Source: Dyadobacter sp. CECT 9275 | Lineage (GTDB): Bacteria; Bacteroidota; Bacteroidia; Cytophagales; Spirosomataceae | Assembly (NCBI RefSeq): GCF_907164905.1 | Contig: NZ_CAJRAF010000002.1 | Coordinates: forward strand, 1,488,001-1,552,000 | DNA: 64,000 nucleotides | Direction of reading: 5' to 3' | In this document: positions 1 through 64,000 of the stretch, piece by piece | Layout: the number at the start of each line of letters is the position of its first letter | Position numbering within the stretch: position 1 is the stretch's first letter | The notes under the pieces: model-generated | Database searches by the model: none | The model's input: the letters and a program-made list of their open reading frames with translations, nothing else | Told to the model about the DNA's origin: nothing | Translations under genes and position numbers: made by a program

Positions 1-339
1 ATTCTTGAAGAAAATGTTAATCGCCTTCAGCCCGACCTGATTTTTGTAAGCCATGCCAACCGGGACATCATTCAGGACTGGCTGCGGGGCGTCCCCGATC
101 TTCTTGTAGAAATTGTCTCTAAAAGTACGTTTCAGTTAGATACCAAAGAGAAAAAGGAAATTTATGAAAAGTACGGCGTGAAGGAATACTGGATTGTGTT
201 TCCCGAATTTAAAAAGATAGAAGTATACCAGTTGACAAAAAACGGATATATCCTTTTTAACGCTGCTACCGGAACCGAAAACCTGAAGTCCAATATGCTG
301 GCAGGGTTAACTTTCCCTGCCAGCATCATCTTTGAATAA
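1..339 (+). CDS. Uma2-family PD-(D/E)XK endonuclease-like protein, 3' part only
   Basis: This is the C-terminal 112 residues of a gene that begins before the window; it is open from base 1 to a TAA at 337-339. The segment reads PDLIFVS, then VPDLLVEIVSKST, a Lys-rich helix, and YGVKEYWIVFP. This is the conserved core of Uma2 (DUF820) proteins, where the Asp, the Glu-x-Ile-Ser and a later Lys form a restriction-nuclease-like active site. These proteins are widespread in Cytophagales and cyanobacteria, often in many copies, and their substrate is unknown. The gene converges on the minus-strand gene ending at 346, with six bases between them. Confidence 0.8.
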   Translation: MLEENVNRLQPDLIFVSHANRDIIQDWLRGVPDLLVEIVSKSTFQLDTKEKKEIYEKYGVKEYWIVFPEFKKIEVYQLTKNGYILFNAATGTENLKSNMLAGLTFPASIIFE

Positions 340-345
340 ACGAAT

Positions 346-2568
346 CTACTTCTTAGGTCCGCTGATCACCCCCAGGTAACGGCCCATCCAGTAGGGCAAC
401 AAAAAACTATCTCCCGCACTTAACTCACTGATACCGTTGGTTTCGCGATCCAGTTTAAACAGGTTCCGGTTGTGTTTCAGCTCCGGACGTTCATCTGGCG
501 GAAGTACTGTTTTAGTAGTTTGTCCCCGAAAATTGGGCTCTGTAAATTCAATATCTTTCCTGTGGCTGTTTCTGACCTGCCACTCTATCATATCCAGCGG
601 AAACTCTTTGAGATACCACACCGTCTCGGCAAGGTCAAATTCTTTGGCGCCGGTCATGGCGTAACACAGGTTCCATAATCCATCCCGTTCCGGACGTTCC
701 AGTTCCCAGTGCTGCTGAATAGCCGTTTTATATTTCGCCTTCAGATTTTTGTCAAAAGCATACGGATACAAACACCAGTAAGCAAGAAAATACATTTCAT
801 CGTCGGAGTGATTCCAGCCCTCCGAGAGCATTTTGGCCCAGTCGTCAGCCCCCGGCTGTGCTTTCCCGATCTCGGCCATCGGCCTGAGCAGGTTCTCCAT
901 ATAACCATGTTTTTCGATCAGCTCAAAGGCCTTTTGCTTGTAAATTTCTTTTCCGGTAAAATGATATGCCGTCTGCAAGAAACCGATGATATTGGAAGAA
1001 TTCAGCTTGCGGTCACCCACGTTTTTGGGGAAGCCATTCACATAATCTGGATGCCATTTGCCCCAAAGGGTAGGTTTCCCGTCAAAATCAATGAGATACC
1101 AGTCATTTTTAATGATATTGGTCATCAGTTCGTCAATGTGTTTGATGGCCCGCTGCTTCACCTCTCCATCCATCAATTCGGCCATCAGGGTCAGGGTAAA
1201 CATCTGCCCCACCGTCTGGTCACTGCTGGTTGTTCCGCGCCAGTCCCACTCTTCGTCTTTGGCGTGCACCCATCCATTGTGCATGCCCCCGTCCCATGGC
1301 TTGTCCGAAAACCGGTGGTAACCCCTCCTTTCGAAACCACGGGCAAAATATCCCTTCATATCCGTAATTTCAAACAGCCGCTCCATGGCTTCAAAGGAGT
1401 CGAGGCAATTCTGCAATGCTTCCTTGCTTCCCGTCGCCTTATACCTGAAAAGCTGGCTCACCAGATACATGGACGTCCAGAGATTATCGCTATCGCGCTG
1501 TCCCATTTCGAAGGTCGAAAGATCGCCATGTTTAAGCGTAGATACGTCGCAGTTGAAACCATAACGGATGTGGCGCATCCTCACCTGTTTTTCATAGACC
1601 AGGGCTTTTTCTTCCAGGGTCATCGGGTCAAAATGAATTTCTCCCAATCCCTTGTCGGTCAGTACCAAAACCTGCTTTCCTTCTCCTTCTGAGATGTGGA
1701 TGACGTTATTTCCGGGAAGCCAGCGCTCTCCATAGTAATAATTAAAAACGCCATCTTTCCGAAGCATAAATGCACCCAGTGCAGAACCAAACCACACATT
1801 TCCATGCGCGACAGCTATGGTGGTTATGTCGGTAACGGGGAGTTTATCCCGTAAAGGAGTGGCAACCTTAAAGGTTCCGGCCTCCAGAACCAGGTATCCC
1901 TTTTTAGTACCTATGTATATTTTATCACCGCTCACATCAAAGCAGGTAAGTCCGCTACTTTCAAAAACCGTTTTCAGCTGCTTTTCAGGTATGGAAAAAG
2001 CCTGTACCGAATGTTGTCCAAGTAGTAAAAACCGGTTATGGACAGGATCGAATTTTATATCCTTCAGATCGTCGTTTTCATACTTGCCTTCCCACAGCAG
2101 TTCATTCAGCCCAAATAGTTTAATCCGTTTGCCATCGGATACCATGGCTGTAAAATCCTTACCAACTGAAAAACATTGCGCATCGGGCATTTCATGGCGT
2201 GCAAGCCATTTTCCTGCAAACGCATTTGAAAAAATGGCTTTGCTATCCAAGTATACCAGCTCGTTTCTGAACAATGAAATAGCTTTAAGCTTTTTGTCCA
2301 CAACAGGTTTGTAGGATTTATCCGGCTGTAAAGAGCCGGGATACTGAAACTTCCCGCCATCCGGCCGCAGCATTCCGCCTGCAGAAAGTACGGAAACGAC
2401 ACCATTCCTGTCCCTCACCGCCGAAAACAGCCTGGAAGTAGAATCCGGCAGGTAATACTTAATGCTGTAATCCTGTACGAAGGGGGTATCTATGTAAGCA
2501 TTGGTCTGCGCCGATACATGCACTGTTACCAGCAGCGAAGAAAGGAGTAAGGTAAATATTCTTTTCAT
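346..2568 (-). CDS. Secreted two-part protein: N-terminal propeller-like half and C-terminal alpha/alpha-barrel-like half, function unknown
   Basis: 740 residues with a cleavable signal peptide (about residues 1-20, ending VSAQ), so probably periplasmic or surface exposed. Residues 25-320 contain repeated short strands with phrases such as YIGTKKGYLVLEAG and NVWFGSALGAFML. These resemble the two-component-regulator propeller (Reg_prop) repeat. Residues 340-720 are helical and rich in Trp and Tyr, with paired helices like those of (alpha/alpha)6 glycosidases or lyases, but I recognise no catalytic motif. The gene upstream on the same strand (2695-3747) also encodes a Reg_prop-like propeller, so the two may form an operon; they are 126 nt apart. 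A role in carbohydrate processing is only a guess from the fold. Confidence 0.7.
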   Translation of the reverse strand: MKRIFTLLLSSLLVTVHVSAQTNAYIDTPFVQDYSIKYYLPDSTSRLFSAVRDRNGVVSVLSAGGMLRPDGGKFQYPGSLQPDKSYKPVVDKKLKAISLFRNELVYLDSKAIFSNAFAGKWLARHEMPDAQCFSVGKDFTAMVSDGKRIKLFGLNELLWEGKYENDDLKDIKFDPVHNRFLLLGQHSVQAFSIPEKQLKTVFESSGLTCFDVSGDKIYIGTKKGYLVLEAGTFKVATPLRDKLPVTDITTIAVAHGNVWFGSALGAFMLRKDGVFNYYYGERWLPGNNVIHISEGEGKQVLVLTDKGLGEIHFDPMTLEEKALVYEKQVRMRHIRYGFNCDVSTLKHGDLSTFEMGQRDSDNLWTSMYLVSQLFRYKATGSKEALQNCLDSFEAMERLFEITDMKGYFARGFERRGYHRFSDKPWDGGMHNGWVHAKDEEWDWRGTTSSDQTVGQMFTLTLMAELMDGEVKQRAIKHIDELMTNIIKNDWYLIDFDGKPTLWGKWHPDYVNGFPKNVGDRKLNSSNIIGFLQTAYHFTGKEIYKQKAFELIEKHGYMENLLRPMAEIGKAQPGADDWAKMLSEGWNHSDDEMYFLAYWCLYPYAFDKNLKAKYKTAIQQHWELERPERDGLWNLCYAMTGAKEFDLAETVWYLKEFPLDMIEWQVRNSHRKDIEFTEPNFRGQTTKTVLPPDERPELKHNRNLFKLDRETNGISELSAGDSFLLPYWMGRYLGVISGPKK

Positions 2569-2694
2569 CAGAGGTATAATTGATTATCAGATATACCTCC
2601 GGAAGTGAAATTGATACTATCTCTTTGTTTACCGATTTAAGAATTATTTGAAAGGGTTCCGAACAAATGATGCCGAATTCTCTATTCAGCCAGG

Positions 2695-3747
2695 TTATTT
2701 CAGAATGCAAACACCCTTTCCCGTTCCCAGCCACATTTCACCCGTCGGCTTTTCACCGAACGCAAATACGCCTTCGCCTGGCAGGTCATGGAAAGTCCAT
2801 TTTTTATTGCTGAAAACCGCATATTCCTTCTCTCCACCATAAAATGAAACCCATAAACGATCCTCTTTATCGAAAAAAACCTGTTTCGTAGCGTAAACAA
2901 CAGAATTTTCATTGGGTAATTTCAGTATTTCGGCCTTTTGCCCGTTAAACCTGAAAGCTTGCGGGCGTTGCGGTACGAAAGTACTGGAAAGACCGTAATC
3001 CAGTGATGCAACGATATCCCCTTGGCTATCAACAACCACATTCCCATAATAATAAGGGCTAAACCCGATCTTTTCCGGCCCGTACAAATGCCATCTGTTG
3101 CCAGACAAACGTGCCAGGGTTGCACTGGAAACACTTTCATTGACGGTGAGCCAGAGATTGTCTGACTTATCCATAGCGAGACTGGAAATCAGGTGAGCCG
3201 GAAGCTGAGAATTTTCGGGCGTAAAAATGGTAAAGCGGCTGCCATCGTATTTAACCAACCCACCGCTTCTGAAACTTGCACAGGTAAACCAAATGTTGTC
3301 GGCGGAATCGATCTCGACGGAAAACACGGGATTTTTGGGCAGGTTAAACTGCCCCGCCTCGTATCTTGTAAATTCAGAATTTTTTACTTTGACCAACGCA
3401 TCGGTTCCCAGCCAGACATTCCCTTTTTTATCTACCTCAATATCCCAGATAGCGGCGTTTGTCAAAACGGAGTTGGACGAATCAAAAACGGTTACCTGAT
3501 TTCGCTCATATTTTAAAAGACCTTGTCGGAGTGTACCGAGCCATGCCGTACCGGCAGGATCAAATGCAATGGAAATAATATGATAATCCCTCAGAATGAC
3601 TTCGGAAACTTCCCTTGGTAAACTGAACCGGTCCGCTTCACCGGAAACGTTATCCTTTTTGCAGGATATAAGAATAAAAAAGAGGATCAGGAAAAAGCCG
3701 GCAACCGATGTACGTTGCGTCACTCGGATCGTAAAAAGTTTTTTCAT
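2695..3747 (-). CDS. Propeller-repeat lipoprotein (two-component-regulator-propeller type)
   Basis: 350 residues from the ATG at 3747. The frame is open further upstream, but that extension has no signal, while MKKLFTIRV starts a classic lipoprotein signal with lipobox LISC (Cys about residue 32). The mature part has about six repeats of the type N-x-W-L/F-G/T (GTAWLGTL, GNVWLGTD, DNIWFTCAS, DNLWLTV, DRLWVSF, GEMWLGTG). This is the Reg_prop blade signature otherwise seen in the periplasmic sensors of hybrid two-component systems. Here no kinase follows, so it is a free lipid-anchored propeller. It lies upstream of, and probably with, the propeller-containing gene 346-2568. Ligand and partner are unknown. 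Confidence 0.75.
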   Translation of the reverse strand: MKKLFTIRVTQRTSVAGFFLILFFILISCKKDNVSGEADRFSLPREVSEVILRDYHIISIAFDPAGTAWLGTLRQGLLKYERNQVTVFDSSNSVLTNAAIWDIEVDKKGNVWLGTDALVKVKNSEFTRYEAGQFNLPKNPVFSVEIDSADNIWFTCASFRSGGLVKYDGSRFTIFTPENSQLPAHLISSLAMDKSDNLWLTVNESVSSATLARLSGNRWHLYGPEKIGFSPYYYGNVVVDSQGDIVASLDYGLSSTFVPQRPQAFRFNGQKAEILKLPNENSVVYATKQVFFDKEDRLWVSFYGGEKEYAVFSNKKWTFHDLPGEGVFAFGEKPTGEMWLGTGKGVCILK

Positions 3748-3975
3748 ATCAGTCAGGATCAGGGGTTTCAACTTGCAACTAGACACATCCCAGGCTTCAA
3801 ACGTTGTAAAAGAACTGACATTTAATCGTTTATACCTGCGTACGTATCCGGGCCAAGGAGACATAAGCTGACCATACCACTTCCGCATATTCCTGCTCTC
3901 TGCTTGCCTTTAATTCAATTTTGGCTATTAATTCCTTAATTTCGCCGTTTCATTTGTAAATTGAATTTGACTAAA

Positions 3976-4632
3976 ATGCCTGCAATAGCTCCTTCCGTAC
4001 TCGCCGCAGATTTTGCCAATCTGCAGCGTGACATAGCAATGCTCAATAGCAGCGAAGCTGAATATATCCATGTCGACATTATGGATGGTATGTTCGTGCC
4101 CAACATTTCGTTTGGTATCCCGGTTTGTGAGGCCATCCACCGCCATGCAACCAAACCACTGGATGTACATCTGATGATTGAACAGCCAGACAGATACCTT
4201 CCCGCTTTCCGGAAAGCGGGGGCGTCCATACTGACGGTTCATTACGAGGCCTGTCCGCACCTGCACCGTACGGTACAACACATTAAGGAACTAGGTGCGC
4301 TTGCCGGCATTGCACTGAACCCGCATACACCTGTAGAACTGCTGTCGGAAATATTGTCAGATGTTTCATTGATACTGATCATGTCTGTAAATCCTGGCTT
4401 TGGCGGGCAAAAATTCATTGAAAACTCCTATCATAAAATTGCAAAGCTTGACCAGCTCAGGAAAGAAAAAGGATATACATTCAAAATTGAAGTGGATGGC
4501 GGGGTAAACCTGGACAACGCTGCGCTGCTTGCCCAAAGCGGTGCTGATATCCTGGTTGCCGGAAGTTTTGTTTTCAGCGCCGGGGATCCGTCCGGGACCA
4601 TATCAAAACTCAAAAATGTTTCGCAGGTATGA
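3976..4632 (+). CDS. rpe: Ribulose-phosphate 3-epimerase
   Basis: 218 residues from the ATG at 3976; an in-frame TTG at 3961 would add five residues that are not typical of the family. The enzyme interconverts ribulose 5-phosphate and xylulose 5-phosphate in the pentose phosphate pathway. It is a TIM barrel with all expected motifs: IAPSVLAADF at the N-terminus, HVDIMDG (metal His and catalytic Asp), DVHLMIEQP, MSVNPGFGGQKF (phosphate loop), and EVDGGVN with the second catalytic Asp. Length and order are normal. The stop overlaps the start of the next gene in an ATGA, so the two are translationally coupled. About 48 nt upstream lies a sequence shared with the sucC leader (see findings). Confidence 0.97.
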   Translation: MPAIAPSVLAADFANLQRDIAMLNSSEAEYIHVDIMDGMFVPNISFGIPVCEAIHRHATKPLDVHLMIEQPDRYLPAFRKAGASILTVHYEACPHLHRTVQHIKELGALAGIALNPHTPVELLSEILSDVSLILIMSVNPGFGGQKFIENSYHKIAKLDQLRKEKGYTFKIEVDGGVNLDNAALLAQSGADILVAGSFVFSAGDPSGTISKLKNVSQV

Positions 4633-5906
4633 TTTCCCGTTTCGCTTGTCTTTTTCTGATCATTTCCGGTTTTAGCGCCGTTCAGGCAATTGATCATAGC
4701 GAACAACCGATACCGGACAAATTCCCCCTCAGGGTAAGCATAGACGGACGGCATATTGAAGATGCCTCAGGTATGCCTTTTCTGATGGTGGCCGATGTGG
4801 CCTGGCAGCTTTTGCGGAAACTTAGTTATGAAGATGGTGTAAAGTATTTTGACATACGGAAATCGCAGTCTTTCAATACCGTACTGGTTCAGGTACTTCC
4901 GGGCCTGCCCACGCAACGGAATTTTTATAAGACCGCTCCATTTATCAACAATGATATCTCAAAACCCGACAAGGCATACTTTGATCATCTTGAAAAAATT
5001 GTGGCCGCGGCCAGTACACGTCAGCTGGCAATAGGGCTTGTGATAACAGGAAAAAACTGGAATACCCTTTTTGAAACTCAGGGAGCAGAAGCAGGTACCC
5101 TGTACGGAAGTTACCTTGCCGGACGGCTCGCCAAATATGAAAATGTGATCTGGATCATCAACGATGAGTTATCCGAAAACGGCGGAAACGCCAAATCCGT
5201 TGCAAGTGCCGTCAGGACCCGAAATGCGGGGAGAATCATTGCATCACTCGCCACCTGCTCACCCACGGCCGAAAACGACAAAGTTTCCCCTACGGATATG
5301 AAGTTTGTAATCCCCGATTCCACCGTTACGGTTTCTGAGTATGCATCACTGGCTGCCTGGCAAAAAACGATCTGGGAAAATAACCGCCAGCCCTTTCTGA
5401 TTGCCAACTCCGAATTCCCAAGAGAAATAACGGACCAGTCGGCGCTGATCAGGAACCAAGCCTATCAATCCATTATGAGCTCAGCGGCAGGTTTTTGTCA
5501 TCAAAGTACGATTAAAAATTTCCACCCGACCTGGAAAGTTAATATCCTCCGGGACGGTGCGGAGTATATCCAGCATTTTGTTAAAATACTGAAAGGGATC
5601 CCCTGGGAATATATGCGCCCCGAAAGTGAATCCGGCATGCTGCCCGATTCGGCAGACAAGGCTCAGGTTGGGGTATTTGCACTGTCCAATAAAAGAATGG
5701 CTATGCTTTATCTGCCCGAAACGCGCAGTATTAAAGTGGATTTCAAACAGCTCACGGGTAACCAGTTCAGGGCGGTGTGGTATAGCCCGCGTACCGGCAA
5801 GCGGTGGCCAGGCGCTGAATACGAATCCGTGTCCGATGCCATCATTTCCCCACCCGACAGGCAGCCCGAATGGGACTGGATTCTGCTGATCGGAGCAAAA
5901 AACTGA
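4629..5906 (+). CDS. Secreted apiosidase-like (DUF4038) glycoside hydrolase with C-terminal beta domain
   Basis: 425 residues with a signal peptide (about residues 1-20, ending AVQA). Residues 35-310 match the DUF4038 type of TIM barrel: SIDGRHIEDASGMPFLMVADVAWQ at the start, a D-I-R-K-SQSFNTV segment, WIINDELSENG and the strand LIANSEFPRE carry the likely acidic residues. Residues 330-425 look like the small beta domain (PF12904 type) that follows DUF4038. Known members include an apiosidase, but most are uncharacterised, so the substrate is open. The start codon lies inside the rpe stop (ATGA overlap), which suggests joint expression with a pentose-phosphate enzyme. Confidence 0.75.
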   Translation: MISRFACLFLIISGFSAVQAIDHSEQPIPDKFPLRVSIDGRHIEDASGMPFLMVADVAWQLLRKLSYEDGVKYFDIRKSQSFNTVLVQVLPGLPTQRNFYKTAPFINNDISKPDKAYFDHLEKIVAAASTRQLAIGLVITGKNWNTLFETQGAEAGTLYGSYLAGRLAKYENVIWIINDELSENGGNAKSVASAVRTRNAGRIIASLATCSPTAENDKVSPTDMKFVIPDSTVTVSEYASLAAWQKTIWENNRQPFLIANSEFPREITDQSALIRNQAYQSIMSSAAGFCHQSTIKNFHPTWKVNILRDGAEYIQHFVKILKGIPWEYMRPESESGMLPDSADKAQVGVFALSNKRMAMLYLPETRSIKVDFKQLTGNQFRAVWYSPRTGKRWPGAEYESVSDAIISPPDRQPEWDWILLIGAKN

Positions 5907-6072
5907 CGTACCATTCAATGCCAGTCCCGGGATATTTGCCGGGGGGTGTTTTGACATTCTTTATAATTATTATAATATTACCCTATTATTACCCACGTAT
6001 GAATTCAGGGCCGGTCCTATCCGGACACCGCTCTGTATGTAACCCTGCCGGGAATCCGGCTTTAAAACCTCA

Positions 6073-8109
6073 ATGAAAATTTTAAAACTTACATTTAAGA
6101 CCTCAATCCTGTTTTGGATGCTCGTCAGCAACCCTTTAAGTGCTCAGAATGTATTATGGGCAGATAAAGTACTGGGATTTTCATCAGAATTCAGGCCGCT
6201 GATTTATGGCAGCGGATACCGAACAAAGCAGATACTGGGTGCCCCCAACAAGCTTCCGGCTTATGGAGACAGCCCCTGCGCATGGTCTCCGGCTGACCCC
6301 GACGGCTATAATGAAGAATGGATTAAAGTAGGATTTGAAAAAGCGATACCTTTGAAACAGGTAGCCGTAGGAGAAAATTTTAACCCGGGAGCTATCTACA
6401 AAATATACGGTTATGATACTTCTGGAAAAGAATACCTTTTAACCGAAAACAAACCGGGCCCGGTTGCGGAAAAAAGCAGGATGTACCGAATTTTCCCAAC
6501 TTACAACGATATCCTTTGCAACGCAGTAAAAATTGTTTTGCTGCCTTCAAAAGTCTCAGGTTTTAACCAGATTGACGCCATTGGAATTTCCTCAGATACC
6601 AAGCCGATTGAGGCAAGTATCAACCTGGCAGCGCAGGCCTCCAAAGATTTTAAGCGGGAAAATATGGGCAAGGCTATCAACAGCCGCAGCCTTGAAGTAG
6701 CGCCCGTCATCTCTTCAGACGGTAATACGCTCTATTTTACCCGTAGCAATCATGCACAGAATATAGGTATTCCGGGTAATCAGGATATCTGGTACTCCAG
6801 GCTGGGAAAGAACAACCAATGGTCCGAAGCCGTTAACATAGGTCCGCCGCTGAATAACGCTGACAACAATGCCATCACGAGTATCTCTTCGGATGGCAAA
6901 AAGGTATATCTGATTAATAAATATAAACCTGATGGTACCATGGAGTTCGGGTTTTCGTACTCCGTGGCCACCAAAACTGGCTGGGGTTTCCCTCAAGAGA
7001 TCAGAATACCTAACCTGAATATTGACAAAAAACATGGAGATATGGAGATCGCCGTATCTCCGCATGGCAATGTACTGCTGGTTTCGTTTCAACGGCCAGA
7101 CACCGAAGGACAAAGAGATCTATATGTGTGTTTTCTGAAGTCGGATGATACCTGGTCGGATCCGGTGAACATCGGCAACAAGGTCAACTCAGCCGCTGAC
7201 GAAGGCTCTCCGTTTCTGGCCCTGGATAACAAAACACTGTATTTTGCATCCCACGGGCACAGTGGTTATGGCGAGGCCGACCTGTTTGTAACGCGACGCC
7301 TGGATGATACCTGGATACACTGGTCCGAACCCGAAAACCTTGGCCCGGCCATCAACAGTCCGGAATGGGACGGATATTTTAATATCCCGGCCGCAGGTGA
7401 CTACGGTTATTTCTGTTCGGGTGCCAATACACTGGGCCAGGAAGATATTTTCAGGATACGGTTAATACCCGAGATCAAACCGGAACCGGTAGCCATTATT
7501 ACCGGCCAGATCTACGAGGCGGAAACCAACAAACCCATTGAGGCAGAAGTGGTGGCCGAAATGAAATCTGGCAACGACATTTTCACAAAGGTGAATTATC
7601 AGCCAGCAAGCGGTGAGTTTAAGCTGATATTACCCCTGAAAGACATCTATACCTTTTCTGCCTCACAAAAAGGATACTTTCCCGTCATTGAGGAAATAGA
7701 TCTTTCCACAGAAACAGGTTTCAGGAATATCAGGAAAAATATTTATTTGCAGCCTTTGAAGGGCGGGCAACAGATCAGGCTGAGCAACACCCTGTTCTCC
7801 CAGAGCAGCTCGGAAGTAACCCCGACAACTTTCAAGGAACTGGATAAAATTGTGACCACCATGGCGACCTACCCCAACATGGAAATACTGCTGGAAGGAC
7901 ACACCGATAACGTTGGTGAAATTCAAAAAAACATTCAGCTTTCGGAAGACCGGGTTAACGAGGTAAAAAAATATCTTATTTCAAAAGGAATAGATGCCAG
8001 CCGGATCCAGACCAAGGCTTGGGGCCCTTCCAAACCCATAGCCAGTAACCTTACTGAGGTGAGCCGGCAAAAAAACCGGCGGGTTGAGTTTACAATTCTT
8101 AAAATCTAA
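6073..8109 (+). CDS. OmpA-family outer-membrane protein with PD40 propeller
   Basis: 678 residues. A signal peptide (about 1-24, ending LSAQ) is followed by a roughly 150-residue discoidin-like beta region (GAPNKLPAYGDSPCAWSP). PD40/TolB-like blades at about 200-460 carry repeats such as SSDGNTLYFTRS, SSDGKKVYLIN, ALDNKTLYFASHGHSGYGEADLF. A carboxypeptidase-regulatory-like domain lies at about 475-560, and a C-terminal OmpA peptidoglycan-binding domain at 570-678 has the signature LLEGHTDNVGE...N..LSEDRV..V..YL...GI. This architecture is common in Bacteroidota (Pal/PorE-like proteins) and probably tethers the outer membrane to peptidoglycan. The 166-nt gap upstream is AT-rich in its first half and holds no gene I can support. 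Confidence 0.85.
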   Translation: MKILKLTFKTSILFWMLVSNPLSAQNVLWADKVLGFSSEFRPLIYGSGYRTKQILGAPNKLPAYGDSPCAWSPADPDGYNEEWIKVGFEKAIPLKQVAVGENFNPGAIYKIYGYDTSGKEYLLTENKPGPVAEKSRMYRIFPTYNDILCNAVKIVLLPSKVSGFNQIDAIGISSDTKPIEASINLAAQASKDFKRENMGKAINSRSLEVAPVISSDGNTLYFTRSNHAQNIGIPGNQDIWYSRLGKNNQWSEAVNIGPPLNNADNNAITSISSDGKKVYLINKYKPDGTMEFGFSYSVATKTGWGFPQEIRIPNLNIDKKHGDMEIAVSPHGNVLLVSFQRPDTEGQRDLYVCFLKSDDTWSDPVNIGNKVNSAADEGSPFLALDNKTLYFASHGHSGYGEADLFVTRRLDDTWIHWSEPENLGPAINSPEWDGYFNIPAAGDYGYFCSGANTLGQEDIFRIRLIPEIKPEPVAIITGQIYEAETNKPIEAEVVAEMKSGNDIFTKVNYQPASGEFKLILPLKDIYTFSASQKGYFPVIEEIDLSTETGFRNIRKNIYLQPLKGGQQIRLSNTLFSQSSSEVTPTTFKELDKIVTTMATYPNMEILLEGHTDNVGEIQKNIQLSEDRVNEVKKYLISKGIDASRIQTKAWGPSKPIASNLTEVSRQKNRRVEFTILKI

Positions 8110-8194
8110 GCAATACCGGTCAGTTATAATTTGTGTACTTTCGTGCGAGGTACCAATCACTTCAAAATAACCAGCAACGGACTCTGAATTATCA

Positions 8195-10078
8195 ATGACT
8201 CAAAATAAATCAAAGGAATCACTTTTCACCTGGATCATTTTTGCAATCATTCTTACGGCAGGCCTTTTCCTACGGCTCCATCGGTTGGATACATATAGTA
8301 TCTTTTTTGATGAAAAAAGTACGATGGTCATCAGCCAGGGAATTGTGCTGGAAGGTGCTAATCAGAAAGAGGTATTCTCCACGCTGAAAGTTACTGTGCC
8401 CGAGTTCTGGAAAGCACCTGCGCTTGACTATCGGCCGCCGCAGGTATTACGGTCATTTACGTACAAGGAAACTTTTATACCCAGGGCCTTTACACCCGCG
8501 GAATTTTGGTCACCGAAATCGCTGGCAGATTATTACGAAGCCATGAACCGCAGCGACATAGGAAACAGCCCCTTCTATTACCTGCTACTACATTACTGGA
8601 TGGAGATTTTCGGTTTGTCTGATTACTCAGCCCGCTCGCTTTCCGTACTTTTCAGTGTGCTGATCATCGGAATGACCTATTTGTTCGCCCGGCGTTTCTT
8701 CTCGGTCAAAATCGGGCTGATTGCCTCGGCCATTGTAGCTATTGAACCGTTTTTCATTGCATACAGCCACCAGGCACGCAACTACTCGCTTACTTTTTTC
8801 CTGACCCTGCTCGCCACCTATTTCTTTCTGTTGATTGTTGAGAGCAAGCCCGGAAAAACCAGGGCTGGTCTGCTATATCTGGGGTATATACTGGCGGCGG
8901 GGCTGAGCCTGTTATCCCACTTTCTGGTTATAACGGTACTCATGGCCCATGGTTTGTATGCCTTGTTCTTCTTGAGAAATCTCAAAACCTGGGTCCGGCT
9001 TGCATTGGCTGCACCTGTGGCTTTGGCCGGTGTTACCTGGTGGCTGATGTTCGGGGGAGGCCAATATACCTTATACACCCTCAGTTACCAGGCCGACCTC
9101 TACCGGAGAATGGCCGAAACCAGGCCGTATGATAATCCGTTTGGTGCGCTTCCGGCAACATTTAAAAACGTTTACAAAAAATCACTTCCGCTGTTTTCTG
9201 ATCTTGTACTGTTTACCAATGGTTTGGCGGAGGTTACGCAAGGCAAAAAAAATATGCTGATCGCAATTTTTACCGGTTTCCTGCTGATCCTCCTCTACCG
9301 ATATACGGAAAGAGCGCAATCCCGATGGCTCCCGGGTGTGCATGTAACTATCAAAAGATTGATCCCCGTCGCCCTGATACTTCTCAGCCTTGTTGTTTAT
9401 AATAATCACAAGATCCAGTTTGGTATACTTTCGGTTAGCATTTTTGCCCTTTCTTTTATTCCCGACATTCACAGGCGTGCCGATACCATGGGGCGAAAAC
9501 GGTTGTGGCTGTTGTATATCATGGCACTCGTCCCGGTGTTGTTCCTGATTCTGATGGCCATTAAAAATGGACATACTTTTGGGATACAGCAAAGATACTC
9601 CGGTTTCTCCTTCCCTTATGTCATCATCATTTTAAGCCTGCTGCTTGTATATTACACCAAACTCAGGCTGGAGTACGCGGCCATGATTTATGTATTTATG
9701 GCGATGCAGCTTTACTTTGTTTCACTGCGCCTTGTTGAATTTTACCAGGACCGCTCTGTGAAGTACGGATACTTTGCCGAACCCCGCGTGTCCAATCCAT
9801 ATTATCGCGCGGCAGATCAGATTAAGCAGATTTATCAGAAGGGGGATACCATTTATTATCCGGCTCCCAGCATGATGATCCTGTCAGAAATGGACCGCAC
9901 TTTCTTACCCTATTCCATTCAGGATGCGCAACTTACCAACCTTTACCTGCCCAAAAATGCGGACTATGTTCAGGTGATGGATACCACACAGGCAGAAAGC
10001 ATTCTGTTAAAAAGAAAAATTCAGCAGGACACTCTGGTTATCATGCGCTTAAAGGGGCTCAGATACGGGTCAGAATAA
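8195..10078 (+). CDS. GT39/ArnT-like membrane glycosyltransferase
   Basis: 627 residues, with about ten or more hydrophobic membrane segments in the first 500 and a soluble C-terminal tail. The start has the GT-C signature: a first transmembrane helix, then LRLHRLDTYSIFFDEKSTM with the acidic DE pair in the first external loop, and later NSPFYYLLLHYWMEIFG, typical of the PMT/ArnT/GT39 superfamily. Such enzymes take a sugar from polyprenyl phosphate and transfer it on the outer face of the cytoplasmic membrane. The acceptor is unknown. It precedes the transketolase/epimerase genes in the same direction after a 119-nt gap, so it may belong to the same glycan locus under its own promoter. Confidence 0.8.
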   Translation: MTQNKSKESLFTWIIFAIILTAGLFLRLHRLDTYSIFFDEKSTMVISQGIVLEGANQKEVFSTLKVTVPEFWKAPALDYRPPQVLRSFTYKETFIPRAFTPAEFWSPKSLADYYEAMNRSDIGNSPFYYLLLHYWMEIFGLSDYSARSLSVLFSVLIIGMTYLFARRFFSVKIGLIASAIVAIEPFFIAYSHQARNYSLTFFLTLLATYFFLLIVESKPGKTRAGLLYLGYILAAGLSLLSHFLVITVLMAHGLYALFFLRNLKTWVRLALAAPVALAGVTWWLMFGGGQYTLYTLSYQADLYRRMAETRPYDNPFGALPATFKNVYKKSLPLFSDLVLFTNGLAEVTQGKKNMLIAIFTGFLLILLYRYTERAQSRWLPGVHVTIKRLIPVALILLSLVVYNNHKIQFGILSVSIFALSFIPDIHRRADTMGRKRLWLLYIMALVPVLFLILMAIKNGHTFGIQQRYSGFSFPYVIIILSLLLVYYTKLRLEYAAMIYVFMAMQLYFVSLRLVEFYQDRSVKYGYFAEPRVSNPYYRAADQIKQIYQKGDTIYYPAPSMMILSEMDRTFLPYSIQDAQLTNLYLPKNADYVQVMDTTQAESILLKRKIQQDTLVIMRLKGLRYGSE

Positions 10079-10105
10079 CCATAAAGGCCTTCTTTTCAAA
10101 AGCCG

Positions 10106-10140
10106 TCAAATAAGATTTCGTATATTGCGCGCTTATTTGA
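10106..10140. repeat. Inverted repeat upstream of the split transketolase operon
   Basis: Perfect 9-bp arms (TCAAATAAG at 10106-10114, CTTATTTGA at 10132-10140) are separated by 17 bp containing GCGCGC. It lies 58 nt before the tktN start and 27 nt after the stop of the GT39-like gene. It could be an operator or a weak terminator stem; no T-run follows the right arm, which argues against a terminator. Confidence 0.3.
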
Positions 10141-10197
10141 AACAAAATGCTTGTTACTTTGTAGTCAACTTTAACTGCTCAGATACACAGACTGGCC

Positions 10198-11025
10198 ATG
10201 ACCGTAGAAGAAATCACAAACGATCCCAGACAAATAAGCGGTGAGCTGCGGCTTAAAATCCTTGGCCTGTACCATCAGGCGAATGCAGGCCATATCGGGT
10301 GTTCCCTCAGTTGTATCGACCTGATGATCGGCGTATTGTTCCTGAATAAAGATACCAACGATACTTTCATACTTTCCAAGGGACATGCAGCGGCGGCGTT
10401 ATATGCCTGCCTCAATACGCTCGGGGAAATAACAGACGAAGAACTTGCCACTTTTTATCTGGACGGTACTACGCTGCCCGCCCATCCGGCCCCGCGCCAG
10501 TACAAGGGAATTCCTTTTGCAACGGGCTCGCTCGGGCATGGACTGCCCATTGCCACAGGTATAGCCCATGCAGCCAAAGTGTCTGGCGAAGACAGCATAT
10601 CTTTTGCTTTGCTGTCCGACGGCGAAACAAACGAAGGAACTACCTGGGAAGCAGCGAATTATGCTATTGCCAACCAGTTGGACAACCTGATCATGATCAT
10701 TGATAAAAATGGCCTTCAGGGATTTGGGTTTACAGATAAAGTACTTGGAGAAACCGCGGCCATTGAAAAATGGAACGCCATCGGTTTTGAAACAGTAGCG
10801 GTTGACGGCCACGATATACTCGAAGTGAGCAGAACGATTAAAGAATTAAAGTCTCATAAAAACGGATTACCTAAGGCAATTATCGCAGACACGGTAAAAG
10901 GAAAAGGTGTTTCCTACATGGAGAATAAGCTGGAATGGCACTACCTGCCCATGAATCAGGATCAGTATGCACAAGCCATACTGGAAGTAAAAGAACGTTA
11001 CCTTAACGAATTCACGAATGCTTGA
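10198..11025 (+). CDS. Transketolase, N-terminal (pyrophosphate-binding) subunit
   Basis: 275 residues, the usual size of the N-subunit of split transketolases. It binds the pyrophosphate of thiamine diphosphate. Visible motifs are LSKGHAAAALYACL, ATGSLGHGLPIATGIAHAAK, and the ThDP motif LLSDGETNEG...IIDKNGLQGFG (GDG-to-N type with S for the first G). Its partner half is at 13009-13929, on the other side of a 2-kb epimerase-glycosyltransferase gene. That is unusual, since the halves are normally adjacent. The stop overlaps the next start by 8 nt, so the block is translationally coupled. General pentose-phosphate function is possible, but the context suggests a dedicated sugar-precursor role. 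Confidence 0.9.
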   Translation: MTVEEITNDPRQISGELRLKILGLYHQANAGHIGCSLSCIDLMIGVLFLNKDTNDTFILSKGHAAAALYACLNTLGEITDEELATFYLDGTTLPAHPAPRQYKGIPFATGSLGHGLPIATGIAHAAKVSGEDSISFALLSDGETNEGTTWEAANYAIANQLDNLIMIIDKNGLQGFGFTDKVLGETAAIEKWNAIGFETVAVDGHDILEVSRTIKELKSHKNGLPKAIIADTVKGKGVSYMENKLEWHYLPMNQDQYAQAILEVKERYLNEFTNA

Positions 11026-13012
11026 TCAGTTACCGGTCTATCGCGATAAAATTGAAAAACTAAAAGGACCAGTTTTCGTATTCGGTGCCAGCGGTTTTAT
11101 CGGTGCCAATCTTTTCAACGATATTTTCAAAATCAGGAAAGACTGTTACGCACTCACACACGACGCAACCAAAGCATGGCGGCTGAAATTGCTGAATGTG
11201 CCGTTTGAAAACATTATTCACTGTGATATCCTTTCAAATAATTCGGTTTCGGAGGTATTTGAAAAATACAAACCACAAACGATTTTCAATCTGGCCGCCT
11301 ACGGCGCTTACAGCAAGCAAAGCAGTGTGAACCTCACTTATGAAACCAATGTGTTAGGTACGGTCAACATTCTTCAGAACTGCACCCGTGAAATGGTGTA
11401 TATCCATGCCGGAAGCAGCTCGGAATATGGCTTTAACTGTACCGCTCCCAAAGAGACGGATCGCGTGGAGCCTAACAGCCATTATGCCGTTTCCAAGGTA
11501 TCCGCCGCTTATCTGTTAGAATATTATGCCCGGTTGGCTGGTCTCAAAACCCTAAATCTCAGGCTTTATTCCATATACGGTTACTGGGAAGAACCCGATC
11601 GGCTCATTTCCAGATTAATCGAAAAAGCACGTCAAAAACAGTTACCATCACTGGTATCCCCGGACATCAGCCGGGACTTTGTTTTTATAGAAGACTGCGT
11701 GGAGGCGTTTGTAGATGCCGCCCTTAAAGTAGACCGAGCTACCTCGGGTAAATCCTATAATATAGCCACTGGCCGAAAAACGACGATCGGGGACCTTGTA
11801 AATACTTCCCGCAAAACATTTGGTATCCCTCAGGAACCTCAATGGGGAAGCATGTCCAACAGGAACTGGGACCTGGCCGAATGGTATGGAAACCCCGGTT
11901 CTTTCCAGGATGATTTTGGCTGGGTTGCACGAACTTCCCTTGAAGAGGGATTGTCCAAGACAGAGCAATGGCAGCAGGCGATACGGTATGAGGAAACCGT
12001 CATACCCGCCTTTGAAAATCCGAAACTGAACCCGGTAATCACAGCCATTATTGCCTGCTACAAGGATGCCCAGGCCATTCCCTACATGTACGACAGGCTG
12101 GTTAAAACTTTCAACCAACTGAAAGTTCGTTATGAGATCATCTTCGTGAACGACAATTCTCCTGATAACCAGGAAGAAGTCATTAATAACATTTGTGACA
12201 AAGACCCCAACGTAGTGGGTATCAGCCATTCCAGGAACTTTGGCTCACAGTCGGCTTTCCTGAGTGGTATGGAAATTGCTACCGGCGACTGCGTGGTACT
12301 CATGGATGGTGATCTTCAGGACCCACCGGAAATCATTCCCGATTTTTATGAAAAATGGATGGAAGGAAATGATGTGGTGTATGGCGTACGCGTGCAGCGT
12401 GAAATGAAACCGCATATTCATTTCTTTTACAAAACCTTTTATAAAGTATTCCAGAGCCTGAGCTACATCCCCATACCGCGCGATGCGGGTGATTTCTCCA
12501 TGATCGACAGGAAAGTGGTAAAGGAACTGGTTGATCTTCCCGAAACAGAACAGTTTCTGAGAGGTTTGCGCGCCTGGGTTGGTTTTAAGCAAACAGGAGT
12601 ACCTTATGTGCGCCCTGAAAGGATGTTTGGGGTTTCAACCAACAACTGGACCAAAAATATATGGTGGGCGAAAAAAGCGATTTTCTCATTCAGTTTTGCT
12701 CCGCTTGAACTGATGAGTTATGCCGGTTTTGCACTAACGGGTTTATCAATTCTGGGAATTATCTGGCAGATCCTGGCCAAGTTTATCTTCTTCCCCGACA
12801 CACCGCAAGGTATCAGTACTGTCATCGTTCTGATCGTATTCTTTGGAGGGCTTACCATTCTGGGGATATCATTCCTGGGTGAGTATATCACCAAAATATT
12901 TGAAGAGACTAAAAAACGACCGAAATATATTCGTACTCGTATCAGACGCGGCTCCAAGTCCTATAAAACCGCTGATGAAATAAGGACACTTGTAAAACAG
13001 CTAAGAAAATGA
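11018..13012 (+). CDS. Fusion: extended SDR NAD-dependent sugar epimerase/dehydratase + DPM1-like GT2 with C-terminal membrane helices
   Basis: 664 residues carrying two enzymes. Residues 1-330 are an extended SDR: Rossmann motif GASGFIG near residue 25, an Asp after the next strands, the Ser patch GSSSEYG, and the catalytic pair in HYAVSK. This is the fold of NDP-sugar epimerases, dehydratases and reductases. Residues 337-580 are a GT2 domain of the polyprenyl-phosphate-sugar type: IIACYKDA, VNDNSPDN, SRNFGSQSAFLSGM and the metal site DGDLQDPPE. Two membrane helices follow (about 565-590 and 605-630), then a basic tail, as in DPM1/ArnC/GtrB proteins. The likely role is to make a modified NDP-sugar and load it on polyprenyl phosphate. 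It overlaps tktN (8 nt) and tktC (4 nt). Confidence 0.85.
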   Translation: MLDQLPVYRDKIEKLKGPVFVFGASGFIGANLFNDIFKIRKDCYALTHDATKAWRLKLLNVPFENIIHCDILSNNSVSEVFEKYKPQTIFNLAAYGAYSKQSSVNLTYETNVLGTVNILQNCTREMVYIHAGSSSEYGFNCTAPKETDRVEPNSHYAVSKVSAAYLLEYYARLAGLKTLNLRLYSIYGYWEEPDRLISRLIEKARQKQLPSLVSPDISRDFVFIEDCVEAFVDAALKVDRATSGKSYNIATGRKTTIGDLVNTSRKTFGIPQEPQWGSMSNRNWDLAEWYGNPGSFQDDFGWVARTSLEEGLSKTEQWQQAIRYEETVIPAFENPKLNPVITAIIACYKDAQAIPYMYDRLVKTFNQLKVRYEIIFVNDNSPDNQEEVINNICDKDPNVVGISHSRNFGSQSAFLSGMEIATGDCVVLMDGDLQDPPEIIPDFYEKWMEGNDVVYGVRVQREMKPHIHFFYKTFYKVFQSLSYIPIPRDAGDFSMIDRKVVKELVDLPETEQFLRGLRAWVGFKQTGVPYVRPERMFGVSTNNWTKNIWWAKKAIFSFSFAPLELMSYAGFALTGLSILGIIWQILAKFIFFPDTPQGISTVIVLIVFFGGLTILGISFLGEYITKIFEETKKRPKYIRTRIRRGSKSYKTADEIRTLVKQLRK

Positions 13013-13929
13013 GAAAAGAATTTTCGTCTGCCATTGAGGAACTGGCCGCTGAGGACGACTCCATCGTCTTCATTACGGGTGACCTTGGATACAACGCACT
13101 TGAAAATCTGCAGGGCAAGCTTGGCAAGCGTTTTATAAATGCCGGTGTTGCCGAGCAGAACATGGTAGGAGTAGCGGCGGGTTTTGCACACAAAGGGTAC
13201 AAAGTGTTTTGCTACAGTATCGCTCCGTTTATCGTTTACAGATGTCTGGAGCAATTTCGTAACGATGTCTGCTTTCACAACCTGCCGGTTTTCCTGGTTG
13301 GTAACGGTGGCGGATACGGTTACGGCATCATGGGCAGCAGCCACCATACCCTGGAAGATATTGCCTGCCTGAGCGGATTACAAAATGCAAATGTATGGGT
13401 TCCGGCGTTTTCCGATGAAGTGGGCCCGGTGATCAGGCAAATAGTGGCAGACGCCCACCCAGCCTATCTGCGGCTTGGCGCCGGGAAAACCACGCCCGAC
13501 AATAGTTACTCTTCCGGGTCGTTCAAGGTGATCCATAAAGGTGCGGAAGCCGAAATGACCGTTTTTGCCCTTGGCCCCGTAGCAAATAATGTGATGACCG
13601 CTTTGGGGCAAATTCCCGAAATAGCCTCAAAAATAAACGTGATAACCGCCCTGCATTTCCCTCTGAAAATCGAAAACGACCTGATGGAAATACTGGCTTC
13701 TGCCCCGCATATTATGGTTGCCGAAGAGCATATTGGTACCGGTGGCCTGGCGCAGCAGCTTTCTGTACAGCTTCTTGAAAAAGGCGTGGGGATAAGTTCC
13801 TTCAAAAGTCTAAAAGCCGAAGGATACCCCAACTCCCGATATGGAAGCCAGGCTTATCATCAGAAGCTCTCCGGCCTGGATGCCGCTTCCATTGCGGGTT
13901 ATATCAGTCAAATGATGATTCCCGCATGA
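13009..13929 (+). CDS. Transketolase, C-terminal subunit
   Basis: 306 residues, the normal size for the C-half of a split transketolase (pyrimidine-binding plus C-terminal domains). The catalytic Glu that activates thiamine diphosphate is in RFINAGVAEQNMVGVAAGFA. It is followed by the aromatic-pocket region YSIAPFIVYRCLEQFRNDV and by GYGIMGSSHHTLEDIACL, the usual His-rich substrate loop. The C-terminal domain ends with VAEEHIGTGGL. The start overlaps the stop of the epimerase-GT2 fusion (ATGA), and the stop overlaps the next gene in the same way, so this is an operon-internal gene. Together with tktN it should make an active alpha2beta2 enzyme that moves a two-carbon ketol unit. Confidence 0.9.
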   Translation: MRKEFSSAIEELAAEDDSIVFITGDLGYNALENLQGKLGKRFINAGVAEQNMVGVAAGFAHKGYKVFCYSIAPFIVYRCLEQFRNDVCFHNLPVFLVGNGGGYGYGIMGSSHHTLEDIACLSGLQNANVWVPAFSDEVGPVIRQIVADAHPAYLRLGAGKTTPDNSYSSGSFKVIHKGAEAEMTVFALGPVANNVMTALGQIPEIASKINVITALHFPLKIENDLMEILASAPHIMVAEEHIGTGGLAQQLSVQLLEKGVGISSFKSLKAEGYPNSRYGSQAYHQKLSGLDAASIAGYISQMMIPA

Positions 13930-15626
13930 ATAAAAAGGCTTTCAATATCGTCATAAGCCTGATTATTCTTATTCCGGTTGTCGTTTTTTTTACGGCCTGG
14001 AATTATTATGCCATTAATATACCCAAGTGGGACGACCACGCGCTAAAAACCTTCATCGTGGAATACAGCCAGGCCACCACCTGGCAGGAAAAATTCGCTT
14101 CTGTTTTCAAGCAGCATAACGAGCACCGCATAGCCCTCACCAGAGCAATCACCTGGCTTGACTTCAGGCTTTTTGGCAGCCTTAATTACAGGCACCTGAT
14201 GCTGGCCGGAAATTTCCTGCTGCTGGCCCTTATTCCCCTCTGGTTCCTGTTGCTTAAAAATAACAAAAAGCCCTATTTTGCCTTATTGCCAATTCCGTTT
14301 ATCTGGCTGACCCTGGCTTTTTGGGAAAATATGTATTGGGGAATGTCCGCCATTCAGAACTTTGGTGTGGTTACTCTGGCCGTCTGGACGTTGTATCTTT
14401 GTGTCAATCCCAAACCATGGCCATTTACACTTTCGCTGCTTCTGGCACTGATAACTGTCGCAACAAGTGGTAATGGGCTGCTGATTTTACCCATTGGAGG
14501 TGTGTTGCTGTTTCTCTCCCAAAACCGGAAACGGTTTGCCTTGTGGATTCTGATGAGCGCAGGTGCCGTATTCAGTTACTTTTACTGGTACTCTAAAAAC
14601 GTTTCCAATCCTGTTTCCAGAGCTTCCGTTTTCCAGCTGGCAAAAGGCTATATGGCTTTCCTGGGTTCCTTCGCGGAATCATTCCCGGTTTTGGATAATT
14701 TCAAAGTCTGCGTGTTCTCGGGAATATTCCTTTTTCTGGTCGCCGTTTCCATAGGTTCCACCACCCTTTTCAGGATCATACGAAACAAGTATAGTGCGAA
14801 GTCTGAAAAGGCAACCGACCTTTTCTGCCTCGGCACCATTCTTTTTATTCTGGGTACTGCGCTGATAGTCGTCTATTCCCGCGCCGGATTTGGCCTTGAA
14901 ACCCTGATCACCAGCCGCTATAAAATCTATTCGGTACTGCTGCTGATCACCGGCTACCTGTACGTAGTGATCCCGATCCGCGGAAGTTTTTTATCCCCCT
15001 ACATTTCTGCGATCATTTTACTGGGAGTTGTTTTCAACATTTTCAGCTACCACTATCACCTGGTAGATGCCAGTTCCCTTCGGAAAATGCTGACCATGAG
15101 CCAGTTCAACTGGACCTACACCAATAAAAGTCTTGAAGTACGGCCGGATACCTCCTTTGCCGCTAACATTGTTGCCAAAACTCCGGTATTTTACAGCACA
15201 TGGCCTGCCCCTATTAAACTTGCTGACAAGCAGGGCTACGCGGGTACTACCAACGGTTTGCCGGAACTATACGCCCAAACACAGTTTGATATTTCCAAGA
15301 CAGGTATCTCGGTTAAAAACAATAAATTTTCCAGCCAGCGTCTTCAGGATAGCGGAATTTATATCCTGCTGAGTTCAGACAAACGTTTTTATGTTTTTCC
15401 TGCCTACCGCACCCGGAACAGAAATCGTAAGCAGCTATTTATCAAGCAATATTACTTCGCTCCCGGCTTCCATTCGGATATCTTTTTTGCGGAAAATCAG
15501 ATTGAAAAGGGAGATTATAAGATAGGGCTGATCCGCCAGCAGGGCGACGATACCAGCATTTTATTTAAGGATAAAACCGTTCATATTCCCGAAACCATTT
15601 CGGAAAAAATTAAAGTAAACTGGTGA
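13926..15626 (+). CDS. Polytopic membrane protein, GT-C-like, probable glycosyltransferase
   Basis: 566 residues. About ten membrane helices occupy residues 5-400, and a soluble mostly beta tail runs from 400 to 566. The first external loop holds IPKWDDHALKTFIVEY and then QHNEHRIALTRAITWLDF. Acidic residues at this position are the hallmark of GT-C transferases that use polyprenyl-phosphate sugars. I do not recognise a named family, so the assignment rests on topology and context. It overlaps tktC by 4 nt and is followed directly by the acyltransferase. A natural reading is that it uses the lipid-linked sugar made by the upstream GT2 domain. It could instead be a polymerase or ligase. Confidence 0.65.
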   Translation: MNKKAFNIVISLIILIPVVVFFTAWNYYAINIPKWDDHALKTFIVEYSQATTWQEKFASVFKQHNEHRIALTRAITWLDFRLFGSLNYRHLMLAGNFLLLALIPLWFLLLKNNKKPYFALLPIPFIWLTLAFWENMYWGMSAIQNFGVVTLAVWTLYLCVNPKPWPFTLSLLLALITVATSGNGLLILPIGGVLLFLSQNRKRFALWILMSAGAVFSYFYWYSKNVSNPVSRASVFQLAKGYMAFLGSFAESFPVLDNFKVCVFSGIFLFLVAVSIGSTTLFRIIRNKYSAKSEKATDLFCLGTILFILGTALIVVYSRAGFGLETLITSRYKIYSVLLLITGYLYVVIPIRGSFLSPYISAIILLGVVFNIFSYHYHLVDASSLRKMLTMSQFNWTYTNKSLEVRPDTSFAANIVAKTPVFYSTWPAPIKLADKQGYAGTTNGLPELYAQTQFDISKTGISVKNNKFSSQRLQDSGIYILLSSDKRFYVFPAYRTRNRNRKQLFIKQYYFAPGFHSDIFFAENQIEKGDYKIGLIRQQGDDTSILFKDKTVHIPETISEKIKVNW

Positions 15627-15628
15627 GC

Positions 15629-16735
15629 ATGCACACAACCTCCAAGGGACATATTATTCAACTTGACGGTATCCGCTTCATAGCAGTTGCCCTGGTACTG
15701 ATAGACCACCTGCTTGCCGATATAAACACCATACCCTTTGGTCCGCTCGGGGTGACCATTTTCTTTGTGTTGAGCGGCTTTCTTATCACCAGGATACTAC
15801 TGAAGAGCAAAGAAAAAACTGCATCCGAGCCCGGAGGGTTTAAGAAATATCTCCGCAAATTCCTGATTCGCCGTACCATCCGGATCTTCCCTGTTTATTA
15901 CTTATGTATTGCCGTTTTGTACATTCTGGATGTCCCCCCCGTTCGTGAGCAGCTTGCGTGGCTGGCTTTGTATGGTACCAATATCTATATCGCTGTTAAC
16001 CAGCACTGGATGGGTGTGGTAGATCATTTCTGGTCTCTGGCAGTCGAAGAACAGGTTTACTTATTTTTCCCCTTCCTGATATTTTTTGTTTCAAGAAAAA
16101 ACCTGATCCCCTGGCTGGGTTTCATGGGTGTGTTCAGTGTTGCGCTGCGGTTCTATTTTTATTTCTCCGGTAAGGAATGGTTTGTCTCTTACGTGACCAT
16201 GCCTGCCTGCCTTGACTCGTTTGCGCTGGGTGGCCTGATGGCCTGGCTACAACTATACAAAACCGACGTGTTTGTTCGGCTGTTCAACAAATCTTGGCCG
16301 GTGGTACTGGGGCTGCTTTCATGGATTTTACTGCATTATATATCCAAGCATCTGGGACAGAAATACAACATTGCGAACGTAGTGCTGGACCGGCTGGTTT
16401 CTTCAATCTTCTGTTTTTTCCTGATCGGACGGGGAGTAATCGGGTATGGAGGGCTCATGAAATTTTTTCTTGAAAATCCTGTCAGCGTTTACCTTGGGAA
16501 AATCAGTTATGGGATTTACTTGTATCACAACTTTGTTTACAACCACTTTCACAGCGGCCCCAACCACCCGGTTGTGAGGTTTTTCAATAAGGCTTACCGT
16601 AACTTTCCTGAGCTGGAAAATTATCCTGCCTTTCAGGTGGTGTCGGTATGTATCTTTACCGTTATGATCGCGTCGGTATCCTGGCATTTTTTTGAAAAGC
16701 CAATTAACGCACTAAAAGATAAATACGCCGGTTAA
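15629..16735 (+). CDS. Acyltransferase family 3 (OafA/YrhL type) membrane protein
   Basis: 368 residues from the ATG at 15629. A GTG at 15623 inside the preceding stop would give a coupled start two residues longer, and I cannot decide between them. The N-terminus has the family signature QLDGIRFIAVALVLIDH with the catalytic-type Asp/His, then FGPLGVTIFFVLSGFLITRIL. The second conserved block is VDHFWSLAVEEQVYLFFP. About ten membrane helices are present. These enzymes move acetyl or other acyl groups across the membrane onto sugars of O-antigen, peptidoglycan or other glycans. There is no fused SGNH domain here, but an AlgX-like SGNH protein is encoded 4 kb downstream and may complete the reaction. 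Confidence 0.9.
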   Translation: MHTTSKGHIIQLDGIRFIAVALVLIDHLLADINTIPFGPLGVTIFFVLSGFLITRILLKSKEKTASEPGGFKKYLRKFLIRRTIRIFPVYYLCIAVLYILDVPPVREQLAWLALYGTNIYIAVNQHWMGVVDHFWSLAVEEQVYLFFPFLIFFVSRKNLIPWLGFMGVFSVALRFYFYFSGKEWFVSYVTMPACLDSFALGGLMAWLQLYKTDVFVRLFNKSWPVVLGLLSWILLHYISKHLGQKYNIANVVLDRLVSSIFCFFLIGRGVIGYGGLMKFFLENPVSVYLGKISYGIYLYHNFVYNHFHSGPNHPVVRFFNKAYRNFPELENYPAFQVVSVCIFTVMIASVSWHFFEKPINALKDKYAG

Positions 16736-16858
16736 CCCCGCTTTGATATAGCATTTAACCGGGATCCCCATTGTAACAATTTTACCTCTTCTCAATTCAA
16801 AAAAACTAAAAGAAATACGGCTCAGTGGAAAGGATGATACTTTTGGGGCACCAACTGT

Positions 16859-16930
16859 GCTGGATATGTGTTACAGAATTATAGCGGGAAAATTTGTAAC
16901 TTTATACTTTTCAAATATTGCATATCCAGC
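16859..16930. repeat. Long-range inverted repeat in the leader of the GT2 gene
   Basis: Perfect 10-bp arms GCTGGATATG (16859-16868) and CATATCCAGC (16921-16930) are separated by 52 bp of AT-rich sequence. They lie in the 289-nt gap before the GT2 gene at 17025, which otherwise shows no gene. The repeat could be a regulatory site or an RNA structure; chance is possible. Confidence 0.3.
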
Positions 16931-17024
16931 CGGTAAATAATTACAGTTGATATTTAATGCATTTAACACCACTATCCCGTTAACATTTATTAATTTCGCG
17001 CAAACTTACCAAATAAACTTCTGC

Positions 17025-17768
17025 ATGTCGTTCCTTCTGAGTATAGTAATGCCCGCCTACAATGAGCAGGATTGTATAGAAAAAGTAGTACATAGCTGGA
17101 CAAGTTTCTTACAAAGAAAATTTCCCAACGATAATACAACACTTATAGTAATTAATGACGGGTCGAAAGACAATACGAAGGTACTTTTGGATAAATTAAA
17201 AACCGAGGTATCCAATCTGACTGTGATCCATCAGAAAAATGGCGGCCACGGCAATGCGGTTGTGAACGGCTACCGTACCGCTCTGAAACTTGACTCACAA
17301 TACGTTTTTCAGACAGATAGTGACGATCAGTTTATTTCGGACGACTTTGATAAACTCTGGGAAAAACGCGATAAATCACAGTTTATCCTGGGATACAGGC
17401 AGGTACGCCACGATGCCAGTGTGCGCCTGTTTATCACGAAGTTTCTTAGAGGTACCATTTCTGCAGTTTATGGCACTTTTATCATGGACAGCAACATACC
17501 TTTCAGGCTCATTAAAGGTAGTTTTCTTAAAAAACTGATGGACCAGTTGCCTGATCCTGAACCATTTGCACCTAATATTTTCCTGGCTGTGATGGCAAAA
17601 AAATCTGGACAGGAAACATTTGATATCCCCATTACCCACAAAGACCGTGAAACGGGCGAGGTATCCATCGTGAAATGGAATTTGTGGAAAGTATGTATTC
17701 GTAGCTTCAAAGAATTGTTACGGTTCCGTCTGGAGCTTAATCAAAAAGTGAAAGCGATCCGTGCATAA
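17025..17768 (+). CDS. Glycosyltransferase family 2
   Basis: 247 residues from the ATG at 17025. A TTG at 16947 would add 26 residues that do not look like GT2, while MSFLLSIVMPAYNEQD is the normal start. It has the GT-A fold motifs: PAYNEQDCIEKV, VINDGSKDNT, KNGGHGNAVVNGYRTAL, then the metal site QTDSDDQFISDDF. No membrane helix is visible. It is probably a cytoplasmic NDP-sugar transferase or a soluble polyprenyl-phosphate transferase; the KNGGHGNAV block resembles the DPM1/WcaA branch. Only 11 nt separate it from the large membrane-anchored gene downstream. Sugar and acceptor are unknown. Confidence 0.88.
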   Translation: MSFLLSIVMPAYNEQDCIEKVVHSWTSFLQRKFPNDNTTLIVINDGSKDNTKVLLDKLKTEVSNLTVIHQKNGGHGNAVVNGYRTALKLDSQYVFQTDSDDQFISDDFDKLWEKRDKSQFILGYRQVRHDASVRLFITKFLRGTISAVYGTFIMDSNIPFRLIKGSFLKKLMDQLPDPEPFAPNIFLAVMAKKSGQETFDIPITHKDRETGEVSIVKWNLWKVCIRSFKELLRFRLELNQKVKAIRA

Positions 17769-17779
17769 ACAGTAGGCCT

Positions 17780-20461
17780 GTGACGAAAAAAAAAATAATA
17801 TTTATCCTGCTGGCAGTTGTAATTGTGCTGGCAGGATATTTTGCATTTAAGTGGTTCAGAGGGTCAGGGGCTTCCTGGAAATTTATCCCTTCCAGTGCGA
17901 TTGTGGTCATCACGAGTGAACATTTGCAGGATTCGTCTTATCTGGCCACTGAGGTCGGCCTAGATCTTAAAAGACTTCCCCTGGTGGACATAGCGAGCGA
18001 TAACCTGTCTTTGCTCAACCTGCTCACCCGAGACCAGAAAAAACTTTACAGCTTCCTGAATAACAAGCAGATATCTTATTCCTATCACCCGCGTACCGCA
18101 ACAGAATGGGGTGTAATTCTTTACATACCTGTCAATGGTGAGGAAGAAGCCAAATGGCTGGCCAGTCCGGGTCACAGTAATATAAAGGTGTTACATCATA
18201 GCTTCCAGGATAACCGGATTACGGATATCAACGATACCAACTCCCGTCCGCTATTCTCCTATATTGTTAAAGACCAGTACCTTATAGCGAGCTACTACGG
18301 CGACCTGATCGAAGACGTGATCAGGACCTCTTCCATCAGCATTCAGAAATTTGAATTAAAGTCACGGTTTTCCAAAATCGACGATACTTCGTACGGTACA
18401 AGCATTTATCTGAAGGCGGATGCATGGAAATCTGTCATACCGGATGTGGCTGGAAACCATTACTCCGAATTTGCCAGGAGCCTCCCGGCTCTGCAGGATT
18501 TCCATATTGGTGACGACAAAGACAATACAGGATTAACCATCCGTTCGGACGGCTCGGCCACACCGGACCATTACCTGGCCAAAATGCTCGCTGATGGCCC
18601 AGGCTCAAAATTCACCGGCCACAAGCATATTTCCCAGCAAACCTCGCTGCTATACAGATACGCTGCGGCAGACAAGGAAACATTTCATGATAATTTTGCC
18701 TCGTGGCATCAAAAGTACAAGTCGCCCGCCTGGGACAAGCTCTATTATTACATCGGGAAGGAAAGTGAATTGTTTCTTGACAATTTCGGGGCAGAACTGA
18801 TCCTCTGTCAGCAAGAGGAAAACAACAGTATCAGCGACGGCAAGATCCTGCTTGCTGAATATTCCAGTTATGACAAACTGCGCCTGACGCTCCAAAAGCT
18901 TTCCAAACTGTCCAATGATCAGACGAACACGAGCATGGACAAGTTTCAGGGATATGATATTTTTGCGATCGGAATCTCCGAATTCCCTGGTGCGCTCTTC
19001 GGAAATTCATTTAATGGTTTTTCCAAAACCTACGTCACCTACATTGCTCCCTATCTTGTGATGAGCAATAACGCTCAGGTTTTACAAAACTATATTGTCG
19101 ATTTTGAGAATCAGATTACCTGGAAACAATCGCCGGAATATGACAGCGTGCTAACTACCTCAAAAACCGAGGCCCAGGTATCTCTGGTGGTCAACCTGCG
19201 AAAACTGCAGTCGGAGGCGGGAGGCTATCGCGGAAAAACATACACTGATCTTACGTCCAAAATCGAGTCGGTGGTGATCCAGTGTTATTATGATGGAGAC
19301 GAAGTCTTTCCTGAAATTTCATTATTCCCCAAAAAACGGTCCAGTGCCGCAAAAGTTCTTAACCGGACTTTCCTCAACATTGATATTGAATGGCCCGAGA
19401 TACTGGACAAAGAACTGGCAGCACTGCAAAATCCAGTTGATGGCAGTTCGGAAATTTTACTGACCGACAAGGAATTTAACCTTCTGAAAATAGATAACCT
19501 CAGAACCGGAAAACCCGAGAATATCTCCAGGCTGAACGGCAATCTGAATACCGAATCATACAAGGTCGATTTCCTGAATATCGGGCGGCAGCAACGGGTA
19601 TTCGCCACGGCAAGATCCGTATATGCGATCGATGAAGACGATTCAACCAATTACTCCACATTTACGCAGTCGCTGCCTTCCGCGGATAACATCACAGCAT
19701 TATACCTGATAGACGGCGGTGAGGATGGCAGCAACCGGTTTGTCATTAAAAGCAGCGCGAATGAATTGTTCCTGTGGGAAAGTGTGGGCAAGCCGCTCCG
19801 CAAACTAACCCGTTCGGTATCTTTTGAAAATCTTGCCGGGCCCGTCATGACACTAAATCAGATTGGTAACCGGGGTTTTATCGTGACACAGCGTAATGGC
19901 AAAATTTATCTTCTGGGAGAAAACGGAGCCATACGGCGGGGATTTCCAACGGATATCCTGACAAGAACCGAAAGTGCATTCACATGGGCGCAAAATCATG
20001 AAAACGGGCAGCCCGAACTGCTGGGTGTCAGTGTATCAGGTGAGCTCATTCGGATCAGTCTGGAAGGAAAAATAGTAGCACGCAAGCAGCTTTTACGTCC
20101 TGAGCCCGGAGCCACTTTCAGGATTTTATACGACCGCAATTCCCTGGACTGGATATTAACCCGCTCCACGCGTTCCAAAACGGCCATTATCGGCAAAGAC
20201 GGAAACGATCTGTTTGAAATCAAGGATATTTTGCCAGATGCTTCCATACAATATCATTTTTTTGGAGTGGATAACCGCTTCATCAGTATTAAATCTGGTA
20301 GTTATTCTACTATTTTTGATATGACAGGAAAGCGCCTTGGCGACAAAGCGATACCTTCTGAAATGCCTGTTAAGCTAACTTACCAGCCGGGCTATTACAA
20401 ACTGCTGGTTTTTAGTCGTTCTGAAAAGAAAATTCAGGTATGGTCCATTAAGCTGAGATAA
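17780..20461 (+). CDS. Large membrane-anchored periplasmic protein, function unknown, with C-terminal propeller-like repeats
   Basis: 893 residues from a GTG at 17780; no usable ATG is close. One N-terminal membrane helix (about 5-25) anchors a long exported part. Residues 30-500 are alpha/beta and resemble DUF3352-like proteins (WKFIPSSAIVVITSE, then paired repeats around LLYRYAAADKETF and LVMSNNAQVLQNYI). Residues 555-890 contain repeated short beta units (EILLTDKEFNLLKIDN, GRQQRVFATARSVYAID, GFIVTQRNGKIYLLGENG, LLGVSVSGELIRISLEG), suggesting a beta propeller. It sits between a GT2 and an SGNH gene in one transcription unit (gaps of 11 and 3 nt). I infer a scaffold or sensor for glycan assembly in the periplasm, without direct support. 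Confidence 0.65.
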   Translation: MTKKKIIFILLAVVIVLAGYFAFKWFRGSGASWKFIPSSAIVVITSEHLQDSSYLATEVGLDLKRLPLVDIASDNLSLLNLLTRDQKKLYSFLNNKQISYSYHPRTATEWGVILYIPVNGEEEAKWLASPGHSNIKVLHHSFQDNRITDINDTNSRPLFSYIVKDQYLIASYYGDLIEDVIRTSSISIQKFELKSRFSKIDDTSYGTSIYLKADAWKSVIPDVAGNHYSEFARSLPALQDFHIGDDKDNTGLTIRSDGSATPDHYLAKMLADGPGSKFTGHKHISQQTSLLYRYAAADKETFHDNFASWHQKYKSPAWDKLYYYIGKESELFLDNFGAELILCQQEENNSISDGKILLAEYSSYDKLRLTLQKLSKLSNDQTNTSMDKFQGYDIFAIGISEFPGALFGNSFNGFSKTYVTYIAPYLVMSNNAQVLQNYIVDFENQITWKQSPEYDSVLTTSKTEAQVSLVVNLRKLQSEAGGYRGKTYTDLTSKIESVVIQCYYDGDEVFPEISLFPKKRSSAAKVLNRTFLNIDIEWPEILDKELAALQNPVDGSSEILLTDKEFNLLKIDNLRTGKPENISRLNGNLNTESYKVDFLNIGRQQRVFATARSVYAIDEDDSTNYSTFTQSLPSADNITALYLIDGGEDGSNRFVIKSSANELFLWESVGKPLRKLTRSVSFENLAGPVMTLNQIGNRGFIVTQRNGKIYLLGENGAIRRGFPTDILTRTESAFTWAQNHENGQPELLGVSVSGELIRISLEGKIVARKQLLRPEPGATFRILYDRNSLDWILTRSTRSKTAIIGKDGNDLFEIKDILPDASIQYHFFGVDNRFISIKSGSYSTIFDMTGKRLGDKAIPSEMPVKLTYQPGYYKLLVFSRSEKKIQVWSIKLR

Positions 20462-20464
20462 CCG

Positions 20465-21484
20465 ATGAAATTTCTCCGATACTTCTTCTTGCTCCTTTTT
20501 GTGCTGATCTGGCTGGCCGGATTAAGTCCGTACTTTAACAATCTGGCAGATCAGGCAGGTCTTCTTCGTGACAGTTACCGTTTTGGCGATCTGTACCGGC
20601 TATCCAACCTGCCCGATTTTAAGGACCCTCGTAAGAGCTGTGCAGCTTTTAAGCCGGTTGCAGATTACGGCACCCGTAAACCGGTTCACCTGTATATCAT
20701 CGGTGATAGCTTTACGGAAAAAGAAAGGATAAACGAAACGAATTTTGCGGCAGACCAGTACCACTATGTTCACTGGAGTGAGGTGCTTCATTTTAAGCCG
20801 GATACCTCTGCCATTCACGTATTATTACTGGAATCCGTGGAGCGTCATTTCCGCGAAAAATTTGCTGCCAGGCCGCTCTCCAATATCGTTCCTGATTCGG
20901 CCACTTATGCTGTTGCCGGAAAACCGTCCGTGATGCAGACCCTTGACCAAGCCTTTAAATCGGAACCTACCGAAGGCCGCCTCGATCAGTTATTGTTTCA
21001 AAACGATCTGATCCTGAGTCTGAAACAACTCAAGGCAAAATTCAATTTTGACATTTTTGACAGAACCAACAAAGAGGTTACCTTGGTAAATAACAACCGG
21101 GATATTGTGTACTACATGGATACTGATACCCCTGAAACGACGTCGTCTTTCACCCCGGTGACCAATGCCGAAATAGATTCTATAGTTTTGCACCTCAATG
21201 AAACTGGAAAGGCAATGGCGCAGCTTGGTTTCAGCAAGGTACTGCTTTCCGTTATTCCTAATAAAGTCTCCGTGCTGAGTCCTGATTATGGCACATACAA
21301 TCACCTTATAGAAAAGGTTTATGCCAATCCCAGACTGGAATTGGCATATATAGATGTACTGCAGGATTTCAGAAAGCTGGGCGTATCATCCTACCTGAAA
21401 GGAGACTCACACTGGACCTGCGAAGGGCAGAATCTCTGGCTGGAAAAGACCAACCGTAAAATCGCCGAGGTTTTGCACCCTTAG
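20465..21484 (+). CDS. Membrane-anchored SGNH/AlgX-AlgJ-like protein, putative glycan O-acetyltransferase
   Basis: 339 residues with an N-terminal membrane helix (about 5-22). The catalytic Ser block is VHLYIIGDSFTEKER (GDS), and near the C-terminus LKGDSHWTCEGQNLWLE carries the Asp and His of an SGNH triad in the DSHWT arrangement of AlgJ/AlgX/PatB-like acetyltransferases. The middle part is not conserved to my eye. It follows the 893-residue membrane protein by 3 nt, and an OafA-type acyltransferase lies in the same locus. A two-step export and transfer of acyl groups to a surface glycan is therefore plausible. Its stop is one base from the stop of the convergent TonB receptor. Confidence 0.75.
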   Translation: MKFLRYFFLLLFVLIWLAGLSPYFNNLADQAGLLRDSYRFGDLYRLSNLPDFKDPRKSCAAFKPVADYGTRKPVHLYIIGDSFTEKERINETNFAADQYHYVHWSEVLHFKPDTSAIHVLLLESVERHFREKFAARPLSNIVPDSATYAVAGKPSVMQTLDQAFKSEPTEGRLDQLLFQNDLILSLKQLKAKFNFDIFDRTNKEVTLVNNNRDIVYYMDTDTPETTSSFTPVTNAEIDSIVLHLNETGKAMAQLGFSKVLLSVIPNKVSVLSPDYGTYNHLIEKVYANPRLELAYIDVLQDFRKLGVSSYLKGDSHWTCEGQNLWLEKTNRKIAEVLHP

Positions 21485-21485
21485 G

Positions 21486-24386
21486 TTAAAATCCGCCGGG
21501 CCCTCTTCCTCCGCCACCTCCACCAGGAAACCCTCCGCCAGGCATGCCTTCATAGTCATTTCTTCTCCGGTTATCCTGAGCAGGCATTTTACCAAAATTG
21601 CGAAGCGTATAAGTAAATGTCAGCATGGCATACTGGGTCAGTACGCGGCTTGTAACATCCTGTACATAGGTTTCGGTTACCGACCGGGTAATGCTGTTAT
21701 TCTGTTTCAGAATATCAAATACCGTAAGTTTCAATTCACCGGCATTGTTCTTCAGGAATTTTTTACCGATACTGGCATTCCACAAAGTAAAGTTTTGATT
21801 AAACCCTTGCCCTAACCCCCTGTACGACTGATTGTTCACGTCGGTCTGAAACACAAAACCTTTTCCAAAAATCCAGTTCAGTCTTCCCGCCAGCCCCTGG
21901 GTATAGTAATTGTTGTTCAAACTAGGCTGAATGGTATTCCGAACAACATTATAATTTCCAGAATAGGATAGTGTAAAATCAATTTTCTCGCTGATATTAC
22001 TGCTCAGTACCAGCCCTTGCGACATGGCATAGGTATTCGAAAAGTTGGTTACATAATTAATCATACCGGGTGCTCGGGTATAGTTAAAACCGGTCGTCAG
22101 GTTAACGTTGAGTTTGATTTTAGATATTGGCTTTCCGTAGGTAAGGAAAGTACGGGCATTCCAGCTTCCGTCCAGGTTCACCGGTGCGGTAAGCTTTGCA
22201 CCCTGTTCCAGCATAATTCCGTTGGGGAGTTCTGTTGGCTGCTGCGCAATGTAAGTCGAGTTCACAATGGCGTTATTGGTCTGGGTTACCAATACAAAAG
22301 CATTAAAATTATAAGGTCTGGACGCCCCGGCGACAGAATAACGAACATTCAGGGTATTTCTGTATTCCTGTTTCAGATCCGGATTTCCTGCGGTGAGCGA
22401 TACCGGATTGCTGTTATCAATTACATTTTGTAACTGGGAAATGGATGGCTGGTTGGTTGCACTTCTGAAAAAGGTACGGAACTGCGTGCCCGATTTGGAC
22501 CGGAACATTAACATGAAATTGGGCAGGAAATTAGTGAACGACTGATCCACTTTGGTATTATTGGGCGACAGCTGCTGGCTGTACAAACCTGTGTTCTGAA
22601 AATCGACGCCTGCATTCGCGGTCCATGCGCCTTTGCGAAAACGGTATGATAAACCCGCACGGTTAGTAGTATACCGGTTATCAAAATTATTGGACAGAAG
22701 CGTATCCAGATCGGTATATCCCCCTTCATCAAAACTCATATTATACGTTTCCTTTTTGCTGTTGCTGTTGCTCAGGGTAAGGCCGTAATTGAACTGTAAC
22801 TGACCCGTTTTACTGATCGGTTCGGTATATACCAGATTTCCACCCAGCGTTGTTCCATCGGACCAGGTATGACTTTGCTGGTCAATGGTATCTCCCGGCA
22901 TAATCAGATTATTGAAGTACAACTGTTTGGAATACAGGTTCCCCAAACCTGTTTTGTCGTTCAACTGCGTATTGAGGTTCAGCGAAATACTCCGGCCTCT
23001 TTTGCTGAAAGCATGGCGGAACAGAATATCGTTTCCGAAATTGTACCCACTATTTTTTGAGCTTTTGATATTATCCTGGCTGTTGAGCTTACTTCCGTCG
23101 CCTAAAGATGTGAGGCCCGCCGTAGCGCTGTTGGCGCGATTGTCCTGAAAGCTTAGCCGGGGCGTAACAATTAAAGAATTGTTTTTATTGATGTTATATT
23201 CCACACGGAGGTTGACGCGGTGATTCAGATTGGTGGTGCTGGTACTACTGGTTTCATCATAAAACTGGTTTTGAGCCCCACCGGAAAGAAAAAACTGCTG
23301 CTGTGTACCCTGATAGTTGGAATTACCGGTTCTGTTAAAGAAATAACTCCCTGAAACATCTACCTTCTCACCAAACTTATTGGAATAGTTCAACCCAATG
23401 GAATTGGTACCAGTGATACCGTTCTGATTGCCCACCATAAAATTGTTGGAGGCTCCCCCTCCCCCGCCGCCTCCACGGCCACCTCTTCCTGCCCCGCCTC
23501 CCCCGCTTGACCCAGTTACACCTAACAGATCCTGGCTCGAAAAGTTTTGCTGATTGATGTTATTGCTGAGCCCTATGACAGAAATACGCTGGTTGTTTTT
23601 AAAGTAACTCACATTGCCACCGGCCTGATAGCGGTCGTCAAGGCCATATCCGGTAAACATTTTTCCAAATTGCCCTACTTTCCGGTCAGCTTTCGTAACG
23701 ATGTTGATGGTTCGCTGGGCATTTCCGTCATCAAATCCCGTAAACTGGGCCTGATCACTAAGCTTGTCGAATACCTCTATTTTATCAACGATCTCAGCAG
23801 GGAGCGATTTTAAGGTTAGCGCGGCGTCATCCCCAAAAAACGGTTTCCCGTCTACAAGTACCCTGTTAACGGTTTCCCCATTAGCAGTTACCGTTCCGTT
23901 GCTCACCGTTATGCCCGGCATTTTCTGAATAAGATCCTCAGAAGTAGCATCCGGGTTGGTTTTGAAGGCTGCGGCGTTAAACTGGGTGGTATCTCCCTTT
24001 TGTTCCATGGGCGTTACCTGTCCAATGATCTTTACCTCTTTAAGATTGGACACCGCTTCCTGCATCATAAATTTACCCAGATCCAGATTACCATCGGCGG
24101 TACGGATGGTTTTACTAATGTCCCTGTAACTAAGATAGGATATTTTTACAACATAACTGGTTTGACTGGTCAGACCCGAAAATACAAACTTACCGTTAAC
24201 ATCCGTGGTGACATATTCAGGCTTTGCTTCGGGGATATTTTTGGTAACAGAAACGTATGCACCCACTACAGGTGAATTTGCTGCACTATCCAGCACTGTT
24301 CCGGTAAGCTGTATACTTTGTGCAAATGCATATCCCGGCAAAACCAGGATTACGATAAGGATAAATTTGTGCCAATGTCCGTTCAT
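21486..24386 (-). CDS. TonB-dependent-type outer-membrane beta-barrel protein with Gly-rich loop and tail
   Basis: 966 residues. A signal peptide (about 1-22, ending AFAQ) is followed by a carboxypeptidase-regulatory-like domain (IQLTGTVLDSAANSPVVGAYV..., about 25-105). Next come a plug (EDLIQKMPGITVSNGTVTANGETVNRVLVDGKPFFGDD) and a large C-terminal barrel of the OMP_b-brl_3 type. This family lacks an associated SusD and its cargo is usually unknown. Two oddities are a Gly/Arg-rich insertion around residues 288-312 and a C-terminal tail of nearly pure Gly, Pro, Phe and Arg, so the protein does not end with a normal barrel strand. The barrel probably ends at TYTLRNFG, 27-30 residues before the stop. 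Confidence 0.85.
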   Translation of the reverse strand: MNGHWHKFILIVILVLPGYAFAQSIQLTGTVLDSAANSPVVGAYVSVTKNIPEAKPEYVTTDVNGKFVFSGLTSQTSYVVKISYLSYRDISKTIRTADGNLDLGKFMMQEAVSNLKEVKIIGQVTPMEQKGDTTQFNAAAFKTNPDATSEDLIQKMPGITVSNGTVTANGETVNRVLVDGKPFFGDDAALTLKSLPAEIVDKIEVFDKLSDQAQFTGFDDGNAQRTINIVTKADRKVGQFGKMFTGYGLDDRYQAGGNVSYFKNNQRISVIGLSNNINQQNFSSQDLLGVTGSSGGGGAGRGGRGGGGGGGASNNFMVGNQNGITGTNSIGLNYSNKFGEKVDVSGSYFFNRTGNSNYQGTQQQFFLSGGAQNQFYDETSSTSTTNLNHRVNLRVEYNINKNNSLIVTPRLSFQDNRANSATAGLTSLGDGSKLNSQDNIKSSKNSGYNFGNDILFRHAFSKRGRSISLNLNTQLNDKTGLGNLYSKQLYFNNLIMPGDTIDQQSHTWSDGTTLGGNLVYTEPISKTGQLQFNYGLTLSNSNSKKETYNMSFDEGGYTDLDTLLSNNFDNRYTTNRAGLSYRFRKGAWTANAGVDFQNTGLYSQQLSPNNTKVDQSFTNFLPNFMLMFRSKSGTQFRTFFRSATNQPSISQLQNVIDNSNPVSLTAGNPDLKQEYRNTLNVRYSVAGASRPYNFNAFVLVTQTNNAIVNSTYIAQQPTELPNGIMLEQGAKLTAPVNLDGSWNARTFLTYGKPISKIKLNVNLTTGFNYTRAPGMINYVTNFSNTYAMSQGLVLSSNISEKIDFTLSYSGNYNVVRNTIQPSLNNNYYTQGLAGRLNWIFGKGFVFQTDVNNQSYRGLGQGFNQNFTLWNASIGKKFLKNNAGELKLTVFDILKQNNSITRSVTETYVQDVTSRVLTQYAMLTFTYTLRNFGKMPAQDNRRRNDYEGMPGGGFPGGGGGGRGPGGF

Positions 24387-24510
24387 GGAGTTTCACTTAA
24401 AGGTTTATAGCGTTTTAGAGGCGCAAAGCATCTTTAAGTTTAAGCCAGATGGTTAATATTGTTAAATAATCGACCAAATGGCAAATTTCATCTATAAACG
24501 GGCCGGAAAC

Positions 24511-27500
24511 CTACTTCATCCACTCCGCCAGGGATTCTTCATACTGCCCAAGGAACTTCTCATACGCCCTTTTCAGTTCAGGTAAAGCCTGGGCAAGTGT
24601 GCTCGTATCATCGGATTTGAGCCGCCACTCGGCATCCCTGGCTATCTCGGCAACCTGCGATACTCCCACGGTCCCCGCACTTCCTTTCAGGGTGTGCAAA
24701 TTACTTTTAACTGTAGGTATATCTCCCTTTTCAAATGCGGCAAGGGCTTCATCGATCAGCCCGGTTGATTCCTGCACAAAATCTTCAAAGACCGACAACA
24801 CCAGGTCCGGGCCTCCTATCCCCTTGAGCTGATCTATTATCTCTTTGTCCAGCACAGGCAGTGTAACCTCTTCCACAACCTCGTGTGCTTTTCTTTCGGT
24901 TTTAACAGCCAGCTTATTCCCTATCAGCTCTTTCACTTTATACACGAGGTGCTGTGCCCTGATCGGCTTGGCAATGTAGTCGTCCATGCCCTGGCTGATG
25001 AATCTGTCCCGGTCTTCCTTCATCGAATAAGCCGTCATCGCCACCACAGGAGGTAGGCCCGCAACACGTTTCCTGAGTTCTTGTGTTGTTTGCACCCCAT
25101 CCATATCTGGCATCTGGATGTCCATAAAAATGATGTCATACATCTGGTCGCCGTCAAGCTGCATTTTTTCTACTTTTTCAATGGCCACAAAACCACTGTC
25201 GGCCAGGTCAACCGTACATCCTGATTTTTTCAGGATCTCGTTGGCAACTTTACGGTTAACGGCGTTATCGTCCACCAGCAGGATATGCGGATGAACGGTG
25301 GTGAAAACATTCTCAATCTGCATTTCCTCACCGGGACCCACCATGCTAACCTCGGCTGTAGTGGTCTGCCGGGTTTCAAAGGTGAACCAGAATGTACTAC
25401 CCTCCCCCAGCGTAGACTCTACACCAATGCTTCCGTTCATAAGCGCGCAGAGCTGTTTGCTGATCGCCAGCCCAAGGCCTGTTCCTCCAAAAGATTTTTT
25501 GGAAGAATTGTCGAGCTGCGTAAAGGAGGTAAATAAAATCTGCCGGTCCATCGCACTGATGCCTATCCCCGAATCCTGTACGTCTACCTTAATTTTAAAA
25601 ATATTATCCCGCTGCTCCACCAGGTTCAGGAGTATTTTAACGGAACCCTTCTCGGTAAATTTCAACGCATTGGAAGTAAGGTTGGAAAGTATCTGAAGCA
25701 GCCGCGTCTGATCTGCAATGATGAATCTGGGAATATCCGGAGCAATGTGATAAGTGAGTGTATTTCCCTTACTCTTCGCTGTTTGCCCGAATAGTGAAAC
25801 CAGTTTCAGCAGTAGCTCCTCTACTGAAATAGCGGCTTCGTGCAGGACCATCTTGCCGGCTTCTATTTTGGAAAGATCCAGGATATCGTTCAGAATATTC
25901 AGCAGCGTTTCAGACGACCGTTTGATCGTAAGCACATAGTCCCTCTGCTCTTCATTTAATTTTGTCTCACCAAGCAGGTCAATCATACCGATGACACCAT
26001 TCATAGGTGTGCGGATTTCATGGCTCATATTGGCCAAAAACCCTTCCTTCACTTTCAGCGAACGCTCGGCATGTTCCTTTGCTTTGAGAAGTTCCAGTTC
26101 GTTCCGTTTCAGTTCTGTGATATCGCGCGCGAGTGCCGCCACTTCGGTTGGCTTGCCCTTATCGTTTACAAACATCAGCATATTGATCATAAACTGGCGC
26201 TCCGAACCATCCTTGCGCGGCATGGTGATCTCGAAATTCCGCAGACTTCTGGTTTTCCTCAGCCTGATCAACGCGGAATGTATCCGTTTTTTATCAGAGA
26301 AAAAATTCGTCAGTTCTTTGCCTATTACTTCTTCCGGAAGATATCCCAGCCGTTTCAGTACCGACTGGCTGATCATGGTGATCCTGCCGTGGCGGTCTAT
26401 CCGGCAATAGATATCCTGAAGATTTTCAAAGATTCCCCTGAACAACTCTTCACTATGCCGGAGCGACAATTCGGCTTCCTTCCTGCGGGTGATGTCCCGC
26501 GCAATACCGGATACTTCTTCGATGAGCCCCTCTGCATAATGAATAGGATTGAGATAAAACTCAAGCCACATTTCTCCCCCATCCTGCTTGTCTATTTTGA
26601 ATTCGAAGTACTGCGGCTCGCCCCTCAATGCCTGCCTGTATTTGCTTTCAAGGATGCGCCGGTTGGCATTCCCCACCATCCGCCAGCCGAACTTCTCAGG
26701 GGTTACCTGCAGGGACGGACGGACACCTATCTGTGTCTGTATCAGATCTGCATAGTTTTTGTTGAAAGAGGTAAGCTGAAGACTCTTGTTAACCGACCAT
26801 ATCAGGTGCGAACTGCTATCAAAAATAGCGTTCAGCCTTGCAACATACCGGCTTAGTTCCTGCTCACTTTGCTTACGGGCAATTGCAAGGGCAACCTGTC
26901 CGGAAATAAACTCCAGCAGTTCAAGGTCACGAGCGTCAAACATATTGGGATCATCATAAGATTTCACCCCAATGATACCTGTCACCCTGTCGCCTATTCT
27001 TAAAGGCACGCAGAGTAACAATTTTGGCGTCACCCCGTATAGGTACAAACTGTTGGTTTTGGCGAGCTCTTCGATGTCCTTGTCGGATAAAAAAAGCGGT
27101 TTGTTTGACGCAATGGCGTACTCGGTAACACCATTCCCCAGCCTTCTTCTTGTAAATCTCACATTCCCTTTAAAGTACTGGTCTACATAATAGGGAAAAT
27201 AAAGATAACTCTGGCTGGGATCATAGAGTGCTATGAAGAAGTTTTTTACGTCGATTATCTTACCAAGTTCTTCGTGAATAGAATGGTAAAAATCATCCAG
27301 ACTGGGTGAATTGAGCGTCCAGTTGGCAATACTGTAATATAGATTCTGAGCCTTTTCCGCCCTTATTTTTTCTGTATAATCATTAAGTATACAGCGAAAA
27401 GCAGTAGGCTTTCCCCCATCGAACCGGCAATTCACACTGCCTTTCACAAATACCTTTTTGCCCTCCCTGTTTTGAAAAACAGCTTCGAAATTCGGATTGG

Positions 27501-28122
27501 AATTACCCTGCCTGATGCTTTCTAGCTGTTTTAATGCTTCATCCACATGCTGTGGATGAAGGATATCCTCCATTCTCATCGAGGCAATTTCCTCCAACCC
27601 GAAACCGAGCACCTCACGCCATGCCTTATTAACAAAAATGAATTTACCGTCTATGGCCACCAATTGAATAAGATCGCTCGTATTATCGACCAGATCCTGT
27701 AGCTGGGAGTTGGATTTAGCAATGGAAGACTCCATCCGCCGCCGCCGGGTAATGTCATCACCAATTAACGTAACACAGGAAACGTCGTTTTCGTCTTGGT
27801 GTAAAAGAACTGAATTGATTGAAAAAGTTCTGACTGTGCCCTTCCGGGCCAGAAATGGGATCTCCCGTCTTTCAAGTTTCCGTTTTCCCTGGATGCCCTC
27901 TTCCAGCATTTGCCTGACCTCGAACTCTTCCTCCTTCGGTACCAGATTATCGAATAAGCTTTTCCCAACCAGCTCTGCCTCTTCCCAACCGGTTTTCATT
28001 AAGGTATGGGCGCTGATGCTCCTGATGATAAAATCAGGTGTAAAGGTAATTCCTATCAGGTTGAGGTGCTGAAGTGTGGTGTGAATGGTTTGCCAATCTG
28101 TCTGTGATGAAATCATTTCCAT
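24511..28122 (-). CDS. Hybrid sensor histidine kinase: PAS-PAS-GAF-PAS-PAS-HisKA-HATPase-REC-HPt
   Basis: 1203 residues, with no membrane helix visible, so cytoplasmic. Order by eye: PAS about 14-130, PAS 145-255, GAF 270-412 (LLCVPLRIGDRVTGIIGV), PAS 430-545, PAS 555-675. HisKA has the phospho-His in ANMSHEIRTPMNGVIGM (about residue 701). HATPase follows with DSGIGI and GGTGLGLAISKQL, then a receiver near 947-1065 (HILLVDDNAVNR, phospho-Asp in FMDIQMPDMDG, Lys in IAKPI). A C-terminal HPt has its His in LHTLKGSAGTVG (about 1141). It can therefore run a whole phosphorelay, but no separate DNA-binding regulator is adjacent. It is divergent from rsmA (81 nt apart). Confidence 0.92.
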   Translation of the reverse strand: MEMISSQTDWQTIHTTLQHLNLIGITFTPDFIIRSISAHTLMKTGWEEAELVGKSLFDNLVPKEEEFEVRQMLEEGIQGKRKLERREIPFLARKGTVRTFSINSVLLHQDENDVSCVTLIGDDITRRRRMESSIAKSNSQLQDLVDNTSDLIQLVAIDGKFIFVNKAWREVLGFGLEEIASMRMEDILHPQHVDEALKQLESIRQGNSNPNFEAVFQNREGKKVFVKGSVNCRFDGGKPTAFRCILNDYTEKIRAEKAQNLYYSIANWTLNSPSLDDFYHSIHEELGKIIDVKNFFIALYDPSQSYLYFPYYVDQYFKGNVRFTRRRLGNGVTEYAIASNKPLFLSDKDIEELAKTNSLYLYGVTPKLLLCVPLRIGDRVTGIIGVKSYDDPNMFDARDLELLEFISGQVALAIARKQSEQELSRYVARLNAIFDSSSHLIWSVNKSLQLTSFNKNYADLIQTQIGVRPSLQVTPEKFGWRMVGNANRRILESKYRQALRGEPQYFEFKIDKQDGGEMWLEFYLNPIHYAEGLIEEVSGIARDITRRKEAELSLRHSEELFRGIFENLQDIYCRIDRHGRITMISQSVLKRLGYLPEEVIGKELTNFFSDKKRIHSALIRLRKTRSLRNFEITMPRKDGSERQFMINMLMFVNDKGKPTEVAALARDITELKRNELELLKAKEHAERSLKVKEGFLANMSHEIRTPMNGVIGMIDLLGETKLNEEQRDYVLTIKRSSETLLNILNDILDLSKIEAGKMVLHEAAISVEELLLKLVSLFGQTAKSKGNTLTYHIAPDIPRFIIADQTRLLQILSNLTSNALKFTEKGSVKILLNLVEQRDNIFKIKVDVQDSGIGISAMDRQILFTSFTQLDNSSKKSFGGTGLGLAISKQLCALMNGSIGVESTLGEGSTFWFTFETRQTTTAEVSMVGPGEEMQIENVFTTVHPHILLVDDNAVNRKVANEILKKSGCTVDLADSGFVAIEKVEKMQLDGDQMYDIIFMDIQMPDMDGVQTTQELRKRVAGLPPVVAMTAYSMKEDRDRFISQGMDDYIAKPIRAQHLVYKVKELIGNKLAVKTERKAHEVVEEVTLPVLDKEIIDQLKGIGGPDLVLSVFEDFVQESTGLIDEALAAFEKGDIPTVKSNLHTLKGSAGTVGVSQVAEIARDAEWRLKSDDTSTLAQALPELKRAYEKFLGQYEESLAEWMK

Positions 28123-28191
28123 AGTATGGGGGCATTCGGAATTTTAAGGTTAGTTCCAATTCTTTATTCGATAAATCTACGAATTAAGCCG

Positions 28192-28199
28192 TAATTTTG
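28192..28199 (+). promoter_or_regulatory. Predicted -7 box of rsmA
   Basis: TAATTTTG matches the Bacteroidota -7 consensus TAnnTTTG exactly. It ends only 4 nt before the GTG start at 28204, so the transcript would be almost leaderless. I see no clear -33 TTTG at the usual distance. Confidence 0.35.
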
Positions 28200-28203
28200 G
28201 TTC

Positions 28204-29010
28204 GTGAAAGTAAATTATAAAAATACCGGCGATAGCGTTCGTGCTAAAAAACATTTGGGACAGCACTTTCTGAAAGACCTGAATGTTGCTCAGAAAATAG
28301 TAGATGGCCTCACCTGCCATGGTGGTTATGACAAGGTACTTGAAATTGGCCCCGGAATGGGCGTTTTAACACAATTCCTGTTAAAGAAAAGTGAGTATAC
28401 CACCTTCGTTGCTGAAATTGATACGGAGTCAGTTGCTTATCTGAAAGTACATTATCCGGAGTTAGCCCCCCGGATAATGGAAGGTGATTTTCTAAAAATG
28501 AACCTGAAAGAAAGTTTTACGGAGCCTTTCGGCATCATCGGTAATTTTCCTTACAACATTTCGTCTCAGATATTTTTCAAAACACTAGAATTCCGTGACC
28601 AGATTCCTGAGGTAGTATGCATGCTGCAAAAAGAGGTTGCCCTTAGGATTGCCTCGCCTCCCGGCAACAAAGATTACGGGATACTTAGCGTTTTGCTGCA
28701 GGCATTTTACGATATTGATTACCTGGTTTCGGTTCCGCCGGGGGCCTTTAATCCGCCTCCCAAAGTGCAGTCGGGTGTGATCAGACTGCGAAGGAATCAG
28801 GTAAAGGCGCTGGACTGTAACGAAAAAATGTTTTTCCGGGTTGTCAAAACTGCTTTCAATCAACGGCGTAAAACGCTCAGAAATGCGCTGAAACCACTGG
28901 GGGAATTTCCGGACCATCCGCTCCTGACCAAACGAGCTGAGCAGCTGGGCGTGGCTGAATTTGTAGAACTTACAAAACTGGCCCAGAGCCTTCAGCAGGA
29001 CATAAAATAA
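28204..29010 (+). CDS. rsmA: 16S rRNA (adenine(1518)-N6/adenine(1519)-N6)-dimethyltransferase
   Basis: 268 residues from a GTG at 28204, the only reasonable start before the conserved [12 protein letters not shown]. It dimethylates two adjacent adenines near the 3' end of 16S rRNA using S-adenosylmethionine. Motifs seen are [15 protein letters not shown] (SAM motif I), the acidic [16 protein letters not shown], the catalytic [11 protein letters not shown] (N-x-P-Y), and the C-terminal [15 protein letters not shown]. Length is normal. It is followed after 42 nt by mgtE, an order common in Bacteroidota. Confidence 0.97.
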
Positions 29011-29052
29011 AAAGCTAAAAGCAACGTTCCCAATCGCTAAAAGCTACGCAGC

Positions 29053-30405
29053 ATGACTTTTGAATTAACCAAGGAATATGTCGAACATATCCAGGAACTC
29101 ATTGAAAAAGAGGATGTAAGCAGAATACAGACCGAAATGGAAGGTCTTTTTCCCGCCGATATTACCAGCCTGTTGTATGAGCTCGAAACCGGAGGAGCCA
29201 AATACCTGATCAGTGCGCTGGATATTGAAACGGGCTCCGAAATCCTCGCGTCCATGGATCCCGACGAACGGAAAGAGTTTCTGAAATCCTTTACTTCTGA
29301 AGAAATCTCTAGATACGTCAACCTCTTTGATTCTGACGATGCAGTGGATTTGCTCAACGAACAGCCTATAAGGGTGCGTGAGGAGGTAATTGCGCTGCTG
29401 GAAGACCGTGAGCAGGCCCGTTTTATTCTTGATCTGCTGCATTATGATGAGGACGTAGCTGGTGGCCTTATGCAGAAAGAGCTTGTAAAGGCAAATGTCA
29501 ACTGGACTGTCAATCAATGTATTGAAGAACTAAGAAAGCAGGCCGAGGATGTTGGAAAGGTGTATTCCGTATACGTTGTGGACGACAATAGCATACTGCT
29601 GGGAATATTGTCATTGAAGAAAATCGTAATCGCTCATAAAAACACAAAAATTGAAAGTTTGTATGACCGGGACGTGATTTTTGTAGAAACCTACCGCCCT
29701 TCCGAAGAAGTGGCTGAGCTCATGCAGCGTTACGACATTGACGCCCTGCCGGTTGTAAATGTTCAGGGAAAACTGCTGGGACGTATCACGATAGATGACG
29801 TCATCGACGTGATTACCGAACAGGCCAGCTCCGATACCCTGGCGATGGCAGGTATTACCGGTGACGTGGAAGAAGATGACACGGTTTGGCGACAAACCCG
29901 TGCCCGCTTGCCCTGGCTGCTGGTAGGTATGATGGGAGGAATACTGGCTGCCAAATTCATCAGTTTTTTTGAAGGAGATTTGAAAATCATTCCTGCCATG
30001 GCAGCTTTCATTCCCATTATCGGATCAACAGGCGGCAATGTCGGTATTCAGACCTCCTCCATCATTTTACAAAGCCTGGCAGATAAAAGCGGACTGGATG
30101 CCACAGTCTGGCAAAGGATGCTGCGGATGCTTGCCGTAGCCTTTATCAACGGATTGATTATCAGCCTCATCGTATTTGGATTCAACCTCCTGATCGGGAA
30201 CGAACTCCGGCTCGCACTGGTGGTATCCACGGCGCTTATGTCGGTCGTTTTCCTAGCTTCATTCATGGGAACGGTAACACCCATTGTTCTGGAAAGAATA
30301 GGTATCAACCCCGCGGTTGCCTCGGGGCCTTTCATCACAACAGCCAATGACCTCATCGGTTACGGCGTATACTTTGGGCTCGCTCACGTGCTGCTGGATC
30401 TGTAA
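29053..30405 (+). CDS. mgtE: Magnesium transporter MgtE
   Basis: 450 residues, normal length. A cytoplasmic N-domain of helical repeats (about 1-130; FPADITSLLYELETGG, EQPIRVREEVIALL) is followed by two CBS domains (about 135-255). These act as the Mg2+ sensor gate (YSVYVVDDNSILLGILSL, DALPVVNVQGKLLGRITIDDVIDVI). Five membrane helices at about 285-450 include the pore motif FIPIIGSTGGNVGIQTSSI and end FITTANDLIGYGVYFGLAHVLL with the conserved Asp. Mg2+ enters when intracellular Mg2+ is low, opening the CBS gate. It lies downstream of rsmA and converges on the serine dehydratase gene. Confidence 0.95.
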   Translation: MTFELTKEYVEHIQELIEKEDVSRIQTEMEGLFPADITSLLYELETGGAKYLISALDIETGSEILASMDPDERKEFLKSFTSEEISRYVNLFDSDDAVDLLNEQPIRVREEVIALLEDREQARFILDLLHYDEDVAGGLMQKELVKANVNWTVNQCIEELRKQAEDVGKVYSVYVVDDNSILLGILSLKKIVIAHKNTKIESLYDRDVIFVETYRPSEEVAELMQRYDIDALPVVNVQGKLLGRITIDDVIDVITEQASSDTLAMAGITGDVEEDDTVWRQTRARLPWLLVGMMGGILAAKFISFFEGDLKIIPAMAAFIPIIGSTGGNVGIQTSSIILQSLADKSGLDATVWQRMLRMLAVAFINGLIISLIVFGFNLLIGNELRLALVVSTALMSVVFLASFMGTVTPIVLERIGINPAVASGPFITTANDLIGYGVYFGLAHVLLDL

Positions 30406-30464
30406 GCAAGGTGATCAGGGAGAGATACCAGCAGGGAAATATCACAACAAACCAGTTGGTCACT

Positions 30465-31889
30465 TTAACATTCGCTTAAGCTCAGCGGAATGTTCAAAGC
30501 AAGTCCTCCCTCAGAGGTTTCCTTATACCTGTTATTCATATCCAGTGCAGTTTCCCACATGGTTTTCACCACGTTATCCAGGGATACCTTCGCATGACCG
30601 GGATCACTCTGAACGGCCAGCTGGGCCGCCGTAATGGCCTTTATGGCGCCCATCGTATTTCGCTCGATACAGGGTATCTGAACAAGCCCGCCGACGGGAT
30701 CGCAGGTCATACCCAAATGGTGCTCCATCGCAATTTCCGCTGCCATGAGGCACTGTTCCACCGTACCGCCCATGACTTCCGTCAGGCCTGCCGCTGCCAT
30801 GGCAGAAGAAACGCCTATCTCCGCCTGGCATCCGCCCATAGCAGCCGATATGGTAGCTCCTTTTTTGAAAATGCTGCCGATTTCTCCGGCTGTCAGCAAA
30901 AACCTCAGGATGGACTCATCACTGCTTTCACAAAACGTAACATAGTATTGCAGTACAGCCGGAATCACCCCCGCCGCTCCGTTCGTCGGTGCGGTTACCA
31001 CCCTGCTGAACGAAGCATTTTCTTCGTTGACCGCCAATGCAAAACAACTCACCCAGTCGAGTGTATACTTAAAGCCATTACCAGCAGCCCTGATCCTTGC
31101 GACCCAATCGTCATAATGATCGTCTGTGGCTTCGGATAGCAATTTTTTGCTGAGGCTGGCCGCTCGACGTTTCACATTCAGTCCCCCGGGCAAGGTACCA
31201 TCCGCATGGCAGCCCCGATATATGCTTTCACGCATCACCCTCCATATATTCAACAGCTCTGATTTAATATCAGTCTCCGTTCTCCATGCTTTTTCATTTT
31301 CCAGTACTATTTCCCAGATGGACAGGCCTGTGCGCTGCGCCCACTTCAGAACGTCAGATGCTTTCTCCGTCGGATACGGTAAGACCGTTTCGTCGTTTCC
31401 CGTTACTTCCTCATTTTCTTTCATCACAAAGCCCCCGCCAACAGAGTAATAAGTTTCTGCTATCTGCCTGCCATTGGGGAGTTCAGCCCTAAATGTCAGT
31501 GCATTGGGATGAAATGGAAGAGACTCCTTCATCATAAAAACGATGTCACTCTGAGGATTGAAAGGCAGTGTTCTGGTACCATTTAGCCGGATCAGACCAC
31601 GGTCCCTTATATCCGCAATGATGGTACCAATGCGGGAAGCATCAATCAGTACAGGGTCATGGCCACTCAGACCCAGTAAAACGGCGAGGTCAGTCCCATG
31701 TCCGACACCCGTTTTCGCCAGAGAACCATACAAATAAACACGTACCGAAGTAACCTGCTCCAATCCCGCCGTTTTTTCAATCAGGCTAAGAAACTGCTGG
31801 GCGGCCCGCCATGGCCCCAATGTGTGCGAACTCGACGGACCAATCCCTATTTTAAATATATCAAAAACCGAAATGCGCTCTTCTTTCAT
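30465..31889 (-). CDS. sdaA: L-serine ammonia-lyase (iron-sulfur type, single chain)
   Basis: 474 residues from the ATG at 31889. The open frame extends 15 codons further, but [26 protein letters not shown] is the family start. It deaminates L-serine to pyruvate and uses an oxygen-sensitive [4Fe-4S] cluster. The N-terminal beta domain (1-150) contains GIGPSSSHT and [12 protein letters not shown]. The alpha domain contains [67 protein letters not shown] and [13 protein letters not shown]. The cluster-binding Cys residues are present. Length agrees with E. coli SdaA/SdaB. Confidence 0.95.
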
Positions 31890-31891
31890 AA

Positions 31892-31899
31892 CAAAGCTA
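31892..31899 (-). promoter_or_regulatory. Predicted -7 box of sdaA
   Basis: On the minus strand the bases read TAGCTTTG, an exact TAnnTTTG, ending 2 nt before the ATG. If this box is used, the mRNA is leaderless. No -33 element is clear at the expected spacing. Confidence 0.35.
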
Positions 31900-32036
31900 A
31901 ACTTTACGACGGACCCACATTTCAGTTGAATCAATCCGGTTATAAATATAGAATGCCATCGGTGATTTATGACCAGGCAGGTTGATAGTTAGATAGTTTA
32001 TTGCCAACAGGTGACAAATTCCGTCATTTTATCTGG

Positions 32037-33005
32037 TTATTCTTTACTTTTTAAAATAACGGTATTTTGATCCAGCATATAATGAAGGTGATGTGTTCTG
32101 GCAAGGGTATCCAGTATATCGGCGAGGGGATCGGACAATAAAAATTTACCCGACAACTTTGTCTCCTTTATCGATTCACTTTCAAAAGCGATTTTCACAT
32201 CAAACCTGCTTTCCAGTGTCGCCGCAACAGTGGCGAAACGCTCCTGGTCGAACACCAGAATTCCCTCCTTCCAGGCAATGGCGTTGGTACCCACTATGTT
32301 GGTTTTAGTGAATTTACCCGAATCCATATCCACAGTTGCACGTTCATTCGCCGACAATTCGATCCCAAGCATATCAAAAGAGGAGTCATTTACCAATGAT
32401 GCTTGTCCGCGAACCACCGAAAATTCGGTCATCCTTAGGTATTTGTAAGCCCGTATATCCAAAGCACTGCCCGCTGGCAACCGTGCCCTGATTCCCTTGG
32501 TCAGTACAAAGAAATTCGAGACCTCCCGGTTGGCAATATCAAAATAGGCCTCTCCCTCCAGAAGTTCTACATTTATCTGTTTCCCCACGGGATCTTCAGG
32601 GTACAGAAGTGTACTACCTTCGTTGAGGTACACAACTGAACCGTCGCCGAATTTCAGCCAGATCCTTTGCCCTTTGGCAGTGGTGAGCCTGGCTATGTTA
32701 TCGCCAAAAATAAAATGATAGGCATGTACCCTGTAAGTGTAAAGCAGCCAGCCCGTGGACACCACCAGGAAGATGCCAACTATCAGAAAAAGACCTCTGC
32801 CTGATCGTGAGAAAAATCTTGACTCCGGTTTTTCACTCAGATTTCCGTTGATAATATCATCCTTATCGGCCTCAAGTTGTGTGTCCAGCACCTGGTCCAG
32901 TTTCCCTTGTTTGAGAAGATAAAAGAAAACTTCCAGTTCCGTATCACTTATATCGTTGTTTCTGTACCGTTGAACAAGATTTTCCAAAAATGCGTGATCA
33001 TCCAT
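32037..33005 (-). CDS. FecR-family anti-sigma factor, orphan
   Basis: 322 residues. A cytoplasmic N-terminal region (1-85; FLENLVQRYRNNDISDTELEVFFYLLKQGKL) precedes one membrane helix (about 88-106, GLFLIVGIFLVVSTGWLLY). A periplasmic FecR domain (about 115-220) follows with RIWLKFGDGSVVYLNEGSTLLYP and VELLEGEAYFDI, and then a C-terminal signalling domain with FATVAATLESRFDVKIAFE and LSGKFLLSDPLADILDTLARTHHLHY. FecR proteins hold an ECF sigma factor and are triggered by a TonB receptor. Here neither partner is adjacent, which is unusual. It is divergent from a CE15-like esterase. Confidence 0.88.
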   Translation of the reverse strand: MDDHAFLENLVQRYRNNDISDTELEVFFYLLKQGKLDQVLDTQLEADKDDIINGNLSEKPESRFFSRSGRGLFLIVGIFLVVSTGWLLYTYRVHAYHFIFGDNIARLTTAKGQRIWLKFGDGSVVYLNEGSTLLYPEDPVGKQINVELLEGEAYFDIANREVSNFFVLTKGIRARLPAGSALDIRAYKYLRMTEFSVVRGQASLVNDSSFDMLGIELSANERATVDMDSGKFTKTNIVGTNAIAWKEGILVFDQERFATVAATLESRFDVKIAFESESIKETKLSGKFLLSDPLADILDTLARTHHLHYMLDQNTVILKSKE

Positions 33006-33190
33006 CCGTAACGTTTTCTTACAAAGACGGGTTTGGAGTAAAATAGGGTACCTGGTGCTTCATATTTTTTTCAAATCCCCCCACCGGACCGACCAGCGGT
33101 ACCAAACCAGATTTGGAAGACAAGTATACCCATGCAGGTACTTGGCTTATATACAAGGTTTTCCTCGACCCGAAATCATTTCATCTTAAT

Positions 33191-34423
33191 ATGAATTCCG
33201 TCATGCTCAAAATCACCGGAAAAGGTTTCAGCACATTCCGAAAGCATACCTTTGCTCTGTTATTCGTGACTACGCTCATTACCAGGATACAGGCACAGAA
33301 TTATGACGAGCGCAAAGTACCCCGATACACTTTACCCGAGCCATTGACTACTTCCTCGGACATGGAAGTAAAAAACATTAAAACCTGGGAAAAGGTAAGG
33401 CGCCCTGAAATCCTGCAACTTTTTGAGGATAATATTTATGGTCAAATGCCTGAATACTACGACAAGATCAGCTACGAAATTACCAGTGAGGACAAAACAG
33501 CCATGAACGGCAAGGCACATTTGAAACAGGTACTGATCCGCATCACTCAAAAAGATAAAGTAGTAAAAATTAACCTTACGCTATTCATCCCTCAAAATAG
33601 TACAAAACCCAAACCCGTTTTTTTATTGATCAACAACCGCGGAAAAGAGAATACCGATCCCGAACGAAAAGTAAAAAGCGAGTTCTGGCCCGCAGAAATG
33701 CTGGTCGACAACGGATATGCGGCGGCGGCCTTTCATGTGAGCGACCTGGCACCCGATCATAAGGATAATTATACCAACGGGGTTCTGCAGCTATATCCCG
33801 AACAGCTGAAAATGGATAACGGGATGAAAGCCATTGGCGCCTGGGCCTGGGGTGCAAGCCGCGTTATGGATTATTTTGAACAGGATAAGGATATTGATGC
33901 GAAGAGAGTTGCGGTAGCAGGCCACTCGCGCGGTGGCAAGGCTTCCTTATGGGCTGCTGCCCAGGACCAGCGCTTTGCCATCTGCATTTCCAACTGCTCG
34001 GGAAATACAGGCGCTGCGCTGTCACGCAGGCAGTTCGGAGAGAGAATCGCCCGCATTAATACCAGCTTTCCGCATTGGTTCAATAACAATTATAAAAAAT
34101 TCAATGACAAGGAAGATTCTCTTCCCGTGGACCAGCATATGCTGATTGCCCTGGTGGCACCCCGTCCGGTATATGCCACCAACGCCTCCAAAGACCTTTG
34201 GGCCGACCCGACGGGTACCTATCTTTCCTTAAAAAATGCAGAAAAAGTTTATGCATTGTATCACCGAAAGTCGGCACTGCCTCCCAGCCCGCCAAACATC
34301 AATGAACCGGTGTACCGTTCCATCCTTGCGTATCATAACCGGGAAGGTGAGCATAACATGACCTCCTATGACTGGGGGAATTTTATAAAGTTCGCTGATT
34401 ACCATTATAAAAAAGGCAGATAG
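33191..34423 (+). CDS. Secreted CE15-like (glucuronoyl esterase-like) alpha/beta hydrolase
   Basis: 410 residues from the ATG at 33191. An in-frame TTG at 33113 would place the signal peptide too deep. A signal sequence ends near RIQAQ. The nucleophile is in VAVAGHSRGGKASLWAAA: the G-x-S-R-x-G-K motif is that of CE15, which cleaves the ester between 4-O-methyl-glucuronic acid of xylan and lignin. Further motifs are LINNRGKE, AFHVSDLAPDH, GAWAWGASRVMDYFE, ALVAPRPVYATNASKDLWADP (acid region) and REGEHNMTSYDW (catalytic His). The usual Cys in GCSRxGK is His here. The substrate is probably an esterified uronic acid but is not proven. Confidence 0.85.
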   Translation: MNSVMLKITGKGFSTFRKHTFALLFVTTLITRIQAQNYDERKVPRYTLPEPLTTSSDMEVKNIKTWEKVRRPEILQLFEDNIYGQMPEYYDKISYEITSEDKTAMNGKAHLKQVLIRITQKDKVVKINLTLFIPQNSTKPKPVFLLINNRGKENTDPERKVKSEFWPAEMLVDNGYAAAAFHVSDLAPDHKDNYTNGVLQLYPEQLKMDNGMKAIGAWAWGASRVMDYFEQDKDIDAKRVAVAGHSRGGKASLWAAAQDQRFAICISNCSGNTGAALSRRQFGERIARINTSFPHWFNNNYKKFNDKEDSLPVDQHMLIALVAPRPVYATNASKDLWADPTGTYLSLKNAEKVYALYHRKSALPPSPPNINEPVYRSILAYHNREGEHNMTSYDWGNFIKFADYHYKKGR

Positions 34424-34515
34424 GTCCGATATATAACATTTTCTTAACAGAAGATCAGGTCCTTTCAGCCCGAAGCGAAGTAATATTGCAAAATCAACGA
34501 TTGCCGTTCTTGCCT

Positions 34516-35919
34516 ATGTTTACCTTATCATACACCTCATTTAACCGGCTGGCTTTCACGGCCCTATTCCTTTCTGTGATCTCGCCGCTTGTTGCGCAGC
34601 AGAATAAGAGTTACCCTCCCTCTGCTTTTCCTGACAGGGTAATCCTCGGCTGGAAGGGCGATGCCGCGCATACCCAGGCTGTCAACTGGCGTACCGATTC
34701 TACGGTGTCCAATGCCATGGCAGCTATTCATGAAGCAGATCCCTCGCCTGATTTTGTGAGCAAAGCAAAGATCGTTAAGGCGACTACGCAGTCGGCACGG
34801 ATTGACAATATAACCGCGAATTATCATGAAGCCAATTTTACCGATCTGAAACCCGCAACCCGTTACCTCTACCGTGTAGGTAATGGCACGGAGTGGAGCG
34901 AGTGGTTTCAGTTTACTACGGCTTCTGACAAAGCCTCGCCGGTGTCGTTTCTGTATTTTGGTGATGCCCAGAACGACCTGCGGTCTCTATGGTCGCGGGC
35001 CATCCGGGGTGCTTTCACACAGCTTCCCAAAGCTAACCTCATCATCCATGCAGGCGACCTGATTAACAATTCAAATGTAGATTACCAGTGGGGAGAATGG
35101 TTTGAAGCAGGTGGCTGGGTAAATGGGATGATTCCCAATCTGCCAACACCGGGAAACCACGAGTACTACCGCGACGAGGTAAAAAAACCACAGGTATCCA
35201 AACATTGGCGTAAGCAGTTTGCCCTTCCGGAGAATGGTCCTGAAGGCTTGGAAGAAACCGCATATTACATTGACTACCAAGGAATAAGGTTTATATCAAT
35301 GGATTCTCAGGCGGCACTTCTGGATTCATCCGTACTGGACCGGCAAGCGGCCTGGTTTGAAAAAACAGCTCGAGAAAACACGAATAAATGGCTCATCCTA
35401 TTTCATCATCACCCTATATATTCTACCAAAAATGGCCGGGATAATGACGAATGGCGTGCCAAAATGGAGCCCTTGTACAAGAAATATAAGGTAGATCTGG
35501 TATTACAGGGCCACGACCATACCTATGGACGTGGACTTAATATGCCGCTTGGTACCAGCCGCAAAAAGCCGGATGGCCCCATTTACGTGGTATCTGTAAG
35601 CGGCCCTAAAATGTACGACATAGGGCTGCAGGACTGGATGGATCGGGCGGCTTCCAACACGCAGCTTTATCAGGCGATCACCGTTGATGCCAACAAGCTA
35701 TCCTATAAATCATTTACAGTTTCCGGCGACCTATACGACCATTTTGAACTGATAAAGGATGTGAAAGGTAACAATATCTATGCCGAATTATCTACCCAAC
35801 TGAAAATGCAGGAAAGGCTAGAATTACCTGAAAAATTGAAACAGAGTTTTAAAGAAGCGGATCTCAAAGAATACGAAAAGCGGTTTCAGGAATATAAAAA
35901 GCGGAAAGAGATAAAATAA
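34516..35919 (+). CDS. Secreted purple acid phosphatase / FN3-metallophosphoesterase
   Basis: 467 residues from the ATG at 34516 (an in-frame TTG at 34486 is less likely). A signal peptide ends VAQQ. Residues 35-130 are the N-terminal FN3-like domain of purple acid phosphatases (ATRYLYRVGNGTEWSEWFQFTT). The catalytic domain carries the dimetal ligands in order: LYFGDAQND, IIHAGDLINNS, PTPGNHEYY, FHHHPIY, and LVLQGHDHTYGR. These hydrolyse phosphomonoesters outside the cytoplasm. The last 60 residues are a charged helical tail. A strong hairpin follows the stop. Confidence 0.9.
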   Translation: MFTLSYTSFNRLAFTALFLSVISPLVAQQNKSYPPSAFPDRVILGWKGDAAHTQAVNWRTDSTVSNAMAAIHEADPSPDFVSKAKIVKATTQSARIDNITANYHEANFTDLKPATRYLYRVGNGTEWSEWFQFTTASDKASPVSFLYFGDAQNDLRSLWSRAIRGAFTQLPKANLIIHAGDLINNSNVDYQWGEWFEAGGWVNGMIPNLPTPGNHEYYRDEVKKPQVSKHWRKQFALPENGPEGLEETAYYIDYQGIRFISMDSQAALLDSSVLDRQAAWFEKTARENTNKWLILFHHHPIYSTKNGRDNDEWRAKMEPLYKKYKVDLVLQGHDHTYGRGLNMPLGTSRKKPDGPIYVVSVSGPKMYDIGLQDWMDRAASNTQLYQAITVDANKLSYKSFTVSGDLYDHFELIKDVKGNNIYAELSTQLKMQERLELPEKLKQSFKEADLKEYEKRFQEYKKRKEIK

Positions 35920-35935
35920 CCCATTCCGTGCGGTT

Positions 35936-35969
35936 TATTACCGGCATCCAAGGTTGGATGCCGGTAATA
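35936..35969 (+). terminator. Hairpin after the acid phosphatase gene, probable terminator
   Basis: Perfect 14-bp arms (35936-35949 and 35956-35969) with a 6-nt loop lie 17 nt after the stop. The following sequence CATTTCG is only weakly T-rich, so efficiency is uncertain. It lies between two convergent genes and may serve both. Confidence 0.55.
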
Positions 35970-36081
35970 CATTTCGTATCAAGAGAATCCCTCTATTCTG
36001 ATTTTAATGTTTTAACAGGATCTGATAAGGCGGCCTTTACTGTCCGGTTTCGATACAACAAAAGCAAAATACCGACACCTG

Positions 36082-36702
36082 TTAAACCAACCCCAACCCT
36101 GCCGCTGCTTTGATAAGCGACGCCGTATTGTTGACGTCAAACTTCATCAGCAGATTAGATCTGTGACTGTTGACAGTAGCCACACTTACAAATAACTGCT
36201 CAGCAATCTGTGGGTTGGTCATCCCTTCGGCAATCAAGACAAGTACTTCCTTTTCGCGGCGTGTAAGAAAGGGAATACTCTTGGGAGTTACGGCGTTGGA
36301 CTGGTTCTGGTCAAAATTTACATTCATGTAATACCCTCCTGCCTGCACCTGCCTGATGGCCTCCAGAATTTCCTCTTTGGTCGAACTCTTGATCAGGTAA
36401 CCGCTGGCCCCGTTCTGAATCATCCTCGATACATACGCCCGCTCCGTGAAGGTACTGAGGGCCAAAGATTTAACATCAGGAAACTGTTCCTTTATTTTTT
36501 TGCAGAGATCAATCCCGCTAATGTCCGGCAGGTTAATATCAAGAAATACGATGTCCACTTTATTGTTTTTCAGAAAGGCAACGGTATCAAAGGCATTGGA
36601 CGCAGTACCTACTACCGCAATACCGCTGCTGTCTGCCAGCAATGACTTTAATCCTTCAACAACCAGTGGGTGGTCGTCAACAATAAGTATTTTCACATTC
36701 AT
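36082..36702 (-). CDS. NarL/LuxR-type response regulator
   Basis: 206 residues from the ATG at 36702 (upstream in-frame codons have no receiver homology). The receiver domain 1-120 has the acidic pair in ILIVDDHP, the phospho-Asp in IVFLDINLPDISG (about residue 54), the Ser/Thr in LALSTFTERAYV and Lys in YLIKSSTKEE. The LuxR helix-turn-helix is at about 140-205 with LTRREKEVLVLIAEGMTNPQIAEQLFVSVATVNSHRSNLLMKF. The cognate kinase is encoded 55 nt upstream on the same strand. Its likely target region is the palindrome at 38757-38801. Confidence 0.93.
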   Translation of the reverse strand: MNVKILIVDDHPLVVEGLKSLLADSSGIAVVGTASNAFDTVAFLKNNKVDIVFLDINLPDISGIDLCKKIKEQFPDVKSLALSTFTERAYVSRMIQNGASGYLIKSSTKEEILEAIRQVQAGGYYMNVNFDQNQSNAVTPKSIPFLTRREKEVLVLIAEGMTNPQIAEQLFVSVATVNSHRSNLLMKFDVNNTASLIKAAAGLGLV

Positions 36703-36757
36703 CCGGGTGGGGCGTCTGGTTAGGGTTCTGTTAAGGCAGAGAAAACAAACTAGGTAA

Positions 36758-38686
36758 CTATAGGGTGATCTCAACAAGGATAGAGGTTCCTTCCTCGGGC
36801 TTGGACTGTATATCCAGCTTGCCGTTCAGATAGTCTACCCTTGCCTGAACGTTCCCAAGACCTGTACCCTTTTTTTGTCTGACCTTTTCAACATCAAAAC
36901 CCTTTCCGTTATCTTCAACCGTCAGGCTTACGTTTTTGCCCATCCGGGTAAGTTGGACCTGCGCCTCGGTGGCTTCCGCATATTTCAGCACATTGTTCAA
37001 CAACTCCTGGGCAATACGGTACAGCACGATCTCAATGGAGGAATCAAGCCGCTGGTCGAAGCCAAAGGTATGGATCGAAACCTGCAACTGTCCTGATTCA
37101 CTGATCCCGTTGCAAAAATCCGTAAGCGCATCTATCAGCCCGAACCTGACCAGCGTTTCGGGCATCATACTGTGTGCCACGCGCCGCATTTCGCTGATGG
37201 CGCCATCCAATTGGCTGAGTGCCCTGGTGAACGTCATCGCGCTCGCTTCGGGCAAAATTACATTTCCTTTCACCGAATTTAGTGTTAATTTGATACCTGA
37301 CAATAATCCCCCAAGTCCATCATGGAGGTCTCTTGCTACGCGGGTGCGTTCTTCTTCCTGTCCTTTTAATATAGAATGTGTGGCCAGGAGCTGCCGCTCC
37401 TGCTGTAATCTTAATACTTCATTTTCCGCGATCCGCTTTCTGATGGCGATGTTCCTGTAAACCAGTCCCGCCACAACCAGCAGAACCAGCAAACCTGCTA
37501 CAAGACTGTAAATAAGGGTATTGCGGGCCTGTTTTTCCTTTTCAAGAGAGATAATCCTGTTTTCCTTTTGTGCTGTCAGATACCTTGTGTCCAGTTCCTG
37601 CAACTGTTTCTGTACATCAATTCCCTGTAGCGAATCATCCAGTATGGAATATTTCATCAGGTAATCATAGGCAGCCTTGTAGTTCTCTTGCCGGTACATA
37701 TCTGTCGCATAATCCTCATAAAGCTCCACCAGGCGGTCGGTCATTTCATTTTCCTCCGCAATTTTCAATGCCTCCGCAGTTAACTTAGCCGACAAATCAG
37801 GCAGGTTCATATCTTCGGCAACAAACATCAATGCCCGCAGGCATTCTATCTCAAGGAAAACGTTCCCCGATTTTCGCGCCAGTTTGAGACCTTCCTCTCC
37901 ATACTCCTTTGCCCTGGCCAACTGTTTGTCTGCTCTGCTGGCCCGGCACAAACCTGCATAAGCCTGGATCACATATATGTCCGAACCAATGGCTTTTGCA
38001 ACCGCCAGCCCTTCCTTAAAATGAGTCGCTCCTTCCTTATATCTCTTTAGATTCGAAAGACAAACCCCGTTGGTTGTAAGTATATCCGCCAGCTGCAGAC
38101 TATCTTTCATTGGCCTCGCCAGGGCCAGCGCCTTTTGCTTGTATTGCAGCGACTTGTTCAACAAATTGGCATGCTCAAAGGCCGTACCAATATTGACATA
38201 TAACCTGGGCAGGTATTCCGTTTTACCAAGTTTTTGGAATACATCCGCTGACAGCTGATTATAGCGTATCGCCTCCCTGAAATTGGCCATGTAGGTGTAA
38301 CTGGCTGCTATATTTGCAAGACTTTTGCCTATGTTAACCTGGTGTTTCATTCTTTTGGCAATTTCCAGGCTTTCCATATTTAGTTTCAGGCCCGGTTCAT
38401 ATTTGCCCTGCAGATTTAATACATAGGTGTAATTGGACCGAAACTTAAATCGTCCTGTGTCGTAATTCAGCTTTTCACTCAGCTCACTCGCTTTCAGATA
38501 GTACTTGGCTGCGCTGTCAAGGTTCTTATTTTCTAAAAATTGCCCGTATTCAATATAGCTCAGTACCAGGTTGGTATCCTGTCTACTCTCCCCGATTTTT
38601 TTCAGAATTTCATTTACATCCTTGTTCTGGGCAAATGTTTCGGTGACGATCAAAAGAGAAAAAAGTACTTTAATTACAAGTTGCAT
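36758..38686 (-). CDS. TPR-containing sensor histidine kinase (HisKA_3 / NarX-DesK type)
   Basis: 642 residues from the ATG at 38686, where a signal sequence begins (MQLVIKVLFSLLIVTETFAQ); the frame is open upstream through the palindrome, but that part is not protein-like. A periplasmic stretch of TPR repeats (about 30-380) is followed by one membrane helix (387-408), a coiled-coil, then HisKA_3 with phospho-His in RVARDLHDGLGGLLSG (about residue 453). The HATPase has DNGKGFD and KGTGLGNVQARV at the C-terminus. The TPRs probably sense a protein or peptide. It pairs with the response regulator directly downstream. Confidence 0.92.
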   Translation of the reverse strand: MQLVIKVLFSLLIVTETFAQNKDVNEILKKIGESRQDTNLVLSYIEYGQFLENKNLDSAAKYYLKASELSEKLNYDTGRFKFRSNYTYVLNLQGKYEPGLKLNMESLEIAKRMKHQVNIGKSLANIAASYTYMANFREAIRYNQLSADVFQKLGKTEYLPRLYVNIGTAFEHANLLNKSLQYKQKALALARPMKDSLQLADILTTNGVCLSNLKRYKEGATHFKEGLAVAKAIGSDIYVIQAYAGLCRASRADKQLARAKEYGEEGLKLARKSGNVFLEIECLRALMFVAEDMNLPDLSAKLTAEALKIAEENEMTDRLVELYEDYATDMYRQENYKAAYDYLMKYSILDDSLQGIDVQKQLQELDTRYLTAQKENRIISLEKEKQARNTLIYSLVAGLLVLLVVAGLVYRNIAIRKRIAENEVLRLQQERQLLATHSILKGQEEERTRVARDLHDGLGGLLSGIKLTLNSVKGNVILPEASAMTFTRALSQLDGAISEMRRVAHSMMPETLVRFGLIDALTDFCNGISESGQLQVSIHTFGFDQRLDSSIEIVLYRIAQELLNNVLKYAEATEAQVQLTRMGKNVSLTVEDNGKGFDVEKVRQKKGTGLGNVQARVDYLNGKLDIQSKPEEGTSILVEITL

Positions 38687-38756
38687 TGCACGGCTAATGG
38701 GTTGTTGAGCCGGTAAATTACCTGAGTAAAGGTTATAAATAAAACCGTTAACTAAT

Positions 38757-38801
38757 ATCATATGAAAGCATGATTTTTGAAAAATCATGCTTTCATATGA
38801 T
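38757..38801. repeat. 45-bp perfect palindrome between divergent genes
   Basis: Two 22-bp arms (38757-38778 and 38780-38801) are perfectly complementary around one central G; the centre is TTTTTGAAAAA. It lies in the 194-nt region between the kinase start (38686, minus) and the lipoprotein start (38881, plus), and its right end touches the predicted -33 element of the lipoprotein. No gene converges on it and no T-run follows, so a terminator is unlikely. It is most likely an operator or a structured 5' leader. Confidence 0.9.
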
Positions 38802-38832
38802 TGTCCGCCAGGGCCGGGGGAATCTACCTTTG
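38801..38832 (+). promoter_or_regulatory. Predicted promoter of the small lipoprotein gene
   Basis: TTG at 38801-38803, 21 nt, then TACCTTTG at 38825-38832, an exact TAnnTTTG box. The start codon is 48 nt further. The -33 TTG begins on the last base of the 45-bp palindrome, so a bound regulator would sit directly beside RNA polymerase. Confidence 0.55.
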
Positions 38833-38880
38833 TGCCGTTCAAAACAAAGTATTCAGCTCAGTATTAAATCATTATCAGCC

Positions 38881-39285
38881 ATGAAAAATTTCCTCATCAT
38901 TTTGACCTTCACATCCTTTCTGTTTTCCTGCAAGAAGGACAAGGATGCTGCGCCCGAATTGAGCGCAAGAGTCGCAGGTACTTATCAAGCCAGCCGGATG
39001 ACTGCCGACGGCCAGGCGCTTCCGTTAGGCAACGGTACCGAACTCCAGATAATCCTGACCAAAGCATCTGCAGAAACTGTAAACGGGACAATGAAACTGA
39101 AACTCGGAGGCAATCCCGAACCAGATGAAAGCCTGGGACTGCTGATCCTGAAGGATGCAGGTGATTCGGGTACGGACATCTTCACGGGCACCGACAAAGT
39201 GGGTACAGTTTCCAAAAGCGGGAGCCTCACCGTTACCGTGGAAGATGACGGCGTTGAATATAAAATTTACGCCGACAAGAAATAA
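38881..39285 (+). CDS. Small lipoprotein, function unknown
   Basis: 134 residues from the ATG at 38881. The lipoprotein signal is MKNFLIILTFTSFLFSCKKD (Cys at residue 17). The mature part is about 117 residues, with VAGTYQASRMTADGQALPL and alternating polar/hydrophobic strands, suggesting a small beta-barrel or lipocalin-like fold. I recognise no named family. It has its own predicted promoter beside the 45-bp palindrome and is divergent from a two-component system, so it is a good candidate target of that system. Confidence 0.75.
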   Translation: MKNFLIILTFTSFLFSCKKDKDAAPELSARVAGTYQASRMTADGQALPLGNGTELQIILTKASAETVNGTMKLKLGGNPEPDESLGLLILKDAGDSGTDIFTGTDKVGTVSKSGSLTVTVEDDGVEYKIYADKK

Positions 39286-39346
39286 AGCTTCCGGGCTCGT
39301 CCCGGGTCATTGCCCGGATTTCGCATTTGAATAACCCACCCAGTAC

Positions 39347-39379
39347 CAGGGGCATAAAATGCCAATAAATATGCCCCTG
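39347..39379 (+). terminator. Probable terminator after the small lipoprotein gene
   Basis: 9-bp perfect arms CAGGGGCAT (39347-39355) and ATGCCCCTG (39371-39379), with a 15-nt loop, followed by the T-rich CTTTATTCTTTTG. It lies 61 nt after the stop. Confidence 0.5.
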
Positions 39380-39445
39380 CTTTATTCTTTTGATTTAACT
39401 CCAGCAACAGTTTTTCTTCTGTCTTAAACAGAGGAGGACAAATCT

Positions 39446-39478
39446 CAAGAACAGAGAACATACGATGCTCTGTTCTTG
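39446..39478. repeat. Inverted repeat in the leader of the 301-residue secreted protein
   Basis: Perfect 11-bp arms CAAGAACAGAG (39446-39456) and CTCTGTTCTTG (39468-39478), with an 11-nt loop. Three further pairs (one G-T) can form at the base. It ends 22 nt before the ATG at 39501. A smaller stem lies just upstream (about 39417-39435). It could be an operator or an RNA hairpin that controls translation. Confidence 0.6.
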
Positions 39479-39500
39479 GGAATCAAATTATCTATTAGCC

Positions 39501-40406
39501 ATGAAAAATAGTATTCTCTCATTTTTTATTTACGCGGCATGCGTATGCTTTCTGAATTTTAGATTCTCCGACGATTACTCCGAATTTGGTATCACCACTC
39601 GCGATGTCCAGGAACGGCTCTGGAGCGGTCTTCAGCAGAACCGGCTTTATGTCCCATATTTACCCGGTGCTGTTAAAGACGCCTGCCGTGCAATTTCACC
39701 AGACCAGCAGACTGCCGCCATTCAGAAACTGGGCGGACTGGTTAAATCTTACTATGCTTCCGAGGACTTTAAAAAGAGGTACAGCAACTGGCTCGCGAAA
39801 AGCTTCCCGCAAACTGAAACCATTGTGACCGAGGAAAAAAAGGCGCAGATCAGGGAGTCAAAAATCAGAAGTGTACAAAATGTCACCCCCAAAAGCGTGG
39901 AACCCGTTGTGGATATGCAGATCCAGTCTGGTGATACTTACAAGGGAATGGAGGCAATGATTGCCAGCATGCCTGTGGAGCAGCGTGCCGATTTCAAAAA
40001 ACAGATCGATACCGGAAAACAGAATGCAGCATTTTTCAGAAAAATAAAACCTTTACTGACGTCTGACTTTGAGGAATTCAAAAAGCAATATGCCGAACAC
40101 CTTGCTCAGGAACAAATTACCCAGGAACAGGAGAGGCTTGTTAACAATAACAAAACCAACGCCGAGGAATTAGAAAAATGGAAGAATCCCAAAAAGATCC
40201 TGGCAGCGAAACTAACCGAGTTCCTCGACAAAAGTAAAGGGGTTGATTTTGCGGCGCAGACAAAAGAAGTCAACAATCGCAAAAAATTTGTGAATGCAGC
40301 TTACGAAACCAAAAGTGATATCTGGAAATTTTGCTACCGCATGGGAAAAACGCCGACAGCCACCGCCAGAACATTTGCCCAGCAGTGGCTCACGGAGTTA
40401 AAGTAA
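39501..40406 (+). CDS. Secreted or membrane-anchored helical protein, function unknown
   Basis: 301 residues from the ATG at 39501; the frame opens at 39465, but MKNSILSFFIYAACVCFLN is a clear export signal. The rest is mostly helical and charged, with a Lys/Glu/Gln-rich central part (about 110-230) that may form a coiled coil (EEFKKQYAEHLAQEQITQEQERL). It has no recognisable catalytic motif. It stands alone between the small lipoprotein and the convergent M20 gene and is preceded by a notable hairpin. I do not recognise the family. Confidence 0.65.
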   Translation: MKNSILSFFIYAACVCFLNFRFSDDYSEFGITTRDVQERLWSGLQQNRLYVPYLPGAVKDACRAISPDQQTAAIQKLGGLVKSYYASEDFKKRYSNWLAKSFPQTETIVTEEKKAQIRESKIRSVQNVTPKSVEPVVDMQIQSGDTYKGMEAMIASMPVEQRADFKKQIDTGKQNAAFFRKIKPLLTSDFEEFKKQYAEHLAQEQITQEQERLVNNNKTNAEELEKWKNPKKILAAKLTEFLDKSKGVDFAAQTKEVNNRKKFVNAAYETKSDIWKFCYRMGKTPTATARTFAQQWLTELK

Positions 40407-40563
40407 GCTGCCGCCAGCTTTGCAGAAAACAGGGCCAGCAATAAAACGATGTGCCGTAGAAACAACAGCAGGGCAAGCTCCCTCTTACGTGCCTGCGGCA
40501 CACCTCATATTAAATTACCCCATTTTTCTATGAAGCTTATGTATCTAACAGGATGTCATTACC

Positions 40564-41874
40564 TTATTTTTTGACCGATTCCTTTTCAAGATAGTCTACC
40601 GCAAGCCGGCTCAGTGCGCGAACACCCAGTACAAGCCCTGTTTCATCCAGATAAAAATCCGGCGTATGGTGCGGGGCTGCCTCAGAAATGGCTTTCCCCT
40701 TAGGCATACCGCCCAGGAAAAAGAAAAAACCCGGTACTTTCTGCTGAAAATAAGAGAAGTCTTCGGCACCCGTTTTTGCCGGAATAAGAGAAACGTTTTC
40801 CTTGCCGGCCACATTTTCAAGTGTCCCAATCATCCGGGCCGTCAATGCCTCATTGTTGAAAGTGACGGGATACAATACATCAATTTTAACATGGGCCTTT
40901 GCCCCAGCACTTTCCGCGATCAGCGAGGAAATATCCGTAACCCGTTTGTGTACCAAACTGTGCATTTCTTCATCAAACGTTCTGATGGTCCCGATCATCT
41001 TCACTTCTTCGGGAATAATATTCTGCCTGATCCCCCCGTGAATGGCTCCGATAGTCACCACAGCCGGGGCCTTTGTCAGATTAAGATTACGGCTAACAAT
41101 AGTCTGCAGAGCTGTAACAATCTGGGAAGAAGTCACAATAGGGTCCACACCAGACCAGGGATATGCACCGTGGGTTTGTTTGCCTTTCACTTCGATACTA
41201 AAAAAATCAACCGCAGCCATGGTGGCACCCGGCCGGTAGGATATCTTGTTGGCTTCTATCTGTGAATCAATGTGAAGTCCGAAAATGGCATCAACTTTTG
41301 GGTTCTCCAGTACCCCTTCCTTCACCATGAGTTTAGCCCCGCCCTCTTCGCCTTCCGGGGCACCCTCCTCAGCAGGCTGGAATATAAACTTTACCGTTCC
41401 TTTGATGTCTCCTTTCATCCCGGCCAATACCTCTGCCACTCCCATCAGGATAGCCACATGGGTATCATGCCCGCAAGCATGCATAACCCCCGTTTTTTGA
41501 CCGTTGTAGTCGGCAACTACCGTCGATTTGAAAGGTACCTCCACCCGTTCGGTTACCGGCAGGCCATCCATATCGGCCCTTAAGGCAACCACCGGACCCG
41601 GCTTTCCTCCTTTCAGGATACCCACCACTCCGGTATGCGCAATGCCGGTTTTCACTTCAAATCCAAGTTTTTTGAGATGAGCCGCTACCTTTTCCGCTGT
41701 TTTAAATTCCCGGTTTCCAAGTTCGGGATTAGTATGAAAATGGCGGCGCCATGTAATAATGGTTGGTTCCAGTTCCTTTGATTTCTTGTCAATTCTGGTC
41801 CATAGCGGGTTCTGAGCAGCTAGCCAAGCAGGAGTGAAAGTTGCTAAAACAAAAAGTAAGAAGTGCTTTTTCAT
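40564..41874 (-). CDS. Secreted M20-family amidohydrolase/peptidase
   Basis: 436 residues with a signal peptide (ending LAAQ). This is the M20D type that hydrolyses N-acyl amino acids or similar amides with a metal centre. Metal and catalytic motifs are WRRHFHTNPELGNREFKTA, VALRADMDGLPVTE, VMHACGHDTHVAILMG, FQPAEEGAPEGEEGG and, at the C-terminus, AAPHHTPDFYLDE. A Glu-rich loop follows the catalytic Glu. A lid domain (about 205-320) has VEVKGKQTHGAYPWSGVDPI and IHGGIRQNIIPEEV. The neighbouring SusC/SusD operon on the same strand might supply its substrate, but a terminator separates them. Confidence 0.92.
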   Translation of the reverse strand: MKKHFLLFVLATFTPAWLAAQNPLWTRIDKKSKELEPTIITWRRHFHTNPELGNREFKTAEKVAAHLKKLGFEVKTGIAHTGVVGILKGGKPGPVVALRADMDGLPVTERVEVPFKSTVVADYNGQKTGVMHACGHDTHVAILMGVAEVLAGMKGDIKGTVKFIFQPAEEGAPEGEEGGAKLMVKEGVLENPKVDAIFGLHIDSQIEANKISYRPGATMAAVDFFSIEVKGKQTHGAYPWSGVDPIVTSSQIVTALQTIVSRNLNLTKAPAVVTIGAIHGGIRQNIIPEEVKMIGTIRTFDEEMHSLVHKRVTDISSLIAESAGAKAHVKIDVLYPVTFNNEALTARMIGTLENVAGKENVSLIPAKTGAEDFSYFQQKVPGFFFFLGGMPKGKAISEAAPHHTPDFYLDETGLVLGVRALSRLAVDYLEKESVKK

Positions 41875-41960
41875 GAGTGGTCATTTCAATTTCGGTAAGA
41901 ATATACCAAAATATGGAATTATGACACCATTTACCAAAAATGACGGCTCCGGTATCAAAC

Positions 41961-41994
41961 AAAAGCGGGAGCCCCTGCCGAGGCCCCCGCTTTT
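41961..41994 (-). terminator. Terminator of the SusC/SusD operon
   Basis: 13-bp arms with one mismatch (41961-41973 and 41982-41994) and an 8-nt loop. The outer part is AAAAGCGGG/CCCGCTTTT, so the minus-strand transcript ends in a U-run. It lies 31 nt after the stop of the last gene of the operon. Confidence 0.7.
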
Positions 41995-42024
41995 CTGATT
42001 TCTATTAATTCTGTGGTGAACAAA

Positions 42025-42513
42025 TCAATGCTCATCCTCCTGAAATCCTGTACGACGGTATCCTGCATATTCATATTGCGTGCCCGGATCGTCTGAGAAC
42101 TCAAATTTCACGTAAATGGAATCTGTCTTATTACCACCCGGTGTGGTGGCAGCTCCTTTCAATACCTTGCCTTCAATGACAGATACTTTGATGGTTGGGC
42201 TATACATATTAGACAGACCAGGCGCTGCATTGAAAGTCATAGCAGGCAAATTCACTTTTGCTACAATTTTTGCAGGCCACAATTCATGGTCATCCAGTAA
42301 AAGATCCGTGTCATTGTTAGCCGCAGTGTTACTTGTCGTAATCAGGTTAAAACCTGCACCGATGTCCTCTCCATCCACCAGCACATTGATCCACCATTCA
42401 CCGGCCATCGCCTGAAGTTTGGTTCCTCCAATGGTAGGATCATTTCCAAGGTCACAGGCCGAGAGGGAGATACCAATGGCAAGAATGCCTATATATCCTA
42501 AAATCTTATTCAT
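42025..42513 (-). CDS. SusC/D-associated lipoprotein, lipid-binding-hydrolase-like (PF12888 type)
   Basis: 162 residues with a lipoprotein signal (MNKILGYIGILAIGISLSAC, Cys at 20). The mature part begins with AMAGEWWINVLVDGED and continues as beta strands (FNLITTSNTAANNDTDLLLDDHELWPAKIVAKVNL), like the small lipoproteins annotated as putative lipid-binding hydrolases near SusC/SusD pairs. No catalytic residues are evident. It is the last gene of the four-gene operon, 12 nt after the previous one, and probably forms part of the surface complex. Confidence 0.75.
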   Translation of the reverse strand: MNKILGYIGILAIGISLSACDLGNDPTIGGTKLQAMAGEWWINVLVDGEDIGAGFNLITTSNTAANNDTDLLLDDHELWPAKIVAKVNLPAMTFNAAPGLSNMYSPTIKVSVIEGKVLKGAATTPGGNKTDSIYVKFEFSDDPGTQYEYAGYRRTGFQEDEH

Positions 42514-42525
42514 CTTTCTTCTGGT

Positions 42526-43269
42526 TTAAAATGATACTTGTTTCAAGGTTGCAACAAATTCATATACGTTCCATGCGGTGGTCAGCACAATCGTCTTTGT
42601 CGCAGGATCCACTGTCAGGGACTTGGGAGTTACAGGACCGCCAAAACCCAGTACCTGAGGAGCGCCTCCAAAAGTAAAGCTGTTGGTGCCAATGTTGGTA
42701 GCGGTAACTTCCAGGCCAGGAGCCAGATATGCATCACCAAGGGCCCTTCCCAACTGGTACCAGCCACCTATCGCGTCCGAGATCTGATAAGTATTTTCAG
42801 TACCTGGTTTTTTGCGGATCAGGATATACTTCATATTGGTATACTGTGCACCTGATACTGCATTTCTGAATACCGTAGAAGTATAGAGGCCCTCGATAGA
42901 AGTCTTAAGATCACCTGTACAGGCCGTCCAGACCACACGGCTCGCATTGGCGGGATATCCGTCTTTATTAACCGCCCTGTAATTAACCGTGTACCGGTCG
43001 GCGGTGGTAGGTACAGAAGCAACCGTACCGCCGCTGATCATTGCAGAAACCGTGGTGTTTACGGGGATATCCGCTCCGTTCTCAACCGCTGTTACACCCG
43101 GATCTGTAAAAGCTGTTCCGCAGGAGGCCAGCACTACTTCATCTCCTTTATAATCAAATTCGGGGAAATAGGTGATATCTGAAATCCCTTCTGTTACTTT
43201 ATCCGGCTCACAGGATAATCCCAGAACACCAACAAAGGCAATCGCTATATATTTTAGTTGTCTTTTCAT
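42526..43269 (-). CDS. Surface lipoprotein with Ig-like domain (DUF5012/DUF5011-like), SusC/D accessory
   Basis: 247 residues with a lipoprotein signal (lipobox LGLSC, Cys about 20). The N-terminal 100 residues form an Ig-like strand pattern with GDEVVLASCGTAFTDPGVTAVENGADIPV and the typical phrase DRYTVNYRAVNKDGYPANASRVV. The C-terminal half contains IEGLYTSTVFRN...YILIRKK and is probably the ligand-facing domain. Such lipoproteins occupy the SusE/F position and lie on the cell surface. It is third in the operon, 18 nt after susD. Confidence 0.8.
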   Translation of the reverse strand: MKRQLKYIAIAFVGVLGLSCEPDKVTEGISDITYFPEFDYKGDEVVLASCGTAFTDPGVTAVENGADIPVNTTVSAMISGGTVASVPTTADRYTVNYRAVNKDGYPANASRVVWTACTGDLKTSIEGLYTSTVFRNAVSGAQYTNMKYILIRKKPGTENTYQISDAIGGWYQLGRALGDAYLAPGLEVTATNIGTNSFTFGGAPQVLGFGGPVTPKSLTVDPATKTIVLTTAWNVYEFVATLKQVSF

Positions 43270-43287
43270 CTCTGATATTTTTAAAGA

Positions 43288-44772
43288 TTATTTCATCCAC
43301 CAGATTTTGTCCGTAACCTCTGCTGCCGGAGGCGTATTGGGGTTTACATCCCTGGAAGCGGCTGTATACAATATTCTCTTCGCAAACACACCGCTTGTAA
43401 CTCCTTTTACAGGATAGGTCCACTCTCCTGGCACGTAGCTTTCATCTGTAACCGGAACCGGAGAATTACGCGGATATCCTGTACGTGCCTGATCCCAGAA
43501 GGATTCGTATCCCTGGCGGAACATTGCCACCCACTTTTGCGTGATGATCGCTTCCAGCTGTTGTTCCTGAGTTCCGGTAGAAGGATAAGCGTAAACACCC
43601 CCAGTTGCTATTTTGGTACCATCAAAAGGAATGGCGAATTTGGCATAAGCAGCTGTAACCGCCTTGTCATAGAATGATTTTGCCATGGCAGCGTCACCTG
43701 TTCTCAGGTAGGCCTCCGCCAAAAGGAAGTATACTTCGTCCAGGCTGAAATAAAAGAACGGATCAACCGCAGTCATTTTGGCAACACTGGGGACCGCGGG
43801 CAGTACAACTGTAGAGCTTTCGTCATAATTACCCTGAGCGAGACCATACTGGCCGTTGGTACCTGGCGTGAAGTAAGCATTAAGCCGTGCAAGATCATCG
43901 TGCGCTTCCAGGTAAGACTGGAAGGTTTTGCTCAAACGCAGGTTACTGGAAACATTCAGCTGCCTTACGTTATTTTCAAACAATGGATTGCTCCGGTTGG
44001 GCTCGTCCTTAAACTGTGTAAGCGCTGCATTTGTTGTAAGGAATTCAGTATCGCTGTCAAGCATAGCTTTAATGGCCGCTATCGCCTGCTCCGAGTTCGA
44101 ACTGGCTGTCTGGCGAAGGTACATTTTTAGCTTCAGCGTGTTGGCAAAACGTTTCCATGCGTCAATTTGTCCGGCTGCGGATAAAGTTCCGAATACCAGG
44201 TCAGAGGATATTCTGGTGGATTTACCATTATTAAAATCCAAAGCCAATGCTGCATCCAGGCGTTTCAGTAACTCAGCATATACCGCCGGGCCATCATCAT
44301 ACTTAGGATTCGGTATGTTTGATGCCTGCAACGCTTCCGTCAACGGAATTTTATCAAACCAGTCGGCCAGCATCTGGTATCCATAACATTGCATAGCCAC
44401 TGCCTGCAACAGCAGGTTGTTGTTTTCCAGCGCGGTTGCCTTGGTCTTTACGTCTTCAAAGTCGTTTAGTCCACCGGCATAAAGTTCCGTCCAGGCAATG
44501 TTATAGGTGGCTGCTACCAGCTGATACGAGTCAATGATCCGGTACTGGGAAGCTACATGTGACTGTGTCCAGTGCTGTGACCATAGGCCACCGATGATGG
44601 CGAAGTCTCCTCCAACAACACCAGCGACAGATACCTGAGCCGCAGGGAGTACAAATTCAGGTGCAACGTCCGACGGGTTGTTGGGATCACTGTTGACGTC
44701 CAGCCATTTTTCGCAGGAACCCAGTGACAGGACTGCCAATATCAATAAACTATGTTTTAAAATACTTTTCAT
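43288..44772 (-). CDS. SusD-like outer-membrane lipoprotein (SusD-like_2)
   Basis: 494 residues, lipoprotein signal (LLILAVLSLGSC, Cys about 20). It has the helical TPR-like fold of SusD: YQLVAATYNIAWTELYAGGLNDFEDV, MLADWFDKIPLTEAL, YDDGPAVYAELLKRLDAALAL, FYFSLDEVYFLLAEAYLRTGDAAMAKSFYDKAV, WVAMFRQGYESFWDQARTGYP. These caps bind ligand over the SusC barrel and open like a pedal bin. The sub-type (PF12771) is often seen with systems of unknown or peptide/oligosaccharide substrates. It is 11 nt after susC. Confidence 0.93.
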   Translation of the reverse strand: MKSILKHSLLILAVLSLGSCEKWLDVNSDPNNPSDVAPEFVLPAAQVSVAGVVGGDFAIIGGLWSQHWTQSHVASQYRIIDSYQLVAATYNIAWTELYAGGLNDFEDVKTKATALENNNLLLQAVAMQCYGYQMLADWFDKIPLTEALQASNIPNPKYDDGPAVYAELLKRLDAALALDFNNGKSTRISSDLVFGTLSAAGQIDAWKRFANTLKLKMYLRQTASSNSEQAIAAIKAMLDSDTEFLTTNAALTQFKDEPNRSNPLFENNVRQLNVSSNLRLSKTFQSYLEAHDDLARLNAYFTPGTNGQYGLAQGNYDESSTVVLPAVPSVAKMTAVDPFFYFSLDEVYFLLAEAYLRTGDAAMAKSFYDKAVTAAYAKFAIPFDGTKIATGGVYAYPSTGTQEQQLEAIITQKWVAMFRQGYESFWDQARTGYPRNSPVPVTDESYVPGEWTYPVKGVTSGVFAKRILYTAASRDVNPNTPPAAEVTDKIWWMK

Positions 44773-44783
44773 TGTGAAGCAAA

Positions 44784-47700
44784 TTAGAATGATAGGTTTA
44801 ACTGAACACCATAGCTCGCTACTGACGGACCGGAGGCAAATTCACCATACAGGTTTTTAAGGTTGGTACCAAAGGTATTTGCCTCAGGATCCACGATATT
44901 GTTTCCTTTCGGCGTCCAGAGAATAAGGTTTCTTCCGAAAACACCCAGCGATGCCACGCGGATCGGCGATTTTTCAAGAAAGGCCCTGGGCACTGTATAG
45001 TTCAGAGAAACGTTTCTCAGTTTAAAGAATGTCTTAGGTAATACCTGGTTGTATTGGTACGAAGTAGTACCGCCATAATAAGTAAACACATCTGAACGGG
45101 AGATCGGAGTTGTGTTTTCAGCAAAGGTATTATCTCCTGTTTGAATCACAGAATTAGGAATGATCCAGGGTTCACGGTCATTATACTGCGTTTCCCATGC
45201 ATTTCCCACAAAGTGGTTCAGACGGGCCGTGTAAGAATAAAATACACCCCCATGACGATAATCGCCGTTTGCACTCAGTTTAAAGCCTTTGTATGTCAGG
45301 TAAGTACCGATACCAGCCGTCCAGTCTGGATTGATAGAACCCCTGTAAGCTTCGTCCGGGCTGGTAAGCGGCAAGCCTGTTGATTCATTTACCACGGTAC
45401 GTCCTTGTGGATCACGTAATACATCAGGAGAATATATCGCTCCAAGAGGCTTGCCAACCACCGCTCTGAGTTTTACGTCATAACTGCTGTTCAGCAAAAT
45501 ATTACCGGAACCTCCCTCAAATCCAAGGGATTCCACTTCATTATTAATTTTGTTGAAGTTAAGCGTTACACCCCACTCAAAATCCTTGGTCTGCACGGGG
45601 ATCACATTTAACATCACTTCCACACCTTTATTTCTTACGCTACCCAGGTTAACAGTCTGTTCGGTTGCACCGGATGCCGGTTCAAGGTTAAGACTGATGA
45701 TCTGGTTTTTGGTAAGCTTATTGTATATGCTCAGATCAAGGTTCACCCTTTTGCCAAATAGCCCAACTTCAAGGCCTCCTTCATATTCACGCGAAATCTC
45801 AGGTTTCAGATTAGTGTTACCAAGTATGTTGGATACCTCGTATGCATTTACCCCCGCAAAAGGGAAAACAATATTTCCAAAACCACCTGCGCGGATATCC
45901 CCCGATACATACACCGGATTCACTTTGTAGGGATCAGCATCATTACCCGCAGACGCAGCCGCAAAACGTACCTTCACGAAAGGTACTTCTGCGGGAAGTT
46001 TGAACACATCAGAAAGAACTGCACTGATGCTGGCACTTGGATAGAAGTATGAATTTTTACCCTTGGGAAGCGTGCTAGTCCAGTCGTTCCGGGCACCTAC
46101 AGTCAGGTACAGCCAGCTGTCAAAGCCAAATGTTGCAGATCCGTAAACACCCATCAGACGACGGATGGTGCTGGTAGCAAAGGTAGCGGGTGTAACCGAG
46201 CTGTTGGACAGGTTATAGAATCCCGGCAAGTCCAGGTTGGTCACTTTGGAGAAATGTGTACGCGTTGTACGTTCGTTCACATTATGTCCCAAAAAGGCCT
46301 GTACATCAAAATGGCTTCCAATATTTGCCTTGTAGTTTAAGATAAGGTCGCTGTTGAACTGGCGGTTTCCTCTCGCAATTTCCGAAACACTACCCATTAC
46401 GTCATTGGCCGTTTCGTTTGGAGAGCCGTCATTAATTTTACCCACGTTACCCCAGTCTTTCTGGAAAGCATCGGAATAGTCGCCACCTACACGCCATTGG
46501 ATACCCAGGTCTTTCAGCAGTTGATACCCGAACTCTAGGTTTCCGAACATACGGTCTTCTTCGTATTTGTTGCCCTGGTTGTAAAGCGACCAGTACGGGT
46601 TCTGTGCATAGGGTGTAAAGTAATTGTCAAGCGAGAAAAATTTGGAAAGAGGGTTGTTCGGATCCGCATATTGTTTCGAGTCAACAATTGAATGATCACG
46701 CGGGATCTGGATTAGCTCCTGCCATAAAACGGTACCGGCACCGGCATCATCGCCCTGGCCTGTTGCAACAGCTTTCTGGTTTTTATGAACGTAGTTAATA
46801 TTCGAATTCACATGGAATTTTTTCAGCTTCAATCCACCATTCAAACCTACTGTGTGACGCTGGTATGAATCTGCATTGGTCGGAACTACTCCATCTGCAT
46901 CGGCATAGGAATAAGATACGCGGTAGTTGGCAGTTTCTGTTCCACCCGCAACGGCAAGGCTGCTGTTCCACTCATAACCGCGATCTAGAAAATCTTTGAT
47001 GTTGTCCTTCTGAGCAGCAAATGGTTTGAGCAGCTGAGAGTTGTCAACCACATTACCCCAAAGCCTTGTTTCGCCATCCATTTTAGGTCCCCATGACCCG
47101 TTTTCATGCGCGTCAAACAATCCGCTCCATCCCTGTCCGTAGGTATTTTGCAGGTGAGGCACGCGTAAAACCTGTGTCTGCGCAAAAGAGCTTGAAAAAT
47201 CAACAGTGGTTACCCCTGCCTTACCTTTTTTGGTAGTGATCAGGATCGCGCCGTTGGCCGCACGACTTCCATAAAGAGCGGATGCCGAAATACCCTTCAG
47301 AACAGTGATACTTTCAATCTCATTGGGGTTGATGTCATTCATCTGATTACCAAAATCGGTAGAACGGCTGAAGTCATCATTGGAATTCGCTGCGTTGGTA
47401 GACGAAGTATTACCCCGGTTGTTCATCGGCACGCCATCCACCACATAGAGCGGCTGATTATTACCCGTTACTGAGTTAAACCCACGGATATTCAGTACTG
47501 TAGAAGCACCCGGTGCGCCAGAAGCCGTAGATACCGAAAGACCCGGCACACGACCATTGAGTGCATCCAGCGGGCTGGTGTTTCTGCCTTCCGTGATGGA
47601 GACATTGGAAATGGTGGCGGTACTGTAACCTAATGATTTCCTTTCTCTGGAAATACCCAGAGCGGTTACCACCACCTCACCGAGTTGCTGGGCATCCGAA

Positions 47701-47984
47701 ACCAGCACTACATTAATGGTTGTTTTGTTTCCCACCACAATGTTTTGGCCGACATACCCAACAAATGAGAAAACTAAAGTGGAGCTCGCTGCAACAGAAA
47801 TGGAATATTTCCCGTCTAGGTCAGTGGTAACCCCTCTGGTCGTTCCTTTTACTGTGATGTTAACACCTGGTAGCGTGGAGCCATCGTCTGCGGTCACCAC
47901 CCCGGTCACAACCTGATCCTGGGCAAATGCCGTTGTACCCAACAGCAGCAAACTACCAAGGAATGATAGTAAAAACTTCTTCAT
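44784..47984 (-). CDS. SusC/RagA TonB-linked outer-membrane transporter
   Basis: 1066 residues with a signal peptide (ending TAFAQ). A carboxypeptidase-regulatory-like domain is at about 25-100 (VTGVVTADDGSTLPGVNITVKGTTRGVTTDLDGKYSI). The plug has LDALNGRVPGLSVSTASGAPGAS, LNIRGFNSVTGNNQPLYVVDGVPMNN and DINPNEIESITVLKGISASALYGSRAANGAILITTKKG, the SusC-specific signature, then a 22-strand barrel. It imports a large ligand through the outer membrane using TonB energy, with SusD as the lid. The operon contains no enzyme, so the substrate cannot be read from it. A predicted promoter lies 44 nt upstream. Confidence 0.95.
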   Translation of the reverse strand: MKKFLLSFLGSLLLLGTTAFAQDQVVTGVVTADDGSTLPGVNITVKGTTRGVTTDLDGKYSISVAASSTLVFSFVGYVGQNIVVGNKTTINVVLVSDAQQLGEVVVTALGISRERKSLGYSTATISNVSITEGRNTSPLDALNGRVPGLSVSTASGAPGASTVLNIRGFNSVTGNNQPLYVVDGVPMNNRGNTSSTNAANSNDDFSRSTDFGNQMNDINPNEIESITVLKGISASALYGSRAANGAILITTKKGKAGVTTVDFSSSFAQTQVLRVPHLQNTYGQGWSGLFDAHENGSWGPKMDGETRLWGNVVDNSQLLKPFAAQKDNIKDFLDRGYEWNSSLAVAGGTETANYRVSYSYADADGVVPTNADSYQRHTVGLNGGLKLKKFHVNSNINYVHKNQKAVATGQGDDAGAGTVLWQELIQIPRDHSIVDSKQYADPNNPLSKFFSLDNYFTPYAQNPYWSLYNQGNKYEEDRMFGNLEFGYQLLKDLGIQWRVGGDYSDAFQKDWGNVGKINDGSPNETANDVMGSVSEIARGNRQFNSDLILNYKANIGSHFDVQAFLGHNVNERTTRTHFSKVTNLDLPGFYNLSNSSVTPATFATSTIRRLMGVYGSATFGFDSWLYLTVGARNDWTSTLPKGKNSYFYPSASISAVLSDVFKLPAEVPFVKVRFAAASAGNDADPYKVNPVYVSGDIRAGGFGNIVFPFAGVNAYEVSNILGNTNLKPEISREYEGGLEVGLFGKRVNLDLSIYNKLTKNQIISLNLEPASGATEQTVNLGSVRNKGVEVMLNVIPVQTKDFEWGVTLNFNKINNEVESLGFEGGSGNILLNSSYDVKLRAVVGKPLGAIYSPDVLRDPQGRTVVNESTGLPLTSPDEAYRGSINPDWTAGIGTYLTYKGFKLSANGDYRHGGVFYSYTARLNHFVGNAWETQYNDREPWIIPNSVIQTGDNTFAENTTPISRSDVFTYYGGTTSYQYNQVLPKTFFKLRNVSLNYTVPRAFLEKSPIRVASLGVFGRNLILWTPKGNNIVDPEANTFGTNLKNLYGEFASGPSVASYGVQLNLSF

Positions 47985-48027
47985 AAGGTAAAGTTTTGTT
48001 AATGTAGAATAGTTGAAAATAAAGTTA

Positions 48028-48057
48028 CAAAGCTAATTATTGTTTTAGTAATGGCAA
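48028..48057 (-). promoter_or_regulatory. Predicted promoter of the SusC/SusD operon
   Basis: On the minus strand TTG (48055-48057), 19 nt, then TAGCTTTG (48028-48035), an exact TAnnTTTG box at standard spacing. The predicted start of transcription is about 40 nt before the susC ATG. The same TAGCTTTG box stands before sdaA. Confidence 0.55.
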
Positions 48058-48088
48058 CAAACTCCAAACGTGTAATGGTTGCAAATCA

Positions 48089-48119
48089 GGCAGATAAACG
48101 GCCCGTTTATTGCCTTTTT
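48089..48119 (+). terminator. Hairpin plus T-run on the strand opposite susC
   Basis: An 11-bp stem with one bulged G (GGCA-g-ATAAACG paired with CGTTTATTGCC) has a GCC loop and is followed directly by TTTTT. It lies on the plus strand, 32 nt beyond the susC promoter, where no plus-strand protein gene ends. It may end an antisense RNA. Confidence 0.4.
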
Positions 48120-48324
48120 AAAAAATAATTCTTATTAAATATATAAATTTTTATAAAAAATGCAAAATACCATCATACCCTTATTTATATTTTTTCGGGA
48201 CGTTTAATGGATTTTTCGCATTAAAAAGCAGATACGTTTGATAATAATTACGTAATCCTGCCGTTTAGCGTGAAGTATTGGCAAAAACCAACTTTCACAA
48301 AATTTAGTATTAAAAATAAATTAA

Positions 48325-48345
48325 AACCATGCCTTGTGCATGGTT
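48325..48345. repeat. Short hairpin in the susC upstream region
   Basis: 8-bp perfect arms AACCATGC and GCATGGTT with a 5-nt loop; the following bases ATTTT are modestly T-rich. It could end a short plus-strand transcript starting near 48245. Confidence 0.3.
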
Positions 48346-48574
48346 ATTTTAAAAGATTCCGAATAAAGAACAAGTGAACCATATATGTAGAATTAGTTAC
48401 TTTCTCAACATTACTTTTTTAAACAACTGAGGAATACTATATACTTTTTTACAACACAAAGTTTTACTCCACTCTTTTACCTGACCATCATAACCCTACC
48501 TATTTTCATCCGAAGAGTCCCAAAGCAGTATTTTTTGTATATTGTCATAACCTACTAACAACTAAAAAATCAAA

Positions 48575-49330
48575 ATGGAACTTATCAAGGAATTTGACAA
48601 ACAGGGAAACTTCCTGTTTAAGTACAGGGGCACGCTGCCAATTATTATCCTTTTTCTCGGCCTGAGTGTACATGCTTATGTACGCTGGGAGGATGCCAGA
48701 ACAGGAAATACTGATTTTACAGAAAACGGATATGAATTCTTTTGTCTTTGCGTGGCTTTGCTTGGCCTGGTGATCAGAATACTGACCGTAGGGTATGCCC
48801 AGAAAAATACTTCGGGCCGTAACACTGCCAGACAAGTAGCCGATCACCTCAATACCTCCGGGATGTATTCCATTGTGAGGCACCCGCTTTACCTGGGCAA
48901 TTTCTTCATGTGGCTGGGCGTGGCCATGCTGACGCAGCACACCTGGTTTATTGTGGCCTTCATCCTGCTTTACTGGCTTTATTATGAGAGAATTATGTAT
49001 GCAGAGGAGCAATTTATAAGTAAAAAATTCGGGAAATCGTTTTCCGAATGGGCTTCCCGCACGCCAGCCATTGTTCCTTATATAAGCCAGTGGAACAACC
49101 CCAACCTTGAATTCAGTACCAAAAAGATATTACGCCAGGAAAAAAACGGTTTTGCCGCCATTTTTATACTTTTCTTCCTGTTTGATACGGTGGGTGAATA
49201 TATCACTTACGGCGATGTACAATTCCGGAACATACATTGGCTTTTCCTTTGCCTCGGAAGCTGTGTCACATATATGGTACTAAAATTGATGAAAAACAGC
49301 TCATTCCTGAAACCCGGCGTACACCGGTAA
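48575..49330 (+). CDS. ICMT/PEMT-like integral membrane methyltransferase
   Basis: 251 residues with five or six membrane helices. The conserved C-terminal region of the isoprenylcysteine carboxyl methyltransferase / phospholipid methyltransferase fold is visible: GMYSIVRHPLYLGNFFMWLGVAML (R-H-P-x-Y-x-G, the SAM-binding signature), then YYERIMYAEEQFISKKFGKSFSEWASRTPAIVP with the E-E motif. Bacteria have no prenylated proteins of the eukaryotic kind, so the substrate is probably a lipid or other hydrophobic small molecule and remains unknown. It starts after a long AT-rich gap and is followed by the aminotransferase gene 97 nt downstream. Confidence 0.85.
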   Translation: MELIKEFDKQGNFLFKYRGTLPIIILFLGLSVHAYVRWEDARTGNTDFTENGYEFFCLCVALLGLVIRILTVGYAQKNTSGRNTARQVADHLNTSGMYSIVRHPLYLGNFFMWLGVAMLTQHTWFIVAFILLYWLYYERIMYAEEQFISKKFGKSFSEWASRTPAIVPYISQWNNPNLEFSTKKILRQEKNGFAAIFILFFLFDTVGEYITYGDVQFRNIHWLFLCLGSCVTYMVLKLMKNSSFLKPGVHR

Positions 49331-49427
49331 GCACTTTATCCCTAACATGTACACAATTCTGATATTTCAGGAGGATATACTCTGTTTTAATCCATAACTT
49401 TGAAGTTGTAAATCAGGACTGGTATTT

Positions 49428-50672
49428 ATGGAATTTCTGAAAAGCCAGCGCCTCAACAATCTCAGATACGAGATACGGGGTGCTACGTACGAAAAAGCCC
49501 TTGAACTGGAAAGTCAGGGTTATAAAATTCACAATCTCAATATAGGTAACCCGGCACCATTTGGTTTCGATTCTCCTGATGAAATCGTGCATGATATCAT
49601 CATGAACCTTCGGAACGCACAGGGTTACTCGGATTCGCGCGGGCTTTTCGCAGCCAGAAAGGCTGTTATGCACTATACGCAGAACCGCGGGATCCAGGAC
49701 GTTGAAATTAATGACATATTTATAGGAAACGGCGTCAGCGAGCTGATCCTGCTTTCCATGCAGGCATTGCTGAACCCAGGTGACGAAATTCTTGTACCGT
49801 CGCCCGACTATCCCCTGTGGACGGCCTCCATTGCCCTCAGCGGCGGCAAACCGGTGCATTATATCTGTGATGAAGCATCGGACTGGAATCCCGATCTGGA
49901 TGATATGGAGCGAAAAATCACCTCCCGCACCAAAGGTATCGTGCTGATCAATCCTAACAACCCTACAGGCGCAGTATATGAAAAGGACATCCTTGAAAAA
50001 ATCGCCAGAATGGCCGAAGAGCATAAGCTGATCATTTTCTCAGATGAAATTTATGATAAGATACTCTACGACGGAGCGGTACATTACCCTATGGGTACCC
50101 TTGTAACTGATACGCTCTGTGTATCTTACGGAGGATTATCGAAAAACTACCGTTCTGCGGGTTTCCGCGGTGGCTGGATGATACTGAGCGGTGCAAAACA
50201 AAAAGCCAAATCCTACATTGAAGGAATATTGCTGCTGGCCAGCATGCGCCTTTGTGCCAATGTTCCTACACAGTATGCGATCCAGACTGCTCTGGGCGGC
50301 TATCAGAGTATCAATGAACTTGTCACTCCCTCGGGCAGGCTGCATAAACAGATGAACCTTATTTATGACCGGCTCACGGCCATACCGGGCATTACCTGCG
50401 TAAAACCCAAAGGTTCACTGTACGTCTTCCCGAAAATCGATCTTAAAAAGTTTGGCCTTCATACCGACGAGCAATTTGTTTATGATTTGCTTAGCGAACA
50501 AAAAGTGCTGGTTGTGGCGGGTACGGGCTTTAATTATATTACCGATGATCATTTCAGGATTGTATTCCTGCCTACCCTGGACGAACTCAACCAGGCAATG
50601 GACAAAGTGCAGTTTTTTCTGGAGAGCCGCAGGGTATTGTCCAGCCGGATGATTGAAGACATTATGGTTTAA
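49428..50672 (+). CDS. alaA: PLP-dependent aminotransferase, class I/II, AlaA-like
   Basis: 414 residues, fold type I. Motifs seen are IGNPAPFGFDSPDEI (substrate loop), GYSDSRGLFAARKAV, GNGVSELILLSMQALLNPGDEILVPSPDYPLW, LINPNNPTGAVY (PLP Asn), FSDEIYDKILYDG (PLP Asp/Tyr) and the Schiff-base Lys in YGGLSKNYRSAGFRGGWM. The combination IGNPAPFGF with SKNYR is that of glutamate-pyruvate aminotransferase AlaA, which makes alanine from pyruvate. A TAACTTTG box at 49395-49402 suggests its own promoter. The symbol is a family-level assignment. Confidence 0.85.
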   Translation: MEFLKSQRLNNLRYEIRGATYEKALELESQGYKIHNLNIGNPAPFGFDSPDEIVHDIIMNLRNAQGYSDSRGLFAARKAVMHYTQNRGIQDVEINDIFIGNGVSELILLSMQALLNPGDEILVPSPDYPLWTASIALSGGKPVHYICDEASDWNPDLDDMERKITSRTKGIVLINPNNPTGAVYEKDILEKIARMAEEHKLIIFSDEIYDKILYDGAVHYPMGTLVTDTLCVSYGGLSKNYRSAGFRGGWMILSGAKQKAKSYIEGILLLASMRLCANVPTQYAIQTALGGYQSINELVTPSGRLHKQMNLIYDRLTAIPGITCVKPKGSLYVFPKIDLKKFGLHTDEQFVYDLLSEQKVLVVAGTGFNYITDDHFRIVFLPTLDELNQAMDKVQFFLESRRVLSSRMIEDIMV

Positions 50673-50713
50673 AAAACAAAACGTTTCGCTTCCCTCCTTA
50701 TAACTGAATTGGA

Positions 50714-51496
50714 ATGGAACTTTCGATAGCTGAGAGGAAAAGGCAACGTCTTTTCCTGGTTCTTTGCGGCATTTTTCTTACTAATGCCCTGATCGCCGAA
50801 ATAGTAGGCGGGAAGATATTTTCGGTAGAAGCATTACTGGGGATTGCCCCGGTACAAATACCAATCGGAGGGCAAAAAATGGATTTTAATATGACGGCTG
50901 GTGTAGTAAACTGGCCGATCGTATTTCTTACCTCGGATATTATCAACGAATACTTTGGCAGAAAAGGTGTAAAACGAATATCCTATCTGACTTCGGCATT
51001 TATTGTATATACCTTTTTTACTATATTCATTTCCACCCAGTTACCACCTGCGCAATTCTGGCTTGAGGTGAATAAAACAGATTCACAGGGAAACCCGTTT
51101 AATATTAACGAAGCGTTTACCAAAGTTTTCAACCAGGGATTGGGAATTATGATCGGCTCCATTACCGCGTTCCTGCTGGGACAGTTTCTGGATGTCTTTG
51201 TTTTTTCATGGCTGAGACGCAAGACAGGAACGCGCTATATCTGGCTCCGCGCCACAGGATCCACCATGTTTTCGCAGCTGGTTGACAGTTTCGTGGTGAT
51301 CGGTATTGCATTTTACGTATTTGGCAACTGGGATTTGAGCCAGGTATTCTCTGTGGGCTCTATCAATTATTTGTACAAAGCACTTGTAGCCATTCTGATG
51401 ACCCCGTTGCTGTATGTTGCCCATTACTTTATTGATGGCTACCTCGGCAAGGAATATGCCGAAGAACTTTCGCACAAGGCAGCGCATGAACAGTGA
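50714..51496 (+). CDS. yhhQ: Queuosine-precursor transporter (YhhQ/VUT family)
   Basis: 260 residues with about six membrane helices. Family signatures are LTNALIAEIVGGKIF at the first helix, FLTSDIINEYFGRKGVKRISYLT (conserved D-I-x-N-E), a central GSITAFLLGQFLDVFVFSWLRRKTG and RATGSTMFSQLVDSFVVIGIAFY (S-x-x-x-Q-x-x-D-S). It is thought to import preQ0/preQ1 for queuosine tRNA modification. The start at 50714 gives a normal length. It follows alaA by 41 nt and converges on the rRNA methylase gene; nothing else in the window belongs to queuosine synthesis. Confidence 0.9.
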   Translation: MELSIAERKRQRLFLVLCGIFLTNALIAEIVGGKIFSVEALLGIAPVQIPIGGQKMDFNMTAGVVNWPIVFLTSDIINEYFGRKGVKRISYLTSAFIVYTFFTIFISTQLPPAQFWLEVNKTDSQGNPFNINEAFTKVFNQGLGIMIGSITAFLLGQFLDVFVFSWLRRKTGTRYIWLRATGSTMFSQLVDSFVVIGIAFYVFGNWDLSQVFSVGSINYLYKALVAILMTPLLYVAHYFIDGYLGKEYAEELSHKAAHEQ

Positions 51497-51521
51497 CGGT
51501 ATCAGTTTCACTAATATCTGA

Positions 51522-52277
51522 TCAAATACCGCTCCTTCTGAGATTGTCCAGAATAACCGCCGTAGCAATACCGACGTTTAATGATTCGGCCTCCCCGTAA
51601 CGCGGAATGGTGATACGGTTTGTTACCAGGCCTTCCACCAGGGGGCCTATCCCATTGGATTCATTACCCATCACAATGTATCCGCCGGTTTTTGCAAATT
51701 GAAAATCGTATAAGGATTCCCCTCCCAGAAAGGCTCCGGCCACCATCTCCCCCCGGGCGTTCTCGGATAAGTAGCTATCCAAAGGAGTATAAAAAGCATT
51801 CACACGGGTAAACGACCCCTTACTCGCGGCAATTACTTTGGGATTGTACCAATCCGTCGTATCCGGCGAACAGATGATGTTTTTGATACCATACCAGTCG
51901 GCCACACGGATGATTGTTCCCAGATTTCCCGGATCTCTCACATCGTCCAGCACAATCACATACTCCCCGGGACGTTTACTAATAAATTCGTTTTTTTTGG
52001 CTCGGGCAACAGCAATACAGGAGTCGTTTGTCTGAAAAGAACCTAGCCCCTGAAGTTCTTCTAATGAAACAGTTTCGACTTTAGGTATATGCCGGGTTAA
52101 AATACTTGAGTATTTTTGTTGAAAATCAATAGTAGCCAATACAAACTCAGTTTCAAAATCAGAGCCGAGCAGTTCTATCACACTTTTTGCTCCTTCTACA
52201 ATGAAGGCCTGGGAAAGCTGCCTGTATTTCTTGATTTTCAGCGAGTTAATATATTTTATCCGGTTTTTAGATAACAT
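51522..52277 (-). CDS. SPOUT-class RNA 2'-O-methyltransferase (TrmH/RlmB family)
   Basis: 251 residues. The N-terminal substrate-binding part begins MLSKNRIKYINSLKIKKYRQLSQAFIVEGAKSV, the normal start of this family. The C-terminal knotted domain has VLDDVRDPGNLGTIIRVADWYGI (motif 1, catalytic Arg), GGYIVMGNESNGI (motif 2) and ITIPRYGEAESLNVGIATAVIL (motif 3). It methylates a ribose in rRNA or tRNA; the exact position cannot be read. Its ATG (52275-52277) shares a base with the divergent tamL start codon (see findings). Confidence 0.92.
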   Translation of the reverse strand: MLSKNRIKYINSLKIKKYRQLSQAFIVEGAKSVIELLGSDFETEFVLATIDFQQKYSSILTRHIPKVETVSLEELQGLGSFQTNDSCIAVARAKKNEFISKRPGEYVIVLDDVRDPGNLGTIIRVADWYGIKNIICSPDTTDWYNPKVIAASKGSFTRVNAFYTPLDSYLSENARGEMVAGAFLGGESLYDFQFAKTGGYIVMGNESNGIGPLVEGLVTNRITIPRYGEAESLNVGIATAVILDNLRRSGI

Positions 52278-54739
52278 TGAATAATAAGTATAGTGTCCTT
52301 TTTACTGTTATAATTCTCCTTTTTTGTACAGGATTACTTTCCTGTGCCCGAAAACCTACCCCCAAACGACAACGTTATTATCTGGGAAATTCTTCCTTCA
52401 AAGGTAACAATGTCATCAAAAACAGCGAACTCGAAGCGCTCATTCCTCAAAAACCAAATCGCCGTTTTTTGGGTTTACCCTTTTTCCCATACGTTGGTCT
52501 GTATCGCTTCGGTACGCTCTTTTACAGCAGGGAAGAACGGCAGCGCCGGCTGATTGAGGTGACGCAAAATTACCAGAAAGAAACCCGATTAAACGAAAAT
52601 AATCCCCGAAAGCTTCAAAAGATCGACCGGCGTTATGCAAAAAAGATTGCAAGGGCTCAGGACAGGGTGGATAATGGCAATTTCTGGATGCGGGTTTTGG
52701 GAGAGAAACCTGTATTTTACAATGGCAAGGATGTCGAAAAAAACGCTGAAAAAATACAAAAGTATCTTTACAACAATGGTTTCTTTCAGGCCGGCGTTCA
52801 CTTCACTACGGATACCATCATCAACAGGATCCGCATTATTTATCATCTGAAAGAAGGGAAACCCACCCTGCTGAACCATATCACGTACCGGGTCAGAAAT
52901 CTGGAAGTTGACAGCATTATTACGGCAAACAAAAAAGATGCGGCCATTGTAACTAATAAAAGGTATGACGGTGATGCCTTTGAAGAAGAGCGTATACGCA
53001 TCGAAACGTTGCTCCGAAATGCTGGCTATTTCGGTTTTTCGCGCCAGTATGTTAGCTATCTGGTTAATGATACCCTTTCCAACCCCAAGACCGACAGTGC
53101 ATTAAAGCTCGTGGATGTACAGGTGCGGGTGGACATGCCCGCAAAAGAAATCTACAATAAGCCGTATACCATCCAATCAGTTCATTTTGAAGTGCTCCCA
53201 CCGTCGGGATTACCGGATTCCCTTTTCCGGAAGGATACCGTGCAGTACCGAGGCATTCAGTATGTTTTTTCGGACAAGAAATTTTCAACCAAAATCCTGA
53301 ATAATAAAATTCTGGTCAGACCGCAAACGCGGTACAGCCAGTTGAAAGAGCGGGAAACCCAGCAGCAGTTATCGTTAACAGACCAGTTCAGGTTTGTCAA
53401 TTACAGTTACCGGCTGGACTCCGCAGGACATGGGCTTCACAGCTATTTCAAAGCCATTCCTCTGGAAAAATACCAATTATCCACAGATGTTGGCCTTAAT
53501 GTTATTCAGCTTCAGGGAGCTCCCGGGCCTTTTGCAAATCTGTCTTACAAGATCAGGAACGTTTTTAACGGCCTCGAAAATTTCGAGTCCAACCTGCGCG
53601 GTGGTATCGAGCTTGTTCCCGGTTTTTTGGGAAGCCGGCAGATATACCGCAGTGAGGAAGTTGGACTAACTACCTCGCTGATCTTCCCCAGGTTACTGCT
53701 GCCCGGCAGTTTTTTCCAGAGAAAAGCGAAAGTCTACAATCCAAGGACGCAAATTGGGTTAGGTTATAATTATGTCAACCGACCTGAATATACCCGTACC
53801 AATGTAAAAATTGCAACAACCTATTCCTGGCAGCCCTCCAATACCACGATTTTCAACCTTTCACTGATTGACCTCAACATCCTGAACACCCAGAATATCC
53901 GTCCCGATTTTCAGAATTTGCTGGATACCCTCCAGCTGCAGGGCAATAATCTGATCAATAGCTTCCAGAAATCATTCGTTTCGGACGTTAACTTCAATTT
54001 TGTTTACAATACCAACCCGCTCAGCGGTCCGCCAAGGCATGCCAAATACCTGAGGGTTGCGCTGGAATCGGGCGGTACTTCGCTCAACCTGGTCAAAAAA
54101 CAGGAGGACCTGATCAAAAATATTTTCGGCGACCTTCAGTTTTACAAATATCTGAGGTGGAATGTGGATTACCGGCGGTACTGGCCTATGGGGCGGCAGT
54201 CGCTGCTGGTTGCACGAGTGAACAGCGGAGCGGTGTACAGCTATGGCGACAGCAAGGTGCCACCCTATGAAAAGTATTTTTTTGCGGGAGGCTCCAACAG
54301 TTTAAGGGCCTGGCTTCCCCGACGCCTCGGACCGGGGAAGGCCAAACCCAGGCTCACTTCCAACAATTTGTCGGTAGAAGCCCCCGGGGAGTTTCTGCTT
54401 GAAGGCAACCTGGAATACCGTGGGCACCTGGCCAATTTTTTCGGAGATATTAATTATGCCCTTTTTCTGGATGCCGGCAATGTCTGGAATATTAACAGCT
54501 ATACCGAAGAGGCCCAGCAATTCAGTTTCAACCGGTTTTACAAGGAAATTGCGGTGGGTACCGGTTTTGGTATCCGTTATGACGTTTCCTATTTCGTCGT
54601 CCGGTTTGACTTTGGTGTAAAAGTGTACGATCCGTCCCGGCAAAAATTTGTTTTGAATGAACTCGAAACCGACAAACTTTTCAAACGGACTCAGAGTAAC
54701 TTTCTCAATGTGAACCTGGGTGTCGGTTATCCTTTCTGA
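52277..54739 (+). CDS. tamL: Translocation/assembly module lipoprotein TamL (BamA/TamA-like barrel)
   Basis: 820 residues from a TTG at 52277; a stop lies three codons upstream in frame and no ATG precedes the signal. It is a lipoprotein (LLFCTGLLSCARK, Cys about 23), as in the Bacteroidota TamL proteins, which replace TamA. Residues 130-400 hold POTRA-like domains (NAEKIQKYLYNNGFFQAGV, RIETLLRNAGYFGFSRQYVSY). The barrel at about 430-820 has the Omp85 motif KYFFAGGSNSLRAWLPRRLGPG (L6 loop, near VRGF) and ends LNVNLGVGYPF with a terminal Phe. It presumably works with a TamB-like protein in outer-membrane assembly. Confidence 0.88.
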   Translation: MNNKYSVLFTVIILLFCTGLLSCARKPTPKRQRYYLGNSSFKGNNVIKNSELEALIPQKPNRRFLGLPFFPYVGLYRFGTLFYSREERQRRLIEVTQNYQKETRLNENNPRKLQKIDRRYAKKIARAQDRVDNGNFWMRVLGEKPVFYNGKDVEKNAEKIQKYLYNNGFFQAGVHFTTDTIINRIRIIYHLKEGKPTLLNHITYRVRNLEVDSIITANKKDAAIVTNKRYDGDAFEEERIRIETLLRNAGYFGFSRQYVSYLVNDTLSNPKTDSALKLVDVQVRVDMPAKEIYNKPYTIQSVHFEVLPPSGLPDSLFRKDTVQYRGIQYVFSDKKFSTKILNNKILVRPQTRYSQLKERETQQQLSLTDQFRFVNYSYRLDSAGHGLHSYFKAIPLEKYQLSTDVGLNVIQLQGAPGPFANLSYKIRNVFNGLENFESNLRGGIELVPGFLGSRQIYRSEEVGLTTSLIFPRLLLPGSFFQRKAKVYNPRTQIGLGYNYVNRPEYTRTNVKIATTYSWQPSNTTIFNLSLIDLNILNTQNIRPDFQNLLDTLQLQGNNLINSFQKSFVSDVNFNFVYNTNPLSGPPRHAKYLRVALESGGTSLNLVKKQEDLIKNIFGDLQFYKYLRWNVDYRRYWPMGRQSLLVARVNSGAVYSYGDSKVPPYEKYFFAGGSNSLRAWLPRRLGPGKAKPRLTSNNLSVEAPGEFLLEGNLEYRGHLANFFGDINYALFLDAGNVWNINSYTEEAQQFSFNRFYKEIAVGTGFGIRYDVSYFVVRFDFGVKVYDPSRQKFVLNELETDKLFKRTQSNFLNVNLGVGYPF

Positions 54740-54805
54740 TCCTGACACTTCGTATCAGCGCCCTACCTCCGGTTATCCTTAATTCTCTCCGCTGATCACT
54801 GCCAG

Positions 54806-54839
54806 TTTGTCAGTTTTTACTGATTTATTCGTACTTTTG
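54806..54839 (+). promoter_or_regulatory. Predicted promoter of miaB
   Basis: TTTG at 54806-54809, 22 nt, then TACTTTTG at 54832-54839, an exact -7 box. The start codon is 87 nt further, so the leader is about 80 nt. Confidence 0.5.
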
Positions 54840-54926
54840 TAATTCCCGCTTACTGGCTCAGGCCGCACGCCTCCCGCCGTAAGCCAACTGGAACATTTAA
54901 ATTAAATTGCTATATAACAAGGTCAG

Positions 54927-56378
54927 ATGGATCATAAAATTGCCGGGGCTTTAAAAATACTGACTCATACGGACAAAGAGGCATGTGAAACCGTTAAGGT
55001 TACTGAAAATGAGCCGGTATCAGATAAAAAACGGCTGTTTATTGAGAGCTATGGCTGTCAAATGAATTTCTCAGACAGCGAAATCGTGGCCTCCATCATG
55101 CGCGAAGCAGGCTTTGCAACAACTTCGGAAGTCAACGATGCTGATCTCATTTTTCTCAATACCTGTTCCATTCGCGAAAATGCGGAACAAAAGGTACGCA
55201 CACGCCTTAAACAGCTTAATGCCGTAAAGAAGAGAAAACCCGGCATGCTGATCGGCGTTTTGGGCTGTATGGCTGAAAGGCTTAAAACCAAATTTCTCGA
55301 GGAAGAAAAAATGGTGGATATCGTTACCGGCCCCGATGCCTACCGTGATTTACCCAAGCTGGTTGAAGAAGCCGGGACAGGCCAGAAAGCGGTAAACGTT
55401 TTTCTTTCCCGTGAGGAAACCTACGCTGATATCTCGCCTGTGAGGCTGAATTCCAACGGGATCACAGCCCTGGTATCCATCATGCGGGGCTGCGACAATA
55501 TGTGCAGTTTCTGCGTGGTACCCTATACCCGCGGCCGGGAAAGAAGCCGTGACCCGCGCTCGATCATCCAGGAAGCTACCGATCTCTTCCATCAAGGATA
55601 CCGTGAAGTAACCTTGCTGGGCCAGAATGTGGACAGTTATAAATGGAAAAGTGCTGAGGTAAACGGTGTTTCCGAAGAGATGAATTTTGCCCGGTTGCTG
55701 GAAAATGTAGCACGCATCAGCCCGGAGCTCAGAATCCGGTTCAGTACCTCACATCCGAAGGATATTACGGACGAAGTCCTGTTTACCATAAAAAAATACG
55801 ACAACATCTGCAACTATATCCATTTACCGGCACAAAGCGGCAATAGCAGGATCTTGAGCCTGATGAACCGTACCTACGACAGAGAGTGGTACCTGGGAAG
55901 AATAGATAGCATCAGAGCCATACTCGGCGAAGACTGCGGAATCTCGCATGACATGATCAGCGGCTTCTGTAGTGAAACAGAAGAGGAGCATCAGGATTCA
56001 CTGAGCCTGATGGCCTACGCCCGGTTCGATTTCGGTTACATGTTTTCTTATTCCGAACGGCCTGGCACCCCAGCAGCAAAAAAATACAAAGACGACATTT
56101 CGCCAGAAGTAAAACAAAGACGCTTGGCCGAAATCATTGAATTACAACAAAAAATTTCACTGGAACGTAATCTGCGTGCCGTCGGGAAAATACACCGTGT
56201 ACTGATAGAGGGGACATCCAAACGGTCGGAAGAGCATTTTTCGGGGCGCAATGACCAGAATAAAGTTGTGATTTTCCCCAGGGAAAATTTCATTGCCGGA
56301 ACTTACGTAGACGTACTGGTGACAGAATGTTCCACCGCCACGCTGAAAGGCCACGTGGTAAGCAAGGTACTGGCCTAA
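54927..56378 (+). CDS. miaB: tRNA-2-methylthio-N6-dimethylallyladenosine synthase
   Basis: 483 residues. A radical-SAM methylthiotransferase that adds a methylthio group to i6A37 of tRNAs. The N-terminal domain ligates the auxiliary [4Fe-4S] cluster through Cys in [25 protein letters not shown] and [11 protein letters not shown]. The radical-SAM motif CxxxCxxC is in [22 protein letters not shown], followed by LLGQNVDSY and [14 protein letters not shown] domain is at the C-terminus (about 415-483). About 30 extra residues precede the conserved start, as in other Cytophagales. The sigma-54 regulator follows 80 nt downstream. Confidence 0.96.
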
Positions 56379-56458
56379 CCCTTAAACTATGGCGTGGTGT
56401 TTGGGCTGCCCCGGCTACCCGGCTCCGTTTTGCACCATGCCAAAAAGCGAAATACTAC

Positions 56459-57763
56459 ATGAATCCTTCGGAAATACAAGCTATAAAAAACCGTTTTGGG
56501 ATTATCGGTACTTCGCCGGTCCTGAATCACGCTATTAACGTAGCCATACAAGTTGCCGCCACCGACCTGACGGTACTCATTACCGGAGAAAGCGGTAGCG
56601 GGAAAGAATCTTTTTCAAAAATTATCCATAACCTCAGCTCCCGGAAGCACGGGCCGTTTATAGCGATCAACTGTGGCGCCATTCCGGAAGGGACTATAGA
56701 CTCCGAACTTTTCGGCCACGAAAAAGGCGCTTTTACCGGTGCATTGGACGCTCGTAAAGGATATTTTGAAACCACCAACGGAGGTACCATTTTTTTGGAT
56801 GAAGTAGGCGAAATGCCCATGGGCACACAAGCCAGGCTTCTGCGCGTGCTGGAAAACGGTGAATATATCAGGGTAGGCTCTTCCAAAGTGATGAAAACCA
56901 ATGTGCGTATTGTAGCCGCTACCAATGTTAATCTGCTCGATGCCGTAAACAACAGCAAGTTTCGTGAGGACCTTTTTTACCGGCTCAACACGGTACCGAT
57001 CTATGTCCCTCCCCTGCGTGACCGCGGAGAAGATGTGTTACTTCTTTTTAGAAAATTCACGAACGACTTTTCCGAAAAATACCGTAGCAAACCTGTCAGG
57101 CTTGATACCGACGCACGTGAGTTACTGATGCAGTATCCGTTTCCGGGGAATATCAGGCAGTTAAAAAACATAGCCGAGCAAATCACTATTCTTGAAACGG
57201 ACAAAGAGTTGCCGATCACAGCCCACAGCCTGAACAATTACCTGAATCCGGTACAACCCGCAGGGCGTAAGGCACTGGTACCTTTGCGTGCTGATGACGA
57301 ATCGGCCAATCCATTTTCGGAAAGAGAGCTTTTATACAAAGTGCTTTTTGACATGCGCAGGGACGTAACCGAATTAAAAAAGCTGGTGAGGGATGTGCTT
57401 GAAAATGAAAAATATGGTGGAGAAATCCTGAAAGACCATCAGGAACTGTTTAGTTCTATAGGGAATATAGAGCCGGTTATTCCCGCACCAACCATGGAAC
57501 CCACCCGCTTGCTGACACCTCCTCCCCCCCGAACCGTTGAACTGGATCGTTATGACAGATATTCCGATGACCGGGATGATATCGAAGACGTTGTCCATGT
57601 GTCAGCCGAAGAAGAATCCCTTTCACTGGAAGACAAGGAGAAGGAGATGATCATCAAGGCGCTGCGCAAAAACAATAACAAACGCAAATATGCAGCCAGC
57701 GCACTTGGAATTTCGGAACGCACGTTATATCGCAAGATTAAACAGTACGACATTGAAGAATAG
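56459..57763 (+). CDS. Sigma-54-dependent transcriptional activator without sensory domain
   Basis: 434 residues from the ATG at 56459; the open frame starts inside miaB, but that extension has no domain. The AAA+ domain occupies residues 10-255: Walker A GESGSGKES (about 43), the sigma-54 contact GAFTGA in HEKGAFTGALDARKG, Walker B GGTIFLDEVGEMP, then FREDLFYRLNTVPIYVPPLRDR (arginine fingers) and YPFPGNIRQLKNIAEQ. A poorly conserved linker (about 280-385) precedes a Fis-type helix-turn-helix (KRKYAASALGISERTLYRKIKQY) at the C-terminus. There is no receiver, GAF or PAS domain, so it is probably controlled by its level or by a partner protein. Confidence 0.95.
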   Translation: MNPSEIQAIKNRFGIIGTSPVLNHAINVAIQVAATDLTVLITGESGSGKESFSKIIHNLSSRKHGPFIAINCGAIPEGTIDSELFGHEKGAFTGALDARKGYFETTNGGTIFLDEVGEMPMGTQARLLRVLENGEYIRVGSSKVMKTNVRIVAATNVNLLDAVNNSKFREDLFYRLNTVPIYVPPLRDRGEDVLLLFRKFTNDFSEKYRSKPVRLDTDARELLMQYPFPGNIRQLKNIAEQITILETDKELPITAHSLNNYLNPVQPAGRKALVPLRADDESANPFSERELLYKVLFDMRRDVTELKKLVRDVLENEKYGGEILKDHQELFSSIGNIEPVIPAPTMEPTRLLTPPPPRTVELDRYDRYSDDRDDIEDVVHVSAEEESLSLEDKEKEMIIKALRKNNNKRKYAASALGISERTLYRKIKQYDIEE

Positions 57764-57837
57764 CGCCTGAGACTTTACGTTAGTTTAGTAAACAACAAGG
57801 AGCCATACCAGATCCTGATATAATTAAATAATCAATA

Positions 57838-58377
57838 ATGACTCGTATTAAAAGGTATCTCACCGAAGGGAGGCGTAATATTTTAACCCTGGCTGGCCTG
57901 TTTTCACTTTCCGTGCTTTTGTATGGCTGTGGAGTATATTCATTTACCGGAACCAGCTTATCTCCTGACATCAAGACATTTACAGTACTAAACTTTACGA
58001 TGGGTACTGCCGGAGGGCCGTCGGATCTGCCGCAAAGGTTAACGGAGCAGGTAAAAGAATATTTTCAGAAAAACACGAGTCTTACCCAATTACCTTCGGG
58101 CGGAGACCTATTACTTGAGGGATCCATTACCGGATATGACGTGGTAGCTGCGGCTCCGACCGCCAGTGACCAGGCAGGCCTGAACCGGCTGAACGTAACC
58201 GTGCAGGTAAGGTTCACCAACGCGAAAGATGAAACGAAAAATTTCGACCAGTCATTCACCTATTATGCTGATTTTCCGCAGGACCAGACACTTAATCAGA
58301 ACGAAGCCCGGCTGCTTCCTACTATCCAGGAAAACCTCGTGCAGCAAATTTTCAACAAATCGGCGGCAGACTGGTAA
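57838..58377 (+). CDS. lptE: LptE-family LPS-assembly lipoprotein
   Basis: 179 residues with a lipoprotein signal (LSVLLYGCGVYSFTGTSL, Cys about 31). The start GCGVYSFTGTSLSPDIKTFTV is the mark of Bacteroidota LptE, which plugs the LptD barrel that inserts lipopolysaccharide in the outer membrane. Further features are LPQRLTEQVKEYFQKNTSLTQL and DLLLEGSITGYDV. It lies 74 nt after the sigma-54 regulator and 56 nt before the TPR-like gene, an order that recurs in Cytophagales. Confidence 0.9.
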   Translation: MTRIKRYLTEGRRNILTLAGLFSLSVLLYGCGVYSFTGTSLSPDIKTFTVLNFTMGTAGGPSDLPQRLTEQVKEYFQKNTSLTQLPSGGDLLLEGSITGYDVVAAAPTASDQAGLNRLNVTVQVRFTNAKDETKNFDQSFTYYADFPQDQTLNQNEARLLPTIQENLVQQIFNKSAADW

Positions 58378-58433
58378 GGCAGTATCATTTTTAGTATCTT
58401 CATTTGGAAATTCAATCATTTAAATAACGATTC

Positions 58434-59093
58434 ATGTCAATCGTAGAAAAAGAATTATTCAGCGAGCTTGTAAAAAATCCGGCTTTGGTAACCGTCGATG
58501 TTATTCCCCAGCTGGAAGAAACAACAAAGGCTTTCCCATTTTTTCAGATCGCATACTCGCTACTGGCAAAAGCTTCCGCGCTGAATGGTACGCTTGGCCT
58601 GGACCAAACCAAGCCCAAGGCGGCAGCTTATGCGCTTAGCAGGGTGGCTTTGCAGCGCCTGGTTGAAAATGACACAGATCGGTTTGACGCAAGTGAACTC
58701 GCCGGGGAACTGATTCATGCCCTTCCGGAAGAAACCGAACCGCAGGACAGTGCCGACCTGTTCATCGGCCTGGCTCCCCAGGATACCACGCCCGCCGGGC
58801 AAAAATCGGACGAGCAGAAAAAACAGCAGCAGATCATTGAAGGATTTATGAAAAAAAATCCGAAGATCATCCGCCAGGACAATCAGATTGAACCAGTAGC
58901 AGTTGACCTCAAAGGGCGGCTTGCCGAATCGGGATCGGGTGAAATTGAGACAGAAGCATTTGCAAAAATTCTGCTCAAACAAGGCAAGATTGACAGGGCC
59001 ATGGACCTCTACCAAAAATTGATTTTGAAAAATCCGGAAAAAAGAAATTACTTTGCGAAAAAATTAAGCGAATTACATCATGCTGAAAATTAA
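58434..59093 (+). CDS. TPR-like protein, function unknown, between lptE and secG
   Basis: 219 residues, with no signal peptide or membrane helix, so cytoplasmic. The N-terminal half is helical (FPFFQIAYSLLAKASALNG..., ALSRVALQRLVENDTDRFD). A Gln/Lys/Asp-rich linker (about 110-145) follows. The C-terminus ends with one TPR-like motif: TEAFAKILLKQGKIDRAMDLYQKLILKNPEKRNYFAKKL. No enzyme motif is visible. Its conserved place between the LPS-transport lipoprotein and secG suggests a role in envelope biogenesis, but that is inference. Confidence 0.8.
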   Translation: MSIVEKELFSELVKNPALVTVDVIPQLEETTKAFPFFQIAYSLLAKASALNGTLGLDQTKPKAAAYALSRVALQRLVENDTDRFDASELAGELIHALPEETEPQDSADLFIGLAPQDTTPAGQKSDEQKKQQQIIEGFMKKNPKIIRQDNQIEPVAVDLKGRLAESGSGEIETEAFAKILLKQGKIDRAMDLYQKLILKNPEKRNYFAKKLSELHHAEN

Positions 59094-59151
59094 TTCGGCA
59101 GCTGATTAACCGAGCATTTACGCATTCATTCATTTTATATTTATTAAAGGC

Positions 59152-59490
59152 ATGTATCTGGGTTTGATTATTCTTGTTGCAATTGTTGCAGTTTTACTGA
59201 TTCTGGTGGTATTGGTACAAAATTCAAAAGGTGGTGGACTATCCAGTGAATTCAGTGGAGCGGGTTCAGCCCAAATGTTTGGCGTAAAAAAAACTACCGA
59301 TTTACTTGAACAGATTACCTGGGGATTAGCCGGGGCTGTTATTCTGATTTCCCTTGCTTCTTATATTATGGTGGGCGGAAGCCAGGACGGCGGAAGCATC
59401 AAAAGCATCAATGTTGAAAGAGCGCAAAATACGGTTATTCCGGGTGGCGCAGTTGCTCCTGCACCCGCTGCTGATACTGCCAAGAAATAA
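59152..59490 (+). CDS. secG: Preprotein translocase subunit SecG
   Basis: 112 residues with two membrane helices (about 3-25 and 55-75). The conserved block between them is LVVLVQNSKGGGLSSEFSGAGSAQMFGVKKTTDLLEQITW, where the N-S-K-G-G-G-L and G-x-R/K-x-x-x-D-x-L-E motifs define SecG. It assists SecYE in protein export. The C-terminal tail is rich in Ala and Pro. It is followed by a strong terminator at 59509-59550, so it closes the plus-strand run from miaB. Confidence 0.96.
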   Translation: MYLGLIILVAIVAVLLILVVLVQNSKGGGLSSEFSGAGSAQMFGVKKTTDLLEQITWGLAGAVILISLASYIMVGGSQDGGSIKSINVERAQNTVIPGGAVAPAPAADTAKK

Positions 59491-59508
59491 TTGGCTGACA
59501 CTTTAAAG

Positions 59509-59550
59509 AAAAAGCCTGATGCTGACTCGTGAATCAGCATCAGGCTTTTT
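59509..59550. terminator. Bidirectional terminator between secG and the convergent gene
   Basis: Perfect 17-bp arms (59509-59525 and 59534-59550) with an 8-nt loop. The arms begin AAAAAGCC and end GGCTTTTT, so both strands have a U-run. Its right end reaches the stop codon of the minus-strand gene. Confidence 0.9.
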
Positions 59551-60257
59551 TATGCCACGTTAAGATACCTGAGCATCAGCTTTTGGGTAATTGGCAAAAG
59601 TGTTTCCTGCAGCGGATAGTCGTACCTGGATTCAACCACATAGGTTGCCGGATTGGGCATGACCTTATATTTTCTGGTCAGGTCGACTTTAAGCTGAGAA
59701 ACGCTGGTACCCATTCCAATCCTGACGCGGTCAACGAAAACCGTCCTGAGATACCGTTCCTTGTACTCATTATACAATGCCAGCTGATACTGAAAAATTG
59801 ACACCATTTTTTCATAGCTGTGCAAAAAGAACAGGTACCCTTCCTCGGTCCTGAGTGGTACGATACCCACGGGCGAAATGGTGATATGCTCCCCTATTTC
59901 CGATATCCGGCTGGCACCCTTATCCAGTGTGCCTGAAAACAGGGGAATTGCAAAGTCCAGAATTCCGTTCAATTCTGTAAGATAAGGAGTATCCGAAATT
60001 GTTTCTTCATACTCCAGCTTTACAGCTTTCAGATTAATCCGCTTTAAATTCTTTGGGAATGATTTGGCAATGGCCTGCTTGTTCTTCTGCAGGCCCACAC
60101 AGGTATCAAAATGAAGCCTCAGTTCATTTAAGTGTGGGAAATATTTGTCTTTGGTAAACTGCCCTTCAATGTGCTGCAGGTAAGCCAGTAAGACGTATTT
60201 TTTGTATTCAAAATCAAAAATACCTTGGGTAAGCCAATTATGGTCAAGCTGGGTCAT
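59550..60257 (-). CDS. Conserved protein of unknown function
   Basis: 235 residues, no signal peptide and no membrane helix, so cytoplasmic. It starts MTQLDHNWLTQGIFDFEYKKYVLLAYLQHI and contains YFPHLNELRLHFDTC, IGEHITISPVGIVPLRTEEGYLFFLHS and YNEYKERYLRTVFVDRVRIGMG. The last part (about 205-235) reads YVVESRYDYPLQETLLPITQKLML. I have no named family for it. The sequence looks compact and enzyme-like or adaptor-like, and the gene stands alone between secG and groES with a leader of 236 nt shared with groES on the other strand. Confidence 0.8.
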   Translation of the reverse strand: MTQLDHNWLTQGIFDFEYKKYVLLAYLQHIEGQFTKDKYFPHLNELRLHFDTCVGLQKNKQAIAKSFPKNLKRINLKAVKLEYEETISDTPYLTELNGILDFAIPLFSGTLDKGASRISEIGEHITISPVGIVPLRTEEGYLFFLHSYEKMVSIFQYQLALYNEYKERYLRTVFVDRVRIGMGTSVSQLKVDLTRKYKVMPNPATYVVESRYDYPLQETLLPITQKLMLRYLNVA

Positions 60258-60400
60258 AGTATTTTGGCATTTGATGTTGGTAAAATTTAGCCATTAATTG
60301 CCAAAAAAGCAATTATGGCATCTTTCTGCCATTTATAATATCCGCATATTACCAGGATATCCCCCTTAGGTACAAAAATGTCATACTACCTATGAAAAAA

Positions 60401-60424
60401 TGTCAGCCCCGCGGGGTTGGCACG
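60401..60424. promoter_or_regulatory. Near-palindrome with sigma-54-like -24 element upstream of groES
   Basis: TGTCAGCCCC-GC-GGGGTTGGCA (60401-60422) is a palindrome with two G-T pairs. Its right end is part of TTGGCACG (60417-60424), identical to the -24 half of sigma-54 promoters. The -12 half (TTGC) is not present at the right distance. It lies 70 nt before groES. It is probably a heat-shock control site of a type different from CIRCE. Confidence 0.4.
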
Positions 60425-60493
60425 AATTGTTTAGGAGTGAAGCCAGTCAATTTAAATTAATGACAATTAATAAATAAAAACGTTTAATATCTT

Positions 60494-60790
60494 ATGTCAA
60501 CTTTAGCAGAAATACAAGTGAGCGTACAACCTCTGGCTGACCGTGTTCTTGTAGAACCAGCCCCAGCAGAAGAAAAAACTGCATTTGGTATCATTATCCC
60601 TGATACTGCAAAAGAAAAACCGCAGCGTGGTACTGTCTTGGCAGTTGGACCAGGTAAAAAAGATGAGCCTCTTACCGTTAAAGTAGGTGACACAGTATTG
60701 TATGGCAAATATTCAGGTACTGAACTTGCCTATGAAGGCAAAGACGTGCTGATCATGCGCGAATCGGATATTTACGCCATCGTTGGTTAA
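60494..60790 (+). CDS. groES: Co-chaperonin GroES
   Basis: 98 residues; forms the heptameric lid of the GroEL chamber. Signatures are [45 protein letters not shown] (PLxDRVxV, mobile loop G-I-I-I-P), [15 protein letters not shown] and [18 protein letters not shown] end. About nine residues (MSTLAEIQV) extend the usual start. It is followed by groEL after 61 nt, so a bicistronic operon. No CIRCE sequence is present upstream. Confidence 0.98.
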
Positions 60791-60851
60791 TTATCTTATC
60801 CAGAACAAATTAAGATTTTCCATTAAAGTTTAATTCAAATTCCTTATTCAT

Positions 60852-62483
60852 ATGTCTAAGAAAATATTTTTTGACACAGAAGCACGTGACAAAATCAAGC
60901 GTGGTGTAGATACCCTGGCTGACGCCGTTAAAGTAACCTTAGGACCTCGTGGCCGTAACGTTGTAATCGATAAAAAATTCGGTTCTCCAAGCATCACAAA
61001 GGATGGTGTAACAGTTGCGAAGGAAATCGACCTGAAAGATCCTATCGAAAACATGGGCGCTCAGTTGGTGAAAGAAGTGGCTTCAAAAACTGCTGATTCT
61101 GCTGGTGACGGTACTACAACTGCAACTGTACTGGCACAGGCGATTTATTCAATCGGTGTGAAAAACGTAGCAGCTGGTGCTAACCCCATGGATCTGAAAC
61201 GTGGTATTGAAAAAGCAGTTGCTGTTATCACAAAAAATCTTGAAGGACAGAAAAAAGTGATTTCTACTTCAAAAGAAATCGCTCAGGTTGCAACTATTTC
61301 TGCTAACCATGATGAGGAAATCGGTAATATGATTGCCGAAGCGATGGAAAAAGTAGGAAAAGAAGGTGTGATCACTGTGGAAGAAGCACGTGGTACTGAA
61401 ACAGAAGTGAAAACTGTTGAAGGTATGCAGTTTGACCGCGGATACCTATCTCCCTACTTTGTGACCAATACAGAGAAAATGGAAGCTGAGCTGGAACGCC
61501 CTTACATTTTGATCTCTGAGAAGAAAGTTTCTTCTATGAAAGAACTTCTTCCGGTATTGGAAGCGGTTGCTCAAACCGGCCGTCCTTTGCTTATTCTGTC
61601 AGAAGATGTTGACGGAGAGGCGCTTGCTACATTGGTAGTAAACAAAATCCGTGGTGCCTTGAAAGTAGCTGCTGTAAAAGCTCCTGGTTTTGGTGATCGT
61701 CGTAAAGCGATGCTCGAAGATATCGCCATCATCACAGGCGGACAGGTGATCAGCGAAGAACGTGGTTTCAAACTGGAAAACGTAACACTGGACTACCTGG
61801 GAACTTGCGAAAAAGCCATCATTGACAAAGACAACACAACGTTGGTAAACGGTGCCGGAAATTCTGAGGATATCCAGGGCCGCGTGAACCAGATCAAAGC
61901 ACAGATCGAAAATACAACTTCGGATTACGATCGTGAAAAACTTCAGGAACGTCTTGCAAAACTGTCGGGCGGTGTAGCGATCCTTTACATTGGTGCGGCT
62001 ACTGAGGTTGAAATGAAAGAGAAAAAAGACCGTGTTGACGATGCCCTGCATGCCACCCGTGCTGCTGTTGAAGAAGGTATCGTAGCAGGTGGTGGTGTTG
62101 CCTATATCCGTGCAACTACTGCCCTGGAAGGCTTAACCGGAAACAACGAAGACGAAACAACCGGTATCAACATCATCCGTGTTGCGCTGGAAGCTCCTCT
62201 GAGAACCATCGTTTCCAACTCAGGCCAGGAACCATCCGTAGTTGTTCAGAAAGTAAAAGAAGGAACAGGTTCATACGGATACAATGCCAAAGACAATGTT
62301 TATACCGACTTGCTGGAAGCTGGTATCATAGATCCTAAAAAAGTTTCACGCCTTGCTTTGGAAAACGCTGCTTCAATCGCAGGTCTTCTATTGACAACTG
62401 AATGTGTGATTGCTGACGAACCAGAAGAAAATGCAGCTCCTGCAGGCCATGGCCACGGAGGCGGCATGGGTGGAATGATGTAA
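60852..62483 (+). CDS. groEL: Chaperonin GroEL
   Basis: 543 residues, normal length; the tetradecameric ATP-driven folding chamber. Motifs seen are [44 protein letters not shown] (catalytic Asp), the apical domain [31 protein letters not shown], and [18 protein letters not shown] in the equatorial domain. The C-terminus [12 protein letters not shown] is the flexible GGM tail with His inserts. It is followed by a strong terminator. Codon choice looks biased as in highly expressed genes. Confidence 0.99.
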
Positions 62484-62505
62484 TATCAACCACTGCTTTG
62501 ATTAT

Positions 62506-62545
62506 ACGGAAAAAGCCGGTAGCTATGCTGACCGGCTTTTTCCGT
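62506..62545 (+). terminator. Terminator of groESL
   Basis: Perfect 15-bp arms (62506-62520 and 62531-62545) with a 10-nt loop, and the right arm contains CTTTTT. It lies 22 nt after the groEL stop. Confidence 0.85.
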
Positions 62546-62588
62546 TAACAATGGATATATTTTCGAAACGGACAGCTCAAAAAAATAA

Positions 62589-62609
62589 CCGTCCGGAAAA
62601 TCCAGACGG
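62589..62609 (-). terminator. Terminator of lolD
   Basis: On the minus strand CCGTCTGGA and TCCGGACGG pair with one G-T around a 3-nt loop, and a T-rich tract follows (62578-62586 read on the minus strand). It lies 105 nt after the lolD stop. Confidence 0.55.
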
Positions 62610-62713
62610 CTATTCACTTTACTCAACGTTATGAAAAACTTCGGCATTATGACGGAGGCTTTTAAAGCAAGTCACACAGTCATAAAAGAAAAACATAACT
62701 TTTCGTAAAATTT

Positions 62714-63376
62714 CTATTCCGACATGCTGCCATCCTGCATCAGCAGCCTCCTGTCGGCCATTTCGGCAAGTTCTTCATTGTGAGTAACAATTACGAATGT
62801 GTGCCCGAAATCATCCCTCAGTTTAAAAAAGAGTTTGTGCAGGTCCAGCGCATTCTGAGAGTCCAGGTTGCCACTAGGCTCATCCGCAAGAATGATGGCA
62901 GGGCTGTTTAGAAGGGCCCTGGCCACGGCCACCCGCTGCTGTTCTCCGCCCGAAAGCTGCGACGGCAGGTGATTCGCCCGCTCTCTGAGCCCCAATAAGT
63001 CCAGGAGCTCCTTGCCTCTTGACACAATATCTTTTTCTTTTTTCCCACCCTGAATATATCCTGGCATACAAACATTTTCAAGAGCGGTAAACTCTGCCAG
63101 CAGATTATGAAACTGGAAAATAAAACCGATTTTTTCATTCCGGAATCTGGCCAGTTCCTTATCCCTCAGTCCCAGTGCATTGACTCCCTCAATCCATACC
63201 TCCCCGGAGTCGGGCTTGTCAAGTGTACCCAATATTTGCAGAAAAGTGCTTTTTCCGGCTCCGGAAGGGCCAACAATAGCTACAACCTCCCCCTTCCCTA
63301 CTTCCAGGTCAATCCCTTTGAGAACCTGCAGAGATCCATAATTACGTTTGATTCCTTTGGCCTGGAGTAATTTCAT
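62714..63376 (-). CDS. lolD: ABC transporter ATP-binding protein, LolD type
   Basis: 220 residues. A LolD/MacB-class ATPase that powers release of lipoproteins (or an FtsX-like permease) from the cytoplasmic membrane. Motifs are Walker [11 protein letters not shown]-loop in [18 protein letters not shown], signature [15 protein letters not shown], Walker [14 protein letters not shown] and His-switch VTHN. The FQFHNLL sequence is that of LolD. The permease partners (LolC/E) are not in the window, which is normal in Bacteroidota. It is divergent from sucC. Confidence 0.92.
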
Positions 63377-63464
63377 GAATCGAAAAGATAATTGGGCAAA
63401 AAACTACCCCCGTTTTGATTAATTCCTTAATTTGCCGTGAAAATACCAATTTACTTTTATACTC

Positions 63465-64000
63465 ATGAATATTCACGAATATCAAGGCAAAAGCGTTCTC
63501 AAAAAATATGGTGTACGTATTCAGGAAGGGCTTGTTGCAGACACTCCTGACAAAGCTGTAGAAGTTGCGCGTGAGCTAAGCCAGCAAACTGGTACCAAGT
63601 GGTATGTGGTTAAATCACAGATACATGCCGGTGGCCGTGGAAAAGGCAAGATTGTAGGCACCGAACAGCGCGGTGTAGCACTTGCAAAATCAGTAGAGGA
63701 TGTCCGCACGATATCGAACAACATTCTTGGAAAAGTGCTTGTTACGCATCAGACCGGCCCGGATGGTAAGCGTGTAAATAAGGTTCTTATAGCAGAAGAT
63801 GTATACTACCCTGGCCCGAGTGAACCCAAAGAATACTATTTGTCGATCCTGCTGGACCGCGCCCAGAACCGGAACGTGATCATGGCAAGTACAGAAGGTG
63901 GTATGGATATTGAGGAGGTTGCAGAACATACTCCCGAAAAAATAATGAAAGAGTGGATCGACCCGCGTGTTGGTCTGCAGCCGTTCCAGGCTCGTAAGGT
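63465..64000 (+). CDS. sucC: Succinyl-CoA ligase (ADP-forming) beta subunit, 5' part
   Basis: The first 178 residues are seen; the gene runs beyond the window. It catalyses the substrate-level phosphorylation step of the TCA cycle with SucD. The ATP-grasp fold begins [17 protein letters not shown], then [19 protein letters not shown] (ATP-binding), [22 protein letters not shown] and [19 protein letters not shown]. The start at 63465 is the conserved one. The leader shares a 16-bp identical block with that of rpe (63418-63438). Confidence 0.97.

Follow-up and report, generated by a model that had tools for sequence, protein, structure and literature searches.

The window, a stretch of 64,000 nucleotides from the genome of Dyadobacter sp. 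CECT 9275, contains a cassette in which the two halves of a transketolase, encoded by tktN and tktC, lie on either side of a single gene that fuses an extended SDR to a GT2 glycosyltransferase (Table 1). It is strongly supported that tktN, the SDR~GT2 fusion and tktC serve one dedicated pathway, as the initial annotation had proposed for the four activities: the modules are linked across phyla, and the fusion and tktC show an identical presence in 150 genomes of the family. Its product is probably an unusual surface sugar with an extended carbon skeleton. In the open-access PMC literature, to which our search was confined, no description of this cassette was found.

Gene products of the cassette and its neighbours

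The ORFs and the Pfam matches agree with the annotated arrangement, in which the N and C transketolase halves flank the fusion. According to the ORF coordinates, tktN overlaps the fusion gene by 8 nt, the fusion gene overlaps tktC by 4 nt and tktC overlaps the ORF 13926-15626 by 4 nt, which itself overlaps the acyltransferase ORF (from 15623) by 4 nt. The transketolase is divided into two chains, with PF00456 on tktN and PF02779 on tktC, the latter aligning to residues 318-616 of human transketolase (TK). For the protein of ORF 13926-15626 a GT-C fold is predicted, and a homologue of the upstream PMT_2 protein is labelled in 18 of the 28 loci read in detail (27 family loci and one more). The short GT2 ORF is listed from a TTG at 16947, and 17022 was chosen as its start. 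A link to apiose via an apiosidase-like gene at 4629 was rejected, as a homologue is labelled in 3/3 loci of the same genus but in only 1/25 other loci.

Table 1. Coordinates in the window of the cassette genes, the two halves of the fusion and associated genes
Feature	Position	Strand	Evidence and remarks
tktN, transketolase N half, ThDP pyrophosphate-binding domain	10198..11025	+	275 aa; PF00456, 99.4 bits
SDR~GT2 fusion ORF	11018..13012	+	664 aa; Epimerase, 145.8 bits (residues 19-250); Glycos_transf_2, 93.6 bits (343-504)
SDR half of the fusion, extended SDR	11018..12007	+	~residues 1-330; epimerase/reductase-like motif GSSSEYG
GT2 half of the fusion, GtrB/ArnC-type polyprenyl-phosphate glycosyltransferase	12008..13012	+	~residues 331-664; phmmer, Foldseek, two long C-terminal helices
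tktC	13009..13929	+	306 aa; Transket_pyr PF02779, 90 bits; pocket changes Gly100, Met108
Membrane protein, predicted GT-C fold, possible final transferase	13926..15626	+	no Pfam match
Acyltransferase 3 family protein, possible product decoration	15623..16735	+	PF01757, 83.8 bits
PMT_2 family membrane glycosyltransferase, upstream, associated	8195..10078	+	PF13231, 51.9 bits
Second short GT2 protein, associated	17022..17768	+	PF00535, 71.1 bits; recurs in family loci

The SDR half has the fold of NDP-sugar enzymes and carries the features of an extended SDR of the epimerase/reductase type, namely GxxGxxG (G23 and G26 in 92/94 aligned rows each, G29 in 93/94) and Ser-Tyr-Lys (S133 in 92/94 rows, with Thr in the other two; Y156 and K160 in 93/94 each). 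The Asp-Glu pair that follows the catalytic Thr of NDP-sugar 4,6-dehydratases is replaced: at the Asp-Glu positions of this genome's RmlB the SDR half has Ser-Ser (93/94 rows at each position). Three Myxococcota loci have no extended SDR, and a classical SDR lies next to GT2 instead. The GT2 half matches GtrB with an E-value of 7e-62 and ArnC with 1e-32 (phmmer), as well as GtrB with 6.5e-22 in Foldseek; its structure model has C-terminal helices at 561-591 and 599-631, and its DxD-type motif is conserved (D430 and D435 in 94/94 rows, D432 in 93/94). These homologies support a role of the GT2 half as a putative polyprenyl-phosphate sugar-loading enzyme, and with it the lipid-carrier step of the initial annotation. 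Its best NCBIfam match is the PgfS glycosyltransferase (NF047588) with 235.8 bits, which does not reach the model cut-off of 500 bits.

Occurrence in the family and across bacteria

All 37 genomes of the same genus contain the SDR~GT2 fusion. In the family, fusion and tktC are present in the identical 81 of 150 genomes, and the cassette is absent from the remaining 69, thus it is not essential. The arrangement is not due to chance, since 76 of the 81 genomes have tktC downstream of the fusion at a distance of no more than 3 kb (upstream in 1, on another contig in 4). The gene order of the window is kept in 25 of the 28 loci read in detail and is thus shared by close relatives; its loss there had been named beforehand as an argument against a dedicated pathway.

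Across bacteria, we used the best 80 of at least 573 confirmed tktC loci, ranked by similarity to one tktC; many of them come from metagenome bins, and with this choice the counts show how often tktC has the other modules with it, but not how often those have tktC. Among these best 80 of at least 573 loci, all four modules are found in 65, in the order tktN-tktC-SDR-GT2 in 39 (11 named phyla), in the interleaved order of the window in 25 (24 Cytophagales and one labelled Flavobacterium) and in another order in 1. As the interleaved rows form one clade, the separation of the transketolase halves looks like a lineage-specific rearrangement. The data do not favour this separation, from which the initial annotation had started, as the defining trait: in 39 of the best 80 (at least 573) loci tktN and tktC adjoin, with the fusion behind them. 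SDR and GT2 form one ORF in 65 of the best 80 of at least 573 loci, with L177 counted as fused though its GT2 ORF holds merely the SDR end, and in 28/28 further loci. The 15 of the best 80 (at least 573) loci without a single-ORF fusion comprise four on short contigs (L130, L143, L169, L186), three with an unfused SDR (L145, L156, L157), one with SDR and GT2 apart (L175), three with a classical SDR (L176, L178, L185), two with tktN-tktC only (L188, L190), one with tktC alone (L149) and one CDP-type cluster (L192). The locus L201 is cut at its end.

A transketolase clade with an altered pocket

The cassette transketolase is distinct from the housekeeping type. In a tree built from 38 cassette rows (the window and 37 loci picked from 108) together with 14 other rows, a type of comparison that the initial annotation had proposed, the cassette clade has a support of 100/100 and stands apart from the housekeeping clade with 100/99. 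Moreover, a second split pair of the housekeeping type is encoded elsewhere in the same genome, hence the cassette does not hold the only transketolase; a sole transketolase that complements central metabolism would have spoken against a dedicated pathway. The halves of this second pair are separated by ~1.7 kb that hold two ORFs, those of the housekeeping pairs in L111 and L116 by a single ORF, and archaeal split transketolase genes likewise need not adjoin according to excerpts of PMC7661550. The earlier statement that the halves of split transketolases are normally adjacent was thus too strong.

The residues that serve ThDP and Mg binding and catalysis are kept: the histidines of TktN at the positions of H37, H77, H110 and H258 in 101, 102, 101 and 103 of 103 cassette rows, respectively, the Mg-site Asp and Asn in 103/103 rows and Glu366 of TktC in 106/106 rows. 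The pentose-phosphate pocket of His416, Asp424 and Arg474 (human TK numbering) is altered in the cassette TktC. The position of His416 is Gly in 106/106 cassette rows, that of Asp424 is Met in 105/106 and Gln in 1/106, and that of Arg474 is Ala in 41/106 and still Arg in 17/106, whereas four of four housekeeping rows have His, Asp and Arg, respectively. His416 and Asp424 are part of an active-site model of human transketolase in excerpts of PMC8016368. The 17 rows with Arg make the argument from Arg474 weak, and an argument from the loss of Ser345 was dropped, as its column aligned differently in two alignments. The Gly/Met changes also occur in 7 rows of the sister group and in two further split transketolases and therefore do not, on their own, point to a nucleotide sugar.

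The proposed pathway, its alternatives and related systems

We give about an even chance to a five-step model in which a sugar gains a two-carbon ketol unit, is edited, loaded on a lipid and transferred. A nucleotide sugar of the general pool would carry a keto group, which either the SDR would introduce with NAD+ or a 4-keto sugar would have from the start. TktN/TktC would then put a hydroxyacetyl unit on this keto sugar to give a branched sugar, on which the SDR would perform a redox step, probably the reduction of a ketone. The fused GT2 domain would charge polyprenyl phosphate with the product, and a GT-C protein (13926-15626 or 8195-10078) would pass it to a surface acceptor, while the acyltransferase may decorate the sugar. 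In this model we infer each reaction with its substrate and product, the order of the steps, the level of the NDP-sugar, branching over chain extension, and the donor and acceptor. That the route across many phyla consists of a split transketolase with a ketone acceptor, branching a keto nucleotide sugar with hydroxyacetyl, is put forward tentatively, at slightly below even chances. No dehydratase that would supply a keto sugar was found linked to the cassette. RmlB, present in 58/59 relatives and twice in this genome, is thus uninformative. The CDP-glucose 4,6-dehydratase, which 18/81 family genomes with and 13/69 without the cassette contain, was not found in this genome at E <= 1e-60, and a CDP-glucose route was therefore rejected here.

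Characterised transketolases take aldehydes, and acceptance of ketones is unproven according to excerpts of PMC12247030. An aldehyde on the nucleotide sugar, for example at C6, might instead gain the ketol unit, and the GT2 half would then charge the lipid with an octose-like sugar; excerpts of PMC7661550 describe the use of aldehydes by transketolases including the split Carboxydothermus enzyme. The linkage data fit such a chain extension equally well. However, SDRs of the epimerase/reductase type usually oxidise a ring hydroxyl and not C6, and we consider chain extension unlikely. Editing could also take place at the lipid level, as it does with DprE1/DprE2 of mycobacteria, if the GT2 half charges an ordinary sugar first and SDR and transketolase then act on the lipid-linked sugar. 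The fusion of SDR and GT2 would suit this order, as would the lack of a dedicated nucleotidyltransferase in 105/108 loci (NTP-transferases in 3/108, surveyed with rfbF and, apart from L211, with the PF00483 places of this genome, 6 of 7, many loci being short). The scarcity of NTP-transferases speaks for the five-step model as well. Yet the family matches of TktN/TktC contain no membrane segment and the SDR shares its fold with NDP-sugar enzymes, which makes editing on the lipid rather improbable.

Transketolase reactions are reversible and their direction is not readable from the sequence, so the enzyme might take a ketol unit off a sugar, which is then loaded on the lipid in shortened form. 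This is very improbable, as the proposed precedents add a ketol unit (excerpts of PMC12247030). The idea of a second pentose-phosphate transketolase that came to lie near a glycan gene by accident is nearly refuted: catalytic and cofactor residues are kept, but the housekeeping-type pair is present elsewhere in the genome, the two clades are separate, His416 and Asp424 are each replaced in 106/106 rows and the linkage extends across phyla.

The branching model has its closest known parallels in miharamycin and amipurimycin biosynthesis, where split transketolases beside an oxidoreductase are proposed to transfer a hydroxyacetyl unit to a keto sugar (excerpts of PMC12247030). These belong to Streptomyces secondary metabolites, whereas here SDR and polyprenyl-phosphate GT2 form a fusion and the set occurs in many phyla. 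In the same excerpts, 13 candidates for keto-sugar-branching transketolases are named, all from Streptomyces and none assayed in vitro; compared with these the cassette provides many more transketolases from a much wider range of bacteria, whose probable partners are fused to each other and encoded alongside. The ability of a transketolase to build branched sugars thereby becomes directly testable. If the model is true, Dyadobacter, Spirosoma, Larkinella, Nostoc, Methylobacterium and others would have an unseen kind of polyprenyl-linked sugar, and the cassette would be the surface-glycan counterpart of the unproven miharamycin and amipurimycin enzymes. YerE and ErwE of yersiniose and erwiniose formation are likewise ThDP enzymes that add carbons to a keto nucleotide sugar for a surface glycan, but they are members of the decarboxylase family that use keto acids as donors and a CDP-sugar as acceptor (excerpts of PMC12247030); the cassette has a transketolase, and CDP-glucose 4,6-dehydratase as CDP-keto-sugar supply was not found in this genome. 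With GtrB and with the Arn route enzymes the cassette shares the closely related GT2 half and a GT-C-fold protein next door, whereas here a single protein comprises SDR and GT2, and a transketolase is encoded next to it. ChTK of Carboxydothermus (PDB 6yaj, 6yak) has the same division into two chains and is the best PDB match of both halves, but the cassette tktC is far from it, with 98.7 bits compared to 319.3 for this genome's housekeeping tktC. A split transketolase is described in excerpts of PMC7661550 to take bulky aldehydes, and an Actinoplanes cluster with a methyltransferase, a split transketolase and two aminotransferases in excerpts of PMC13390465. Apulose transketolase was not used as a precedent, as no joint mention of the two terms was found in the open-access PMC literature. 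TktN-like proteins at about 38% identity are annotated as aptA/aptB in plasmid records.

Arrangement of the cassette and of the housekeeping transketolase

The genome around the window is of Dyadobacter type, since Dyadobacter supplies the nearest named relatives of the fusion protein, and comprises 7.2 Mb in 4 contigs. The three-ORF arrangement described in the initial annotation, with tktN, an SDR~GT2 fusion, tktC and the following gene overlapping by 8, 4 and 4 nt at the junctions, was borne out, and all three ORFs have clear family matches. This following, GT-C-like gene overlaps the acyltransferase gene by a further 4 nt. An apiosidase-like gene (PF13204), located upstream together with OmpA/PD40 genes, is present in 3/3 same-genus loci and in only 1/25 other loci.

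A Transketolase_N search of the genome revealed three places, namely the N half of a housekeeping-type pair, tktN of the window and a weak match in a 651-aa frame, which was taken for DXS. The housekeeping-type halves are separated by two ORFs that match the candidate anti-phage defence proteins HEC-01A (2e-89) and HEC-01B (7e-61), and in the loci L111 and L116 the housekeeping halves are likewise parted, by one ORF each. Therefore, the separation of the halves, initially regarded as a special feature, is not remarkable in itself.

Coordinates of the cassette, its neighbors and related loci
Feature	Location	Strand
Apiosidase-like and OmpA/PD40 genes	window 4629-8109	
PMT_2 protein	window 8195-10078	
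tktN	window 10198-11025	+
SDR~GT2 fusion	window 11018-13012	+
tktC	window 13009-13929	+
GT-C-like protein	window 13926-15626	
Acyltransferase	window 15623-16735	
Housekeeping-type N half	G000:C1:820389	
HEC-01A/HEC-01B pair	L057:8278-9875 (G000:C1, between 820389 and 823717)	
Housekeeping-type C half	G000:C1:822944	
Second GT2 set	L058:6789-11871 (G000:C1)	
Second cassette-type tktC	G190:C82:220-1110	
RfbH-type proteins (550 aa)	L106:5961-7613; L109:5936-7588	
Fusion near tktN-like match	L212, NZ_AP014705.1:801710-821638	

Distribution and gene order

The full-length fusion is present in 37/37 same-genus genomes, including the own one, with 89-100% identity, and in 81/150 genomes and 22/36 genera of the Spirosomataceae (E <= 1e-120). 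A single genome from a different family, G041, carries it as well, at 55% identity. In the Spirosomataceae sample tktC was also found in 81/150 genomes (E <= 1e-40), and both genome sets are identical. tktC lies <3 kb downstream of the fusion in 76 of these 81 genomes (within 100 nt in 39), upstream of it in G193, and on another contig in G081, G117, G123 and G180. One family genome, G190, has a second cassette-type tktC at a contig start. Of 28 loci that were read closely, 27 belong to the family and the other, L079, is from G041. The order is tktN-fusion-tktC in 25 of them; L078 (G193) has tktN-tktC-fusion, L068 lacks tktC on its contig, and in L079, where the contig ends nearby, the fusion alone is seen. 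In L064 an antisense ORF overlies the fusion in the locus listing, and the fusion itself is present. Homologs of the GT-C-like protein follow downstream in 21/28 loci, and 18/28 have a labelled homolog of the PMT_2 protein encoded upstream.

A tktC profile was scanned against species-level genomes, and the best 80 of 573 confirmed loci were analyzed. Among these 80, tktN-tktC-SDR-GT occurs in 38 and, with an extra housekeeping-like match, in L183, interleaved tktN-SDR-GT-tktC in 25, and SDR-tktN-tktC-GT in one (L175); 15 are incomplete. The 39 adjacent-halves loci, many of them metagenome bins, belong to Bacteroidota (15), Pseudomonadota (13), Armatimonadota (2) and, with one each, Bacillota, Myxococcota, Ignavibacteriota, FCPU426, Cyanobacteriota, Acidobacteriota, Bdellovibrionota and Verrucomicrobiota; one has no named phylum. 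Of the 25 interleaved loci, 24 are from Cytophagales, assigned by NCBI to the families Spirosomataceae, Cytophagaceae and Flectobacillaceae, and the remaining one carries the label Flavobacterium. A single ORF holds SDR and GT2 in 65 of the best 80 and in 28/28 further loci (L177 and L201 partial). In L145, L156 and L157 (Bacteroidota) the SDR is unfused, and after it come a short GT2 of 226 aa and another protein, DUF4915 (PF16261) in L157, so the GtrB-type half seems to be replaced. Methyltransferase genes (five seed types) lie <4 kb downstream in 29/71 loci with GT and tktC matches. A Methylobacterium aquaticum plasmid (1.57 Mb, typed mobilizable) carries a fusion (46% identical) close to a tktN-like match.

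Phylogeny of the transketolase halves

The joint tktN and tktC tree contains 52 rows, 38 from cassettes (37 loci hand-picked of 108, plus the window) and 14 others. All 38 cassette rows form one clade (100/100) and the four housekeeping rows another (100/99). Next to the cassette clade stand seven rows from other clusters (92/72), in a joint branch (99/97). Two of these seven rows, L106 (RfbH tested) and L192 (blast labels), adjoin CDP-3,6-dideoxysugar genes. In the RfbH-type protein of L106 the RfbH match begins at residue 116, and by eye the first ~110 residues look like a PemK/MazF-type domain.

Since the nine interleaved rows form one clade (100/99) and the rows next outside it (L140, L148, L157) have adjacent halves, a single rearrangement in the ancestor of this lineage would be the simplest reading. 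L139 (Flavobacterium sp. SUN052), with a Cytophagales-type cassette, falls inside this clade, tightly with L059, which may be due either to horizontal gene transfer or to an assembly that is mislabelled or mixed.

Proposed pathway and precedent

The observed basis of a pathway consists of the module identities, the linkage, the separate clade and residue changes. From these we infer a chemistry in which a ketol unit would be transferred to a keto sugar at the nucleotide level, followed by a redox step by the SDR, loading of the sugar by the fused GT2 domain and a final transfer that a GT-C protein may perform. Less probable alternatives are that the ketol unit extends a chain at an aldehyde and, with somewhat lower probability, that the editing takes place on a lipid-linked sugar.

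The nearest precedent is the miharamycin/amipurimycin proposal, which a review itself terms still pending (PMC12247030). A description of the cassette was not found in the open-access literature, to which the search was confined. Branching of sugars by ThDP enzymes is already known, and so is polyprenyl loading; the new element is their combination. Elsewhere in the same genome, a second set consists of two polyprenyl-phosphate-type GT2 genes flanking two membrane proteins.
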